Source: a virus. From it: a DNA stretch of 37,980 nucleotides. The notes under the pieces were generated by a model that saw nothing but the letters and a program-made list of their open reading frames with translations, was not told where the DNA came from and searched no databases. Position 1 is the stretch's first letter. Each line of letters begins with the position of its first letter. Below, in pieces: positions 1-37,980 of this stretch. The position numbers and the translations under genes are program-made. The DNA lies in IMG/VR virus record IMGVR_UViG_3300022918_000228, positions 1 through 37,980 of that record. One strand, written 5' to 3'.

Positions 1-273
1 ATGACTGCTCAGTTCAAACTCGACCCCGCTGCCACCTACGACGTCCGCGCCTCCGACCAGCGCAACCCGGTATGGCGCATCCAGAATCGCAGGGTCTACG
101 CCTACCTCGAACACGATCCACGCCGCGACTGGAGCGGCGACATCGGCATCCTCGTCCTCTCCGCCCCCCAACGCCTGGTCGATCATGACGGCCACGACAT
201 GGCCTATATAGACGGCCCCAAAGTGCGCTGCGTGGATGGCAGGAAATTCGGCCTGTACAAGGTCAAGGCCTGA
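1..273 (+). CDS. Hypothetical protein, 90 aa
   Basis: This short, soluble, charged protein begins at the first base of the window with ATG, so an earlier start or an upstream partner cannot be seen. It has no membrane segment or signal peptide, and I do not recognise a family. Codon use is GC-rich and typical of a Pseudomonas chromosome or GC-rich phage gene, unlike the AT-richer genes that begin at 813. A strong intrinsic terminator follows 25 bp after its stop, so it ends a rightward transcription unit. It may be the first host gene outside the prophage or the last gene of the element; the sequence does not decide. Confidence 0.6.
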   Translation: MTAQFKLDPAATYDVRASDQRNPVWRIQNRRVYAYLEHDPRRDWSGDIGILVLSAPQRLVDHDGHDMAYIDGPKVRCVDGRKFGLYKVKA

Positions 274-297
274 CTCCTTTTGCGGAATGACGGAAAC

Positions 298-331
298 AAA
301 AAAGCCCGATCCGGATGGATCGGGCTTTTTT
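298..331 (+). terminator. Intrinsic terminator after the first gene
   Basis: The arms AAAAAAGCCCGATCC and GGATCGGGCTTTTTT pair perfectly around a GGAT loop and end in six T. With A-runs on one side and T-runs on the other it could work in both directions. It closes the gene at 1-273. Confidence 0.9.
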
Positions 332-812
332 GGGTCTGCGGTGCCGAAAACAGGAACCTAATATACTCAGATTTACCCGTGAAAATAAGGAGATCTCCAT
401 AATTTTCACCCCGGAGTACTAACTAATGTACTTTAATTATTGACTTGCTCCCAAGTGCACCGAAAAGTCGTGGCGATTGACATCGGTAGCAGTCACGTAC
501 TCAGATTGGTCTCACAAACGACGTGGAGAAGATAGGGGCGTCCAGGGTCTTGCCGGAACTGGACACCTTACGCGGCCCGCGTGGGAAAATTGTCAACTCG
601 CTCAGCTTGTTCCTCGACCAAGAAAAATAGAGATCTACGCTCGGTGAGCAGAATTTCCCACCAACGAGATTTGGTTCTAAGCCCGTCGGTGCCGTGCACT
701 GGCGCAACCAGCTTTTGAAATGGGAAACATAAGATCAGCTTTTTTAACTCAGCCGCCCCATAGGAATAGATCCCGGTGTAGAATGCCCTGCTGATTTTGG
801 AGCAGGACCTCG
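332..812. other. Gene-less junction region (possible attL neighbourhood)
   Basis: About 480 bp lack a convincing gene; the only open frame of note (minus strand, 501-707) has no ribosome binding site and no recognisable protein. Base composition drops in GC from about 350 onward, which marks the start of the AT-richer island. The stretch holds two inverted repeats (379-409 and 415-432). A TAGAAT hexamer at 779-784 could be the -10 of the promoter for the methylase at 813, but no good -35 accompanies it. No tRNA-like sequence was found, so an attL core cannot be named. Confidence 0.4.
379..409. repeat. 31-bp near-perfect palindrome
   Basis: The outer arms GTGAAAAT (379-386) and ATTTTCAC (402-409) enclose a perfect 10-bp palindrome GGAGATCTCC (389-398); one unpaired base makes the whole slightly asymmetric. 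It lies at the composition change between the GC-rich left gene and the AT-richer island. It could be a protein-binding site at an integration junction or the end of a lost mobile element; neither is shown. Confidence 0.55.
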
Positions 813-1610
813 ATGGAAGCTCAACCTATTTTGAAGTGGGCTGGCGGCAAGCGCTGGCTCGTAAGACAATCCCCGGAAATTTTCCCTGAAAAATTTGAAA
901 AATACGTTGAGCCGTTTTTGGGTGGAGGGGCAGTTTTCTTTCATTTGATGCCAAAGCAAGCACTGCTTTCTGATCTAAATCGCGACCTAATTGAGATGTA
1001 TCAGGCGATTAAGACTGATTGGGAGTCAGTGCTCACAAACCTGGTAGAGCATCAAAAACATCACTGCAAGGAGTACTACTACTCCCAAAGAGCCATCGTC
1101 CCTGAAAACATCTCAGAGCGCGCAGCTCGACTGCTCTACTTAAACCGGACTTGCTGGAACGGGCTGTATCGAGTAAACATGAAAGGCGGTTTCAATGTAC
1201 CAATAGGAACGAAAAACACTGTAATACTTGAGACAGACGATTTCGAAAATCTCTCAACAGTTCTTTCTCGCGTAGACCTGCAAGTCTCAGACTTTGAAAA
1301 ATCTATAGACTCCGCGCAGAAAGATGACTTTGTTTTCGTGGACCCTCCCTACACAGTAAAGCACAACATGAACGGCTTTATTCAGTACAATGAAAACCTC
1401 TTCAAATGGGAAGATCAGGTCAGACTGGCTAGCAGCGTTGAAAGAGCAGCAAATAGAGGAGCAAAAGTTTTGGTGCTCAACGCGCATCATGATTCTATTA
1501 AAGCCTTGTATCAGCAATTCGACATGATTACGCTTTCTAGAAGCAATGTTCTTTCGGGAAAAAGCGAGTTCAGAGGAAAGTTCCAAGAACTCGCAATTCG
1601 ATGCTGGTAA
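813..1610 (+). CDS. D12-class DNA N6-adenine methyltransferase (first of two)
   Basis: The protein (265 aa, full length for the Dam/D12 class) transfers a methyl group from SAM to adenine in DNA. The N-terminal LKWAGGKRWL (7-16) and FLGGGAVF (35-42) form the SAM-binding part, LNRTCWNGLYRVN (110-122) is a Dam-type signature, and DPPY (177-180) is the catalytic motif. Start ATG 813 has GGAGCAGGA upstream. The gene is AT-richer than the phage structural genes and stands alone on the plus strand. Its stop touches the stop of the convergent DGQHR gene with no spacer, which suggests that the two genes moved together. It is clearly diverged from the methylase at 3768-4562. Target specificity (possibly GATC) is inferred from class only. 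Confidence 0.88.
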   Translation: MEAQPILKWAGGKRWLVRQSPEIFPEKFEKYVEPFLGGGAVFFHLMPKQALLSDLNRDLIEMYQAIKTDWESVLTNLVEHQKHHCKEYYYSQRAIVPENISERAARLLYLNRTCWNGLYRVNMKGGFNVPIGTKNTVILETDDFENLSTVLSRVDLQVSDFEKSIDSAQKDDFVFVDPPYTVKHNMNGFIQYNENLFKWEDQVRLASSVERAANRGAKVLVLNAHHDSIKALYQQFDMITLSRSNVLSGKSEFRGKFQELAIRCW

Positions 1611-2771
1611 TTATATAAGCTTGGTCAAGCCCAACAAGTCCTTGTAGAGGGCAGACTCGCCACTTGTACCGGGCTTGTACCTCTCCGTATTGAAGTCACC
1701 ATCATCTAGTTCCACCCGAGAGAAGATTTTTGCAAAGTCCTCCTGTTCAGGCTTATCCTTCCCAATTTTTATGTAGCAGTCCTTCAAGAAGCGCATTAAA
1801 GCCATAAATCCGTTAGTCTTAGAGAGCATTATTCCTTTATCTGTAGAGCTCCAAGCAACTGGCCACTTACTTGCCACCGCACTGAAATAATCCCAAATTA
1901 TGTCGGTAAGTTCGTAGTCTCTATCATCTACCATAAACGATCTGAAAATTTGCTTTGATGAGTTATTATCAGCGATATTGGGCTTACGCCCGCGCAGATA
2001 TATATCTCTATCCTTTAAAGGATCCGCAGAAATGTACTTTATCAAAGATTGAACGAACGCTGCTTGGGTTATACTGCCTGGCAGGTTATGAGCCTGTGCT
2101 GATCCAAGCCTCTTGATTCTATTGTAAAAAGGACTTTCTGGTTCTTTATCAAGAGTCACCGCGATTTCATGGCACAATTTCTGAGGACTTTTCTTGGTAG
2201 CAAGGTCAAATAGGTCATAAACCAAACTTTTGTTAACCTTGGTTTGTGCAAGATTCACGGTTGAGAATATTTGCGCTTCTGATGAGACATCTATGTCTAC
2301 AAATATTGAGACATTAATATCAAAGTCGTCGCCGTTATAGCCATCTAATCCAGCAATTCGGTGCTGGCCGTCGATTACGTTAGCCATCTGGATATAAGGG
2401 ATACTTTCATAAACATCAGAATCAGAGGCTTTATAGGGTGTTAGTCTCAGGATACCCGAAGCATCGTCATATTCCGCACAACGAGCTGACACTGAGAGAA
2501 GAACAGCAGTGGGAAAACAGGCATCCTGTGTCTTCACATAGCCCATTAGCTCCTTGACTCGCTTTGAATCTAATGGTCGCTGGATACCTAGATAGCTCTC
2601 GAAGCCCCTCTCACCCTCCATACGCCTTACATCGGAGTAAGTTATTTCGCGCAAGTCTTTATTTTTAATCACGCCAATATAAAACTCGCCCATTGGCTGT
2701 GATATTTTAATTGACCTAACATCGAGACGCCTATCATAGTAAGCATCGTCGATAAAGTTAATTTGTTTCAT
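1611..2771 (-). CDS. DGQHR-domain (DndB-like) protein
   Basis: This 386-aa soluble protein carries the motif IDGQHRIAGL (133-142) and, downstream, a block with FSTVNLAQTKVNKSLVYDLF (169-188), the two hallmarks of the DGQHR/DndB family. Relatives occur with DNA phosphorothioation (Dnd) and other DNA-modification or defence loci, where DndB acts as a regulator; no dndA/C/D/E gene is present here. Start ATG 2771 has AAGGGATG upstream and overlaps the stop of the membrane-protein gene by 4 bp (ATGA), so the two are translationally coupled. It converges exactly on the adenine methylase. Function in this setting is unknown; an accessory role in methylation-based defence is inference. Confidence 0.8.
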   Translation of the reverse strand: MKQINFIDDAYYDRRLDVRSIKISQPMGEFYIGVIKNKDLREITYSDVRRMEGERGFESYLGIQRPLDSKRVKELMGYVKTQDACFPTAVLLSVSARCAEYDDASGILRLTPYKASDSDVYESIPYIQMANVIDGQHRIAGLDGYNGDDFDINVSIFVDIDVSSEAQIFSTVNLAQTKVNKSLVYDLFDLATKKSPQKLCHEIAVTLDKEPESPFYNRIKRLGSAQAHNLPGSITQAAFVQSLIKYISADPLKDRDIYLRGRKPNIADNNSSKQIFRSFMVDDRDYELTDIIWDYFSAVASKWPVAWSSTDKGIMLSKTNGFMALMRFLKDCYIKIGKDKPEQEDFAKIFSRVELDDGDFNTERYKPGTSGESALYKDLLGLTKLI

Positions 2772-3511
2772 TTCGCATCCCTTCTATGCATCATGTATCC
2801 GCCCCTGAATTTGTCTTCCGACGTACTCATAGCGTGGAGCGGATCCAAATCAATGACCCAGTTTTTGTAGCACATCGCTACAAACAATATCAATATAGAA
2901 AATGGAAACAACCAAATAGATGAGTAATAGGCGAATCCAGAATTCATTGAAGCCATTGATGACTGCTTCGAAAAGTAGATTGTTGCAACTATTTGCACTA
3001 TCAAGACAAAGATAATGTGTGAGCCCTTCGAGGGAAAAACCTTCAAAGCCCCCTCACGTTTCATATCTTGCGCAGCCATGTATAAAATTGGCGACACTAG
3101 AGATGCTGAATATATTATTAGCGCTCCAGTCTCAATAGTCTTCATCAGGTTTTTCCAAAACACGGCTGCTACGTCTTTACTACTCTCAACAGATGTGGCA
3201 TCCGAAAAAGATGTAAAGATCGCAGCCATCCATAGCGGTGAGGTCGCTAGAATCACCGTAAAGAAGACCTCTTTTAATGACTCCTTATAATGTTTAGCAC
3301 TCAGTTCCGTCATGCCTGACACTATGGGTAACATTTTAACGAGCTTAACCCCTGCGCGCTTACAGGGGTAATATACCTCAGTCATCAGACCTCGCCTAAA
3401 GCTTTCAAACATTGCTGTGCTTCCTGCTATGCATATAAAAAGTACGAGAGCTATATAAATTAGCGACGCCGTCCTGACATGACGACAAACCCGAAAAAAC
3501 AAATAACTCAT
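2768..3511 (-). CDS. Five-TM membrane protein, unknown function
   Basis: The 247-aa protein has about five hydrophobic segments (near residues 14-33, 83-104, 128-148, 165-182 and 195-215) and a charged C-terminal tail with a basic end (MMHRRDAK). I recognise no family. It is the first gene of an operon with the DGQHR gene (4-bp overlap). The ATG at 3511 has no good ribosome binding site, so the true start may differ, though the first TM segment argues for a start near here. Composition is AT-rich. As the membrane partner in a possible defence module it could be an effector, but nothing in the sequence proves that. Confidence 0.65.
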   Translation of the reverse strand: MSYLFFRVCRHVRTASLIYIALVLFICIAGSTAMFESFRRGLMTEVYYPCKRAGVKLVKMLPIVSGMTELSAKHYKESLKEVFFTVILATSPLWMAAIFTSFSDATSVESSKDVAAVFWKNLMKTIETGALIIYSASLVSPILYMAAQDMKREGALKVFPSKGSHIIFVLIVQIVATIYFSKQSSMASMNSGFAYYSSIWLFPFSILILFVAMCYKNWVIDLDPLHAMSTSEDKFRGGYMMHRRDAK

Positions 3512-3767
3512 CTGGAATATTTGAATGTAGGGTTAGCATGATCATATCCTTATGTGGCTTGACGGGCCTAATAGTCCAAAGACGAATGCCAAGCTCAACA
3601 GCGTGAAGAGCCTCCATCTGTTCCTCAGGTCACAGATTAAGCTGGCCGAATGGTATCAGCAAGAGATTAGTGGTGCTCCCCACACACGAACGGCGGAAAT
3701 AGGCGAATCAGCGTTGTAGGAGCGATGCCGTAGCTCAGTCACGAAGCACACGTTACCGCGCGGGGCC
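3512..3767. other. Spacer between cargo island and phage methylase
   Basis: This 256-bp stretch should contain the leftward promoter of the membrane-protein/DGQHR operon; I found no convincing -10/-35 pair. On the plus strand a 55-codon open frame (ATG 3552 to TAG 3719) reads a plausible soluble peptide ending HTRTAEIGESAL but lacks a ribosome binding site. It may be the degraded end of a former gene. The 13-mer at 3729-3741 only superficially resembles a tRNA D-arm. Confidence 0.35.
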
Positions 3768-4562
3768 TTAAAATAGCCCTCCCAATGCATCAGGCTCCCA
3801 GTTCATGATTACCAGTTCGCTGACGACTTCTGTCTGCCCCTGCCGCTGGTTTGTAGTTGTGTACCTAATATCCACTGTCTCAAAGTGAAAATCCGCAAAG
3901 ACGCGGCGAATGTCCGGATGGTCATTGATGCTAACCATCACCTTACCCTTGCAGCGGCGCATGAAATCAGCCATCCGCTCATAATTCTGAAATGGAAAGT
4001 CGACGCCATAGCCAGCCGTTTTCCAGTATGGGGGATCCATATAGTGGAAAGTGTGCGCCCGGTCATAACGCTCTGCGCACTCAAGCCAGGGCAAGTTTTC
4101 CACGTAGGTACTGGCGAGGCGCTGCCAAGCTGCTGATAGGTTTTCCTCAATCCGCAACAGGTTGATGGCCGGGGCGGTCGTGGCAGTCCCGAACGTCTGC
4201 CCGCTCACCTTGCCAGCGAAGGCATGGTGCTGCAGGTAGAAGAAGCGGGCGGCGCGTTGAATATCAGTTAGGGTTTCCGGGCGGGTCATCTTCTGCCATT
4301 CGAAGATCTGCCGGGAGCTGAGCGCCCATTTGAACTGGCGCACGAACTCTTCAAGATGGTTCTGCACCACCCGGTACAAGCTGACCAGCTCTCCGTTGAT
4401 GTCGTTCAGGACTTCGACGGGGGCAGCCTGGGGGCGCATGAAATAGAGGGCCGCACCACCGGCGAATACTTCAACGTAGCATTCGTGGGGTGGGAAAAGA
4501 GGAATGAGACGGTCGGCTAGGCGGCGCTTGCCACCCATCCATGGAACGATGGGGCTAGACAT
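3768..4562 (-). CDS. D12-class DNA N6-adenine methyltransferase (second, phage-type)
   Basis: This is a 264-aa Dam-class enzyme with PWMGGKRRLADRL (7-19), VFAGGAALYF (32-41) and the catalytic DPPY (176-179), typical of methylases at the left end of Pseudomonas and lambdoid late operons, where they may protect phage DNA from restriction. I chose ATG 4562 (MSSPIV), which gives the usual methylase N-terminus. The longer frame to 4622 would add an unrelated 20 residues and run through a LexA-like box at 4579-4594. An AAAGG lies 11-14 bases upstream of the chosen start. It follows Rz/Rz1 in the leftward direction and may have its own SOS-responsive promoter. Confidence 0.88.
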   Translation of the reverse strand: MSSPIVPWMGGKRRLADRLIPLFPPHECYVEVFAGGAALYFMRPQAAPVEVLNDINGELVSLYRVVQNHLEEFVRQFKWALSSRQIFEWQKMTRPETLTDIQRAARFFYLQHHAFAGKVSGQTFGTATTAPAINLLRIEENLSAAWQRLASTYVENLPWLECAERYDRAHTFHYMDPPYWKTAGYGVDFPFQNYERMADFMRRCKGKVMVSINDHPDIRRVFADFHFETVDIRYTTTNQRQGQTEVVSELVIMNWEPDALGGLF

Positions 4563-4578
4563 TGATTGCAAACCTTTA

Positions 4579-4594
4579 CTGTATGGATGAACAG
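4579..4594 (-). promoter_or_regulatory. LexA (SOS) box candidate upstream of the methylase
   Basis: CTGTATGGATGAACAG fits the CTG-N10-CAG frame and matches the gammaproteobacterial LexA consensus at 12 of 16 positions; flanking TA and TT extend the match. It lies 17 bp upstream of ATG 4562, where a repressor would block transcription of the methylase. TACAGT on the minus strand within it could serve as a -10. Confidence 0.5.
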
Positions 4595-4674
4595 TTGCTA
4601 GACTCCGCTCCGCTTTGTGCACGAAGCGGGAGTCTTGGCTGGATTTGCAGGAAAGGGCTGCGGATTCAGCGTTC

Positions 4675-4700
4675 AGTCTGGATGTTGACGCATCCAGGCT
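4675..4700. other. Stem-loop between methylase promoter and Rz
   Basis: AGTCTGGATG (4675-4684) pairs with CATCCAGGCT (4691-4700) around a 6-nt loop, with one G-T pair. It lies just downstream of the Rz stop in the leftward direction but has no adjacent T-run there. A T8 run occurs only 10 bases away on the plus side. It may stabilise the 3' end of the late transcript; it is not a clear terminator. Confidence 0.4.
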
Positions 4701-4715
4701 GATCGCTCCTTTTTT

Positions 4716-5216
4716 TTACTTGGCTTGCCCGAGGCAAACCGTTCTGACATACGTCTGCAACGCACTCAGTTGCCGGATGGCATCGTCTCCGTCGACACCG
4801 GCATGGAAAATTCTTTCTGCAGTCGCTGGGTCAAGTTCGGCTCGACTATCTTCATCAGACTTGCTGGTGGGGGCTGGGGCGGCTCGCACAGAGGCGGCGG
4901 GACAACTGGCTTTGACGTACACGCGCTGAGCGCCAGTAGCGACAGCAGTAAGCATGGGTTTATTTTGCGCATCGGCTTTGGCCTGTTCCTGGGCGTGCTG
5001 CGTGTCGAGTTCGAGCAGCAGCTTCTGGGTTTTCTTTCGTGATTCATTGGCAGCCGTAAGCTGCCCGACCTTTGCCCTCTCAGCATCTCGCTCGACCAGT
5101 AAGTCATCACGAGCGCCTTTAACAGTGTCGAGTCGCAACGCCAAGTAGGCGACAGATCCCAAGAGCACCAACACCACCCACACCCAAACTGGGATCACCC
5201 TGAGGAAGGCCGTCAT
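4716..5216 (-). CDS. Rz: i-spanin (Rz-like)
   Basis: The 166-aa protein is the inner-membrane subunit of the spanin that fuses inner and outer membranes at the last step of lysis. It has one N-terminal TM segment (about residues 7-27) followed by a long charged periplasmic coiled coil (30-90). The C-terminal GVDGDDAIRQLSALQTYV matches the end of lambda-type Rz proteins. ATG 5216 overlaps the endolysin stop by 4 bp. The o-spanin gene is fully nested in another frame (4766-4972), the classical Rz/Rz1 arrangement. Confidence 0.88.
   Translation of the reverse strand: MTAFLRVIPVWVWVVLVLLGSVAYLALRLDTVKGARDDLLVERDAERAKVGQLTAANESRKKTQKLLLELDTQHAQEQAKADAQNKPMLTAVATGAQRVYVKASCPAASVRAAPAPTSKSDEDSRAELDPATAERIFHAGVDGDDAIRQLSALQTYVRTVCLGQAK
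4766..4972 (-). CDS. Rz1: o-spanin lipoprotein (Rz1-like), nested in Rz
   Basis: The 68-aa product has a short signal peptide MRKINPCLLLSLLALSAC with a lipobox LSAC (lipidated Cys18) and then a Pro-rich segment (PPPLCEPPQPPP) typical of Rz1. It would sit in the inner leaflet of the outer membrane and pair with the Rz C-terminus. It is encoded entirely inside Rz in a different frame of the same strand, from ATG 4972 to TGA 4766. Upstream longer starts in this frame would lose the signal peptide. Confidence 0.85.
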   Translation of the reverse strand: MRKINPCLLLSLLALSACTSKPVVPPPLCEPPQPPPASLMKIVEPNLTQRLQKEFSMPVSTETMPSGN

Positions 5217-5650
5217 GGCACATCCCTGAAGAAGATGTGATGCCCCAGCTTCAGCGTCTGCTTGGCCTTGGCCGACCAGTCCGGCGCTTTCGCCATAGTG
5301 GTTGCGTAGTAATGCGTAGCACCGCCGGTGGGATCTGGCTGCCTGCCGTCAATTACCTGATCTGCAGCGATACGGGCCTGGGCGAGCTCGCGGAACGGGA
5401 TCGGCTTCGCACCGGAGAGGTACGGATAGTTCGGATCGTTCTTATTCCAGCAACTGAACTGCCACGCCTTTTGGCAGACACCGGCGTAACCCTCGCCCCA
5501 CCAATCGGGCTTGCCATCGTTGTTCAAATCCATGTCCACACGGTTGCGGATTGACCAGGCGACAGCAATCTGCCCGGCCACCCCTTCACCACGGGCTTCA
5601 CCCCACAAGGTGCGGGCCAATACTTCCCGGTCTTTTTCAGTAGCGGTCAT
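5213..5650 (-). CDS. Endolysin, SleB-type cell wall hydrolase
   Basis: The 145-aa enzyme carries LARTLWGEARGEGVAGQIAV near its N-terminus (the WGEARGE motif with catalytic Glu) and a C-terminal GGATHYYATTM block, both typical of the SleB/Hydrolase_2 family of peptidoglycan hydrolases. It has no signal peptide and should depend on a holin for release. I chose ATG 5650 (MTATEKD) because GGAG lies 6 bases upstream; the frame could extend to 5680. A U-tailed hairpin sits just upstream of its ribosome binding site, and it is coupled to Rz by an ATGA overlap. Confidence 0.9.
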   Translation of the reverse strand: MTATEKDREVLARTLWGEARGEGVAGQIAVAWSIRNRVDMDLNNDGKPDWWGEGYAGVCQKAWQFSCWNKNDPNYPYLSGAKPIPFRELAQARIAADQVIDGRQPDPTGGATHYYATTMAKAPDWSAKAKQTLKLGHHIFFRDVP

Positions 5651-5664
5651 GCTTTTCTCCACGC

Positions 5665-5689
5665 AAAAAGAAACCCGCACGATGGCGGG
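5665..5689 (-). terminator. Terminator-like hairpin upstream of endolysin
   Basis: On the minus strand CCCGC (5689-5685) and GCGGG (5678-5674) pair around a 6-nt loop, followed by TTTCTTTTT. The stem is short, but the form repeats that of the hairpins at 15637 and 20722. Confidence 0.6.
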
Positions 5690-5710
5690 CTTGGATGGAA
5701 TACGGTTTCG

Positions 5711-6115
5711 TCAGTCTTCAGACGAAGAAAACCCCGAACTTGTCGGGGTTGCTGTGTAGTGCTTGGCCGCGCCGATCCTAACGCCTGCCCAGAAAAGCCA
5801 GGCTCGCCATCGGGCCACACCTTCTGCCCGCAACGCTCGGTACAGAACGGCGTCTGCCTGCTTGCGCGTCATAGCGCCATGCTCGTACAGCCAGTCGTGC
5901 ACGGTCGCGGCGTAGTTGCCGTAGCCGGACACCAAAGCAAACAGGACGAACAGGAAGGCGTTGTGGAGAACCTTGATGCTTGCGAAGTCAGTTGTGTAAC
6001 CGGCGGGCACGGTGATGACGCGCTCATCGTCGTCAGCTAGCACCAGATGAGCCAGGAGCGTAAACGTGCGTCGGTCGATCTGGTCAGTTTTAAGCGTGTT
6101 GATAAATCTGATCAT
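5711..6115 (-). CDS. DUF1353 family phage protein
   Basis: The 134-aa protein contains VPAGYTTDFASI (around 37-48) and VHDWLYEHGAMTRKQAD (around 72-88), the conserved blocks of DUF1353, a small phage family often placed beside endolysin genes. Its function is not established. A hydrophobic stretch FLFVLFALVSGYG lies between the blocks. ATG 6115 (MIRFIN) is supported by AGGAC upstream. The 3' end of the gene contains a hairpin (5730-5750). Confidence 0.82.
   Translation of the reverse strand: MIRFINTLKTDQIDRRTFTLLAHLVLADDDERVITVPAGYTTDFASIKVLHNAFLFVLFALVSGYGNYAATVHDWLYEHGAMTRKQADAVLYRALRAEGVARWRAWLFWAGVRIGAAKHYTATPTSSGFSSSED
5727..5750 (-). terminator. Terminator-like hairpin inside the 3' end of the DUF1353 gene
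   Basis: On the minus strand AACCCCGA (5750-5743) pairs with TCGGGGTT (5737-5730) around a 5-nt loop, followed by a short TTC tract. The 8-bp stem is strong but the T-tract is weak. It lies in the last codons of the gene. Confidence 0.55.
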
Positions 6116-6203
6116 ATTGAGTCCTGATTTTGTACATGATTGGATGGACATAAGTCAGTCGGTAGGACTAATCTCAAGCCAAGGCATCAATCTGGAGCTA
6201 CCG

Positions 6204-6614
6204 ATGAATTACCAGCACCAATCAGACTTGACACAGATGCGTATTTTCCTAGAAAAGCACATGACTGAGCAGCCAGACAGCATGGCGTTGATGCTGCCGT
6301 CGTACCACGAACTGATGATTCGTCTTGCGGAAATTGAGATAAAATCGCTGGAAGCCCAATCAACCGAGAAGCTAAAGGACATGGACCTGAGGGCAGGTCT
6401 CGACACGAACTACAGCAATAACAACACGACTTATAATATCGCTGCTATCAAGGCCAATAATGATTACTGGGTCAACCGCGATAATAATTGGTCGAAAGAG
6501 TACCAACACAATCAGAGTCTTGATTCACAAGGTTTTAGTCAGGTTCTGAATAGGGGTCTATTCGACGCAATTCCGATTCTTGATCTCAGCCCGTCCCCGC
6601 GCAGACGCTTTTGA
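6204..6614 (+). CDS. Orphan cargo gene (moron candidate), 136 aa
   Basis: This is the only plus-strand gene in the leftward late operon. ATG 6204 (MNYQHQSD) has GGAG 9-12 bases upstream; earlier in-frame starts have none. The product is soluble, with a helical first half and an Asn/Tyr-rich second half (TNYSNNNTTYN, then WVNRDNNWSKEY) and a basic end SPSPRRRF. I recognise no family. It is AT-richer than both neighbours and lies between DUF1353 and the fibre chaperone, a usual place for genes expressed from a lysogen. A promoter must lie in 6116-6203, but no good hexamers are seen. Confidence 0.65.
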   Translation: MNYQHQSDLTQMRIFLEKHMTEQPDSMALMLPSYHELMIRLAEIEIKSLEAQSTEKLKDMDLRAGLDTNYSNNNTTYNIAAIKANNDYWVNRDNNWSKEYQHNQSLDSQGFSQVLNRGLFDAIPILDLSPSPRRRF

Positions 6615-6630
6615 CCCGCAACCGCACGTC

Positions 6631-7149
6631 CTATGTCGGCCAGCCCTCTTCCAGAATATCAGCAGTGATCGTCCCGGCGGTCACTGCCCTTAGCAACTCG
6701 TCTTCTCGGTCAAAACAGGCCTGTACGTGCTCGCTCACGGCATCGGCGACCGCCAGCACCTGGGCTGCGGACAAATCCACAAAGCCGTCCGAAGTTTTCC
6801 AGCGGAGCACATAGCTCGGATTGCGATTCGCCCGAAGTGCAGCTCCATTAATTAGCAGCTTGCTCCGGTCATCCGTGGCAATTGGCATACCGCCTACTAC
6901 TGTGCCCGAGACTTCTGAGTCATAACGCCGCGCGGCGATTAGAGCAGGCCAGTCAGGTACGGGAATCGGTTGTGGTTCAGGCACCGATGCCAACTTCTCC
7001 CAGCCCGACCCAGTCCACCGCGCCACCTCGGCACCGGCCAGCGCCATGGGCGCACTTGGCGTGCTGCGCGCGGGTAGTGCGCCGCGTTCGTCGACCTCTT
7101 GCGTGCTCACAAAAAGGCCCTGCTCATTCCACAAATAGAGCTTGATCAT
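6631..7149 (-). CDS. Tail fibre assembly chaperone with DUF4376
   Basis: The 172-aa protein starts with a short fibre-chaperone-like part (MIKLYLWNEQGLFVSTQEV) and continues with a DUF4376 domain: IAARRYDSEVSGTVVGGMPI (about 71-90) and AAQVLAVADAVSEHVQACFD (about 127-146). Such proteins usually follow the fibre gene and assist its folding or trimerisation. The start overlaps the fibre stop by 4 bp (ATGA), so the two are coupled. Confidence 0.8.
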   Translation of the reverse strand: MIKLYLWNEQGLFVSTQEVDERGALPARSTPSAPMALAGAEVARWTGSGWEKLASVPEPQPIPVPDWPALIAARRYDSEVSGTVVGGMPIATDDRSKLLINGAALRANRNPSYVLRWKTSDGFVDLSAAQVLAVADAVSEHVQACFDREDELLRAVTAGTITADILEEGWPT

Positions 7150-8729
7150 GCGGCCTCCAGGGCTTTGATGTAGTGCTTGACCCCGGCCACCGGCGGCGGC
7201 GCGGGCAGCTTGAATTGCATGGCCGTGTCGTAGTCGAACGTTTCCACGCTGGGGGTATAGCCGTAGTGGCTGCTGACAATGAACTTGCCCATGCCAAAGG
7301 CGCTAAACGCCATACCGTTCTGACCTCCGGTGGGCTGCGCTACGATTTGCCAGGTAACGCCATAGTCATCAGAGACCAGATACTGGCCCATATTAGGAAC
7401 CACTACATTGCCGTTGCTATCGTGAGAAATCGAAGCGCCGCCGGTCCAAGTTGAAATGTTTGAAACGGTGGTCCAGCTGTATCCACCATCCGCGCTACGG
7501 CGCAGGCCACTGTTCAGCAGCAGAACCACGTTATTGCCCAGGTAGACCATGGCAGCGTAAGAGACTGGGTTACCCCCTGGCGTGCCGTATAGAGACCAGC
7601 TCACGCCACCGTTGACACTGCGATACCCGGTCGGAGTGATCCAGGTGTTGTTGCCGATAAAGCACACACCCTGGGGGCTACCCGTCCCGGTAATATTGGA
7701 ACTCCACGTGGCGCCGTTATCCTTCGATACCCGCATTGAGTTGCTGTAGGCGGTAAAGATCCAGGTGCCGTTTTTATCGGTCGCCAGCTGCGGCGCCTCA
7801 CTGGCGCCCGTACCACTTAACACCACCGTCCAAGTCAGACCGTTGTCGACGCTGCGAATGATTGTCGAATAGGTAGCGGCCATCCAAGTGCCGTTACCGT
7901 CACAGACCATGGCTTGGCAGCTCTGCAATGTACCCAAGAGATTGCCGGTCAGGGCCACCCAGGTGACGCCATTGTCAGTGCTGCGCATGCTGCCGCGCAC
8001 CCAAACGCCCTTTCCATCAGTCGCGATGCCTAGGGATAGAGAGGTTTGACTGGTGGCGACATACGACCAGATTTTTCCAGCTGCAGTGCCAATGCTGCCC
8101 ACCAACATGGACAAGGCGGGGTACACCGTCCTTAGGTAAATACCACCCGCCTGCAGATACAGGGCACCAGGGTCGCGTGCAGACGTTATCAAATCCCCGA
8201 TCTGGGCCCCCACCCAGCCCACTACGGGCTTTTTGTTCGGGCCGATCATTACCGCCTGCCCGGTGCGCGCCGCTGACAGGTCCGGCATGCCCCAGGTGAA
8301 CGCCAGCTGGCCCGCACCGTTGATGCCCAGCATGGTATACGGCACGTTCTCCACTGGGATGCCCGCGCCCGCACGGGCCGCCACCGCCGCAGCCTGCGCA
8401 GCCTCTTTGGCCGCCACCGCCAAACCAAGCTGCAGCGCACCAGCGGTACCCACGTCGGTTACTGCCTTTTGCGCGGCGTCCTTTGCCTGGCTCGCGGTAC
8501 TGGCGGCCAGCGCCGCTTGGTTGGCCAAGGAACCGGCAGCGGTTTTGTAATCAAGGGTGGCCGCCATTGCGGCAGCCTGCCAGGTCGACAAGTTATTAAT
8601 TTGCAGCGTCCACGGGCCAATACCAGCGGCCCATTTATCAGCCACCACCGGGTAGACTTCCGAAGACATACCACGATTCGGCGCCGGAGCAAGCTGTTCA
8701 ACTACGGGCGGATTTAAAGCGACATCCAT
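7146..8729 (-). CDS. Tail fibre/spike with six Asp-box (BNR) repeats
   Basis: The 527-aa protein is the likely receptor-binding fibre. Residues 1-60 would attach to the tail tip. Residues 60-125 are an Ala-rich coiled coil. From about 225 to 490 six Asp boxes (SxDxGxTW) appear at 250, 293, 335, 371, 412 and 453; spacings of 36-43 residues predict a six-bladed beta-propeller as in sialidases and glycan-binding lectins. Sialidase catalytic residues were not identified, so binding is more likely than cleavage. ATG 8729 has AGGAGG 9 bases upstream and overlaps the preceding TAA by one base; the frame to 8759 lacks a ribosome binding site. Confidence 0.85.
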   Translation of the reverse strand: MDVALNPPVVEQLAPAPNRGMSSEVYPVVADKWAAGIGPWTLQINNLSTWQAAAMAATLDYKTAAGSLANQAALAASTASQAKDAAQKAVTDVGTAGALQLGLAVAAKEAAQAAAVAARAGAGIPVENVPYTMLGINGAGQLAFTWGMPDLSAARTGQAVMIGPNKKPVVGWVGAQIGDLITSARDPGALYLQAGGIYLRTVYPALSMLVGSIGTAAGKIWSYVATSQTSLSLGIATDGKGVWVRGSMRSTDNGVTWVALTGNLLGTLQSCQAMVCDGNGTWMAATYSTIIRSVDNGLTWTVVLSGTGASEAPQLATDKNGTWIFTAYSNSMRVSKDNGATWSSNITGTGSPQGVCFIGNNTWITPTGYRSVNGGVSWSLYGTPGGNPVSYAAMVYLGNNVVLLLNSGLRRSADGGYSWTTVSNISTWTGGASISHDSNGNVVVPNMGQYLVSDDYGVTWQIVAQPTGGQNGMAFSAFGMGKFIVSSHYGYTPSVETFDYDTAMQFKLPAPPPVAGVKHYIKALEAA

Positions 8730-9661
8730 TATAAAAGTCCTCCTACATCTAACGCACACTCATGAAGTGCGGGATTGGGTAGCGTTACTTGCAAATCGCG
8801 ATAACGACCAAAAATAATGGTGGCGGGTCTGGATTCATGACCGATATAAACAGCCCCGGTGGCGCGCAACTCTTCCAGAAAGTCCAGAGCGAACTCTAAG
8901 TCCTCGTCGTGAATACGCACGTCATAGATAACGCGGCGTCTAAAGCCACGCTCCAATAATGACTCCACACCAAACGGATCAACCGACTTGACGGAGAAAT
9001 CGGTAAGCCCGAATCCAGTACCACCAAATACGGTTTCTCCCAACGTGGTCAGCGTTCCGATGCAGGCCATGGCGCAAGTTGCCTCGGCGGCAGCGTCCGA
9101 TTCGATAACAATCCGAATCGTGGCGTCGCCATACGCAGGCAAATCAGTGAGTGCAAACGTCTTCTTGCGGCCAATGCGCTTAAACAGCCATTCCCACATG
9201 CCGCTGGCCCGCGCATCGACCAGGCTTACTTCGCGCCGGTAGACTTCCCCGTCATCCGGGGCGGTCATGGTCACGGTGGCCCGATAGCCAGACAGCCCGA
9301 ACAGGGCCACCGAGTTAACGACCTGGCCGGGCTTGAGCGTCACGTCAATCGTGCCTGCCTTCACGGTTTTGGTGCCGATCAAAAAGACTTTACGTTGCGA
9401 ACCTTCCGTGCCGAAAACTTGAGCCGCGCCCTTATCGAACATGGCCATTTTGTTTTCGGCGCCGGTATCCAACCACTTAGGCGTGGGGTCATCCTTTAAT
9501 GGATTAGCAGTATTGCTATCCACTAACGATTCGAACACATGGTTATTCGCTAAACGTTTATCACCCTTCTTGTAACTACCAGCCACCCACGGCGGAACAG
9601 TTGAAATAACGTTGGTGGTGAGCATGGCCGAAGTTATTACAACCGGCTTAATAACTTTCAT
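8729..9661 (-). CDS. Tail tip/baseplate candidate, 310 aa
   Basis: The protein lies between the tape measure and the fibre, the place of the distal tail or baseplate hub. It is predicted to be mostly beta, for example KVFLIGTKTVKAGTIDVTL and the segment following NSVALFGLSGYRATVTMTAP, in a jelly-roll-like pattern. I do not recognise a named family, and it lacks the size and fibronectin repeats of lambda J. ATG 9661 overlaps the tape-measure stop by 4 bp. Its role as connector between tail and fibre is inferred from order. Confidence 0.65.
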   Translation of the reverse strand: MKVIKPVVITSAMLTTNVISTVPPWVAGSYKKGDKRLANNHVFESLVDSNTANPLKDDPTPKWLDTGAENKMAMFDKGAAQVFGTEGSQRKVFLIGTKTVKAGTIDVTLKPGQVVNSVALFGLSGYRATVTMTAPDDGEVYRREVSLVDARASGMWEWLFKRIGRKKTFALTDLPAYGDATIRIVIESDAAAEATCAMACIGTLTTLGETVFGGTGFGLTDFSVKSVDPFGVESLLERGFRRRVIYDVRIHDEDLEFALDFLEELRATGAVYIGHESRPATIIFGRYRDLQVTLPNPALHECALDVGGLL

Positions 9662-12600
9662 GCCAGCTCCTGAGCAGGAATGCCCTTTTCCGTAATGGTG
9701 ATTAATGAACTTGAAGTGAACCCGGTACTTGCTGAGATTTGGCGCAGATAACCGCGCTGTTCCACCACTTCTTGACGCAGCAAACGAACCTCAGCGACTA
9801 ACGCGCTATCACTGCCACTGCCGAGCATGTCCATGGTTTGTGCGTTGTTGAAAATCTGCGACGGGCCGCTAACGATCAGCTCAGGCCCTTTTTCACCGGC
9901 GATATACGCACCACCGGACTGCCAGCCACCGGTCGCGAACGCTGGCAACTGTCCATTGGCGATCCCGGCGTTTTTCACGGCGGTAGGCAACTGGTCCAGC
10001 GTGATGGCTCCACTTGCCAACTGGCCCATCCAATAGGCTTTGCCACCTTCGTCCGCATCACGCCCCAACACCGCCTGATAAACCGAATCCACCAGCGTGC
10101 CATTGTTGGCCGGGGTGTTGGTTTTGCCAGCGCTCTTGTCGAGCATGGCAAGGGCTGCGACCACGGCCAGATTCATCGCCTTAACAGCCTCGGTGACACC
10201 CAGGATCGAGTTGTCCACGCCGTTCAGCGCATCTAGCTGAGACTGGGCAAACGCCAGCTGCGCGTCAAAACGCACCATTTGCCCTTCGTAGCCGACCTTG
10301 GCCTGATCCAGCTGCGCCTGGACCGTCAGCACCAGTTGCTGCTGGGCGGTCAATTGCTTGCCGTTAAGGGTGTCCAGTTCCGCCACGACGTTGGCCGTCT
10401 GGCCTTGATCGCGGGCAAAATCCAGCATTGAACCGTACAGGTCGGTGTTGACGGTGCTCACCGTCCCCAGCGCATCATCCAACCCGGTGAAGCCGGTCAG
10501 AGAACCACCAGCGCGAGCAGTTGCCAAGGCGCTTTGGAGCGTTGCCTGAGCCTGCGCGCGGAGCACCGCCGTGGCGGAATCCGAATCGCCGCGCAACGCC
10601 TTGAGCGATGCACTGAGGCTCGCGCTGACACCGGTCAAGTCGCTGACCTTTGAGTTAGCCGTGCTCAGCATGTCGTTCAGCGATGTGACGCGGGCGTTGT
10701 AGGCCTTGGTTACCGCTTCACGATCAGCGCCGATGGCGCGAACCAACGCACCATTGGCACCCGCCAGCGTTGCTTTCAGCGCATCCGCCACCGACGCAGA
10801 CTTGGCCTCCAGAACGTCGAAGGCCTTATCCGCGTTGGTCGCCATCCCCATCAAGCCTTCGAACATCGACTGCCCGGCAACCGTGGTGCGGTCAATGGCG
10901 TTAACCATCGCCACGAACCCGTCACGGCTGGCAGGCAAGACAACGCCCAGAGCCTTGAACTGCGCCGCCACGGCCGCAAGCGTATCGGTAGCCTTCTGGC
11001 CTTCCGAGGTGAACAGGTCGTAGTAATTGGCCTGCGCTGATGCAGCCTCATTGGCGCGCTGTTCGAGAATCGAATAGGCGCTGGACGCACTGGCACTCAA
11101 CCCCATCAGGGTGAAGAACATAGAGCGCCCGGCGTCCGTAGCAGTGTCGATCCCCTCGACCATCGAGCGGAACCCGGCGCGCGTGGCTGGCAGCGCCAAG
11201 CCCAAAGACTGGAATTGGGTTCCCACAGCGGCCAGCGTGTCATCGGCCTTTTCGGTGTCGCTAAAAAAGGCGTCGTAATACGCGGTCGCAGAGGTTTTCA
11301 GGGCTTCCATGCCCCCGGCCATTGCAACGAATTGCTCGGTCAACTTACCGCCCCAGACCGACAGGGGCAGAGCCTTCATGTTGAGCAGGCCGAACATGCT
11401 GTTAACGCTGTACAGGTTGTCGACGAACTCGGTCAGCTGCACAAAGTTGTAATTGCCGATCCCGGCGTTAGTGGCATCAGAAACGGCCGTGACCGCTGCC
11501 TGGCCGAGGTCGGTGAACCATGCGCCGAGCGCTGTATTAATTTCCTCTTCGGTCTTGCCCTGAGTGCTGATATAGGCCGTAGCCATGTTCAGGTTGTCGA
11601 GCACGCCCTCGTTCAGCGTCACGTTCAGACGATGAAAGTTGTTCAGCACGGTGAGGATGGTGTCGTTGTACTGCTGCCCCAGCGGGTCCTTGAGGTCGTC
11701 AGACAGGTCACCGAGCAGAAAGCGGGTTTTGCTGGACCCGGAGATCAAGCCGCCCTTTTTCTTTTGCTTGGTGTACTGCTGAGCATCAAACGCGCCGCCG
11801 TCGACACTCAGGGCCAGGCCTGAGTCTTTGGTCTGGTAACCACTGCCAAACAGCTTGGCGCCGACTTTTTCATAGACGGCCTGAAACACCGTTGAACCGG
11901 TGATGATGGCGGCCAGCTTGCCCCCCACCACCTTGCCGAGCAGGTCATCCTTCATTTCCAGCCAGCGCGCGCCCATTGCAGGGGCAAACATCGCAGCTTC
12001 CCCAAGCGCGGTATCGCCACCGCTGGCCTGGATCGCGTCACCGTCTGGACGTACACCGGCGGAATACAGCTTGCCGGACTGGTACATGCCCATAACAACG
12101 GCCAGCGGCCACATGGCGCCCATAGACGCCATAGCTGACGAAAACGCCGAGGCGGTGGTGGCGGCATAAGTGGCCGAGCCAACCGTGCCGGACACCAACG
12201 AACCACCCAGGGCATACCCGGTGCCCGCTGCAGCTGCGCCCGTAGTGGCAGCCGTCGCGGCCGTGGTGGCGGCTGTCTGCAAGCCCATGGCAGTCATCAG
12301 GCTAGAAAAGCCGCTGGACAGCGTAGTCGTCAAACCTGACAACATGCTGCCGTAGTAGCCCATGACACCACTGGCAGCACCACCAATGCCGCCCGTGGCA
12401 TAACCGGCCGCTGCGGACGCACCCACGCCGGTGATCGAACTCCAGGCCGAATACAGGTTCTTGCCCAGCCCAACCACGCTGCTCCACATGCCGCCGCCGG
12501 AGCCATCCGAGGACGACGACCCGCCAAACAGGCTTCCCAGGCCGCCCGACGAGGAACCGCCGACGCTGCCCAGCAACTTGCCCCATACGGACGACAGGCC

Positions 12601-15600
12601 CTGGCCGTTGTCGCCACCGGTCAGCCAGTTGCTGATGGAAGCCAACAGCGGCTTAGTGGTGAGCATGTGGGCAATTTCGCCCAGGGTCTGTTTAAAGCCG
12701 GTTTTGAGGTTATCCCACAAGTCATTGGCACCGCTGCCGATGTTGCCCCAGGCAGTGGCAAAAGCGCCGTCGATGCGATCAATCGCACCCTCAGTCATCT
12801 GGCCCCACAGCGTGGCCTTGCTGCGATTGACTTCGTACTCATTACCCAAGCGAATCAGCGCATCGCGGTAGGTATCCGCCTTGCCCGGATACAGATCGAT
12901 TGCGCGATTGAGTGCGGCTTGTTCTTCGGTGTATTCCCGGAGCAACTTGGTCTGCGGGTTCAGCCGATCAGTAATGCCCTCTACCTTGCCCGCCAGCTCC
13001 ATGGCTTTGGCGGCATCGCGGTTAGCCTTGACGATATCGCGCACGGCGGCGACTTCAACACCAAGAGCGTCGGCTGATTTACCCGCAAGAATCGCTGCGA
13101 CAGACTTGGCGTCGTTGTAATCGTTCAGGGCATCAACGCCCTGCAGCGTGGCAGTCGCCTGTGCCAGCAGCTCGTCGGTTTCCTTCTTCAGGTCGTAGTA
13201 GGCTTTGCCCAGGTCTTGAGCGTCGCGCGCGTACTGCTCCGCGCGCAGCGCTGCGGTGACTTCTGCGCGAGCACCCGCACCAGTCTTGAGCAAAGCCTCC
13301 TCGACCTTTTGCTCCAAGGTGTACTGACGAAGCTTGTCGGTACCGGAAAAATACGCATCTGCAAGTCCCTTGGCAGCGGTGGTTTCAATTGTGGTTTTGG
13401 CAGTCAGATCAGTGAGCGCCTTGTCGCGGGCCTTAGCCTCGGTCGCGGCTTGCTTCGCAGCGCTGTTACCGTCTTTGGTTGCTTGAGTCGCGGCGTCATC
13501 AGCGGCCTTCTGAGCGTCCTTCGCAGCAGCCAGCGACCTGATGGCAACGATCTGGCCTTCGGTTAAATCCGTGTTCTCTTGAATGAACCGATTTGCAGCA
13601 TCGGCGGCCGTTTTATCCTGAGCGGCCTGGAGCTGTTTGGTCAGCTCACCGATGTATTTCTCACCCGCTTGGTTCGCGAGTCCTTTGGCCGCGCTGTTGC
13701 GGTTCTGCGCCTCAGTGTTCTTGTCTGTTTCGCCAGTGAGAGCAGCAAGGGTCTGCTGCTGTTTTTGCAGAACAGCGCTCAAATCCGATACTGGCCCCTG
13801 CCCCGACTCCAAGGCCTGCGCCATGGCTTCAGTAACGCCTGGTACGGTGCGCAACTGATCAGCCACGGCCTTCCAGTCGACGACCATTCCAGAGGCTTGA
13901 TCTGCAGATGTTTTGCGCACCAATTCCAATGCAGCCTGGGTATCGTCCGGCATCCGGACAAGCCCGGCCATCAAGCCATCGGCACCAGCAGCACCCATGT
14001 TGCGCAGGTCGTTCTCGAATTTGTCGGCCATGGCGCCCGACATCTGACCAATCTTGGCCTGGGTGTCGGAGATTTGTGACTCCAGCTCACGCAGGGTGAC
14101 GGCCTGTGTTGCCCGGTTTAACTTGTCGAAACGCTCGGTGAGTTTGTCCAGCGGATCCGAGAGGTCTCCCAGCTTCTTTTCCAAGATGCTGGTGTTGTCG
14201 CCGAGAGTGATAAAGGCAATGCCTGCACCCACGGCAAGCGCTGCAATGCCCGCAGGCCCGCCAAGAACACTCAGTAGCCCGCGACCGGCAACAGCCAGAC
14301 GACTGGAGACGGCTGCGGATTCGGCCTGGGCCTTGGCAAGCGAACGCTCAGCAACTTCAACCTGCTTGATCATTGCGGCTTCAGTCAGCCGCAATTCCGC
14401 CATGCGAGCGACAGTCTGCTGACGACCGGCGTCGGTTATCTGTGCTTTCAGGCGCTGGGCTTCCAGCACTCTTTCCGCAGCCAACGCCGCCTGCACAGCC
14501 TTCAGACGCTCAAGCTCCGCAAGCGCGGCAGCCTGATCCGCCAAGGCCGCTTTTTTCGCAGATTCGGCAGACAATAAATCAGCCTGGGCGCTGGCGATGG
14601 TTGCCTGGGTTTTCTTAACCGCCGCTGCACCCGCCGCTATCAGGGTGCCTGTGTAATTCGCCATGGCGATGGCGGCCGCCCCTCCAGCAGCTACCGCGAC
14701 AACATCCAGATTTTCAGCCAAGAACCCGACACCCTTGGCGAGCACATCGAGCGCGCCCGTCACGGACGAACCCGAGGCCATTTCGTTCAGCCCCTCGGTG
14801 ACGCTCTGAATGGCCGGGAGCATTGCCACGACCAGTTCGTTGGATGCGCCTTGAAACGCGCCCTTCATCTGGTTGATAGCGCCGTTGACCTCAACAAGAC
14901 GTTTGACGTCAAGCTCGCTCAGGACCTGACCGGTGCGTTCGGCTTGGTCGCCGAGGGTTTTGAAACCTTCACCGTTATTGCGCAGTAAAGGAATCAGCCC
15001 AGTGGCTTCATCCGCCATGGCCTCCATGTAGGTGGTCATCTGGGCCTGATTGAGCCCGGCTTTTTCCAGGGAGGTGTAATACAGCTGCAGCGCCTGAGGA
15101 CCAGACAGATCGGCAAACATCTTTGCAGTGACACCGACCTTCGGCGCGATTTCCTTAAAGAAATCGGCCATCTCGCCGCCGCCACGCTGAATGAATTCCC
15201 CTACACGGTCCGAGGTATCTTTGAGGATGTCGGCCAGTTTGTCCTGTTCAATGCCGACGGTTTTGGCACCCGCAGCAAGGCGCTGAAAGTCTGTCACTGA
15301 CGTGTTCGACAGAGCCGACAGGTTTTTAACTTCCTGGGCATACGTCGAGGTTTTTACAGTGATCGCTACGAGCCCCGCTACCGCAGCAGCCGATGCAACG
15401 CCCAACCCGGTGATTGCTGCACTAACCGCTTTTTGCATCGCAGTAGCATTTGACCCAGTACGATCAAACGCCGCATCGACCTGGCCGAGATTACTATCGA
15501 TCTTGCCGGTGGCCTGGGCGACACTGGAATCGGCTTTCGCCATCTCCTGACGCAGCTGCGCCGTTGTCGCTTCAATGCGAATCAACATGCCTTGTACGTC

Positions 15601-15612
15601 AGCGTCTGCCAT
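9658..15612 (-). CDS. Tail tape measure protein, 1984 aa
   Basis: The tape measure fixes tail length and is ejected into the host envelope. It has an N-terminal coiled coil, hydrophobic helices (AAITGLGVASAAAVAGLVAI; ALAVGAGIAFITLG), long Ala/Gln/Lys-rich helices with embedded ERLKAQ-type heptads, and Gly/Ser-rich linkers in the middle. Two tandem 85-residue repeats begin with YYDAFFSDTEKADDTLAAV and YYDLFTSEGQKATDTLAAV. A DUF4214-like block (VYQAVLGRDADEGGKAYWMG) lies near the C-terminus, followed by GGWQSGGAYIAGEKGPELIV, the usual end of such proteins. ATG 15612 (MADADVQG) is preferred over GTG 15624, with GGGGA upstream. It is unusually large for a phage of this size. Confidence 0.92.
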   Translation of the reverse strand: MADADVQGMLIRIEATTAQLRQEMAKADSSVAQATGKIDSNLGQVDAAFDRTGSNATAMQKAVSAAITGLGVASAAAVAGLVAITVKTSTYAQEVKNLSALSNTSVTDFQRLAAGAKTVGIEQDKLADILKDTSDRVGEFIQRGGGEMADFFKEIAPKVGVTAKMFADLSGPQALQLYYTSLEKAGLNQAQMTTYMEAMADEATGLIPLLRNNGEGFKTLGDQAERTGQVLSELDVKRLVEVNGAINQMKGAFQGASNELVVAMLPAIQSVTEGLNEMASGSSVTGALDVLAKGVGFLAENLDVVAVAAGGAAAIAMANYTGTLIAAGAAAVKKTQATIASAQADLLSAESAKKAALADQAAALAELERLKAVQAALAAERVLEAQRLKAQITDAGRQQTVARMAELRLTEAAMIKQVEVAERSLAKAQAESAAVSSRLAVAGRGLLSVLGGPAGIAALAVGAGIAFITLGDNTSILEKKLGDLSDPLDKLTERFDKLNRATQAVTLRELESQISDTQAKIGQMSGAMADKFENDLRNMGAAGADGLMAGLVRMPDDTQAALELVRKTSADQASGMVVDWKAVADQLRTVPGVTEAMAQALESGQGPVSDLSAVLQKQQQTLAALTGETDKNTEAQNRNSAAKGLANQAGEKYIGELTKQLQAAQDKTAADAANRFIQENTDLTEGQIVAIRSLAAAKDAQKAADDAATQATKDGNSAAKQAATEAKARDKALTDLTAKTTIETTAAKGLADAYFSGTDKLRQYTLEQKVEEALLKTGAGARAEVTAALRAEQYARDAQDLGKAYYDLKKETDELLAQATATLQGVDALNDYNDAKSVAAILAGKSADALGVEVAAVRDIVKANRDAAKAMELAGKVEGITDRLNPQTKLLREYTEEQAALNRAIDLYPGKADTYRDALIRLGNEYEVNRSKATLWGQMTEGAIDRIDGAFATAWGNIGSGANDLWDNLKTGFKQTLGEIAHMLTTKPLLASISNWLTGGDNGQGLSSVWGKLLGSVGGSSSGGLGSLFGGSSSSDGSGGGMWSSVVGLGKNLYSAWSSITGVGASAAAGYATGGIGGAASGVMGYYGSMLSGLTTTLSSGFSSLMTAMGLQTAATTAATAATTGAAAAGTGYALGGSLVSGTVGSATYAATTASAFSSAMASMGAMWPLAVVMGMYQSGKLYSAGVRPDGDAIQASGGDTALGEAAMFAPAMGARWLEMKDDLLGKVVGGKLAAIITGSTVFQAVYEKVGAKLFGSGYQTKDSGLALSVDGGAFDAQQYTKQKKKGGLISGSSKTRFLLGDLSDDLKDPLGQQYNDTILTVLNNFHRLNVTLNEGVLDNLNMATAYISTQGKTEEEINTALGAWFTDLGQAAVTAVSDATNAGIGNYNFVQLTEFVDNLYSVNSMFGLLNMKALPLSVWGGKLTEQFVAMAGGMEALKTSATAYYDAFFSDTEKADDTLAAVGTQFQSLGLALPATRAGFRSMVEGIDTATDAGRSMFFTLMGLSASASSAYSILEQRANEAASAQANYYDLFTSEGQKATDTLAAVAAQFKALGVVLPASRDGFVAMVNAIDRTTVAGQSMFEGLMGMATNADKAFDVLEAKSASVADALKATLAGANGALVRAIGADREAVTKAYNARVTSLNDMLSTANSKVSDLTGVSASLSASLKALRGDSDSATAVLRAQAQATLQSALATARAGGSLTGFTGLDDALGTVSTVNTDLYGSMLDFARDQGQTANVVAELDTLNGKQLTAQQQLVLTVQAQLDQAKVGYEGQMVRFDAQLAFAQSQLDALNGVDNSILGVTEAVKAMNLAVVAALAMLDKSAGKTNTPANNGTLVDSVYQAVLGRDADEGGKAYWMGQLASGAITLDQLPTAVKNAGIANGQLPAFATGGWQSGGAYIAGEKGPELIVSGPSQIFNNAQTMDMLGSGSDSALVAEVRLLRQEVVEQRGYLRQISASTGFTSSSLITITEKGIPAQELA

Positions 15613-15636
15613 ACCGTTCCCCACTTTCTACAGGCG

Positions 15637-15658
15637 AAAAAAAACCCGCCGTAGCGGG
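15637..15658 (-). terminator. UNCG-loop terminator upstream of the tape measure gene
   Basis: On the minus strand CCCGC-TACG-GCGGG is followed by eight T. The UACG tetraloop is of the very stable UNCG class. It sits between the tail chaperone genes and the tape measure gene. Confidence 0.8.
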
Positions 15659-15681
15659 CAGGTGCTCAACATTCACAGCCT

Positions 15682-15942
15682 TCAACTCATCTTGCGGTTC
15701 ATGGCAGCGGCGCGCAGTTCAACCCGCAGGTCGCGGCCATTACCTCGTTTGTCCGACGCGGCCGGAGCTGGAGCCGCCCCGCCAGGCGTGGTCATCTTGA
15801 GGAAATGCAACTTAGCGTCCCACGCCATCAAAATTTCAATGATGGGAGTTTCCCAGGCAATCTGAGGCGCCCAGCCCAGCCAACCTGTAGCCATGCCAAA
15901 GACCTCATCAACATAACTACCGTTGGCTTCACGCTTTACTCG
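15682..15942 (-). CDS. T extension of the tail assembly chaperone (made by -1 frameshift)
   Basis: This frame is open from the slippery site at 15942-15948 to TGA at 15682. It starts with RVKREANGSYVDEVFG and continues through an internal ATG at 15894 into MATGWLGWAPQIAWETPIIE, typical of the T part of tail chaperones. Ribosomes slipping back one base at GGGAAAC would join the first 119 residues of G to these 86 residues, giving a G-T protein of about 205 aa. Independent initiation at ATG 15894 is possible but has no clear ribosome binding site. By analogy with lambda gpGT it would bind the tape measure protein and recruit tube subunits. Confidence 0.75.
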   Translation of the reverse strand, partial: RVKREANGSYVDEVFGMATGWLGWAPQIAWETPIIEILMAWDAKLHFLKMTTPGGAAPAPAASDKRGNGRDLRVELRAAAMNRKMS

Positions 15943-16298
15943 TTTCCCGCCTTTTCCGCAGTTTTGGCCGCCTCAGCAATTTCCTCATCGGACTTACCAC
16001 CCGGATTGAGCATGGCCGTCAAATAAGGAATCACCTGCGGATTTACATTGCTGATGCCTGCATCGTAAATCTGCTCTTCCATGGCCTCCACGTCTTTGGG
16101 TTTGAAATCACGGCCTGCGCCGATCAGTACCACCGTTGCCAGCGAATTAAGGCTGATGCGATGAGTCAACTCGTTCAGTGCTGGGGCCAGCCCGCCAAAA
16201 CGCTTTTCGATATTGCGAACCGCTTTGAGGTTGCCGATCAACGTCAGGCCTTCATCGCCGATGGTGACTTTGGTAGTGCCGTGGCTGGTTTTGCTCAT
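15936..16298 (-). CDS. Tail assembly chaperone (G-like)
   Basis: The 120-aa soluble protein lies between the tail tube and the tape measure gene, the conserved place of lambda G. It starts MSKTSHGTTKVTIGDEGLTL, has a helical middle (VRNIEKRFGGLAPALNELTH), and ends in an Ala/Glu-rich helix, AAKTAEKAGNE. Its last codons hold a canonical slippery heptamer two codons before the stop. Chaperones of this type coat the tape measure protein during tail assembly and are not in the finished virion. Confidence 0.8.
   Translation of the reverse strand: MSKTSHGTTKVTIGDEGLTLIGNLKAVRNIEKRFGGLAPALNELTHRISLNSLATVVLIGAGRDFKPKDVEAMEEQIYDAGISNVNPQVIPYLTAMLNPGGKSDEEIAEAAKTAEKAGNE
15942..15948 (-). promoter_or_regulatory. 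Programmed -1 frameshift site GGGAAAC
   Basis: Read in the G frame the codons are GCG GGA AAC GAG TAA, so the heptamer fits X-XXY-YYZ exactly (G GGA AAC). Lambda uses GGGAAAG at the same place. The -1 frame stays open through the T extension. Confidence 0.8.
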
Positions 16299-16332
16299 GG
16301 TCGTATTTCCAGTTTTCAGAATATAAGAGGCT

Positions 16333-16356
16333 CTGCACGGCCAGCTGGCCGCGCAG
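16333..16356. other. Stable 24-bp palindrome between tail tube and chaperone genes
   Basis: The core CGGCCAGCTGGCCG (16338-16351) is a perfect palindrome, and after one mismatched pair CTGC and GCAG extend it. No T-run follows on the minus strand, so it looks more like a transcript-stabilising or processing hairpin at the 3' end of the tube message than a terminator. Confidence 0.5.
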
Positions 16357-16375
16357 GTTATCGTTGATGTGAGGC

Positions 16376-16852
16376 TTACGGAGTCGGCGTGTCGACTTCG
16401 TAGATTTCGGAGTTGATACCAATCGTCGCGCTACGCTTCACGATGTCTTCAGCGCCACCTGGCTGTTTCTTGGTGCTCATGACCTTGCCCGCAAAATAGT
16501 CCGTCAGGCCGTCCAGATAGACGATCTTGATCGGGTAGTCATACCGAGACCGGTCTTTCTGAGCGGCCACCAACTTGACCTGACCCACATCGCCTTTATC
16601 AAAGCCGATGGTCAGGTCCATGCTGCCTGCGTCGGCCAGGCCTTTGAGGTGGCGAGTTCGACCGTCTTTGACGGCAGAGAACGTGACGTCGCCGATCTCG
16701 TCGCCGTAATCGCCGTAGTTTTCGATTTCACCGACTTCGACAAAGGTCGACGCCTTGAGGATGTCGAGTGCCGCTTCCGCATCAGCAGGCAGGTCGGCAA
16801 GCAGCCGCAGCCCGATGAAAAACCGCGTACCGGCATTGGTATTGACGCTCAT
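16376..16852 (-). CDS. Tail tube protein (Phage_tail_3-like)
   Basis: The 158-aa protein is the probable major tail tube subunit, which polymerises around the tape measure. It contains ILKASTFVEVGEIENYGDYG, DVTFSAVKDGRTRHLKG and an FDKGDVGQVKLV block, the beta-rich pattern of tube proteins in lambda- and HK97-like siphoviruses. The open frame runs on to 17122, but ATG 16852 (MSVNTNAG) is chosen because GGAGG lies just upstream and the extra residues are low-complexity Arg/Pro/Ser. It should be among the most abundant late products. Confidence 0.85.
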   Translation of the reverse strand: MSVNTNAGTRFFIGLRLLADLPADAEAALDILKASTFVEVGEIENYGDYGDEIGDVTFSAVKDGRTRHLKGLADAGSMDLTIGFDKGDVGQVKLVAAQKDRSRYDYPIKIVYLDGLTDYFAGKVMSTKKQPGGAEDIVKRSATIGINSEIYEVDTPTP

Positions 16853-16880
16853 AGCTAGTCCTCCATAGGACATGGATAAA

Positions 16881-16893
16881 GCCGCAACGCGGC
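16881..16893 (-). terminator. Weak terminator-like hairpin before the tail tube gene
   Basis: GCCGC-AAC-GCGGC forms a 5-bp stem; on the minus strand it is followed only by TTTAT. It repeats the habit of GC-rich hairpins at late-gene junctions but is the weakest example. Confidence 0.35.
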
Positions 16894-16898
16894 GGGTA

Positions 16899-17285
16899 TT
16901 AGTGTTGGGTGATGATGCGAAGAGTGACCGAGCCGGTGTAGGTGCGGCCGTCCGGCTCGCGGTTGGCCTCGGTGCGCAGAACGCGAACCGGATCGGCAGT
17001 GCCCGTGGAGAGCTTGAGCTGGTGAAGGTCCAGCGCGGCACGTATCGCCGCGTTGATTTCCTTAACCTGGGCCTGGCCCGCGTAATCTGACCAGACGCTG
17101 AGGTACCAAAGCCGGGTGTCACGCTGCCGCCCAGACACTGGTGTGCTGTTGGTCACGTCCTCATAATCAAGGGTGACATAGGGGTAAGGCGTGTTGTCCG
17201 GCACCGCGTCGTACACCGGCACCGACAAAGCCGCCGAAAGCCGCTCAAACAAGGCCAACTGCAACGCCAAGGACGGATCAGCCAC
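16899..17285 (-). CDS. Tail completion protein, DUF3168 family
   Basis: The 128-aa product has LALFERLSAALSVPVYDAVPD near the N-terminus and PYVTLDYEDVTNSTP followed by LSVWSDYAGQAQVKEI, the typical DUF3168 pattern (tail terminator, lambda gpU fold). Such proteins cap the tail tube and join it to the head. The start is GTG 17285 (VADPSLAL), with GAGGA 8 bases upstream; it overlaps the upstream stop by 8 bp. The longer frame to 17330 lacks a ribosome binding site. Confidence 0.82.
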   Translation of the reverse strand: MADPSLALQLALFERLSAALSVPVYDAVPDNTPYPYVTLDYEDVTNSTPVSGRQRDTRLWYLSVWSDYAGQAQVKEINAAIRAALDLHQLKLSTGTADPVRVLRTEANREPDGRTYTGSVTLRIITQH

Positions 17286-17856
17286 GTTGAATGTCCTCTG
17301 CTGCGCGCGCCAACGTGTTGCTGACCGCACGTGACATGTTCAGCAAAATGGTTTCGCGGTTCACGTCATAGGAGGGACGCAGCCACGGGTGCGCAGCCCG
17401 AGCGGGAATGTCCGGGTACTTGCCGAAGAAGTGAGCACCATCGCTTTTATTCTTCGTCCCCCGAGCGAGCAACGCATTGCGGCGACCACCCAGCTTGGAC
17501 TTATCCCGGTTGTTGGTGTGTTCACCACCGACCGCATCCTTATCGGCCCGCCGGTAAAGCGTACCGCTGTAGCCTTTCGTGCCGTACTCGACGAAGCGCA
17601 GGTAGAAGAAACGTCGGTTGTCCCGCTTCCCCCGCAAACCGATCTGGGCGTCCAACCCGGACTTGCTAACGAACGCTGTAAGCGCGGAGGAAGCCGCTCC
17701 CGTGTCGCGAGGAATACGGCTTTTCTGGGCGGCGAGCACCAAATCAGCCGATGCCTGCATGGCGGGCCTGATTTCATTTTCCAGCGTTTGATGGATGTTG
17801 CGCAGGGTTTTGCGTAGTTTGAAATCGCCCTGCAGACGAGACCGCCGGGCGGCCAC
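17278..17856 (-). CDS. HK97 gp10-like head-tail/tail completion protein
   Basis: The 192-aa protein fits the HK97-gp10 family: a long N-terminal helix (LRKTLRNIHQTLENEIRPAM), then the conserved IPRDTGAASSALTA and FVEYGTKGYSG segments, and a C-terminal HPWLRPSYD block. It works at the head-tail junction. The start codon is GTG at 17856 (MAARRSR), with AAGG 9-12 bases upstream, two bases after the stop of the preceding gene. A longer overlapping frame (17361-17858) is a shadow. Confidence 0.85.
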   Translation of the reverse strand: MAARRSRLQGDFKLRKTLRNIHQTLENEIRPAMQASADLVLAAQKSRIPRDTGAASSALTAFVSKSGLDAQIGLRGKRDNRRFFYLRFVEYGTKGYSGTLYRRADKDAVGGEHTNNRDKSKLGGRRNALLARGTKNKSDGAHFFGKYPDIPARAAHPWLRPSYDVNRETILLNMSRAVSNTLARAAEDIQRG

Positions 17857-17858
17857 AA

Positions 17859-18044
17859 TCAGGCCTTCGGATCAGCGGGCTGATCGCCAGTGGCCGTCGC
17901 TTTTTTCGCGGCAGATTCGACCTTTTCAGCCAGACCTTCCTTGATCAGGACGGCAGCGTATTCACCATCGCTGACGTCGAATGTCGCGCCTTTATCGTGT
18001 TCACCGGGACGCCCGGATAGATTGCACAGAGCTCTTAGTTTCAT
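17859..18044 (-). CDS. Small head-tail region protein, 61 aa
   Basis: ATG 18044 (MKLRALCN) with GAGGT 7 bases upstream gives a 61-aa product; the frame extends to 18125 without support. The sequence GATFDVSDGEYAAVLIKEGLAEKV resembles the N-terminal part of the protein at 18934-19329 (GDIAGFDQETAATLIGGGVA), so both carry the same small domain common in phage head-completion clusters. The C-terminus is Ala/Lys-rich. Function is unknown; membership in the connector cluster comes from position. Confidence 0.7.
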   Translation of the reverse strand: MKLRALCNLSGRPGEHDKGATFDVSDGEYAAVLIKEGLAEKVESAAKKATATGDQPADPKA

Positions 18045-18054
18045 GGTGGTTACC

Positions 18055-18378
18055 TCAGGTAATTGGAACGTTTGAACACAGAAGTCGAAGCATGGTTTTC
18101 TTCCCGTCTGGCAAGGCTGCCTCAATCAGGTAAGTCGTATGACCGTCAGAAATACGCAGGCCGCTTTTGATGCTGGCCCGATAACGAACCTGTATTTCTG
18201 CGGTGATCAAACCCACCACCTGGTTGGCGACCGGAGCCACCCTGCCGGTCGGCAAAGCGACTGCTGCCCAGATCTGACCGAATTCAACCCACTGTGATTT
18301 TTTCTGGCCGCCGTATCCGTCTGGCTCGCTCGTCAGCCGCCACAGGGTGCAGCGATCCCGCAATGAACCGGCGCGCAT
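18055..18378 (-). CDS. Head-tail adaptor / head closure protein
   Basis: The 107-aa protein starts MRAGSLRDRCTLWRLTSEPD and contains GYGGQKKSQWVEFGQIWAAV, the hallmark of the Phage_H_T_join (SPP1 gp16-like) family, which closes the portal channel and receives the tail. ATG 18378 lies one base after the TGA of the connector gene; the longer frame to 18459 would overlap it for no reason. Confidence 0.85.
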   Translation of the reverse strand: MRAGSLRDRCTLWRLTSEPDGYGGQKKSQWVEFGQIWAAVALPTGRVAPVANQVVGLITAEIQVRYRASIKSGLRISDGHTTYLIEAALPDGKKTMLRLLCSNVPIT

Positions 18379-18379
18379 A

Positions 18380-18931
18380 TCAGAACCTCGGTGGAAGAGT
18401 GATTTCGGACAGAAGCGAGTCCAGCATCGAGCCAGGCAATTCGGACAATGTGGTGCCATTGACCAACGTTTCGCGGAACTCGTGAGCCGTGGCCGCCTGC
18501 ATCAGCAGCCAGGTACGCACAGCAGGATGGCGGTCAAGATCAACACCCGCTTGATAGCGAATCAGCAGCTCACCAGTGGGCCGACCATCAGGGAAGTAGA
18601 GAAAGCTTTCACGCCCCCGGTTACGCAGGCTGTGCGATACGGTCAACGCCTCGGCAGAGCCGTCTCTCTGGATTCGGCTGATCGACAAAATCGCGGTCGC
18701 CTGCCCTATGTCCAAGGCGTGGCCCGAGGCGTAATGCTCAGGCCATTCATCCTCGTATTCAGCCTGCCGAATCGCGGCGCCGGTGCGGTTCTCCGCCTGC
18801 CCGGTTACACCGGGGATAATCACACCCTCAATGAGCTCGGGCACCGTATCCTCAGGATCCAGGTGGCATTGGTAAGCCACCTGCTCCAGCGTCAGCACCG
18901 GCTCACCGATGTAAGCAATGCGCCGGGCCAT
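18380..18931 (-). CDS. Head-tail connector (gp6-like)
   Basis: The 183-aa protein has VLTLEQVAYQCHLDPEDTVP at the N-terminus and a C-terminal helical segment RHPAVRTWLLMQAATAHEFR, typical of the HK97 gp6-like connectors that form a ring under the portal. ATG 18931 follows the preceding TAG by 2 bp, with GAGAAG upstream. It belongs to the tightly packed completion cluster. Confidence 0.85.
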   Translation of the reverse strand: MARRIAYIGEPVLTLEQVAYQCHLDPEDTVPELIEGVIIPGVTGQAENRTGAAIRQAEYEDEWPEHYASGHALDIGQATAILSISRIQRDGSAEALTVSHSLRNRGRESFLYFPDGRPTGELLIRYQAGVDLDRHPAVRTWLLMQAATAHEFRETLVNGTTLSELPGSMLDSLLSEITLPPRF

Positions 18932-18933
18932 GG

Positions 18934-19329
18934 CTACGGCTTCTCGTCGTCATCGCCCGATTGATCGGCGGGCTGCGTTTCGTCACCCGGCCCCTCGTTC
19001 TGGCTACCGTCACCGCCACTGTCAGAATCATCGGGCGGTGAGTCATCGGTTCCGGAGGCGTTCAGAGCACCCGCCAGCGGGTCAGTGACAGCCGGGATAA
19101 CGGTTTCGGTTTTTGCCGCAGCCCCCCGGCTCCCAGCGTTTTTCTTGGCGGGCCTTGCCGCCGGGTTGGATGGCCCTGCGGGGACAGCGGCGGCGGTCGT
19201 ACCGGCATACGCCGTCGCCACACCACCACCGATCAACGTAGCCGCAGTCTCTTGATCAAATCCAGCGATGTCGCCAGGGAAGTAAGTGCGCCACGCTTTG
19301 GTGAAGCGCACAGGAACGCTGTTGCTCAT
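18934..19329 (-). CDS. Hypothetical head protein with acidic tail
   Basis: The 131-aa product has a short N-terminal domain (VRFTKAWRTYFPGDIAGFDQ, then AATLIGGGVATAY) that resembles the product of 17859-18044. It is followed by a low-complexity Ala/Pro/Lys linker and a very acidic, Gly/Ser/Asp-rich C-terminus (TDDSPPDDSDSGGDGSQNEG). The disordered tail suggests a capsid-associated or binding role. ATG 19329 has AGGT upstream. Function is not known. Confidence 0.7.
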   Translation of the reverse strand: MSNSVPVRFTKAWRTYFPGDIAGFDQETAATLIGGGVATAYAGTTAAAVPAGPSNPAARPAKKNAGSRGAAAKTETVIPAVTDPLAGALNASGTDDSPPDDSDSGGDGSQNEGPGDETQPADQSGDDDEKP

Positions 19330-19388
19330 GATCAGTACCTCAGTCCAGACTTTGAAGGCAGCCCCGCATTCGCAGGGCTGACACGGTG

Positions 19389-20705
19389 TTACATGCCAGC
19401 GCCCCAGGTAATCCCGGTACCGACAGCGACCGACTCAACGTGACGTGGGCCAAAGTCGTGCTTGCTGATCACTCGGATCAACGTCTGGTCGCGCTGGAAT
19501 GCGCTGACGGTTTCGCCGCTGCTGTCCTTGTAGGACGCCTCGGTACTGATCGCCACGGCCAGGTTGGTGTCTTCACCGATGTAGCAATCGGCGAAGTTGA
19601 CGAAGTAGATTTCCGACTCGTTGCCACCGGCGCCGAGGTTGGTCGGGATCTGCGTGGTGAGTGCGACCTTGTAGCCTTTGAGCAGGCCCAGATCGATTTC
19701 CGGATAAGCCTTGTTGCCGTTGCCATCACGCAACGATTGCAGCCAACGCAGCGTGCGGGGCGCCATGATCCAGCCGCAGGCAGCCAGATCGACGTTCGCG
19801 GTTTCCAGGCGCAGCATCATGCCGCCCAGGTACAGATCAACGATTTGCAAGGTGGAACCGGCAGGCGCTCCCAGGACGTTGGTAGCCGGTGCCCAGTAAC
19901 GCAGGCCCTTCGGCAGATTGACACTACCCGCGCTGCGGATGAAGTGCAGGTCTTCCGAGAGGCCCATGCTGGTCGCGAGGTCGCTGCTGACCTGGGCGTC
20001 GATACGCGGGTTAACGCCAGCGTAGGCCAGCAGATCGTTGGAGATCGGCACAATGGCTGCGGCTTTTTTCGACGACAGTTTTAGGTCGCCGAACTGCATA
20101 TCAGTGACCGCGATATCTTCTTCGGTACCGATGTAGCTGACCTGCGTGTTACCAATCACACGCGGCATGGTCAAATTGCCGTTGTTCAGCGGAAGGCTGA
20201 CGGCGCCCATGCTGCGGATCACCGACTTGGGACGCAGCGATTCGATCACGCTGGTACTGAAATTTTCCGGGACCAACACGCCGCCGGAGCCTGGCGTGAC
20301 GGTGGACAGTGCCATATGCACGTCAGCGCCGTAGCCGCCTGTCTTTGCCATCTCGGCAGCCTGGTGTTGATTGCCACCGGCCTGTACCAGCAGCCGAACC
20401 ATCTGGGCCATGGCAACGCCGGGCTTGGTCGCCTCGGTAAAGGGACCCGAGATACTGCCAGAAGGCGGGCCATTCAGACCCTGAGCGCCTTCGTTCACCG
20501 GCACGGCGGTTGCTGCCGCCAGGCGTTCGGCCGTTTCGACGCGGGTGAGCCGCTCGGTCAGCGAACCGAACTGGGCCTCCAGATCGGCAAACTGAGTGAG
20601 CTGCTCGGCCGTCAGGCTGCCACCACCCTTTTCAATGTTCGCCAGCACTTGAATGGCAGCATTGAGCGTGGCGCGTTCGCTTCGCAATTGAGTTACAAGG
20701 GACAT
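19389..20705 (-). CDS. Major capsid protein, HK97 fold
   Basis: The 438-aa protein has an N-terminal coiled-coil delta domain (about residues 1-110; LRSERATLNAAIQVLANIE) that acts as internal scaffold and is removed by the protease. The HK97-type body follows, with TPGSGGVLVPENFSTSVIES (about 137-156), MPRVIGNTQVSYIG and, near the end, AFQRDQTLIRVISKHDFGPR. ATG 20705 has AGGAGG 4-9 bases upstream. A UUCG-loop terminator-like hairpin lies immediately before the gene. Confidence 0.93.
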   Translation of the reverse strand: MSLVTQLRSERATLNAAIQVLANIEKGGGSLTAEQLTQFADLEAQFGSLTERLTRVETAERLAAATAVPVNEGAQGLNGPPSGSISGPFTEATKPGVAMAQMVRLLVQAGGNQHQAAEMAKTGGYGADVHMALSTVTPGSGGVLVPENFSTSVIESLRPKSVIRSMGAVSLPLNNGNLTMPRVIGNTQVSYIGTEEDIAVTDMQFGDLKLSSKKAAAIVPISNDLLAYAGVNPRIDAQVSSDLATSMGLSEDLHFIRSAGSVNLPKGLRYWAPATNVLGAPAGSTLQIVDLYLGGMMLRLETANVDLAACGWIMAPRTLRWLQSLRDGNGNKAYPEIDLGLLKGYKVALTTQIPTNLGAGGNESEIYFVNFADCYIGEDTNLAVAISTEASYKDSSGETVSAFQRDQTLIRVISKHDFGPRHVESVAVGTGITWGAGM

Positions 20706-20721
20706 ACTGCCTCCTGGGCAT

Positions 20722-20743
20722 AAAAAAACCCGCCGAAGCGGGT
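20722..20743 (-). terminator. UUCG-loop terminator between protease and capsid genes
   Basis: On the minus strand ACCCGC-TTCG-GCGGGT continues into a T-run (seven T in all). The UUCG tetraloop makes this a strong intrinsic terminator, yet it lies upstream of the capsid gene inside the late operon. Confidence 0.85.
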
Positions 20744-20766
20744 GTGGGTCACTGCCGCGAACGCGG

Positions 20767-21717
20767 TCAGAGTGTTGCTTGAATGTTCATGGCGTTTGCA
20801 CGCAACCCGATACGGCTGCCCTGCCGTTGCATCCGGCTTTGCGCGACGGCCCGCGAAAGGTCATCCACCGCGTCTTGCGGGCTTTGCAGACGATCTGCCA
20901 AGCCCGCAGTGATCCCGGCCTTCCCTCGATACAGTCCCGCCTCGGTGGCTCGAACTGCCTCGATGCTGAGTCCGCGATAGACGGATACGGCGCTGACAAA
21001 CAGCTGATAGCTTTCCTGTACAAGCTCTTGCAGGAACGCCATCGACTGTTCGGTTAACGGTTCGTGGGGACTCAGGTCGTTTTTGTGCGCCCCGGCATAC
21101 ACCGTGGTCACCTTGACGCCCTGACTTTCAGCCTGTTTGGAGCGATCCATGTGGCTGGCAATGACGCCAATGGAGCCAACACCACTGGTCTGGCTCACGA
21201 CCAACTCACTGCACGCGCTACCGATCAGGTAGCCGCCGCTGTAGGCCATGAAATTAACGATGCCGGTGATGGGCTTGATCTGCGCCAGAGCGCGAATGTC
21301 TGCTGCCAGCTCGAACGCGCCCACGGCCGAGCCGCCCGGCGTGTCGATGTCGAGCACGACCCGTTCCACCAACGGATCTGCAACTGCCGCGCGCAGTTGC
21401 TGACGCAAGCCCTCGTAGCTGGTCATTGTTTCGCAGGCGTTAATATGGCTGCCGCGACTGACCAGAAAGCCATGGACCGGCAGGACCTGCACGCCTGTCG
21501 ACGCCAAGGCTGCTCGCTTCTGTTCCTCTGCGTGATCGGCCCGGTCCTGCGCCTCATCGTCGTAGAAGCCGAGGCTGGCACCCATGGCCGGGGCAAGGTT
21601 GATGATGTTCAGGTTCATTGCCTGGTTGGCCCAGCGCACGCCGAGATCCAGCATGTCCGGCGTCACCAGCAAGGGCTGGTTGAACAGCATGCCGGACGCA
21701 CGTAAGTAGTGTTTCAT
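20767..21717 (-). CDS. Prohead protease, S49/ClpP-like
   Basis: The 316-aa serine peptidase has the S49 features LDIDTPGGSAVGAFELA (122-138), FMAYSGGYLIGSA with nucleophile Ser160, and AGAHKNDLSPHEP with the probable catalytic Lys212. Such enzymes cleave the capsid delta domain and themselves during maturation. ATG 21717 overlaps the portal stop by 4 bp. It lies between the portal and capsid genes as in HK97-type heads. Confidence 0.9.
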   Translation of the reverse strand: MKHYLRASGMLFNQPLLVTPDMLDLGVRWANQAMNLNIINLAPAMGASLGFYDDEAQDRADHAEEQKRAALASTGVQVLPVHGFLVSRGSHINACETMTSYEGLRQQLRAAVADPLVERVVLDIDTPGGSAVGAFELAADIRALAQIKPITGIVNFMAYSGGYLIGSACSELVVSQTSGVGSIGVIASHMDRSKQAESQGVKVTTVYAGAHKNDLSPHEPLTEQSMAFLQELVQESYQLFVSAVSVYRGLSIEAVRATEAGLYRGKAGITAGLADRLQSPQDAVDDLSRAVAQSRMQRQGSRIGLRANAMNIQATL

Positions 21718-22985
21718 TGCGCAAGCATCCTTTCGATTTCGTGCTGTTGCAGCTCCAGCTGCGCCCGCACCTTGGGATCTTTCGGATCAGGCAGCTTGCC
21801 CGCATCCACCATGTTCAACGGCTGTAGGTAAACGTCGCCACCAGTAACGGGCGGCATATTTTCCAGGCGACGTATGTCGTTCACCGACAGCCAGCCCCAC
21901 TGACGACCAATTGCGTAGGAGTCGTATCGACTCTTCTGGTCGCCACGCATCAGCCCAGTCAAATTGAATTCGATGAAGTAGTCGCGCCGATCCTTGGGCA
22001 ACAGGAAATCGCGCATCATCGCCTGTTCGTGACGCTTGACCCACGGCAGCAAACTGAACACCACGAACTGAATCAACAGCTGTTCGATGGTGTTGTAGTT
22101 GGCCTTGTCCAAGTCGTTGACCATGGGGAGCGGGATCTTATAAATCCGCGCACAGTCGACGCCGGAGAGCTTGAGGATGCCGATAACCTCGGCATCAACG
22201 TTGGTCATGGAGACCGGCTTGAACGTCATGCCCTCTTGCAGCATGGCGACTTTCTTAGCGTTATCCATGCCGCCGAACTTTGTGCCCCACTGATCAAGAA
22301 CCCGGTCGATAGAACCCTGATCCTTGATCGCCGGTGCTTCGCGCGGACGCTCGATCACACCCGACACCGACACGCCGTTGGCAAATGACTTGCCGGTGTA
22401 CTGCCGTACCGCCTGGGCCAACCCTACGGCCTCGGCATGCAGCATGATCGGCGACAAGCCCTGATACCCATTGTGCGAATGCCACCGCACATGGTGAATC
22501 AGCCGCATCGGCAATCGATCCTGAAACGCACCGACCTGGTAATACGGCAGCATGTCGCCGCCCTTATAGACGATGACCTTGTCGTTGTGGATCGGCCAGA
22601 GCGCAGTGACGTTACCGTCATCGCGGCGCTCGATGTAGTTGAAGCTATTGCCCCGCAGGCCTGCGGCGAGCTGGCTGCCCTCACGGTGCTCGTACGGCGT
22701 CTGGAATCCGTTGGGCTGATAGCGCAACACGTCGTAGAGCGGGTGGTTGATTGCGGCGTCTCGCTGGCCATTGTCGGTCCGGCGGTACAACTCCAGCGGG
22801 AGCTGAGCAATGCTTTCGGCCAACAGCGTTACGCAGTTCTGCACAATCGGCACGCCGAGCGCAGATTCGGGCGTTACCTTGGCGCCAGAGCTATTACGCC
22901 CAGAGCCGATCAGGCTACGCCAGACACTGCCATCGGGGTTGGAGACGACGCTGTCGGCCGTCCCGCGCTGCTTCGTAAAAAACAT
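21714..22985 (-). CDS. Portal protein, HK97 family
   Basis: The 423-aa protein forms the dodecameric ring at the packaging vertex. Family marks are VPIVQNCVTLLAESIAQLPL near the N-terminus, HVRWHSHNGYQGLSPIMLHA in the middle, and GVDCARIYKIPLPMV. The open frame begins with TTG at 22991, but ATG 22985 (MFFTKQRG) has GGGGGAGG 6 bases upstream and is chosen. It starts 2 bp after the stop of the small membrane protein and overlaps the protease start. Confidence 0.92.
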   Translation of the reverse strand: MFFTKQRGTADSVVSNPDGSVWRSLIGSGRNSSGAKVTPESALGVPIVQNCVTLLAESIAQLPLELYRRTDNGQRDAAINHPLYDVLRYQPNGFQTPYEHREGSQLAAGLRGNSFNYIERRDDGNVTALWPIHNDKVIVYKGGDMLPYYQVGAFQDRLPMRLIHHVRWHSHNGYQGLSPIMLHAEAVGLAQAVRQYTGKSFANGVSVSGVIERPREAPAIKDQGSIDRVLDQWGTKFGGMDNAKKVAMLQEGMTFKPVSMTNVDAEVIGILKLSGVDCARIYKIPLPMVNDLDKANYNTIEQLLIQFVVFSLLPWVKRHEQAMMRDFLLPKDRRDYFIEFNLTGLMRGDQKSRYDSYAIGRQWGWLSVNDIRRLENMPPVTGGDVYLQPLNMVDAGKLPDPKDPKVRAQLELQQHEIERMLAQ

Positions 22986-22987
22986 GC

Positions 22988-23176
22988 TCAACCTCCCCCG
23001 CCGTCATGAACGGGAACCGGCGCCGCAGACGCACGGTCGGCCAGCCAGGCCCAGCCAAGTAGCCCTAAACCTGCAACGATGAATGCGGCGGGAACACTGA
23101 GCAGTGCCACGCCCGCGACCACCAAGCCGAAGCCCAGCAGCCCGGCGACCCATGCAACCAGCACCAGATAATTCAT
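22988..23176 (-). CDS. Small membrane protein, 62 aa
   Basis: Nearly the whole protein is hydrophobic, with two TM helices (about 3-22 and 26-45) and a short tail VPVHDGGGG. It overlaps the terminase stop by 4 bp and ends just before the portal start. Small proteins at this place are common in Pseudomonas phages, but I know no function. Part of its coding sequence supplies the ribosome binding site of the portal gene. Confidence 0.65.
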   Translation of the reverse strand: MNYLVLVAWVAGLLGFGLVVAGVALLSVPAAFIVAGLGLLGWAWLADRASAAPVPVHDGGGG

Positions 23177-24999
23177 ATGCCTGCCCCTTCGTCGTAAATG
23201 GATTTTCCTGAGCCTTCAATGGCGGTACCGCTCAACCCGGTCGCCATCAAGGCAGCGACCATGCCGTCAATCCGCCCAGTGGCTTTAGCCTTGTCCGCTT
23301 TGCGGTTGCCCGCTGGATCGCTGACGATGACCGCGTTACCTGCACACCAGGTCATTACCGGGTTGTTGTCATGGCGTAGCGTTTCGACGTCGGAGACTTC
23401 GCTGATGACCTCGTAGTCGTCAGGCGATAAATCGATCACATCACCGTCGTCAGCCTTTTGTGGGAGCCCCAGCAAGCGGCGCTCGAACTCGTCGACCGCC
23501 GGCCCCATGTCCTTGAAGCCCTGACCGAAAGCGGCCATTTCCGGCAGCTCAATGTCGTGCTCGACCATCAGCTGTTTGAGGTCTTCGATACGCCAGCGGT
23601 CGTAAGCTATTTTGCGAACGTCGAAGTATCCGCAGATCGCCTGCAAACGCCGCAACACGTGAAGCTTGCTAATGGCACGGCCGGGTGTGGTCTCCAAATC
23701 CTTGTTCTTGATCCACAAGGAATAAGGCACCTTGTCGCGCTTCTCCCGCTCAGCAAGGTCGTGGTCGGGGATCCAGAAGTACGACAGCAACCGCCAGTGC
23801 GGATCGGCAGCGGTCGGATAGAACAGCAGCACGAACGACGTCAGGTCAGTGGTGCTGGCAAGGTCGAGCCCTGCGACACAAGGCCGGTCACGCAGGATGC
23901 GCATCGGCACCCGCTCAGCGGCTTGGCTCCAGACGTCCCACGAAATCCACGGCGACTCTGCCTGAGTCCACTCGCAGAAGTTGAGCCTGCGAACCACAGA
24001 CTCCTGCGCGGGCAAGCCACGTGCCGACTGGATCTGCTCGCGCAAATACTGCCGACCAGGAATGCCGTCGCTCTGCCCTTCGGCGATGAAATCCAGCGAC
24101 GGGTTCACCTTTGCCCAGCAGGACTCGTCCTTGAACGGGTCGTCACCCTCATCGAGCGAACAGATGAACGCGAAGAAACTGTCGTCTTCTTCCTGCCCGG
24201 AACACAGTCGCACGCCCAGGTCATGGTACTGACCGCATACCGTCTTCTTGTCCGACCCACTGTTGGTGATCATCACCACAAGCGCCTTGCGCCGGTTCTT
24301 GGTACCGGCGCGCATCATGTTCACGACGGTCGCTGTCTTGTGCTCGTGCACCTCGTCCAGCAGCCCGATGTGCGGACGCGGGCCGGACTGCCCTTCGTCG
24401 GCACTGATTGGCCTGAAGAACGAATAGGTGTTCGGGTAGAACAGGTTCCAGACCTTCTCGTCGCGGCCCGACTGGACCACCCGGCTCGCCAGCCGCTTCG
24501 ACATGTTCACCATCGACACGGCATCGCGGAACAGGATCATGGCCTGATCACGCTTGGTCGCGGCGGCGTAGATCTCGGCGCGCTGCTCGCCATCGGCGAC
24601 CAGCCCGTACAACCCGATGCCACCCACAAGCGGGCTTTTCCCTGACCCTTTCCCGGTTTCGATGTAGGCCAAGCGGAAGCGACGACGGCCGCTATCGGTC
24701 ATCCAGCCGAACAGACTGCCTACAACAAACGCTTGCCAGGGCGCGAGGAAGAATGGCATCCCCTCATAATCGCCACCGTTGAGGCAAAGTACGTCTTCGA
24801 AAAAACCGATGGCACGGTCAGCAAGCGCCTGATCCCAGACCAGGCCACGTGCCGGGCCGTGCTCCAGGTCGCGCAGATGCCGACGACAGGCGTTACGAAC
24901 ATCAGGACCAGCAACTATCTCTTCCGCCAGCACCGCGTGAGCGAATGCGGTGACACGGTCATCAGCTGAAGTATCGGTCTGCGGCGTCTCGTTGCTCAT
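23173..24999 (-). CDS. Terminase large subunit
   Basis: The 608-aa motor/nuclease packages DNA into the prohead. Walker A is ETGKGSGKSPL (114-124) and Walker B is IGLLDEVHEH, with Asp215-Glu216. The C-terminal nuclease domain contains VAGLDLASTTDLTSFVLLF, with metal-binding Asp residues. It fits the Terminase_1, HK97-like family. ATG 24999 lies inside the 3' end of the small subunit gene (38-bp overlap), which points to coupled synthesis. Confidence 0.95.
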   Translation of the reverse strand: MSNETPQTDTSADDRVTAFAHAVLAEEIVAGPDVRNACRRHLRDLEHGPARGLVWDQALADRAIGFFEDVLCLNGGDYEGMPFFLAPWQAFVVGSLFGWMTDSGRRRFRLAYIETGKGSGKSPLVGGIGLYGLVADGEQRAEIYAAATKRDQAMILFRDAVSMVNMSKRLASRVVQSGRDEKVWNLFYPNTYSFFRPISADEGQSGPRPHIGLLDEVHEHKTATVVNMMRAGTKNRRKALVVMITNSGSDKKTVCGQYHDLGVRLCSGQEEDDSFFAFICSLDEGDDPFKDESCWAKVNPSLDFIAEGQSDGIPGRQYLREQIQSARGLPAQESVVRRLNFCEWTQAESPWISWDVWSQAAERVPMRILRDRPCVAGLDLASTTDLTSFVLLFYPTAADPHWRLLSYFWIPDHDLAEREKRDKVPYSLWIKNKDLETTPGRAISKLHVLRRLQAICGYFDVRKIAYDRWRIEDLKQLMVEHDIELPEMAAFGQGFKDMGPAVDEFERRLLGLPQKADDGDVIDLSPDDYEVISEVSDVETLRHDNNPVMTWCAGNAVIVSDPAGNRKADKAKATGRIDGMVAALMATGLSGTAIEGSGKSIYDEGAGI

Positions 25000-25495
25000 T
25001 GGGGAATAGCTCGCCTTGCGGCTGCGTAGCCGTTTTCAGGTTACGGCGGGCCATGGGTGAAAAACCAAACGCCGCGCCAGCGGCGTTCGCGCGCTTTTCA
25101 GCGTCATTGGCGAGCTGCCGAAGCACGTGCATCTGCTGAGCGCCGGTCTTGAAGGTTTGGATGTCGCCGCCCAATTCATCGGCGGAGGCTGAATTGCGTG
25201 CGGCGATCAGGCGCTGGTACCGAATCCAGTCCGCATACGCCTGGCAATAAGTGGCGAGCGCCATTTGGTCCATACGAGAAACCAGACCGAGCGCCATCAG
25301 GTCAGGGATCAGGCGCTCCCATTCGGCGACGGCAACATCGCTGAGCACGTCGGGCATCGGTGGCGCGCACACTGGCACCGCCGGTTCTTTAACTTCAGCG
25401 ATCAACTCATCGAAGTTTTTTCTGCTACGATTGCCCTGCAAAACGTGCAGGACCGCGGGCTTCGCTGGTCGCCCTGAATTTCCATTTCCAGCCAT
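24962..25495 (-). CDS. Terminase small subunit, P27 family
   Basis: The 177-aa protein starts MAGNGNSGRPAKPAVLHVLQ and has DVLSDVAVAEWERLIPDLMA, MDQMALATYCQAYADW and a C-terminal FGFSPMARRNLK, the pattern of P27-type small terminases. It recognises the packaging site. ATG 25495 has GAGGT 6 bases upstream. It follows the probable cos region and the HNH gene, as in HK97. Confidence 0.93.
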   Translation of the reverse strand: MAGNGNSGRPAKPAVLHVLQGNRSRKNFDELIAEVKEPAVPVCAPPMPDVLSDVAVAEWERLIPDLMALGLVSRMDQMALATYCQAYADWIRYQRLIAARNSASADELGGDIQTFKTGAQQMHVLRQLANDAEKRANAAGAAFGFSPMARRNLKTATQPQGELFPNEQRDAADRYFS

Positions 25496-25658
25496 TTTTC
25501 ACCTCGAAATTCGATACCCCCCCTACCCATATTTCCCGACTTTGCGCACAGAGAGCGAGAGGCGGTCTAGCTGTGGATAGGTAAAAACATTTTTGCCCCC
25601 CTACCCATAGGCTTTGCCTATTCGCCCTGAAACGGTGCGGAACCACCGATTTTCGGGG
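25496..25658. other. Probable cos/packaging region
   Basis: This 163-bp gap lies between the HNH and small-terminase genes, exactly where HK97-type phages have cos. It contains a 14-bp direct repeat CCCCCCTACCCATA at 25518-25531 and 25596-25609 (78 bp apart), a possible binding site. The 5' part also carries the ribosome binding site of the small terminase. The cut position is not visible from sequence alone. Confidence 0.5.
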
Positions 25659-26021
25659 TCATCGCCGATTCCAGTGGTGATTCGGGTCAAGGGGCAGTCC
25701 AGCGGCATTGCAGCCGACCATTCGTCCGCTTTTCTCCAGCCGTTGCTTGGTGGAGTCATGGCACAGCTTGCAGAGCGGCTGCCAATTGGACGTATTCCAG
25801 AACAATTTCCATGCGGTCTTGATGCGCTCGGCATCACCGCTGGCCTTGGCATCCTTCAACCGGGGCGGAATCTTGTGGTCGACGATGATTGCCGCAACAG
25901 GCCGCAGGTCCGTCGAGCACATGCAGCACAATGGGTTGGCCCGCAGGAAAGCGTCCCGCGACTGCTGCCAACGGTATCCGTAACCCCGCGCCGCACTGCT
26001 CGTTCGCTCTGCATCGCTCAT
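25659..26021 (-). CDS. HNH endonuclease
   Basis: The 120-aa protein has the HNH arrangement: paired Cys (PLCCMCSTDL), the central VDHKIPPRLKDA, and NTSNWQPLCKLCHDSTKQ with the second Cys pair and the final His. In HK97-like phages the HNH protein works with terminase to cut cos. ATG 26021 (MSDAERTS) has GGAAGG upstream; the frame to 26183 has none. It overlaps the preceding holin-like gene by 4 bp. Confidence 0.9.
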   Translation of the reverse strand: MSDAERTSSAARGYGYRWQQSRDAFLRANPLCCMCSTDLRPVAAIIVDHKIPPRLKDAKASGDAERIKTAWKLFWNTSNWQPLCKLCHDSTKQRLEKSGRMVGCNAAGLPLDPNHHWNRR

Positions 26022-26311
26022 CTGTTTTCCTTCCAGACCCGCGCGACGTTTCCGGCGCTCTGCCAGACTGAGCCGACGAACACCGCGAGCAATACCACCA
26101 GCGGCCAAGACTCCAGCGGCATCACGAGCAATCCCTTGCTGATGTACATCATCGTGGCACCCGCCCCGACCATCACCAGCCAAGCAAGACAGCTCATGTC
26201 ACGACGGAAGCGCGCGCCCTTGCGGCGAAAGGTGAAGAGGCGAACGAACAGACCCAAACACAACCAGAAGGTGGCTTGAGTCAACAGTGCGGGTATCAAC
26301 GGGTTATCCAT
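26018..26311 (-). CDS. Holin-like protein, three TM segments
   Basis: The 97-aa protein has three hydrophobic helices (about residues 5-26, 39-62 and 69-84) separated by basic loops (RRKGARFRRD), a layout like class I holins. ATG 26311 (MDNPLIPAL) follows an AGG in the upstream leader; the frame to 26371 lacks support. It overlaps both neighbours by a few bases in the late operon. Because two such genes lie in a row, one may be the holin and the other an antiholin or partner. Confidence 0.7.
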   Translation of the reverse strand: MDNPLIPALLTQATFWLCLGLFVRLFTFRRKGARFRRDMSCLAWLVMVGAGATMMYISKGLLVMPLESWPLVVLLAVFVGSVWQSAGNVARVWKENR

Positions 26312-26672
26312 CCTGACCTCCAGGCTGTTCGCTGCCGATCCTGCCCCGCCGCCGAATAGCAGCAAGCGCAACAGTCACGACCAGAACGGCAGCACCGAAT
26401 GCTGCTGGTCCCGAGTACTTGAATGGCCGGATGCCCCAGACTTCGAAGTCAACCAGCGCGGGCGCAAACAGGTAACCCATAACGAAGGACACTAGAAAGA
26501 AGACAACTCGCTTCCAGACTGGCAGCTCTTCTGTCGTGGTGAAAAACACCAGGGCACCGGCGAGCGCGCCGATAGCAGCCAGCAAGTCAACGCCCGTTAC
26601 CAGCCCCGCGAATCCTGCACCTGCTGCACCGGCCACCACGACTGATGCGGTCGTGCTCGCTGGCTCGCCCAT
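26304..26672 (-). CDS. Holin-like membrane protein, first late gene
   Basis: The 122-aa product has Gly/Ala-rich TM segments at about 11-45, one at 54-72 (RVVFFLVSFVMGYLFAPAL) and one at 86-106, with a basic C-terminus RRRGRIGSEQ; it resembles phage holin families of Pseudomonas. ATG 26672 (MGEPAST) has GGAG 8 bases upstream. It is the first gene after the putative late promoter and its terminator, the position of S in lambda. Confidence 0.7.
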   Translation of the reverse strand: MGEPASTTASVVVAGAAGAGFAGLVTGVDLLAAIGALAGALVFFTTTEELPVWKRVVFFLVSFVMGYLFAPALVDFEVWGIRPFKYSGPAAFGAAVLVVTVALAAIRRRGRIGSEQPGGQDG

Positions 26673-26710
26673 GGTCGTACTCCATTGCAATCACCCAAGG
26701 GGCGGAAATA

Positions 26711-26734
26711 AAAAACCCCGCACTAGGCGGGGTT
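26711..26734 (-). terminator. tR'-like terminator ahead of the late genes
   Basis: On the minus strand AACCCCGC and GCGGGGTT pair around a 5-nt loop, continuing into T5 and further T after an A. It lies about 120 nt downstream of the putative late promoter and just before the first late gene. In lambda, the terminator at this place is read through only with Q. Confidence 0.85.
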
Positions 26735-26854
26735 GGTGACAGCCTGGGGAAGGCCGGTGAAGCGTGCACAGCACGTGCTCTGGTGGGCGACTCAGGCGCA
26801 AATCGCAGATCATGCCCACGTTGTACCTGCGTTCGGAAAAACCGAAAAGCACTG

Positions 26855-26883
26855 TTTAAAGGTTGGACAGAACACGACAGCAA
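26855..26883 (-). promoter_or_regulatory. Candidate late promoter
   Basis: Reading leftward, TTGCTG (26883-26878) and TTTAAA (26860-26855) are 17 bp apart, the optimal sigma70 spacing, though neither hexamer is strong. Weak hexamers are usual where an activator or antiterminator is needed. GTCGT repeats overlap and precede the -35. A small hairpin TTCGG-A5-CCGAA (26832-26846) lies at the expected start of the transcript. Confidence 0.45.
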
Positions 26884-26911
26884 TACGACATAGATACGAC
26901 CACAACACGAC
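26874..26911 (-). repeat. Four GTCGT repeats exactly 11 bp apart
   Basis: On the plus strand ACGAC occurs at 26874, 26885, 26896 and 26907, that is, one copy per helical turn, with unrelated bases between. A related ACGA follows at 26923. The array is just downstream of the Q gene and overlaps the candidate late promoter, so it may be where Q or another regulator binds. Confidence 0.75.
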
Positions 26912-26930
26912 AAAGTACCCCGACGAACGG

Positions 26931-27401
26931 TTAGAGGCGCGCCCGCCCTGCTCCACGGTTTGTGACCTTGCAATGATCCCCTTCACGCTGCTGGCCGGAG
27001 TGACCACGCCGGGTGCCGCTGCGGATGACCAAGATCAACATCACCTGCTGATGCAGCCGATGAACCCAGTTGCGGTAAGTCCGGTCGGCTCCCTCTGGGA
27101 TGTCGACCATTCGCATCTGCTCCCGAACAGATGCCAACCCGCAGTAACGGCTAACAGCCAAAGTCGCTAGACCATCGAACCCCTTGCGCTTGAGTTCGGC
27201 TACTGCTGCATCCACTTCAGCCGCAATCATATCCATCCCAACGCCGGTGCCACCGAGGATACGTGACCCTGGAGTGCCACGAGGAGGAGCGCCGCCCCAC
27301 TCAATGATTGAGCCCATCTGGCTACCGAGCCCGCCCCCCTGGCCGAACTGCCTCGACTGCTCTCCCCAATGCACCATCAGATCGTCAATTTCCTTGATCA
27401 C
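26931..27401 (-). CDS. Q-type antitermination protein
   Basis: The 156-aa protein starts VIKEIDDLMVHWGEQSRQ and contains AVAELKRKGFDGLATLAVSR and a Cys-Gly YCGLASVREQMRM segment, close to the Phage_antitermQ family. Q proteins load onto RNA polymerase at the late promoter and allow it to pass terminators. I chose GTG 27401 with GGGGAAAGGG upstream; the frame to 27461 would read into the repeat array and add VGLGYLCVGF-type repeat translation. The promoter, terminator and late operon lie immediately downstream as in lambda. Confidence 0.75.
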   Translation of the reverse strand: MIKEIDDLMVHWGEQSRQFGQGGGLGSQMGSIIEWGGAPPRGTPGSRILGGTGVGMDMIAAEVDAAVAELKRKGFDGLATLAVSRYCGLASVREQMRMVDIPEGADRTYRNWVHRLHQQVMLILVIRSGTRRGHSGQQREGDHCKVTNRGAGRARL

Positions 27402-27425
27402 CGCCCTTTCCCCCCAATCACAGAA

Positions 27426-27716
27426 CCCAACACACAAATACCCCAACCCAACACAAACCAAACACAGCTAAAACCCTTTAAAAACAAGGCACTAAAACTA
27501 CTTGTGTTGGGTGTGTTGGGTTGGTTGGGTTTATTTGTCCTCGCATAAGGAAAAAAACGCGGCGTTGAACATGGTGCATTTATCGTCACGCATGCGCGCA
27601 CGCGACGCCAAACCCAACACACCCAGCACACGGCGCTACAACGCACGGATTTCGGGACCTTGAACTGTGTCGAGTAGTCAAAACCAACCCAACACATACC
27701 CAACACACCCAACACA
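27426..27716. repeat. CCCAACACA iteron array, putative replication origin
   Basis: Exact copies of CCCAACACA lie at 27426, 27447, 27613, 27688, 27699 and 27708 (plus) and, inverted as TGTGTTGGG, at 27503 and 27512. Near copies are at 27458, 27521 and 27622. Some are directly abutted (9-bp steps). AT-rich stretches lie between clusters (27467-27502, 27530-27560). The array fills the 328-bp gap between the prim-pol replication gene and Q. Overlapping frames here translate to VLGVLGMCWVGF-like low complexity and are not genes. Confidence 0.8.
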
Positions 27717-27729
27717 CTTTTCGATGTAC

Positions 27730-30411
27730 TCATGCCGCAGCCGCCTTCATATGGTCCCAACCATCCACGTTCCAGCCCGCCAGACGCGCCTTACCGCGCC
27801 ACGCATCGACCGCCTTGCCCAAGTCCGGCGCCTTCATTGATGGGGGTAGGGAAGCGTCAGGGTCGTCGGGCACAAAGAACGCACCGAAGCGGCGATCATT
27901 ACGCTCTGTCCAGGGTATCGACCGGGTCTTCTCCACCTCCGAGCTGATAAACAGGGAGAACTTTGTCTGGCTCATGACGTGCTCTTTGTTGCGCTGACAC
28001 CATTCAAGGAACAAGGCATAGAGGTCGGTGGAGAGACAGGCGCCCCAGAGTTCCTGACCCAGTTCGCCATAACGCCAGAGGTGAAGGAACGTCTGCCAAC
28101 CAGCCCGACTCAGCGCCACTAATCGCTCACGAGACGCGGTACTGGGCGGCCGGGTCCGCTGGTTGAAGTCACCCAGGTCAACGCGCAACAGCCAACCATA
28201 GAGCGCAGCCACCCCACCGGACTCAAGCTCACGCCCGATAGCCTTTTGTCGTGCGACCGGCAACGTCTCCATGGGCCACATCACCAGCATGCGGCGATCA
28301 CTGTCGCTGATCGGCCAAGGCAGGATCTCGTTACTTAGGAAGACCGCATTCATGTGGTTGGCCTCTTCCCAGCCATTGATGAACTTCGATTCCATCCGCA
28401 CGGTCTTGCCGGTGACCAAGTGCTTGATCTTGCCCACCTGGTTGTAACGCTGGTCGCGGCTGACAACCTCTTCGAACACAGCCCACATTTTGCGGCTTTG
28501 CCAGGCGTTGAAATTGCTCTCCAGCTGGGTCTGTCCAACAGTGGCCGCGTACTGTCCGTACAACGCGCCGAAAGTATCGGCGAACAACAGGCTCTTACCC
28601 GAGCCCTCCATCGTCGAATGCATCAGCACGGCGGTATCCATCTTTGCGCCAAGGTGCTGCAATGGATAGGCGAGCCAACGGGTCAACCACTGGGTCGCGG
28701 CTTCATCGTGGTTGCACAGGAAGGAAATCAACCAGCGCAGGTTCTCACACGCGGCGTCATCATCAACTGGCTCCAGCGGCAAACCGTCGAACGTGTTGAT
28801 GTAGATACTCGGGTCTTTGGTCATCGTCGGATCAAAAACAATGTGTTCGACATCCACGACGCGGCGCTCGCTGCTGTTCAACCACAGCGGGTACGTATCG
28901 CCCAGTGCCATCTTCACTGCGCCCTCGGCGATCCTGCGTTTCTTTTCCCGGTCCCACACATCTTTGGTCCCGTCGATATAGACGTACCGCTCGACCGGAC
29001 GCATGCCCAGCGCCCCGCCCTTCTTGCCCGCCATTTTCCGGGTTTGCTCGATCTCCTTTACCTGATCGTCAGCAATCAGTTTCTTGTTGGTGTCCTCCAG
29101 CCACTGCTTGGCGAGCGGCTTCCCGATGCGGGCCTCAAATGCAGATTTCTTCATCACCCGGGATTTGTCGAAATCCCACACCTGTGTCGTCCCTTCAACC
29201 AAGGCGAAACGGCGGAGTACTTGCTCAATGGTCAATTCCTCCCCCGGCCCCCCGTCAGCAGCAGAAGCCGCCTCGGCGGCAGGGCCAGGCTCGCTGCTCT
29301 CGTCAGTTGGGGCGGGGGGAAGATCGCTCGAACTGGGCCGCGTCGACTGCATACCCAACATGCGGGCAGCCTCTTTCACCGCCTTGGACTGATCACCACC
29401 GTGCTCAAGCAAACAGAACACCTCGAACGCATCGTTCTGGTGGCCGTTAGCCAAGGGGTCAGCCGCATGGTGCGAGTAAACCTTGCCATCATCCGAGACA
29501 GTAATACCCGGCAAACCGGTACTGCTCTGCGGATACAGCCACTTGCTGCCACGTTTTGTATAACCGTGGGCACGCAGCATTTCCTGCACATCATGGCAGC
29601 GGTTAAATTCATCAATGACCGAGGGCCGATTACCCGCCCCCTGAGCGGATTTGGGCTTGGGTTTCGACTTGGTTACAGGCTTCTCGGCCTTCGGACCCCA
29701 TGGACAGGCTGCCTCGGCATCGCGCTTGAAAATGTCCCAGTTCTTCCAGACATTCAGCAGATCGCCAATCAGAACAGGCAGGCCAGCAGCGTCAGGGGGC
29801 TTGCGCCAGGTATAAGGCTTGCCTGTGCCCGGATGGATCGAAGGCGGCAACACGTCCTGAACCAGGCCCGCGCGCAGCTCGAAAACTGTAATCCGCTTGT
29901 AGTTTTCCGCGTCCGCCTTGTATAGGGCCTCGCGGGCAGTGTCACCGGCGTCCCGAGCGGCGCTTGCCTTCAACATGATCGACTTATGAATCGATCCGTC
30001 CGGGTCGTTCTCGTTCGGCCAAGACAGCGCGTGCCGCGTCAGATCGATACCGTCCGGGACTTGAAACAGGACACGAAAACGCAGCGGGTTGCCGACCACA
30101 GTCGGGTACGCCAGCGCCAATGCATCCAGATCGAGTTCCAGCAGCTCGTACAGAACGTGCCGTGTCCATTGCACATCGTCCACATCTAAGGAACAGATGC
30201 GACTCGGCCCCAGCACTACGCCCAGGTTGTGATGAGGGTTCTTTTCCCAGAATGCCTCGGCCTTCGCAGGATCAACAATGTAATTACCCGGCTGATTCCA
30301 GCCCTTGCCCTTTGGGCCTTTCTCGCCGGGCTGAATAGGAACAAGTGCCAGACCAAAGGTTTCACAGTAACGACGCGCCCAAGTGGAAATAGGTGTAGGA
30401 CGGTCAGTCAT
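27730..30411 (-). CDS. Replication protein: prim-pol plus SF3-like helicase
   Basis: This 893-aa protein combines three parts. The N-terminal bifunctional primase/polymerase domain (about 1-215) has the metal-binding SLDVDD (Asp76, Asp78) and SIHPGTGKPYTW (191-202). A middle CHC2-like part (265-352) lacks zinc ligands and is followed by an acidic Ala/Pro/Ser linker. The DUF5906/NrS-1-like helicase domain has Walker A MEGSGKS (601-607), Walker B WAVFEEV (643-649) and an Asn sensor in FLSNEILPWP. It resembles P4-alpha-type initiators that bind iterons, open the origin, prime and unwind. It overlaps the zinc-finger gene by 4 bp, and an iteron array lies at its 3' end. Confidence 0.9.
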   Translation of the reverse strand: MTDRPTPISTWARRYCETFGLALVPIQPGEKGPKGKGWNQPGNYIVDPAKAEAFWEKNPHHNLGVVLGPSRICSLDVDDVQWTRHVLYELLELDLDALALAYPTVVGNPLRFRVLFQVPDGIDLTRHALSWPNENDPDGSIHKSIMLKASAARDAGDTAREALYKADAENYKRITVFELRAGLVQDVLPPSIHPGTGKPYTWRKPPDAAGLPVLIGDLLNVWKNWDIFKRDAEAACPWGPKAEKPVTKSKPKPKSAQGAGNRPSVIDEFNRCHDVQEMLRAHGYTKRGSKWLYPQSSTGLPGITVSDDGKVYSHHAADPLANGHQNDAFEVFCLLEHGGDQSKAVKEAARMLGMQSTRPSSSDLPPAPTDESSEPGPAAEAASAADGGPGEELTIEQVLRRFALVEGTTQVWDFDKSRVMKKSAFEARIGKPLAKQWLEDTNKKLIADDQVKEIEQTRKMAGKKGGALGMRPVERYVYIDGTKDVWDREKKRRIAEGAVKMALGDTYPLWLNSSERRVVDVEHIVFDPTMTKDPSIYINTFDGLPLEPVDDDAACENLRWLISFLCNHDEAATQWLTRWLAYPLQHLGAKMDTAVLMHSTMEGSGKSLLFADTFGALYGQYAATVGQTQLESNFNAWQSRKMWAVFEEVVSRDQRYNQVGKIKHLVTGKTVRMESKFINGWEEANHMNAVFLSNEILPWPISDSDRRMLVMWPMETLPVARQKAIGRELESGGVAALYGWLLRVDLGDFNQRTRPPSTASRERLVALSRAGWQTFLHLWRYGELGQELWGACLSTDLYALFLEWCQRNKEHVMSQTKFSLFISSEVEKTRSIPWTERNDRRFGAFFVPDDPDASLPPSMKAPDLGKAVDAWRGKARLAGWNVDGWDHMKAAAA

Positions 30412-30614
30412 TTACTACGCTCCCGGAGCGTCTGGCAATCAATACAGGTTTCGCAACCCACAACAGCAAGGCGGCGAGGCTCGGGAATCGGCCCACCGCA
30501 ACCCACACAATCAAGAGCGCTGACCGCAGATGCGGCAACCTGCTGCCGACGGCCAAGAGCAACCTGCAGCAGATAGTCGGCCTGGTCGTTAGCCATATCG
30601 ATGACATCAGCCAT
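30408..30614 (-). CDS. TraR/DksA-type zinc finger protein
   Basis: The 68-aa protein has an N-terminal helix (VIDMANDQADYLLQVALGRR) and a C-terminal C4 zinc finger, DCVGCGGPIPEPRR with Cys36 and Cys39, then CETCIDC with Cys54 and Cys57, as in phage TraR-like proteins. Such proteins bind in the secondary channel of RNA polymerase and alter promoter choice. ATG 30614 (MADVID) has GGAG-like bases upstream; longer frames in this region are shadows. Confidence 0.85.
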   Translation of the reverse strand: MADVIDMANDQADYLLQVALGRRQQVAASAVSALDCVGCGGPIPEPRRLAVVGCETCIDCQTLRERSK

Positions 30615-31095
30615 TGGCGCGATCCTCCATGGCCTGCCGAGCACCGGCCATGATGCCAAGCACTGCTCGGATAACATCGACGCCATGCTTATCCAGCAAC
30701 GCAACCTCATGCAGCTCCCAAACCTCGTCTGCTGCGCCGCTGTGCATGCTGGTCACGAACTCGCCCGTTTCAGCGAGTAGTTCACCAACGGCCTTGAGCG
30801 CGTCTTTGGTGGCAGCAACCGCTTCAGGCTTGTACCAGACGGCACCCGCCGGACGCACGAGGGCGTCAAGCAGCAGCGGACTAGCAGTCAGACGAATGAC
30901 CTCCTCCAGCTCATCGGGATTCAACCACCGGCGCTCTTCATCCAGCTTGAGCTTCTTCTGCAGAGTGTCGTTATCCAACACCATGTCATGAGCGAGTGCG
31001 GTAACACCGCCGCGGTAGTCACGCCCGGCACGATAAAGCGCCTGACGCAGTGAAAGGACCTGACCAGCGTCAGGCAAAAGATCTGTGCGACTCAT
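30607..31095 (-). CDS. CII-like regulatory protein (CP76 family)
   Basis: The 162-aa protein contains AGRDYRGGVTALAHDMVLDN followed by TLQKKLKLDEERRWLNPDEL, which closely fits the Phage_CP76 (CII) family: an HTH near the N-terminus used to choose between lysis and lysogeny. ATG 31095 (MSRTDLL) is chosen; the frame to 31233 lacks support. A 23-bp inverted repeat begins 2 bp upstream of the start, a likely operator. It is the second gene of the cro operon. Confidence 0.87.
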   Translation of the reverse strand: MSRTDLLPDAGQVLSLRQALYRAGRDYRGGVTALAHDMVLDNDTLQKKLKLDEERRWLNPDELEEVIRLTASPLLLDALVRPAGAVWYKPEAVAATKDALKAVGELLAETGEFVTSMHSGAADEVWELHEVALLDKHGVDVIRAVLGIMAGARQAMEDRANG

Positions 31096-31096
31096 A

Positions 31097-31119
31097 ACCG
31101 TAAATACCCCGTTTACGGT
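31097..31119 (-). promoter_or_regulatory. Operator-like inverted repeat at the CII-like gene
   Basis: ACCGTAAA (31097-31104) and TTTACGGT (31112-31119) are perfect 8-bp arms with a 7-bp spacer. The half-site ACCGTAA recurs in the cI/cro intergenic region at 31523-31529, facing an imperfect partner TTACTGT. One regulator may bind both places. Confidence 0.65.
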
Positions 31120-31236
31120 GTAGCCACAGGCAGGGACACGCCCTATCCTACGACCACGACCGATGTGCATGTGCTGTGTATCGTCGTCGCCGGGCTGGGG
31201 GAATCTTGTGGTGAGAGGCCCCAGTTCCGGCACCTT

Positions 31237-31464
31237 TTAAGCAGCTTCGGAACCGCGCAGGTACGCCCAATCAATGTCAGGGCGCATTACTTCGCAGACC
31301 ACAGCTCCTTTGGACTCACGCTCAATATTGACTGCGAGAGCCGCGCTTGCCCGGCGATTGCAATAAGCAACCTGCCGAAGTTGTCCGGCAGAGGTAGCGC
31401 ATTTGCCTGCAAACGCCTCTAGATCCGCCTTGTTAAGACCTTTCAAAAATTCGTGCAGAGTCAT
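31237..31464 (-). CDS. cro: Cro/YdaS-like repressor
   Basis: The 75-aa protein MTLHEFLKGLNKADLEAFAG has an HTH (FAGKCATSAGQLRQVAYCN) and the ending AVVCEVMRPDIDWAYLRG found in Cro/YdaS-type phage repressors. ATG 31464 has GGAGG 5-9 bases upstream. It diverges from cI across a 100-bp palindrome-rich region and heads the early operon for CII, the zinc finger, replication and Q. It should favour lytic growth by blocking cI. Confidence 0.8.
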   Translation of the reverse strand: MTLHEFLKGLNKADLEAFAGKCATSAGQLRQVAYCNRRASAALAVNIERESKGAVVCEVMRPDIDWAYLRGSEAA

Positions 31465-31482
31465 GTGCACCTCCGTTGTGGA

Positions 31483-31512
31483 TGTGCTGATTAGCAATTG
31501 CTAATCAGCACA
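31483..31512. promoter_or_regulatory. 30-bp perfect palindrome: cI/cro operator
   Basis: The arm TGTGCTGATTAGCAA (31483-31497) is mirrored exactly to 31512. Its core TTAGCAATTGCTAA (31491-31504) resembles sites at 32700 and 32725. It lies just upstream of cro and within the cI/cro control region. No clean -10/-35 pairs could be assigned there. Confidence 0.75.
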
Positions 31513-31516
31513 GCAA

Positions 31517-31543
31517 TAGCAAACCGTAATTTACTGTTTGCTA
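31517..31543. promoter_or_regulatory. Second inverted repeat in the cI/cro region
   Basis: TAGCAAAC (31517-31524) and GTTTGCTA (31536-31543) are perfect arms around 11 bp. Inside lies the imperfect repeat ACCGTAA-T-TTACTGT (31523-31537). The outer half-sites share TAGCAA with the 30-bp palindrome, so this may be a weaker or differently spaced repressor site. Confidence 0.6.
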
Positions 31544-31564
31544 ACGTGAAGCGATCATTGAGAA

Positions 31565-32284
31565 ATGGATATCTACGAACAACGCATCAGGGCTTTACGC
31601 CACGCAATGGCAGGGCTCAGCCAGAAGGACTTCGCCAACCAGCACGGGCTGGATGCCTCCTATCTGTCACAGTTACTGACAGGGCATAGGAAGCTGGGAG
31701 AGAGAGCAGCAGCCACTTTAGAAGCGAAGATCGAACTCGTTCCTGGAACGCTGGTGGCGCCCAGCACGGCTGTCGACTCGGATGCGGGCAGCTATATAGC
31801 TCCGACTACACCGGCGCCGTTAGGTAAAAAGAAAGTGATGGAATCCCTCGGGTTTATCACCATTCCTCACCTCAACGTGGCGGCTTCGATGGGCTCCGGC
31901 AGTGAGCCACCAGACCATCAGCTCGAAGTAATCCGCGAAATTACAGTCCACTTAGATTGGTTGAAGACCCAAGGACTGGCATTTTCCGGCATCGAGAATT
32001 TGGCAATCATCGCGGGTGAAGGCGACAGCATGAACGGGACGTTTCGCGACGGCGACTCGCTCTTGGTGGATCGCGGCATTACCGAGATACGGACCGACGC
32101 CATATACGTGTTCACTCTGGACGGCGCCCTATTCATCAAGCGACTACAGCGCCTAACTGGCGGCTCGTTACGCATGATTTCCGACAACCCCGTTTACCCG
32201 GCAATCGTGATCGAAGGATCAGACCTGGAAAAGGTCCACATCCAAGCCCGCGTTTTGCTCGTTTGGAATGCAAGAAAGCTGTAG
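31565..32284 (+). CDS. cI: CI-like prophage repressor, HTH plus S24 peptidase
   Basis: The 239-aa protein keeps the prophage silent. Residues 6-45 hold an HTH (LSQKDFANQHGLDASYLSQL). A linker follows, with a cleavage-site-like NVAASMGSG (104-112). The LexA/S24 domain has the catalytic Ser155 in GEGDSMNGTF and Lys192 in GALFIKRLQ. RecA-stimulated self-cleavage would induce the phage after DNA damage. ATG 31565 has only a weak GAGAA ribosome binding site, as is common for repressors. A terminator follows the gene. Confidence 0.93.
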   Translation: MDIYEQRIRALRHAMAGLSQKDFANQHGLDASYLSQLLTGHRKLGERAAATLEAKIELVPGTLVAPSTAVDSDAGSYIAPTTPAPLGKKKVMESLGFITIPHLNVAASMGSGSEPPDHQLEVIREITVHLDWLKTQGLAFSGIENLAIIAGEGDSMNGTFRDGDSLLVDRGITEIRTDAIYVFTLDGALFIKRLQRLTGGSLRMISDNPVYPAIVIEGSDLEKVHIQARVLLVWNARKL

Positions 32285-32302
32285 TGATACAAGCCACCAT
32301 TG

Positions 32303-32325
32303 AAGCCCGCCATGCGGGTTTTTTT
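32303..32325 (+). terminator. Terminator of the cI gene
   Basis: The stem CCCGC-CAT-GCGGG, extended by G-T and A-T pairs, is followed by seven T. Confidence 0.88.
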
Positions 32326-32342
32326 ATGCCCAAGCAAAAAAA

Positions 32343-32376
32343 GAGTACAAATGTACTCCTACCTATTGCCGTAGGA
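32343..32376. repeat. Two adjoining inverted repeats upstream of the SOS promoter
   Basis: GAGTACA-AA-TGTACTC (32343-32358) is immediately joined to TCCTAC-N8-GTAGGA (32357-32376). Both lie between the cI terminator and the LexA-controlled promoter and may bind a further regulator or form structure; neither matches the cI/cro operator. Confidence 0.5.
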
Positions 32377-32377
32377 A

Positions 32378-32405
32378 TTGTCTCGGATTACTGTATGAAT
32401 ATACA
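32378..32405 (+). promoter_or_regulatory. SOS promoter of the DUF1654 gene
   Basis: TTGTCT (32378-32383) and TATACA (32400-32405) are spaced by 16 bp. The LexA box overlaps the -10. Confidence 0.6.
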
Positions 32406-32406
32406 G
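32391..32406 (+). promoter_or_regulatory. LexA (SOS) box
   Basis: CTGTATGAATATACAG has perfect 6-bp arms and differs from the gammaproteobacterial LexA consensus CTGTATAAATATACAG at a single position. It lies 18 bp upstream of ATG 32424. Confidence 0.85.
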
Positions 32407-32423
32407 ACACCATGGAGGACCCA

Positions 32424-32675
32424 ATGGCTAAGCCCTACCCTAAGACGCCCGAACCAGCTACCTCAATTGAAATTCTTGGAGCTCGCCTTCAACGAATAAT
32501 CAATGCTCCCGCTGCTCAAAAAGCCCACGAGGCAATCATTTACAAAGCACCCGACGAATCCCAGCAGGACTGGGATCAGATCATTGAGGCGATCACCGAG
32601 ACAGATGGCGTTTACGTCGCGTTTGAGGACGACGGCGCAACTCGGGTTTACTGGGACGTACCGGAAAACGACTAA
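32424..32675 (+). CDS. DUF1654 family protein, SOS-controlled
   Basis: The 83-aa protein fits the Pseudomonas-specific DUF1654 pattern: SIEILGARLQRIINAPAAQK, then DWDQIIEAITETDGVYVAFE and DGATRVYWDVPEND. Its function is not established. ATG 32424 (MAKPYPK) has GGAGG 5-9 bases upstream; an earlier in-frame ATG at 32412 lacks this. A near-consensus LexA box overlaps its promoter, so it should be expressed on DNA damage independently of cI. Confidence 0.78.
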   Translation: MAKPYPKTPEPATSIEILGARLQRIINAPAAQKAHEAIIYKAPDESQQDWDQIIEAITETDGVYVAFEDDGATRVYWDVPEND

Positions 32676-32699
32676 TCCCTCCCCTCAAACCAAACTAAT

Positions 32700-32738
32700 T
32701 TAGCATCTGCTATTGCATTATAATTTAGCTATTGCTAA
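32700..32738 (+). promoter_or_regulatory. Early promoter with two repressor-like operators
   Basis: A perfect TATAAT (32719-32724) is flanked by TTAGCATCTGCTAT (32700-32713) and TTAGCTATTGCTAA (32725-32738), each one or two bases from the cI/cro core TTAGCAATTGCTAA. The first lies between -35 and -10 and the second at the transcript start. No good -35 is seen. This looks like the OL/PL counterpart for the operon starting at 32776. Confidence 0.7.
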
Positions 32739-32752
32739 TTTTAGCTCGTACT

Positions 32753-32763
32753 CCTCTCACCAC
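32753..32763 (+). repeat. Leader repeat CCTCTCACCAC, copy 1
   Basis: This 11-mer lies 12 bp before ATG 32776. Exact copies occur in two later leaders of the same operon. Confidence 0.6.
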
Positions 32764-32775
32764 AGGTTACGAGCC

Positions 32776-32973
32776 ATGCAAACCTCACAGCACACCAACC
32801 GCTGCCCGGTGTACCTGCACCCGGCAGCGGCTTCAAGCCGCGAAGCTATCGCAGCTATCCAAAGCCAAACCGGCCTTCTTGTGATCGTGCAGCCTAAAAG
32901 CACTTCGCTGAAAGCAGTGCGCCCGGCAGTCGCGACGGATGATTTCGGACCATGGGGAGGTAATGCCGCATGA
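32776..32973 (+). CDS. Early hypothetical protein, 65 aa
   Basis: The small protein MQTSQHTNRCPVYLHPAAAS contains an SREAIAAIQSQTGLLVIVQP segment and ends FGPWGGNAA. I recognise no family. ATG 32776 is favoured because the start at 32713 lies inside the promoter. It is the first gene behind the operator-flanked promoter and overlaps the kinase gene by 4 bp. Confidence 0.65.
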   Translation: MQTSQHTNRCPVYLHPAAASSREAIAAIQSQTGLLVIVQPKSTSLKAVRPAVATDDFGPWGGNAA

Positions 32974-33542
32974 AGCAGCTCTTGTTCGGCATCTCCGGCC
33001 CTGCCCGCTCCGGCAAAACCACCGCCGCCGCCCACCTGGCGAACGAACATGGGTTCGAGTGCTATGCATTCGCTGACCCATTGCGCGACGGGATCATGGC
33101 GATTTTTAACCTCAGCCCCGAAGACCTCGAAGGCGATAAGAAAGAACAGCCGATTGGCTGGCTGGGCCGCTCGCCACGACAGCTTATGCAACTGCTTGGC
33201 ACGGAATGGGGCCGCCACATGATCAGCGCTGACCTCTGGATCAACCTCGCTGAACAGAATCTGGACTGCCTGAGCGCTGTTTTCGACACCGTTCCGGGAT
33301 TCGTCATCAGCGATGTCCGCTTTGAAAACGAAGCCGACTTCATCCGCAAGCGAGGCGGAACGATCATCCACCTATCACGCGCCGACGCAGTCGCAGTCAA
33401 CCCGCATATCAGTGAGGACGGGGTATCACGCCATCCGAATGATCTGACACTGACCAACGATGGGGACCTTCGCGAATTCCTGAAAGCACTGGACAAGGTG
33501 CATCACGCGCTTCGTTCCCGCGATCTGCTGGCCGTTGCCTGA
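32970..33542 (+). CDS. Deoxynucleoside monophosphate kinase
   Basis: The 190-aa enzyme has a P-loop GPARSGKTT (10-18), YAFADPLRDGIMAIFNLSPE, GRSPRQLMQLLGTEWGR and ISDVRFENEADFIRKRGG, matching phage dNMP kinases (T4 gp1-like). It phosphorylates dNMPs and so supplies dNTPs for phage replication. ATG 32970 has GGGGAGG upstream. Its stop lies 10 bp before the next start. Confidence 0.87.
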   Translation: MKQLLFGISGPARSGKTTAAAHLANEHGFECYAFADPLRDGIMAIFNLSPEDLEGDKKEQPIGWLGRSPRQLMQLLGTEWGRHMISADLWINLAEQNLDCLSAVFDTVPGFVISDVRFENEADFIRKRGGTIIHLSRADAVAVNPHISEDGVSRHPNDLTLTNDGDLREFLKALDKVHHALRSRDLLAVA

Positions 33543-33552
33543 GGTATTCGTC

Positions 33553-33828
33553 ATGAACCGCACCCTGGACCAAACAGCCGCATTGCTCGGGCTCAAACCT
33601 CGCGCCTTCCGCACCAGGTTGCGGGAACTCGGCGTACTGAATTCTTCTGGCGATCTCGCGAGCGCATACCGCGAGCGGGGCCTCCTGTTCTCGGACCCTC
33701 GCATTCGCTGGAATCCCACCATTGGAAAGCCAGTGCATTACGCCGTCGTGATGGTGAAGGAAGACGGAGTGGAATGGATCGCAAAAAAAATGAACATCAC
33801 CATCACTAAAAAGGACGACGCAGCATGA
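33553..33828 (+). CDS. KilAC/ANT-domain protein (antirepressor C-terminal type)
   Basis: The 91-aa protein LDQTAALLGLKPRAFRTRLR, then YRERGLLFSDPRIRW and VKEDGVEWIAKKM, is an isolated KilAC (P1 Ant C-terminal) domain without a BRO or Rha N-terminal domain. It has a winged-helix-like DNA-binding character. ATG 33553 has GAGG 9-12 bases upstream; the TTG at 33535 lies in the kinase gene. It may modulate repressor activity, but that is inferred from the family. Confidence 0.8.
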   Translation: MNRTLDQTAALLGLKPRAFRTRLRELGVLNSSGDLASAYRERGLLFSDPRIRWNPTIGKPVHYAVVMVKEDGVEWIAKKMNITITKKDDAA

Positions 33829-34199
33829 CTCTGAACGCCATCACTCACGCCGTCGGTGCCCTGAAGCTGGTGCCGATCTTCGTCAACAGCCCAACCATCA
33901 TCAGCCGGGCAACGCTGATCGGCGCGACTTCCGAAGCACTGAGCATGCTCGAAGGCTTACCGGCAGTGACTGCCGAGCTGGCTGAAGTGTTCCGCCTGGT
34001 GGATGCAGTCGTGCTCGAAGGTCAAGTCGCGTATATCACGCCGACTCGTTGCCCTGAACACCCATACGGCGCGGTCATTGCCGACCAACAGGGCCGACTC
34101 TGCGCGACAGCCCGAGGGAAATCGGCACAAGGGCTGGCGGAATTGATCCGCCTTCAGTTGGTGCCCCAACAGGAGGGGTTCGGGGAGGTTTCAGCGTGA
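33825..34199 (+). CDS. Early hypothetical protein, 124 aa
   Basis: The soluble alpha/beta protein starts MTLNAITHAVGALKLVPIFV and has a C-terminal AVIADQQGRLCATARGKSAQ. I recognise no family. It overlaps both neighbours by 4 bp (ATGA, GTGA), which places it firmly in the early operon. Two Cys and no obvious metal site are present. Confidence 0.7.
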   Translation: MTLNAITHAVGALKLVPIFVNSPTIISRATLIGATSEALSMLEGLPAVTAELAEVFRLVDAVVLEGQVAYITPTRCPEHPYGAVIADQQGRLCATARGKSAQGLAELIRLQLVPQQEGFGEVSA

Positions 34200-34438
34200 G
34201 TATCACCCTGAACCATCTGCGTGAAGAGTTCGCCACTCCATGCCCAACGCTGAGCGCGGTTCGCGAACGCTACTTCTCGCATATTTCGAGTGATCGCTAC
34301 CTGCTGCGCCGAATCAACGCGGGTGGCATAGAACTCAAGGTGACCCGCCTCGGCGGCTCCAGCAAAGGCCAGCCGGTGGTGTATCTGCACGACTTGGCGA
34401 CCTATCTGGATGCTCAGGCGAAGTCGAAAGCAGCTTGA
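34196..34438 (+). CDS. PrtN-like pyocin activator family protein
   Basis: The 80-aa protein contains TLSAVRERYFSHISSDRYLL, then RINAGGIELKVTRL and VVYLHDLATYLDAQA, fitting the pyocin activator PrtN family, DNA-binding proteins that switch on pyocin genes in Pseudomonas. The start is GTG 34196 with GGGGAGG 8-14 bases upstream, overlapping the previous stop. In a prophage it may act on phage promoters; its target is unknown. Confidence 0.75.
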   Translation: MSITLNHLREEFATPCPTLSAVRERYFSHISSDRYLLRRINAGGIELKVTRLGGSSKGQPVVYLHDLATYLDAQAKSKAA

Positions 34439-34497
34439 TTGACAGGTGCCCGCTGCCTCTCAGCGGATTACATGAACCAGTAAAAAAGGCACAGCAC

Positions 34498-34842
34498 ATG
34501 AGCAAAGCAAGACCATTCCTCGACACCCTGCGCGACATCGAAGCAGGGGGATTACTGGATGAACTCACTGAAGCCCAGCACCACCTGATCGACGCTATCC
34601 GTTTGGCAGGCAAAGGCGGCGAGCTGGTTATCAAGCTCACCTACAAGCCGGATGGGCGCGGCCAGATGAACATCAAGGCCGATGTGAAAGCGAAAGAGCC
34701 GGTGCTGTCTCGCGGCACATCGCTGTTCTTCCTCACTCCCGAAGGCAATCTGACTCGCCGTGATCCTCGGCAACAGGATCTGGCACTACGCCCAGTCGAG
34801 GAAGACCAGCCTCCAAGCAACTTGCGGCACGTATCACAGTAA
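34498..34842 (+). CDS. Early hypothetical protein, 114 aa
   Basis: The protein starts MSKARPFLDTLRDIEAGGLL and has LTEAQHHLIDAIRLAGKGGE, GGELVIKLTYKPDGRGQMNI and a C-terminal SLFFLTPEGNLTRRDP. Genes of this type are common beside DUF2303 genes in Pseudomonas phages, but the function is unknown. ATG 34498 is chosen; the longer frame begins with TTG 34435 inside the previous gene. The leader holds CACAGCACATG, shared with the leader at 35764. Confidence 0.68.
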   Translation: MSKARPFLDTLRDIEAGGLLDELTEAQHHLIDAIRLAGKGGELVIKLTYKPDGRGQMNIKADVKAKEPVLSRGTSLFFLTPEGNLTRRDPRQQDLALRPVEEDQPPSNLRHVSQ

Positions 34843-34845
34843 AAA

Positions 34846-34856
34846 CCTCTCACCAC
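34846..34856 (+). repeat. Leader repeat CCTCTCACCAC, copy 2
   Basis: This is an exact copy, 18 bp before ATG 34875. Confidence 0.6.
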
Positions 34857-34874
34857 GCAAACGGAGCACATCCA

Positions 34875-35696
34875 ATGAAAGAAGCATTACAGCAACTCGT
34901 ATCCCTTGCCCAATTGATCGCCAAGCCAGTCGATCACGACAGCCTGATCGCACCCATTGCCCTCGTCCCCAACGGTGTAGCGATTGAAAGTCTGGAGTAC
35001 CTGCAACCTGCGCCAACCCGCATTCGTAAAACGCTGAAGGTGCTCGATGCGGACACTTTCATCAACTACGTGAATCGCTTCTCTTCGCCAGCCACCGCCG
35101 TGTTTTGCAGTGGACCAGAAGGCCGCACCTTCACTGCAGTGATCGATTATCACCAGCCCGACCAGCCTTCATGGGCTGAACACACCGCTACATATTGCTG
35201 CCCGATTAGCATTGAGTGGGGCCGCTGGAGAGCAGGTGATCGGAAGCGGATGAATCAGTCCGATTTCGCGGAGTTCATCGAAGAGAACGTAAAGGACATC
35301 ACCGCACCGGATGGAGTACCGAACGCTCCGAACGCGGCGGATATGCTGGAAATCAGCCGCACCCTTGAAGCGAAGAAGAACATCAGTTTCCGGCAGGGCA
35401 CCCGACTGGACAACGGCCAGGTACAGCTGACCTATAACGAAGAAATTGACGGTCGCGCAGGCGAATCCGGACAACTCAGCATCCCTGAACTGTTCTATGT
35501 GGCAGTTAAACCCTTCCCCGGCGGCGACGCTTTCTGCGTACCCGCGCGATTCCGATACCGCATCCAGGAAGGCAAGCTGGTGATGTGGTTCGAACTGGTA
35601 CGCCCGGATAAGGTACTGGAAGAAGCCTACATGACGGTGCGCGCCAAAGTGGCAGAGGCCATCCGCGAAGTCCCGGTTTACGAAGCGACCATCTAA
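34875..35696 (+). CDS. DUF2303 family phage protein
   Basis: The 273-aa protein has an N-terminal LVSLAQLIAKPVD, the central SSPATAVFCSGPEGRTFTAV, DYHQPDQPSWAEHTATY and FAEFIEENVKDI blocks, and a C-terminal RFRYRIQEGKLVMWFELVRP, matching DUF2303. This family occurs in early regions of many temperate phages near recombination or replication genes; its role is not known. ATG 34875 has GGAG 9-12 bases upstream. Confidence 0.87.
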   Translation: MKEALQQLVSLAQLIAKPVDHDSLIAPIALVPNGVAIESLEYLQPAPTRIRKTLKVLDADTFINYVNRFSSPATAVFCSGPEGRTFTAVIDYHQPDQPSWAEHTATYCCPISIEWGRWRAGDRKRMNQSDFAEFIEENVKDITAPDGVPNAPNAADMLEISRTLEAKKNISFRQGTRLDNGQVQLTYNEEIDGRAGESGQLSIPELFYVAVKPFPGGDAFCVPARFRYRIQEGKLVMWFELVRPDKVLEEAYMTVRAKVAEAIREVPVYEATI

Positions 35697-35707
35697 CCAC
35701 TGCAACA

Positions 35708-35744
35708 CCCGTCGCCGTCCTCTCACCACCGATCCGGCGACGGG
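35708..35744 (+). other. Strong hairpin in the leader of the 35764 gene
   Basis: CCCGTCGCCG (35708-35717) and CGGCGACGGG (35735-35744) form a perfect 10-bp stem around a 17-nt loop. No T-run follows, so termination is unlikely. The third leader repeat lies in its loop. Confidence 0.65.
35719..35729 (+). repeat. Leader repeat CCTCTCACCAC, copy 3
   Basis: This is an exact copy, presented in the loop of the hairpin at 35708-35744 and 34 bp before ATG 35764. Confidence 0.6.
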
Positions 35745-35763
35745 CTTATCGAGGACACAGCAC

Positions 35764-36276
35764 ATGCAAACAGAACACTACGTAATATTGATAGGCGTGA
35801 TCATCGGCTTCGCCCTGCTCGCGGTCTTCATCAAGAAGGCAATCAAACGCAGCCTGCTCAACGCCTACTCCGCAGGAAAGTCCGCTGGGATCGCTGACAG
35901 CAGCGCCCGCCTGAACTCACTTAACGAGGACTTGGCATCGCTTGCCTTCCGGCGAGCCAGCGAGCGAAAGAGCTTTCTGGAAACTGTCGAGCTGAAGAAC
36001 CTCATCATCCAAGACCTGCAGAAACAGGTTGATGCGTCATCGACCGGAACGCTTACTCAAGCTGACCTTCAGGTATTGCTTGATACAGCCACTACGCTGG
36101 GCATGGCACACAAAACCTGGCTGCCGATCAAAGGCACCGAGCCATGGCGGGCACGAGCTGCAGCCCAACTCGAACTGTTGAATGGTATCGCTCGAAGGAT
36201 CCTTGGCGAGATTCGCCCCGCTAATACCACCGCGTTGACACCTATCGACTCTTGCGCGCCAGGAGAAGCAGCATGA
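35764..36276 (+). CDS. Membrane-anchored coiled-coil protein, 170 aa
   Basis: One N-terminal TM helix (about 7-25; YVILIGVIIGFALLAVFIKK) is followed by a basic patch and a long helical, probably coiled-coil region (40-100; LNEDLASLAFRRASERKSFL). The C-terminal half is soluble. I recognise no family. Such proteins in early operons may modify the host envelope or exclude other phages, but this is speculation. The leader contains GAGG 10-13 bases upstream of the start. Confidence 0.65.
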   Translation: MQTEHYVILIGVIIGFALLAVFIKKAIKRSLLNAYSAGKSAGIADSSARLNSLNEDLASLAFRRASERKSFLETVELKNLIIQDLQKQVDASSTGTLTQADLQVLLDTATTLGMAHKTWLPIKGTEPWRARAAAQLELLNGIARRILGEIRPANTTALTPIDSCAPGEAA

Positions 36277-36530
36277 GCCGGACTGGAGCCAGGGACCGAG
36301 CACGCCACCATCTAGCGATGGCTATGGATTACGTAGACAAGCTAGAAGCTGCGCTGAAAGAAATCGCAACTTTCGCTCAGAATGCAACGGCAACGAGCGC
36401 CCCAGGTCCCGCTCTCTCGGTAATTGCGGACAAGGCATGCGAGGCTTTTCTCGCCGAACGCATTACACCGGCGGAATCTGCCAGTACTGCCCAACCCCTC
36501 TCTTCTTCGAACCGGAGCACTGATCGATGA
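36273..36530 (+). CDS. Early hypothetical protein, 85 aa
   Basis: The protein starts MSRTGARDRARHHLAMAMDY and is helical in its first half (VDKLEAALKEIATFAQNAT), with a Ser/Ala-rich tail. ATG 36273 has AGGAGA upstream and overlaps the previous stop by 4 bp; the start at 36252 is unsupported. I recognise no family. Confidence 0.62.
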   Translation: MSRTGARDRARHHLAMAMDYVDKLEAALKEIATFAQNATATSAPGPALSVIADKACEAFLAERITPAESASTAQPLSSSNRSTDR

Positions 36531-36781
36531 GTAATCAGGCAAAAAGTACTCGGACCTACCCTGAGGAAGTGGAGTTTATTCGCCTTCCGGAGGTTCGTAA
36601 GCTCACCGGCGTCAGTACCACACGAATATACGGCATGGCTAACAAGGGCCTTTTCCCCAAGCAGGTAAATTTAGGTGGCCGCACCGTTGCATGGATTAAG
36701 TCTGAAGTTATTCAATGGAACCGGGATCAGGTAACGGCGGCAAGACGGGAATGCTCATCAGCTTCCACGGAGTCCAAATAA
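36527..36781 (+). CDS. AlpA-family regulator / excisionase candidate
   Basis: The 84-aa protein has VEFIRLPEVRKLTGVSTTRI, YGMANKGLFPKQVNLGGRTV and AWIKSEVIQWNRDQV, the full AlpA/MerR-like winged-helix pattern. Proteins of this type beside an integrase often act as excisionase or regulate it. ATG 36527 overlaps the previous stop by 4 bp. Its last 18 codons overlap the 3' end of the integrase gene on the other strand. Confidence 0.85.
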   Translation: MSNQAKSTRTYPEEVEFIRLPEVRKLTGVSTTRIYGMANKGLFPKQVNLGGRTVAWIKSEVIQWNRDQVTAARRECSSASTESK

Positions 36782-37980
36782 TCAGCCCAAGCCTGCATCA
36801 TATGGCGCCGCTGCGAAACATACTCTGCGTGGTTGTAGGTTCTTCTGACCTTATTGCCACTGGCGTGCGATAGCTGGGCATCAATCCAGTCATCTTTGTA
36901 TCCCATTTCATTCAAGGCAGTTGAGATCGTGGCACGAATCCCGTGCCCGGTCAGCCTGCCTTCATACCCCATCCGCTTAAGTGCACCATTCACCGTTCCA
37001 TCAGAGATAGGCTGGCTTGGACTATTGCGGCCCGCGATGAGTAGTTTGTAGCCGCCGGTGAGCTGATGCACCCTGCGAGCTTCTTCAATAGCTTGCAGTG
37101 ATAGAGGTACGAGGTATGGCGGAACCTCCCCGCCCGCCTTCGTGCGGACTATTTTTCTCAGCTGCTTTACCGTATCCGCTGGAATTGTCCATAGCGCTTC
37201 ATCTAGATCAAATTGAGCCCGCGTGGCATGCCGCAACTCTCCAGTACGAACCCCCGTCAGCAATAAAAGCCTGATTGCGCTTCGCACGAATTCGGTCATA
37301 TTGACTTTGCGAAGCGTCACCAGAAACTCGCCTATCTCATTTTGCCTCAGCATGGGGTTATGTTGAACTGGCGGCTCTTTCTCCGCGACGATATCTAAAT
37401 CAGATGCAGGGTTCATCTCTATGAAGCCGGACGCAATGGAATAGCGGAAAATTTCATTCAGCCAAGATCTGCATTTGCGCGCGGAATTTAGCGCCCCTCG
37501 TTTCTCAACACGCCGGAGCGCGGCCAGGACATCGCCGCGCTTAACCTCGGCGATGGGAATTCGCCCGAGAACAGGTATCAGGTCTTTATCTAGGTAAAAC
37601 CTAGCCTGAGCTGACCCACCTTTCTTGCTCTGCACCATCCGAGGCGCTTTGAAGGCATGCCACTCGTTAGCCACAACCTCAAAGGTTTTTAAAGCTGCGT
37701 CCCCTGCGACTCTTCTTTCTTCTCTACGGTGCGCGCGAGGATCTATGCCCTTAGCGACTTGCGCGCGTGCTTTGTCCCTCAGCTCACGCGCCTCTTTGAG
37801 CGTGACTTCAGGGTACGTTCCCAAGGAAATTCTCGGCTGCTTGCCATGCCACGAGTAACGAAAGTGCCAGGATTTTGTCCCTTTCGAAGCCACAAACAGT
37901 GACAGACCGGCGGTATCAGTGAGAGAGAAATCCTTATCCGCAGGCTTCGCCTGTCGAACCGCAGTGTCTGTTAAGGGCAT
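36727..37980 (-). CDS. int: Tyrosine-recombinase integrase, P4 type
   Basis: The 417-aa enzyme has the N-terminal DUF4102 arm-binding domain (MPLTDTAVRQAKPADKDFSL, SLGTYPEVTLKEARELRDKA), a central SAM-like core-binding domain (about 98-200), and a catalytic domain with Arg245 (LTGVRTGEL), His346 and Arg349 (TGHGIRA), His372 (QLSHASG) and Tyr382 (RRTYNHAEY). All catalytic residues are present. The start ATG is the last base triplet of the window, so its promoter and attR are outside. P4-type integrases commonly use the 3' end of a tRNA gene. It converges on and overlaps the AlpA gene by 55 bp. Confidence 0.95.
   Translation of the reverse strand: MPLTDTAVRQAKPADKDFSLTDTAGLSLFVASKGTKSWHFRYSWHGKQPRISLGTYPEVTLKEARELRDKARAQVAKGIDPRAHRREERRVAGDAALKTFEVVANEWHAFKAPRMVQSKKGGSAQARFYLDKDLIPVLGRIPIAEVKRGDVLAALRRVEKRGALNSARKCRSWLNEIFRYSIASGFIEMNPASDLDIVAEKEPPVQHNPMLRQNEIGEFLVTLRKVNMTEFVRSAIRLLLLTGVRTGELRHATRAQFDLDEALWTIPADTVKQLRKIVRTKAGGEVPPYLVPLSLQAIEEARRVHQLTGGYKLLIAGRNSPSQPISDGTVNGALKRMGYEGRLTGHGIRATISTALNEMGYKDDWIDAQLSHASGNKVRRTYNHAEYVSQRRHMMQAWADYLDSVEADEHSRLAAVT

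Follow-up and report, generated by a model that had tools for sequence, protein, structure and literature searches.

We report that an array of 9-bp iterons, located directly 3' of the primase-helicase gene of a temperate phage, is most probably (at a probability of roughly 0.88) the replication origin of this phage, served by its own primase-helicase and organised as two halves of six sites each. This reading builds on an array beyond chance expectation, its linkage to the helicase gene, its conservation among relatives in which the iterons have changed, and its left/right symmetry. The window, i.e. the whole stretch of DNA analysed, is the virus record IMGVR_UViG_3300022918_000228 (37,980 bases). 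Domain and PHROGs annotation identified genes for integrase, CI-type repressor, CII, terminases, portal, protease, capsid, major tail and tape measure, and since the capsid, terminase, portal, protease, major tail and tape-measure genes are present the genome is that of a complete temperate tailed phage and not of a satellite.

The iteron array and its gene neighbourhood

The primase-helicase (initiator) gene, assigned on the basis of Pfam, PHROGs, AlphaFold and Foldseek, occupies positions 27730-30411 on the minus strand and encodes an 893-aa protein. A DksA/TraR-type zinc-finger gene (30408-30710, minus strand) directly precedes it, and several relatives have such a gene in the corresponding neighbourhood. 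The array is intergenic, with the stop of the helicase gene at 27730 on one side and, on the other, the gene at 26931-27401 (minus strand), for which the GTG at 27401 is most likely the start. It begins approximately 13 bp beyond the helicase stop codon, and this is also its place in the relatives. The downstream gene had been named Q in the initial annotation; this name rests on its position and on relatives, and the window gene itself matches only phrog_4300.

As had been noted from the letters of the window alone, eight exact copies of the 9-mer CCCAACACA are present at 27426-27716, six on the plus strand and two inverted. The expectation for the whole window is 0.28 copies, and in 100 shufflings of its sequence a count of eight was never reached, which rules out chance or a simple repeat. 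There is no exact copy in the window outside the array, and one-mismatch copies elsewhere are scattered. Together with four degenerate copies the total becomes twelve, and a core of approximately 85 bp separates them into two sets of six; along the helicase sense the order is three forward, one inverted, two forward, core, three inverted and three forward. The left outer triplet consists of exact plus-strand copies (iterons 1 to 3: 27708-27716, 27699-27707 and 27688-27696) and is followed by the degenerate, inverted iteron 4 (TGTGTCGAG; 27666-27674, minus strand), which lies 44 bp from the left inner pair, i.e. iterons 5 (27622-27630, plus strand, one mismatch) and 6 (27613-27621, plus strand, exact). 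Beyond the core, the inverted right inner group comprises the degenerate iteron 7 (TTGGTTGGG, alignment consensus AAACCCAACAaACCCAACACAC; 27521-27529) and the exact iterons 8 (27512-27520) and 9 (27503-27511), all on the minus strand, while the right outer triplet on the plus strand is formed by iterons 10 (27458-27466, one mismatch), 11 (27447-27455, exact) and 12 (27426-27434, exact).

Iterons 5 and 10 were identified by mismatch search and alignment of relatives, and iterons 4 and 7 are at positions conserved in the twelve-position alignment, which included 35 representatives out of 141 close relatives. Three near copies had been listed initially; those at 27458-27466 and 27622-27630 are independent one-mismatch sites, whereas the one at 27442-27450 overlaps an exact copy.

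Mirror symmetry, core and spacers

Using a strict matrix caller, six was the most common number of sites both on the left (16 of 33 clusters) and on the right (17/33); the total was twelve in 13 of 34 clusters with eleven, in eight clusters, as the next most frequent, and a looser caller also gave a peak at twelve. For the window itself the strict caller returned nine sites only. Twelve sites as the design of the origin is thus well, but not perfectly, supported. In 22 of 32 origins, the left and right spacers between the inner group and the next site differ by no more than 1 bp, to be compared with a mean of 5.7 and a maximum of 14 such origins in 10,000 rounds of permutation. Spacer length varies between origins yet the two sides pair (32/32, 34/34, 35/35, 37/37, 43/43, 44/44 and 48/48). 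The window spacers are 44 and 45 bp when the two degenerate sites are included, and 66 and 55 bp according to the strict caller, which leaves them out. The clusters are mutually related, such that the symmetry and composition tests do not represent fully independent cases.

The array region has a GC content of 49% compared to 57% for the whole window. The gaps had been described as AT-rich, and this is correct for the right spacer (27467-27502, 33% GC) and for the A+T-richer part of the core (27530-27580, 41% GC), which carries the box TTTTTTTCCTTATGCGAGGA (minus strand reading) and is the presumed melting region; the core also has an alternating purine-pyrimidine G+C block (27585-27610, 73% GC). 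Core length is approximately 82-93 bp in most clusters, with the G+C block at the core start, a box like TTTTCTCACGCGAGGA at the core end in 25 of 33 cores, and a minimum GC of 0.23 in one of eight bins. Long alternating runs are present in all 33 cores (mean longest run 16.1 nt vs 5.7 nt in shuffled sequences). The G+C block and the core box appear complementary by eye, which is suggestive.

With respect to the spacers, several relatives have an IHF-like site in the right spacer, and in several origins such sites are mirror-placed. Over the whole origin regions there are seven exact WATCAANNNNTTR sites (0.65 expected) and 44 with at most one mismatch (14.6 expected). In the window, the right spacer carries, by our reading, a two-mismatch IHF-like site and there is none with one mismatch or fewer.

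The inner arrays are opposed across the core, and in the window the inner arms are 19-nt perfect inverted repeats relative to each other and to the outer copies. A structural origin could therefore be considered, in which the prim-pol would recognise the shape of a long stem-loop or cruciform extruded from the inverted repeats. Such an origin has been proposed for plasmid pRN1, where an essential cis element directly 3' of the gene for the prim-pol-SF3-wHTH protein ORF904, i.e. at the same place as the array, is a stem-loop, and a similar one has been proposed for BIP-1 (PMC4234260). The array region also folds better as RNA than shuffled sequences (z -2.6). However, the outer triplets share one orientation in the window as well as in its relatives; they are therefore unmirrored and do not pair with each other, and by this layout an extended stem-loop is not the only element. 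Pairing is possible mainly for the inner arms across the core of about 85 nt, regular steps of 9, 11 and 32-48 bp with free orientation suit protein sites better, and pRN1 is without iterons. We consider recognition by shape unlikely. An RNA element as such was rejected, given that the array region has no Rfam match and that the observed fold is what inverted iterons would yield anyway.

Conservation and linkage to the helicase gene

Across a first set of approximately 150 relatives, the iteron 3' of the helicase gene is the same in practically all members from Pseudomonas. More distant relatives show the same layout with other iterons (TGTGTCAGG, GACTAGGGT, GTGCAGGG, TACAGGGT, GCCTAGGG, GGCAAGGG, TTACCGGA, GCCGGAGG, TGCCGTTC and AGTTGAAG). 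Hence, nearly all relatives with this replication protein, distant ones included, have an array adjoining the helicase gene, which supports the origin assignment made initially. Among clusters below 78% identity, the 420-bp window densest in 8-mer repeats coincides with the helicase stop in 33 of 34 (two, L168 and L194, by ties; L172 is the failure), while an 8-mer count of at least four was reached in 17 of 2,617 background windows, one or two of which represent the array of L163 itself. When viral contigs were searched at the DNA level alone with the 19-bp tandem iteron, 80 loci emerged, 74 of which have the 3' end of the helicase gene within 500 bp; in the other six the stored stretch ends 18-226 bp away from the iteron. 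The array is not a trait of all DUF5906 helicases, as most of those outside this clade lack such an array. Cumulative GC skew had its extremes mostly at the record ends and was uninformative.

The primase part varies, being PrimPol in the window, PriCT_2 plus TOPRIM in L155, L208 and L135, and TOPRIM in L170 and L158, with helicase and array unchanged. The next gene also differs between relatives: it belongs to phrog_4300 in the window, to the Q-like phrog_79 in L158, to the Q-like phrog_127 in L340, and to phrog_1231, which is not Q-like, in L012 and L329, where array and helicase are still present. That the array is kept while both the primase domain and the next gene are exchanged counts for the origin reading. 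In L163 and L168 the C-terminal domain of the helicase is a separate small ORF and the array follows this ORF; the constant partner of the array is the helicase with its C-terminal domain. In these two genomes the presumed DNA-binding domain is naturally separated from the rest of the helicase.

The replacement of the neighbouring gene also bears on whether the array could be a regulatory site, i.e. an operator or antitermination site of the Q-type gene or of late transcription, and no origin. The array does lie between the helicase gene and the Q-position gene, and close relatives of the phrog_4300 gene always have both helicase and array where the stretch is long enough. The regulatory reading is nevertheless not supported because the gene is replaced, even by a family that is not Q-like, while the array stays. 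Moreover, no convincing promoter or terminator was found in the array region and a twofold symmetry about a melting core would be unexpected for an operator, and we therefore regard this alternative as very unlikely. As the array and the Q-like gene adjoin, the array may have a second role in transcription. In plasmids, iterons have further functions in copy control and incompatibility, but a partition, incompatibility or copy-control site instead of a start site is highly improbable here, since the genome has an integrase and a CI-type repressor, no partition gene was seen among the window proteins scanned, and one compact, symmetric site beside the initiator gene suits initiation, to which copy control could be an extra effect.

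Other features were observed among the relatives. The primase part and the helicase are encoded by two overlapping ORFs in different frames in L155, L157, L158, L159, L135 and L146, with the start of the helicase ORF overlapping the stop of the primase ORF in L158 (ATGGCGTTGACTGA). Translational coupling and frameshifting may be considered as candidate readings. In L126 and L152 there are two iteron variants per origin, where the outer sites are mostly of the TGTGTTGGG type and the inner and inverted ones of the TGTGTAAGG type. Moraxella phage Mcat6 (L419) and Halomonas phage H4907 (L420) have TGTGCAGG and TCAGACAG arrays, respectively, right 3' of the primase/helicase gene, and two DUF5906 genes outside the main clade, in L441 and L429, have nearby repeats of their own (GTCCCACT, six copies, and GGGTGACG, four copies). 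In BPP-1 (L442), TTGCCTCGT tandem repeats, two plus two inverted, are located approximately 480 bp past the primase stop around an A+T-richer stretch. It may represent the same origin in a minimal form; given that it is only a small 2+2 dyad at that distance from the stop, BPP-1 was not counted among the arrays.

The initiator, its proposed action and known systems

The 893-aa protein carries a PrimPol domain (residues 12-209) and a DUF5906 SF3-type helicase domain (598-707) according to Pfam and PHROGs, in keeping with the earlier prim-pol-helicase call. The AlphaFold model predicts a winged-helix domain at approximately residues 759-850 with the order helix-helix-helix-wing. In Foldseek searches the whole model matched the C-terminal region of the NrS-1 polymerase (E 1e-14), followed by D5/E5 and SaPI5 Rep; for the isolated C-terminal domain matches were weak, the best being Cdc6/Orc1 on origin DNA (E 0.18).

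Iteron similarity tracks protein identity (r 0.82). At the level of segments all correlate with iteron similarity at r of about 0.79 and none is prominent, and among distant pairs the wHTH segment shows a negative correlation with iteron similarity. Since no segment stands out, co-evolution alone does not prove recognition of the iteron by the C-terminal domain. The predicted recognition helices nonetheless pair with iterons: SHTKFSG with TGTGTCAGG, S(Q/H)TKFSL mostly with TGTGTTGGG, (S/T)ETKL with CAGGGT or AAGGGT, REKF with CCTAG, and AHKF with CCGT-type iterons. This pairing is suggestive, but phylogeny alone could also yield it. More than 20 natural iteron/recognition-helix pairs provide a panel for a specificity code, e.g. 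L820 to G together with TGTGTTGGG to TGTGTCAGG.

We propose that the primase-helicase, whose gene lies just upstream of the array when read in its coding sense, would bind the 9-bp iterons through its C-terminal winged helix, and that each half, with its six sites, would load a single SF3 hexamer, giving one on either side of the core. The two helicases would then melt the A+T-rich part and travel outward, giving a bidirectional start, with the attached primase priming both forks. In each half, a bend in the spacer, conceivably of the IHF type, would probably bring the inner group and its neighbouring site (a distance of 44-45 bp in the window) into one complex. The ordered initiator loading suggested initially is in this way refined to two mirror-image half-origins, a layout given by site order and spacer symmetry, on which the loading itself would take place. 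A more far-reaching version, to which we give somewhat less than even odds, is that twelve iterons, in two mirror-image sets of six with matched 32-48 bp spacers, form a template placing exactly two SF3 hexamers, one for each half, while a bending protein of the host, acting at the IHF-like sites, connects the outer sites to the inner ones, and that lineage-specific iterons create dozens of mutually blind replicons with one geometry. The strict mirror geometry offers a testable model for two-ring assembly of self-loading SF3/D5-type helicases, a question common to SV40-type and D5-type helicases.

The P4-type parallel drawn initially applies in so far as a primase joined to an SF3 helicase occurs with repeats. 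In the satellite phage P4, the alpha protein has the primase fused to an SF3 helicase and its winged-helix domain binds origin repeats (PMC4234260). Its primase is of the TOPRIM type, whereas the window has PrimPol and TOPRIM appears only in other relatives. P4 replication uses ori plus the distant crr, while the window has one array only. As there is no second, crr-like repeat cluster, the rep-ori of SaPI/PICI elements (SaPIbov1, SaPI1 and EcCICFT073) is the closer functional parallel.

Among solved structures, that of the primase-polymerase of the deep-sea phage NrS-1 (6k9c) is closest to the helicase part. The recognition site published for NrS-1 is TTTGGTTA (PMC8718748), which is absent from the window. 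NrS-1 (L418, AB746912.1) has 11 copies of GTTACACT with at most one mismatch, of which six are forward and five inverted. They immediately follow the primase stop (locus position 4505) and overlap the annotated ORF NRS1_29. This array is a candidate origin distinct from the published site, and its layout differs from the mirror pattern of the window. In phage lambda, the ori bound by the O protein likewise has iterons beside an A+T-rich melting region. Lambda has its iterons within gene O and loads the DnaB helicase of the host, while the initiator in the window is itself the helicase.

In SaPI/PICI elements the origin is also located directly 3' of the initiator-helicase gene, the C-terminal domain is used for recognition and the iterons vary between elements (PMC6092414, PMC7581432). 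The DUF5906 domain, the Foldseek match to SaPI5 Rep and the predicted wHTH point to an initiator of the same type in the window, that is a D5/SF3 helicase with a putative C-terminal DNA-binding domain. In the open-access literature searched we found no description of this origin in these phages, nor, for SaPI/PICI, of the 12-site mirror geometry, the conserved G+C block or the core box. The kind of origin is known. The novelty lies in finding it in complete phages, in its mirror-image layout of two six-site halves and in how widely the iteron sequences range. Our data extend rep-proximal iteron origins to numerous complete temperate phages, from Pseudomonas as well as from other bacteria, and this is relevant to the source of satellite replicons. 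By analogy, the origin is built like those of the SaPI/PICI satellites, which are without capsid and tail genes of their own, but it resides in complete phages that have them; the window phage would work like a PICI and is not one.
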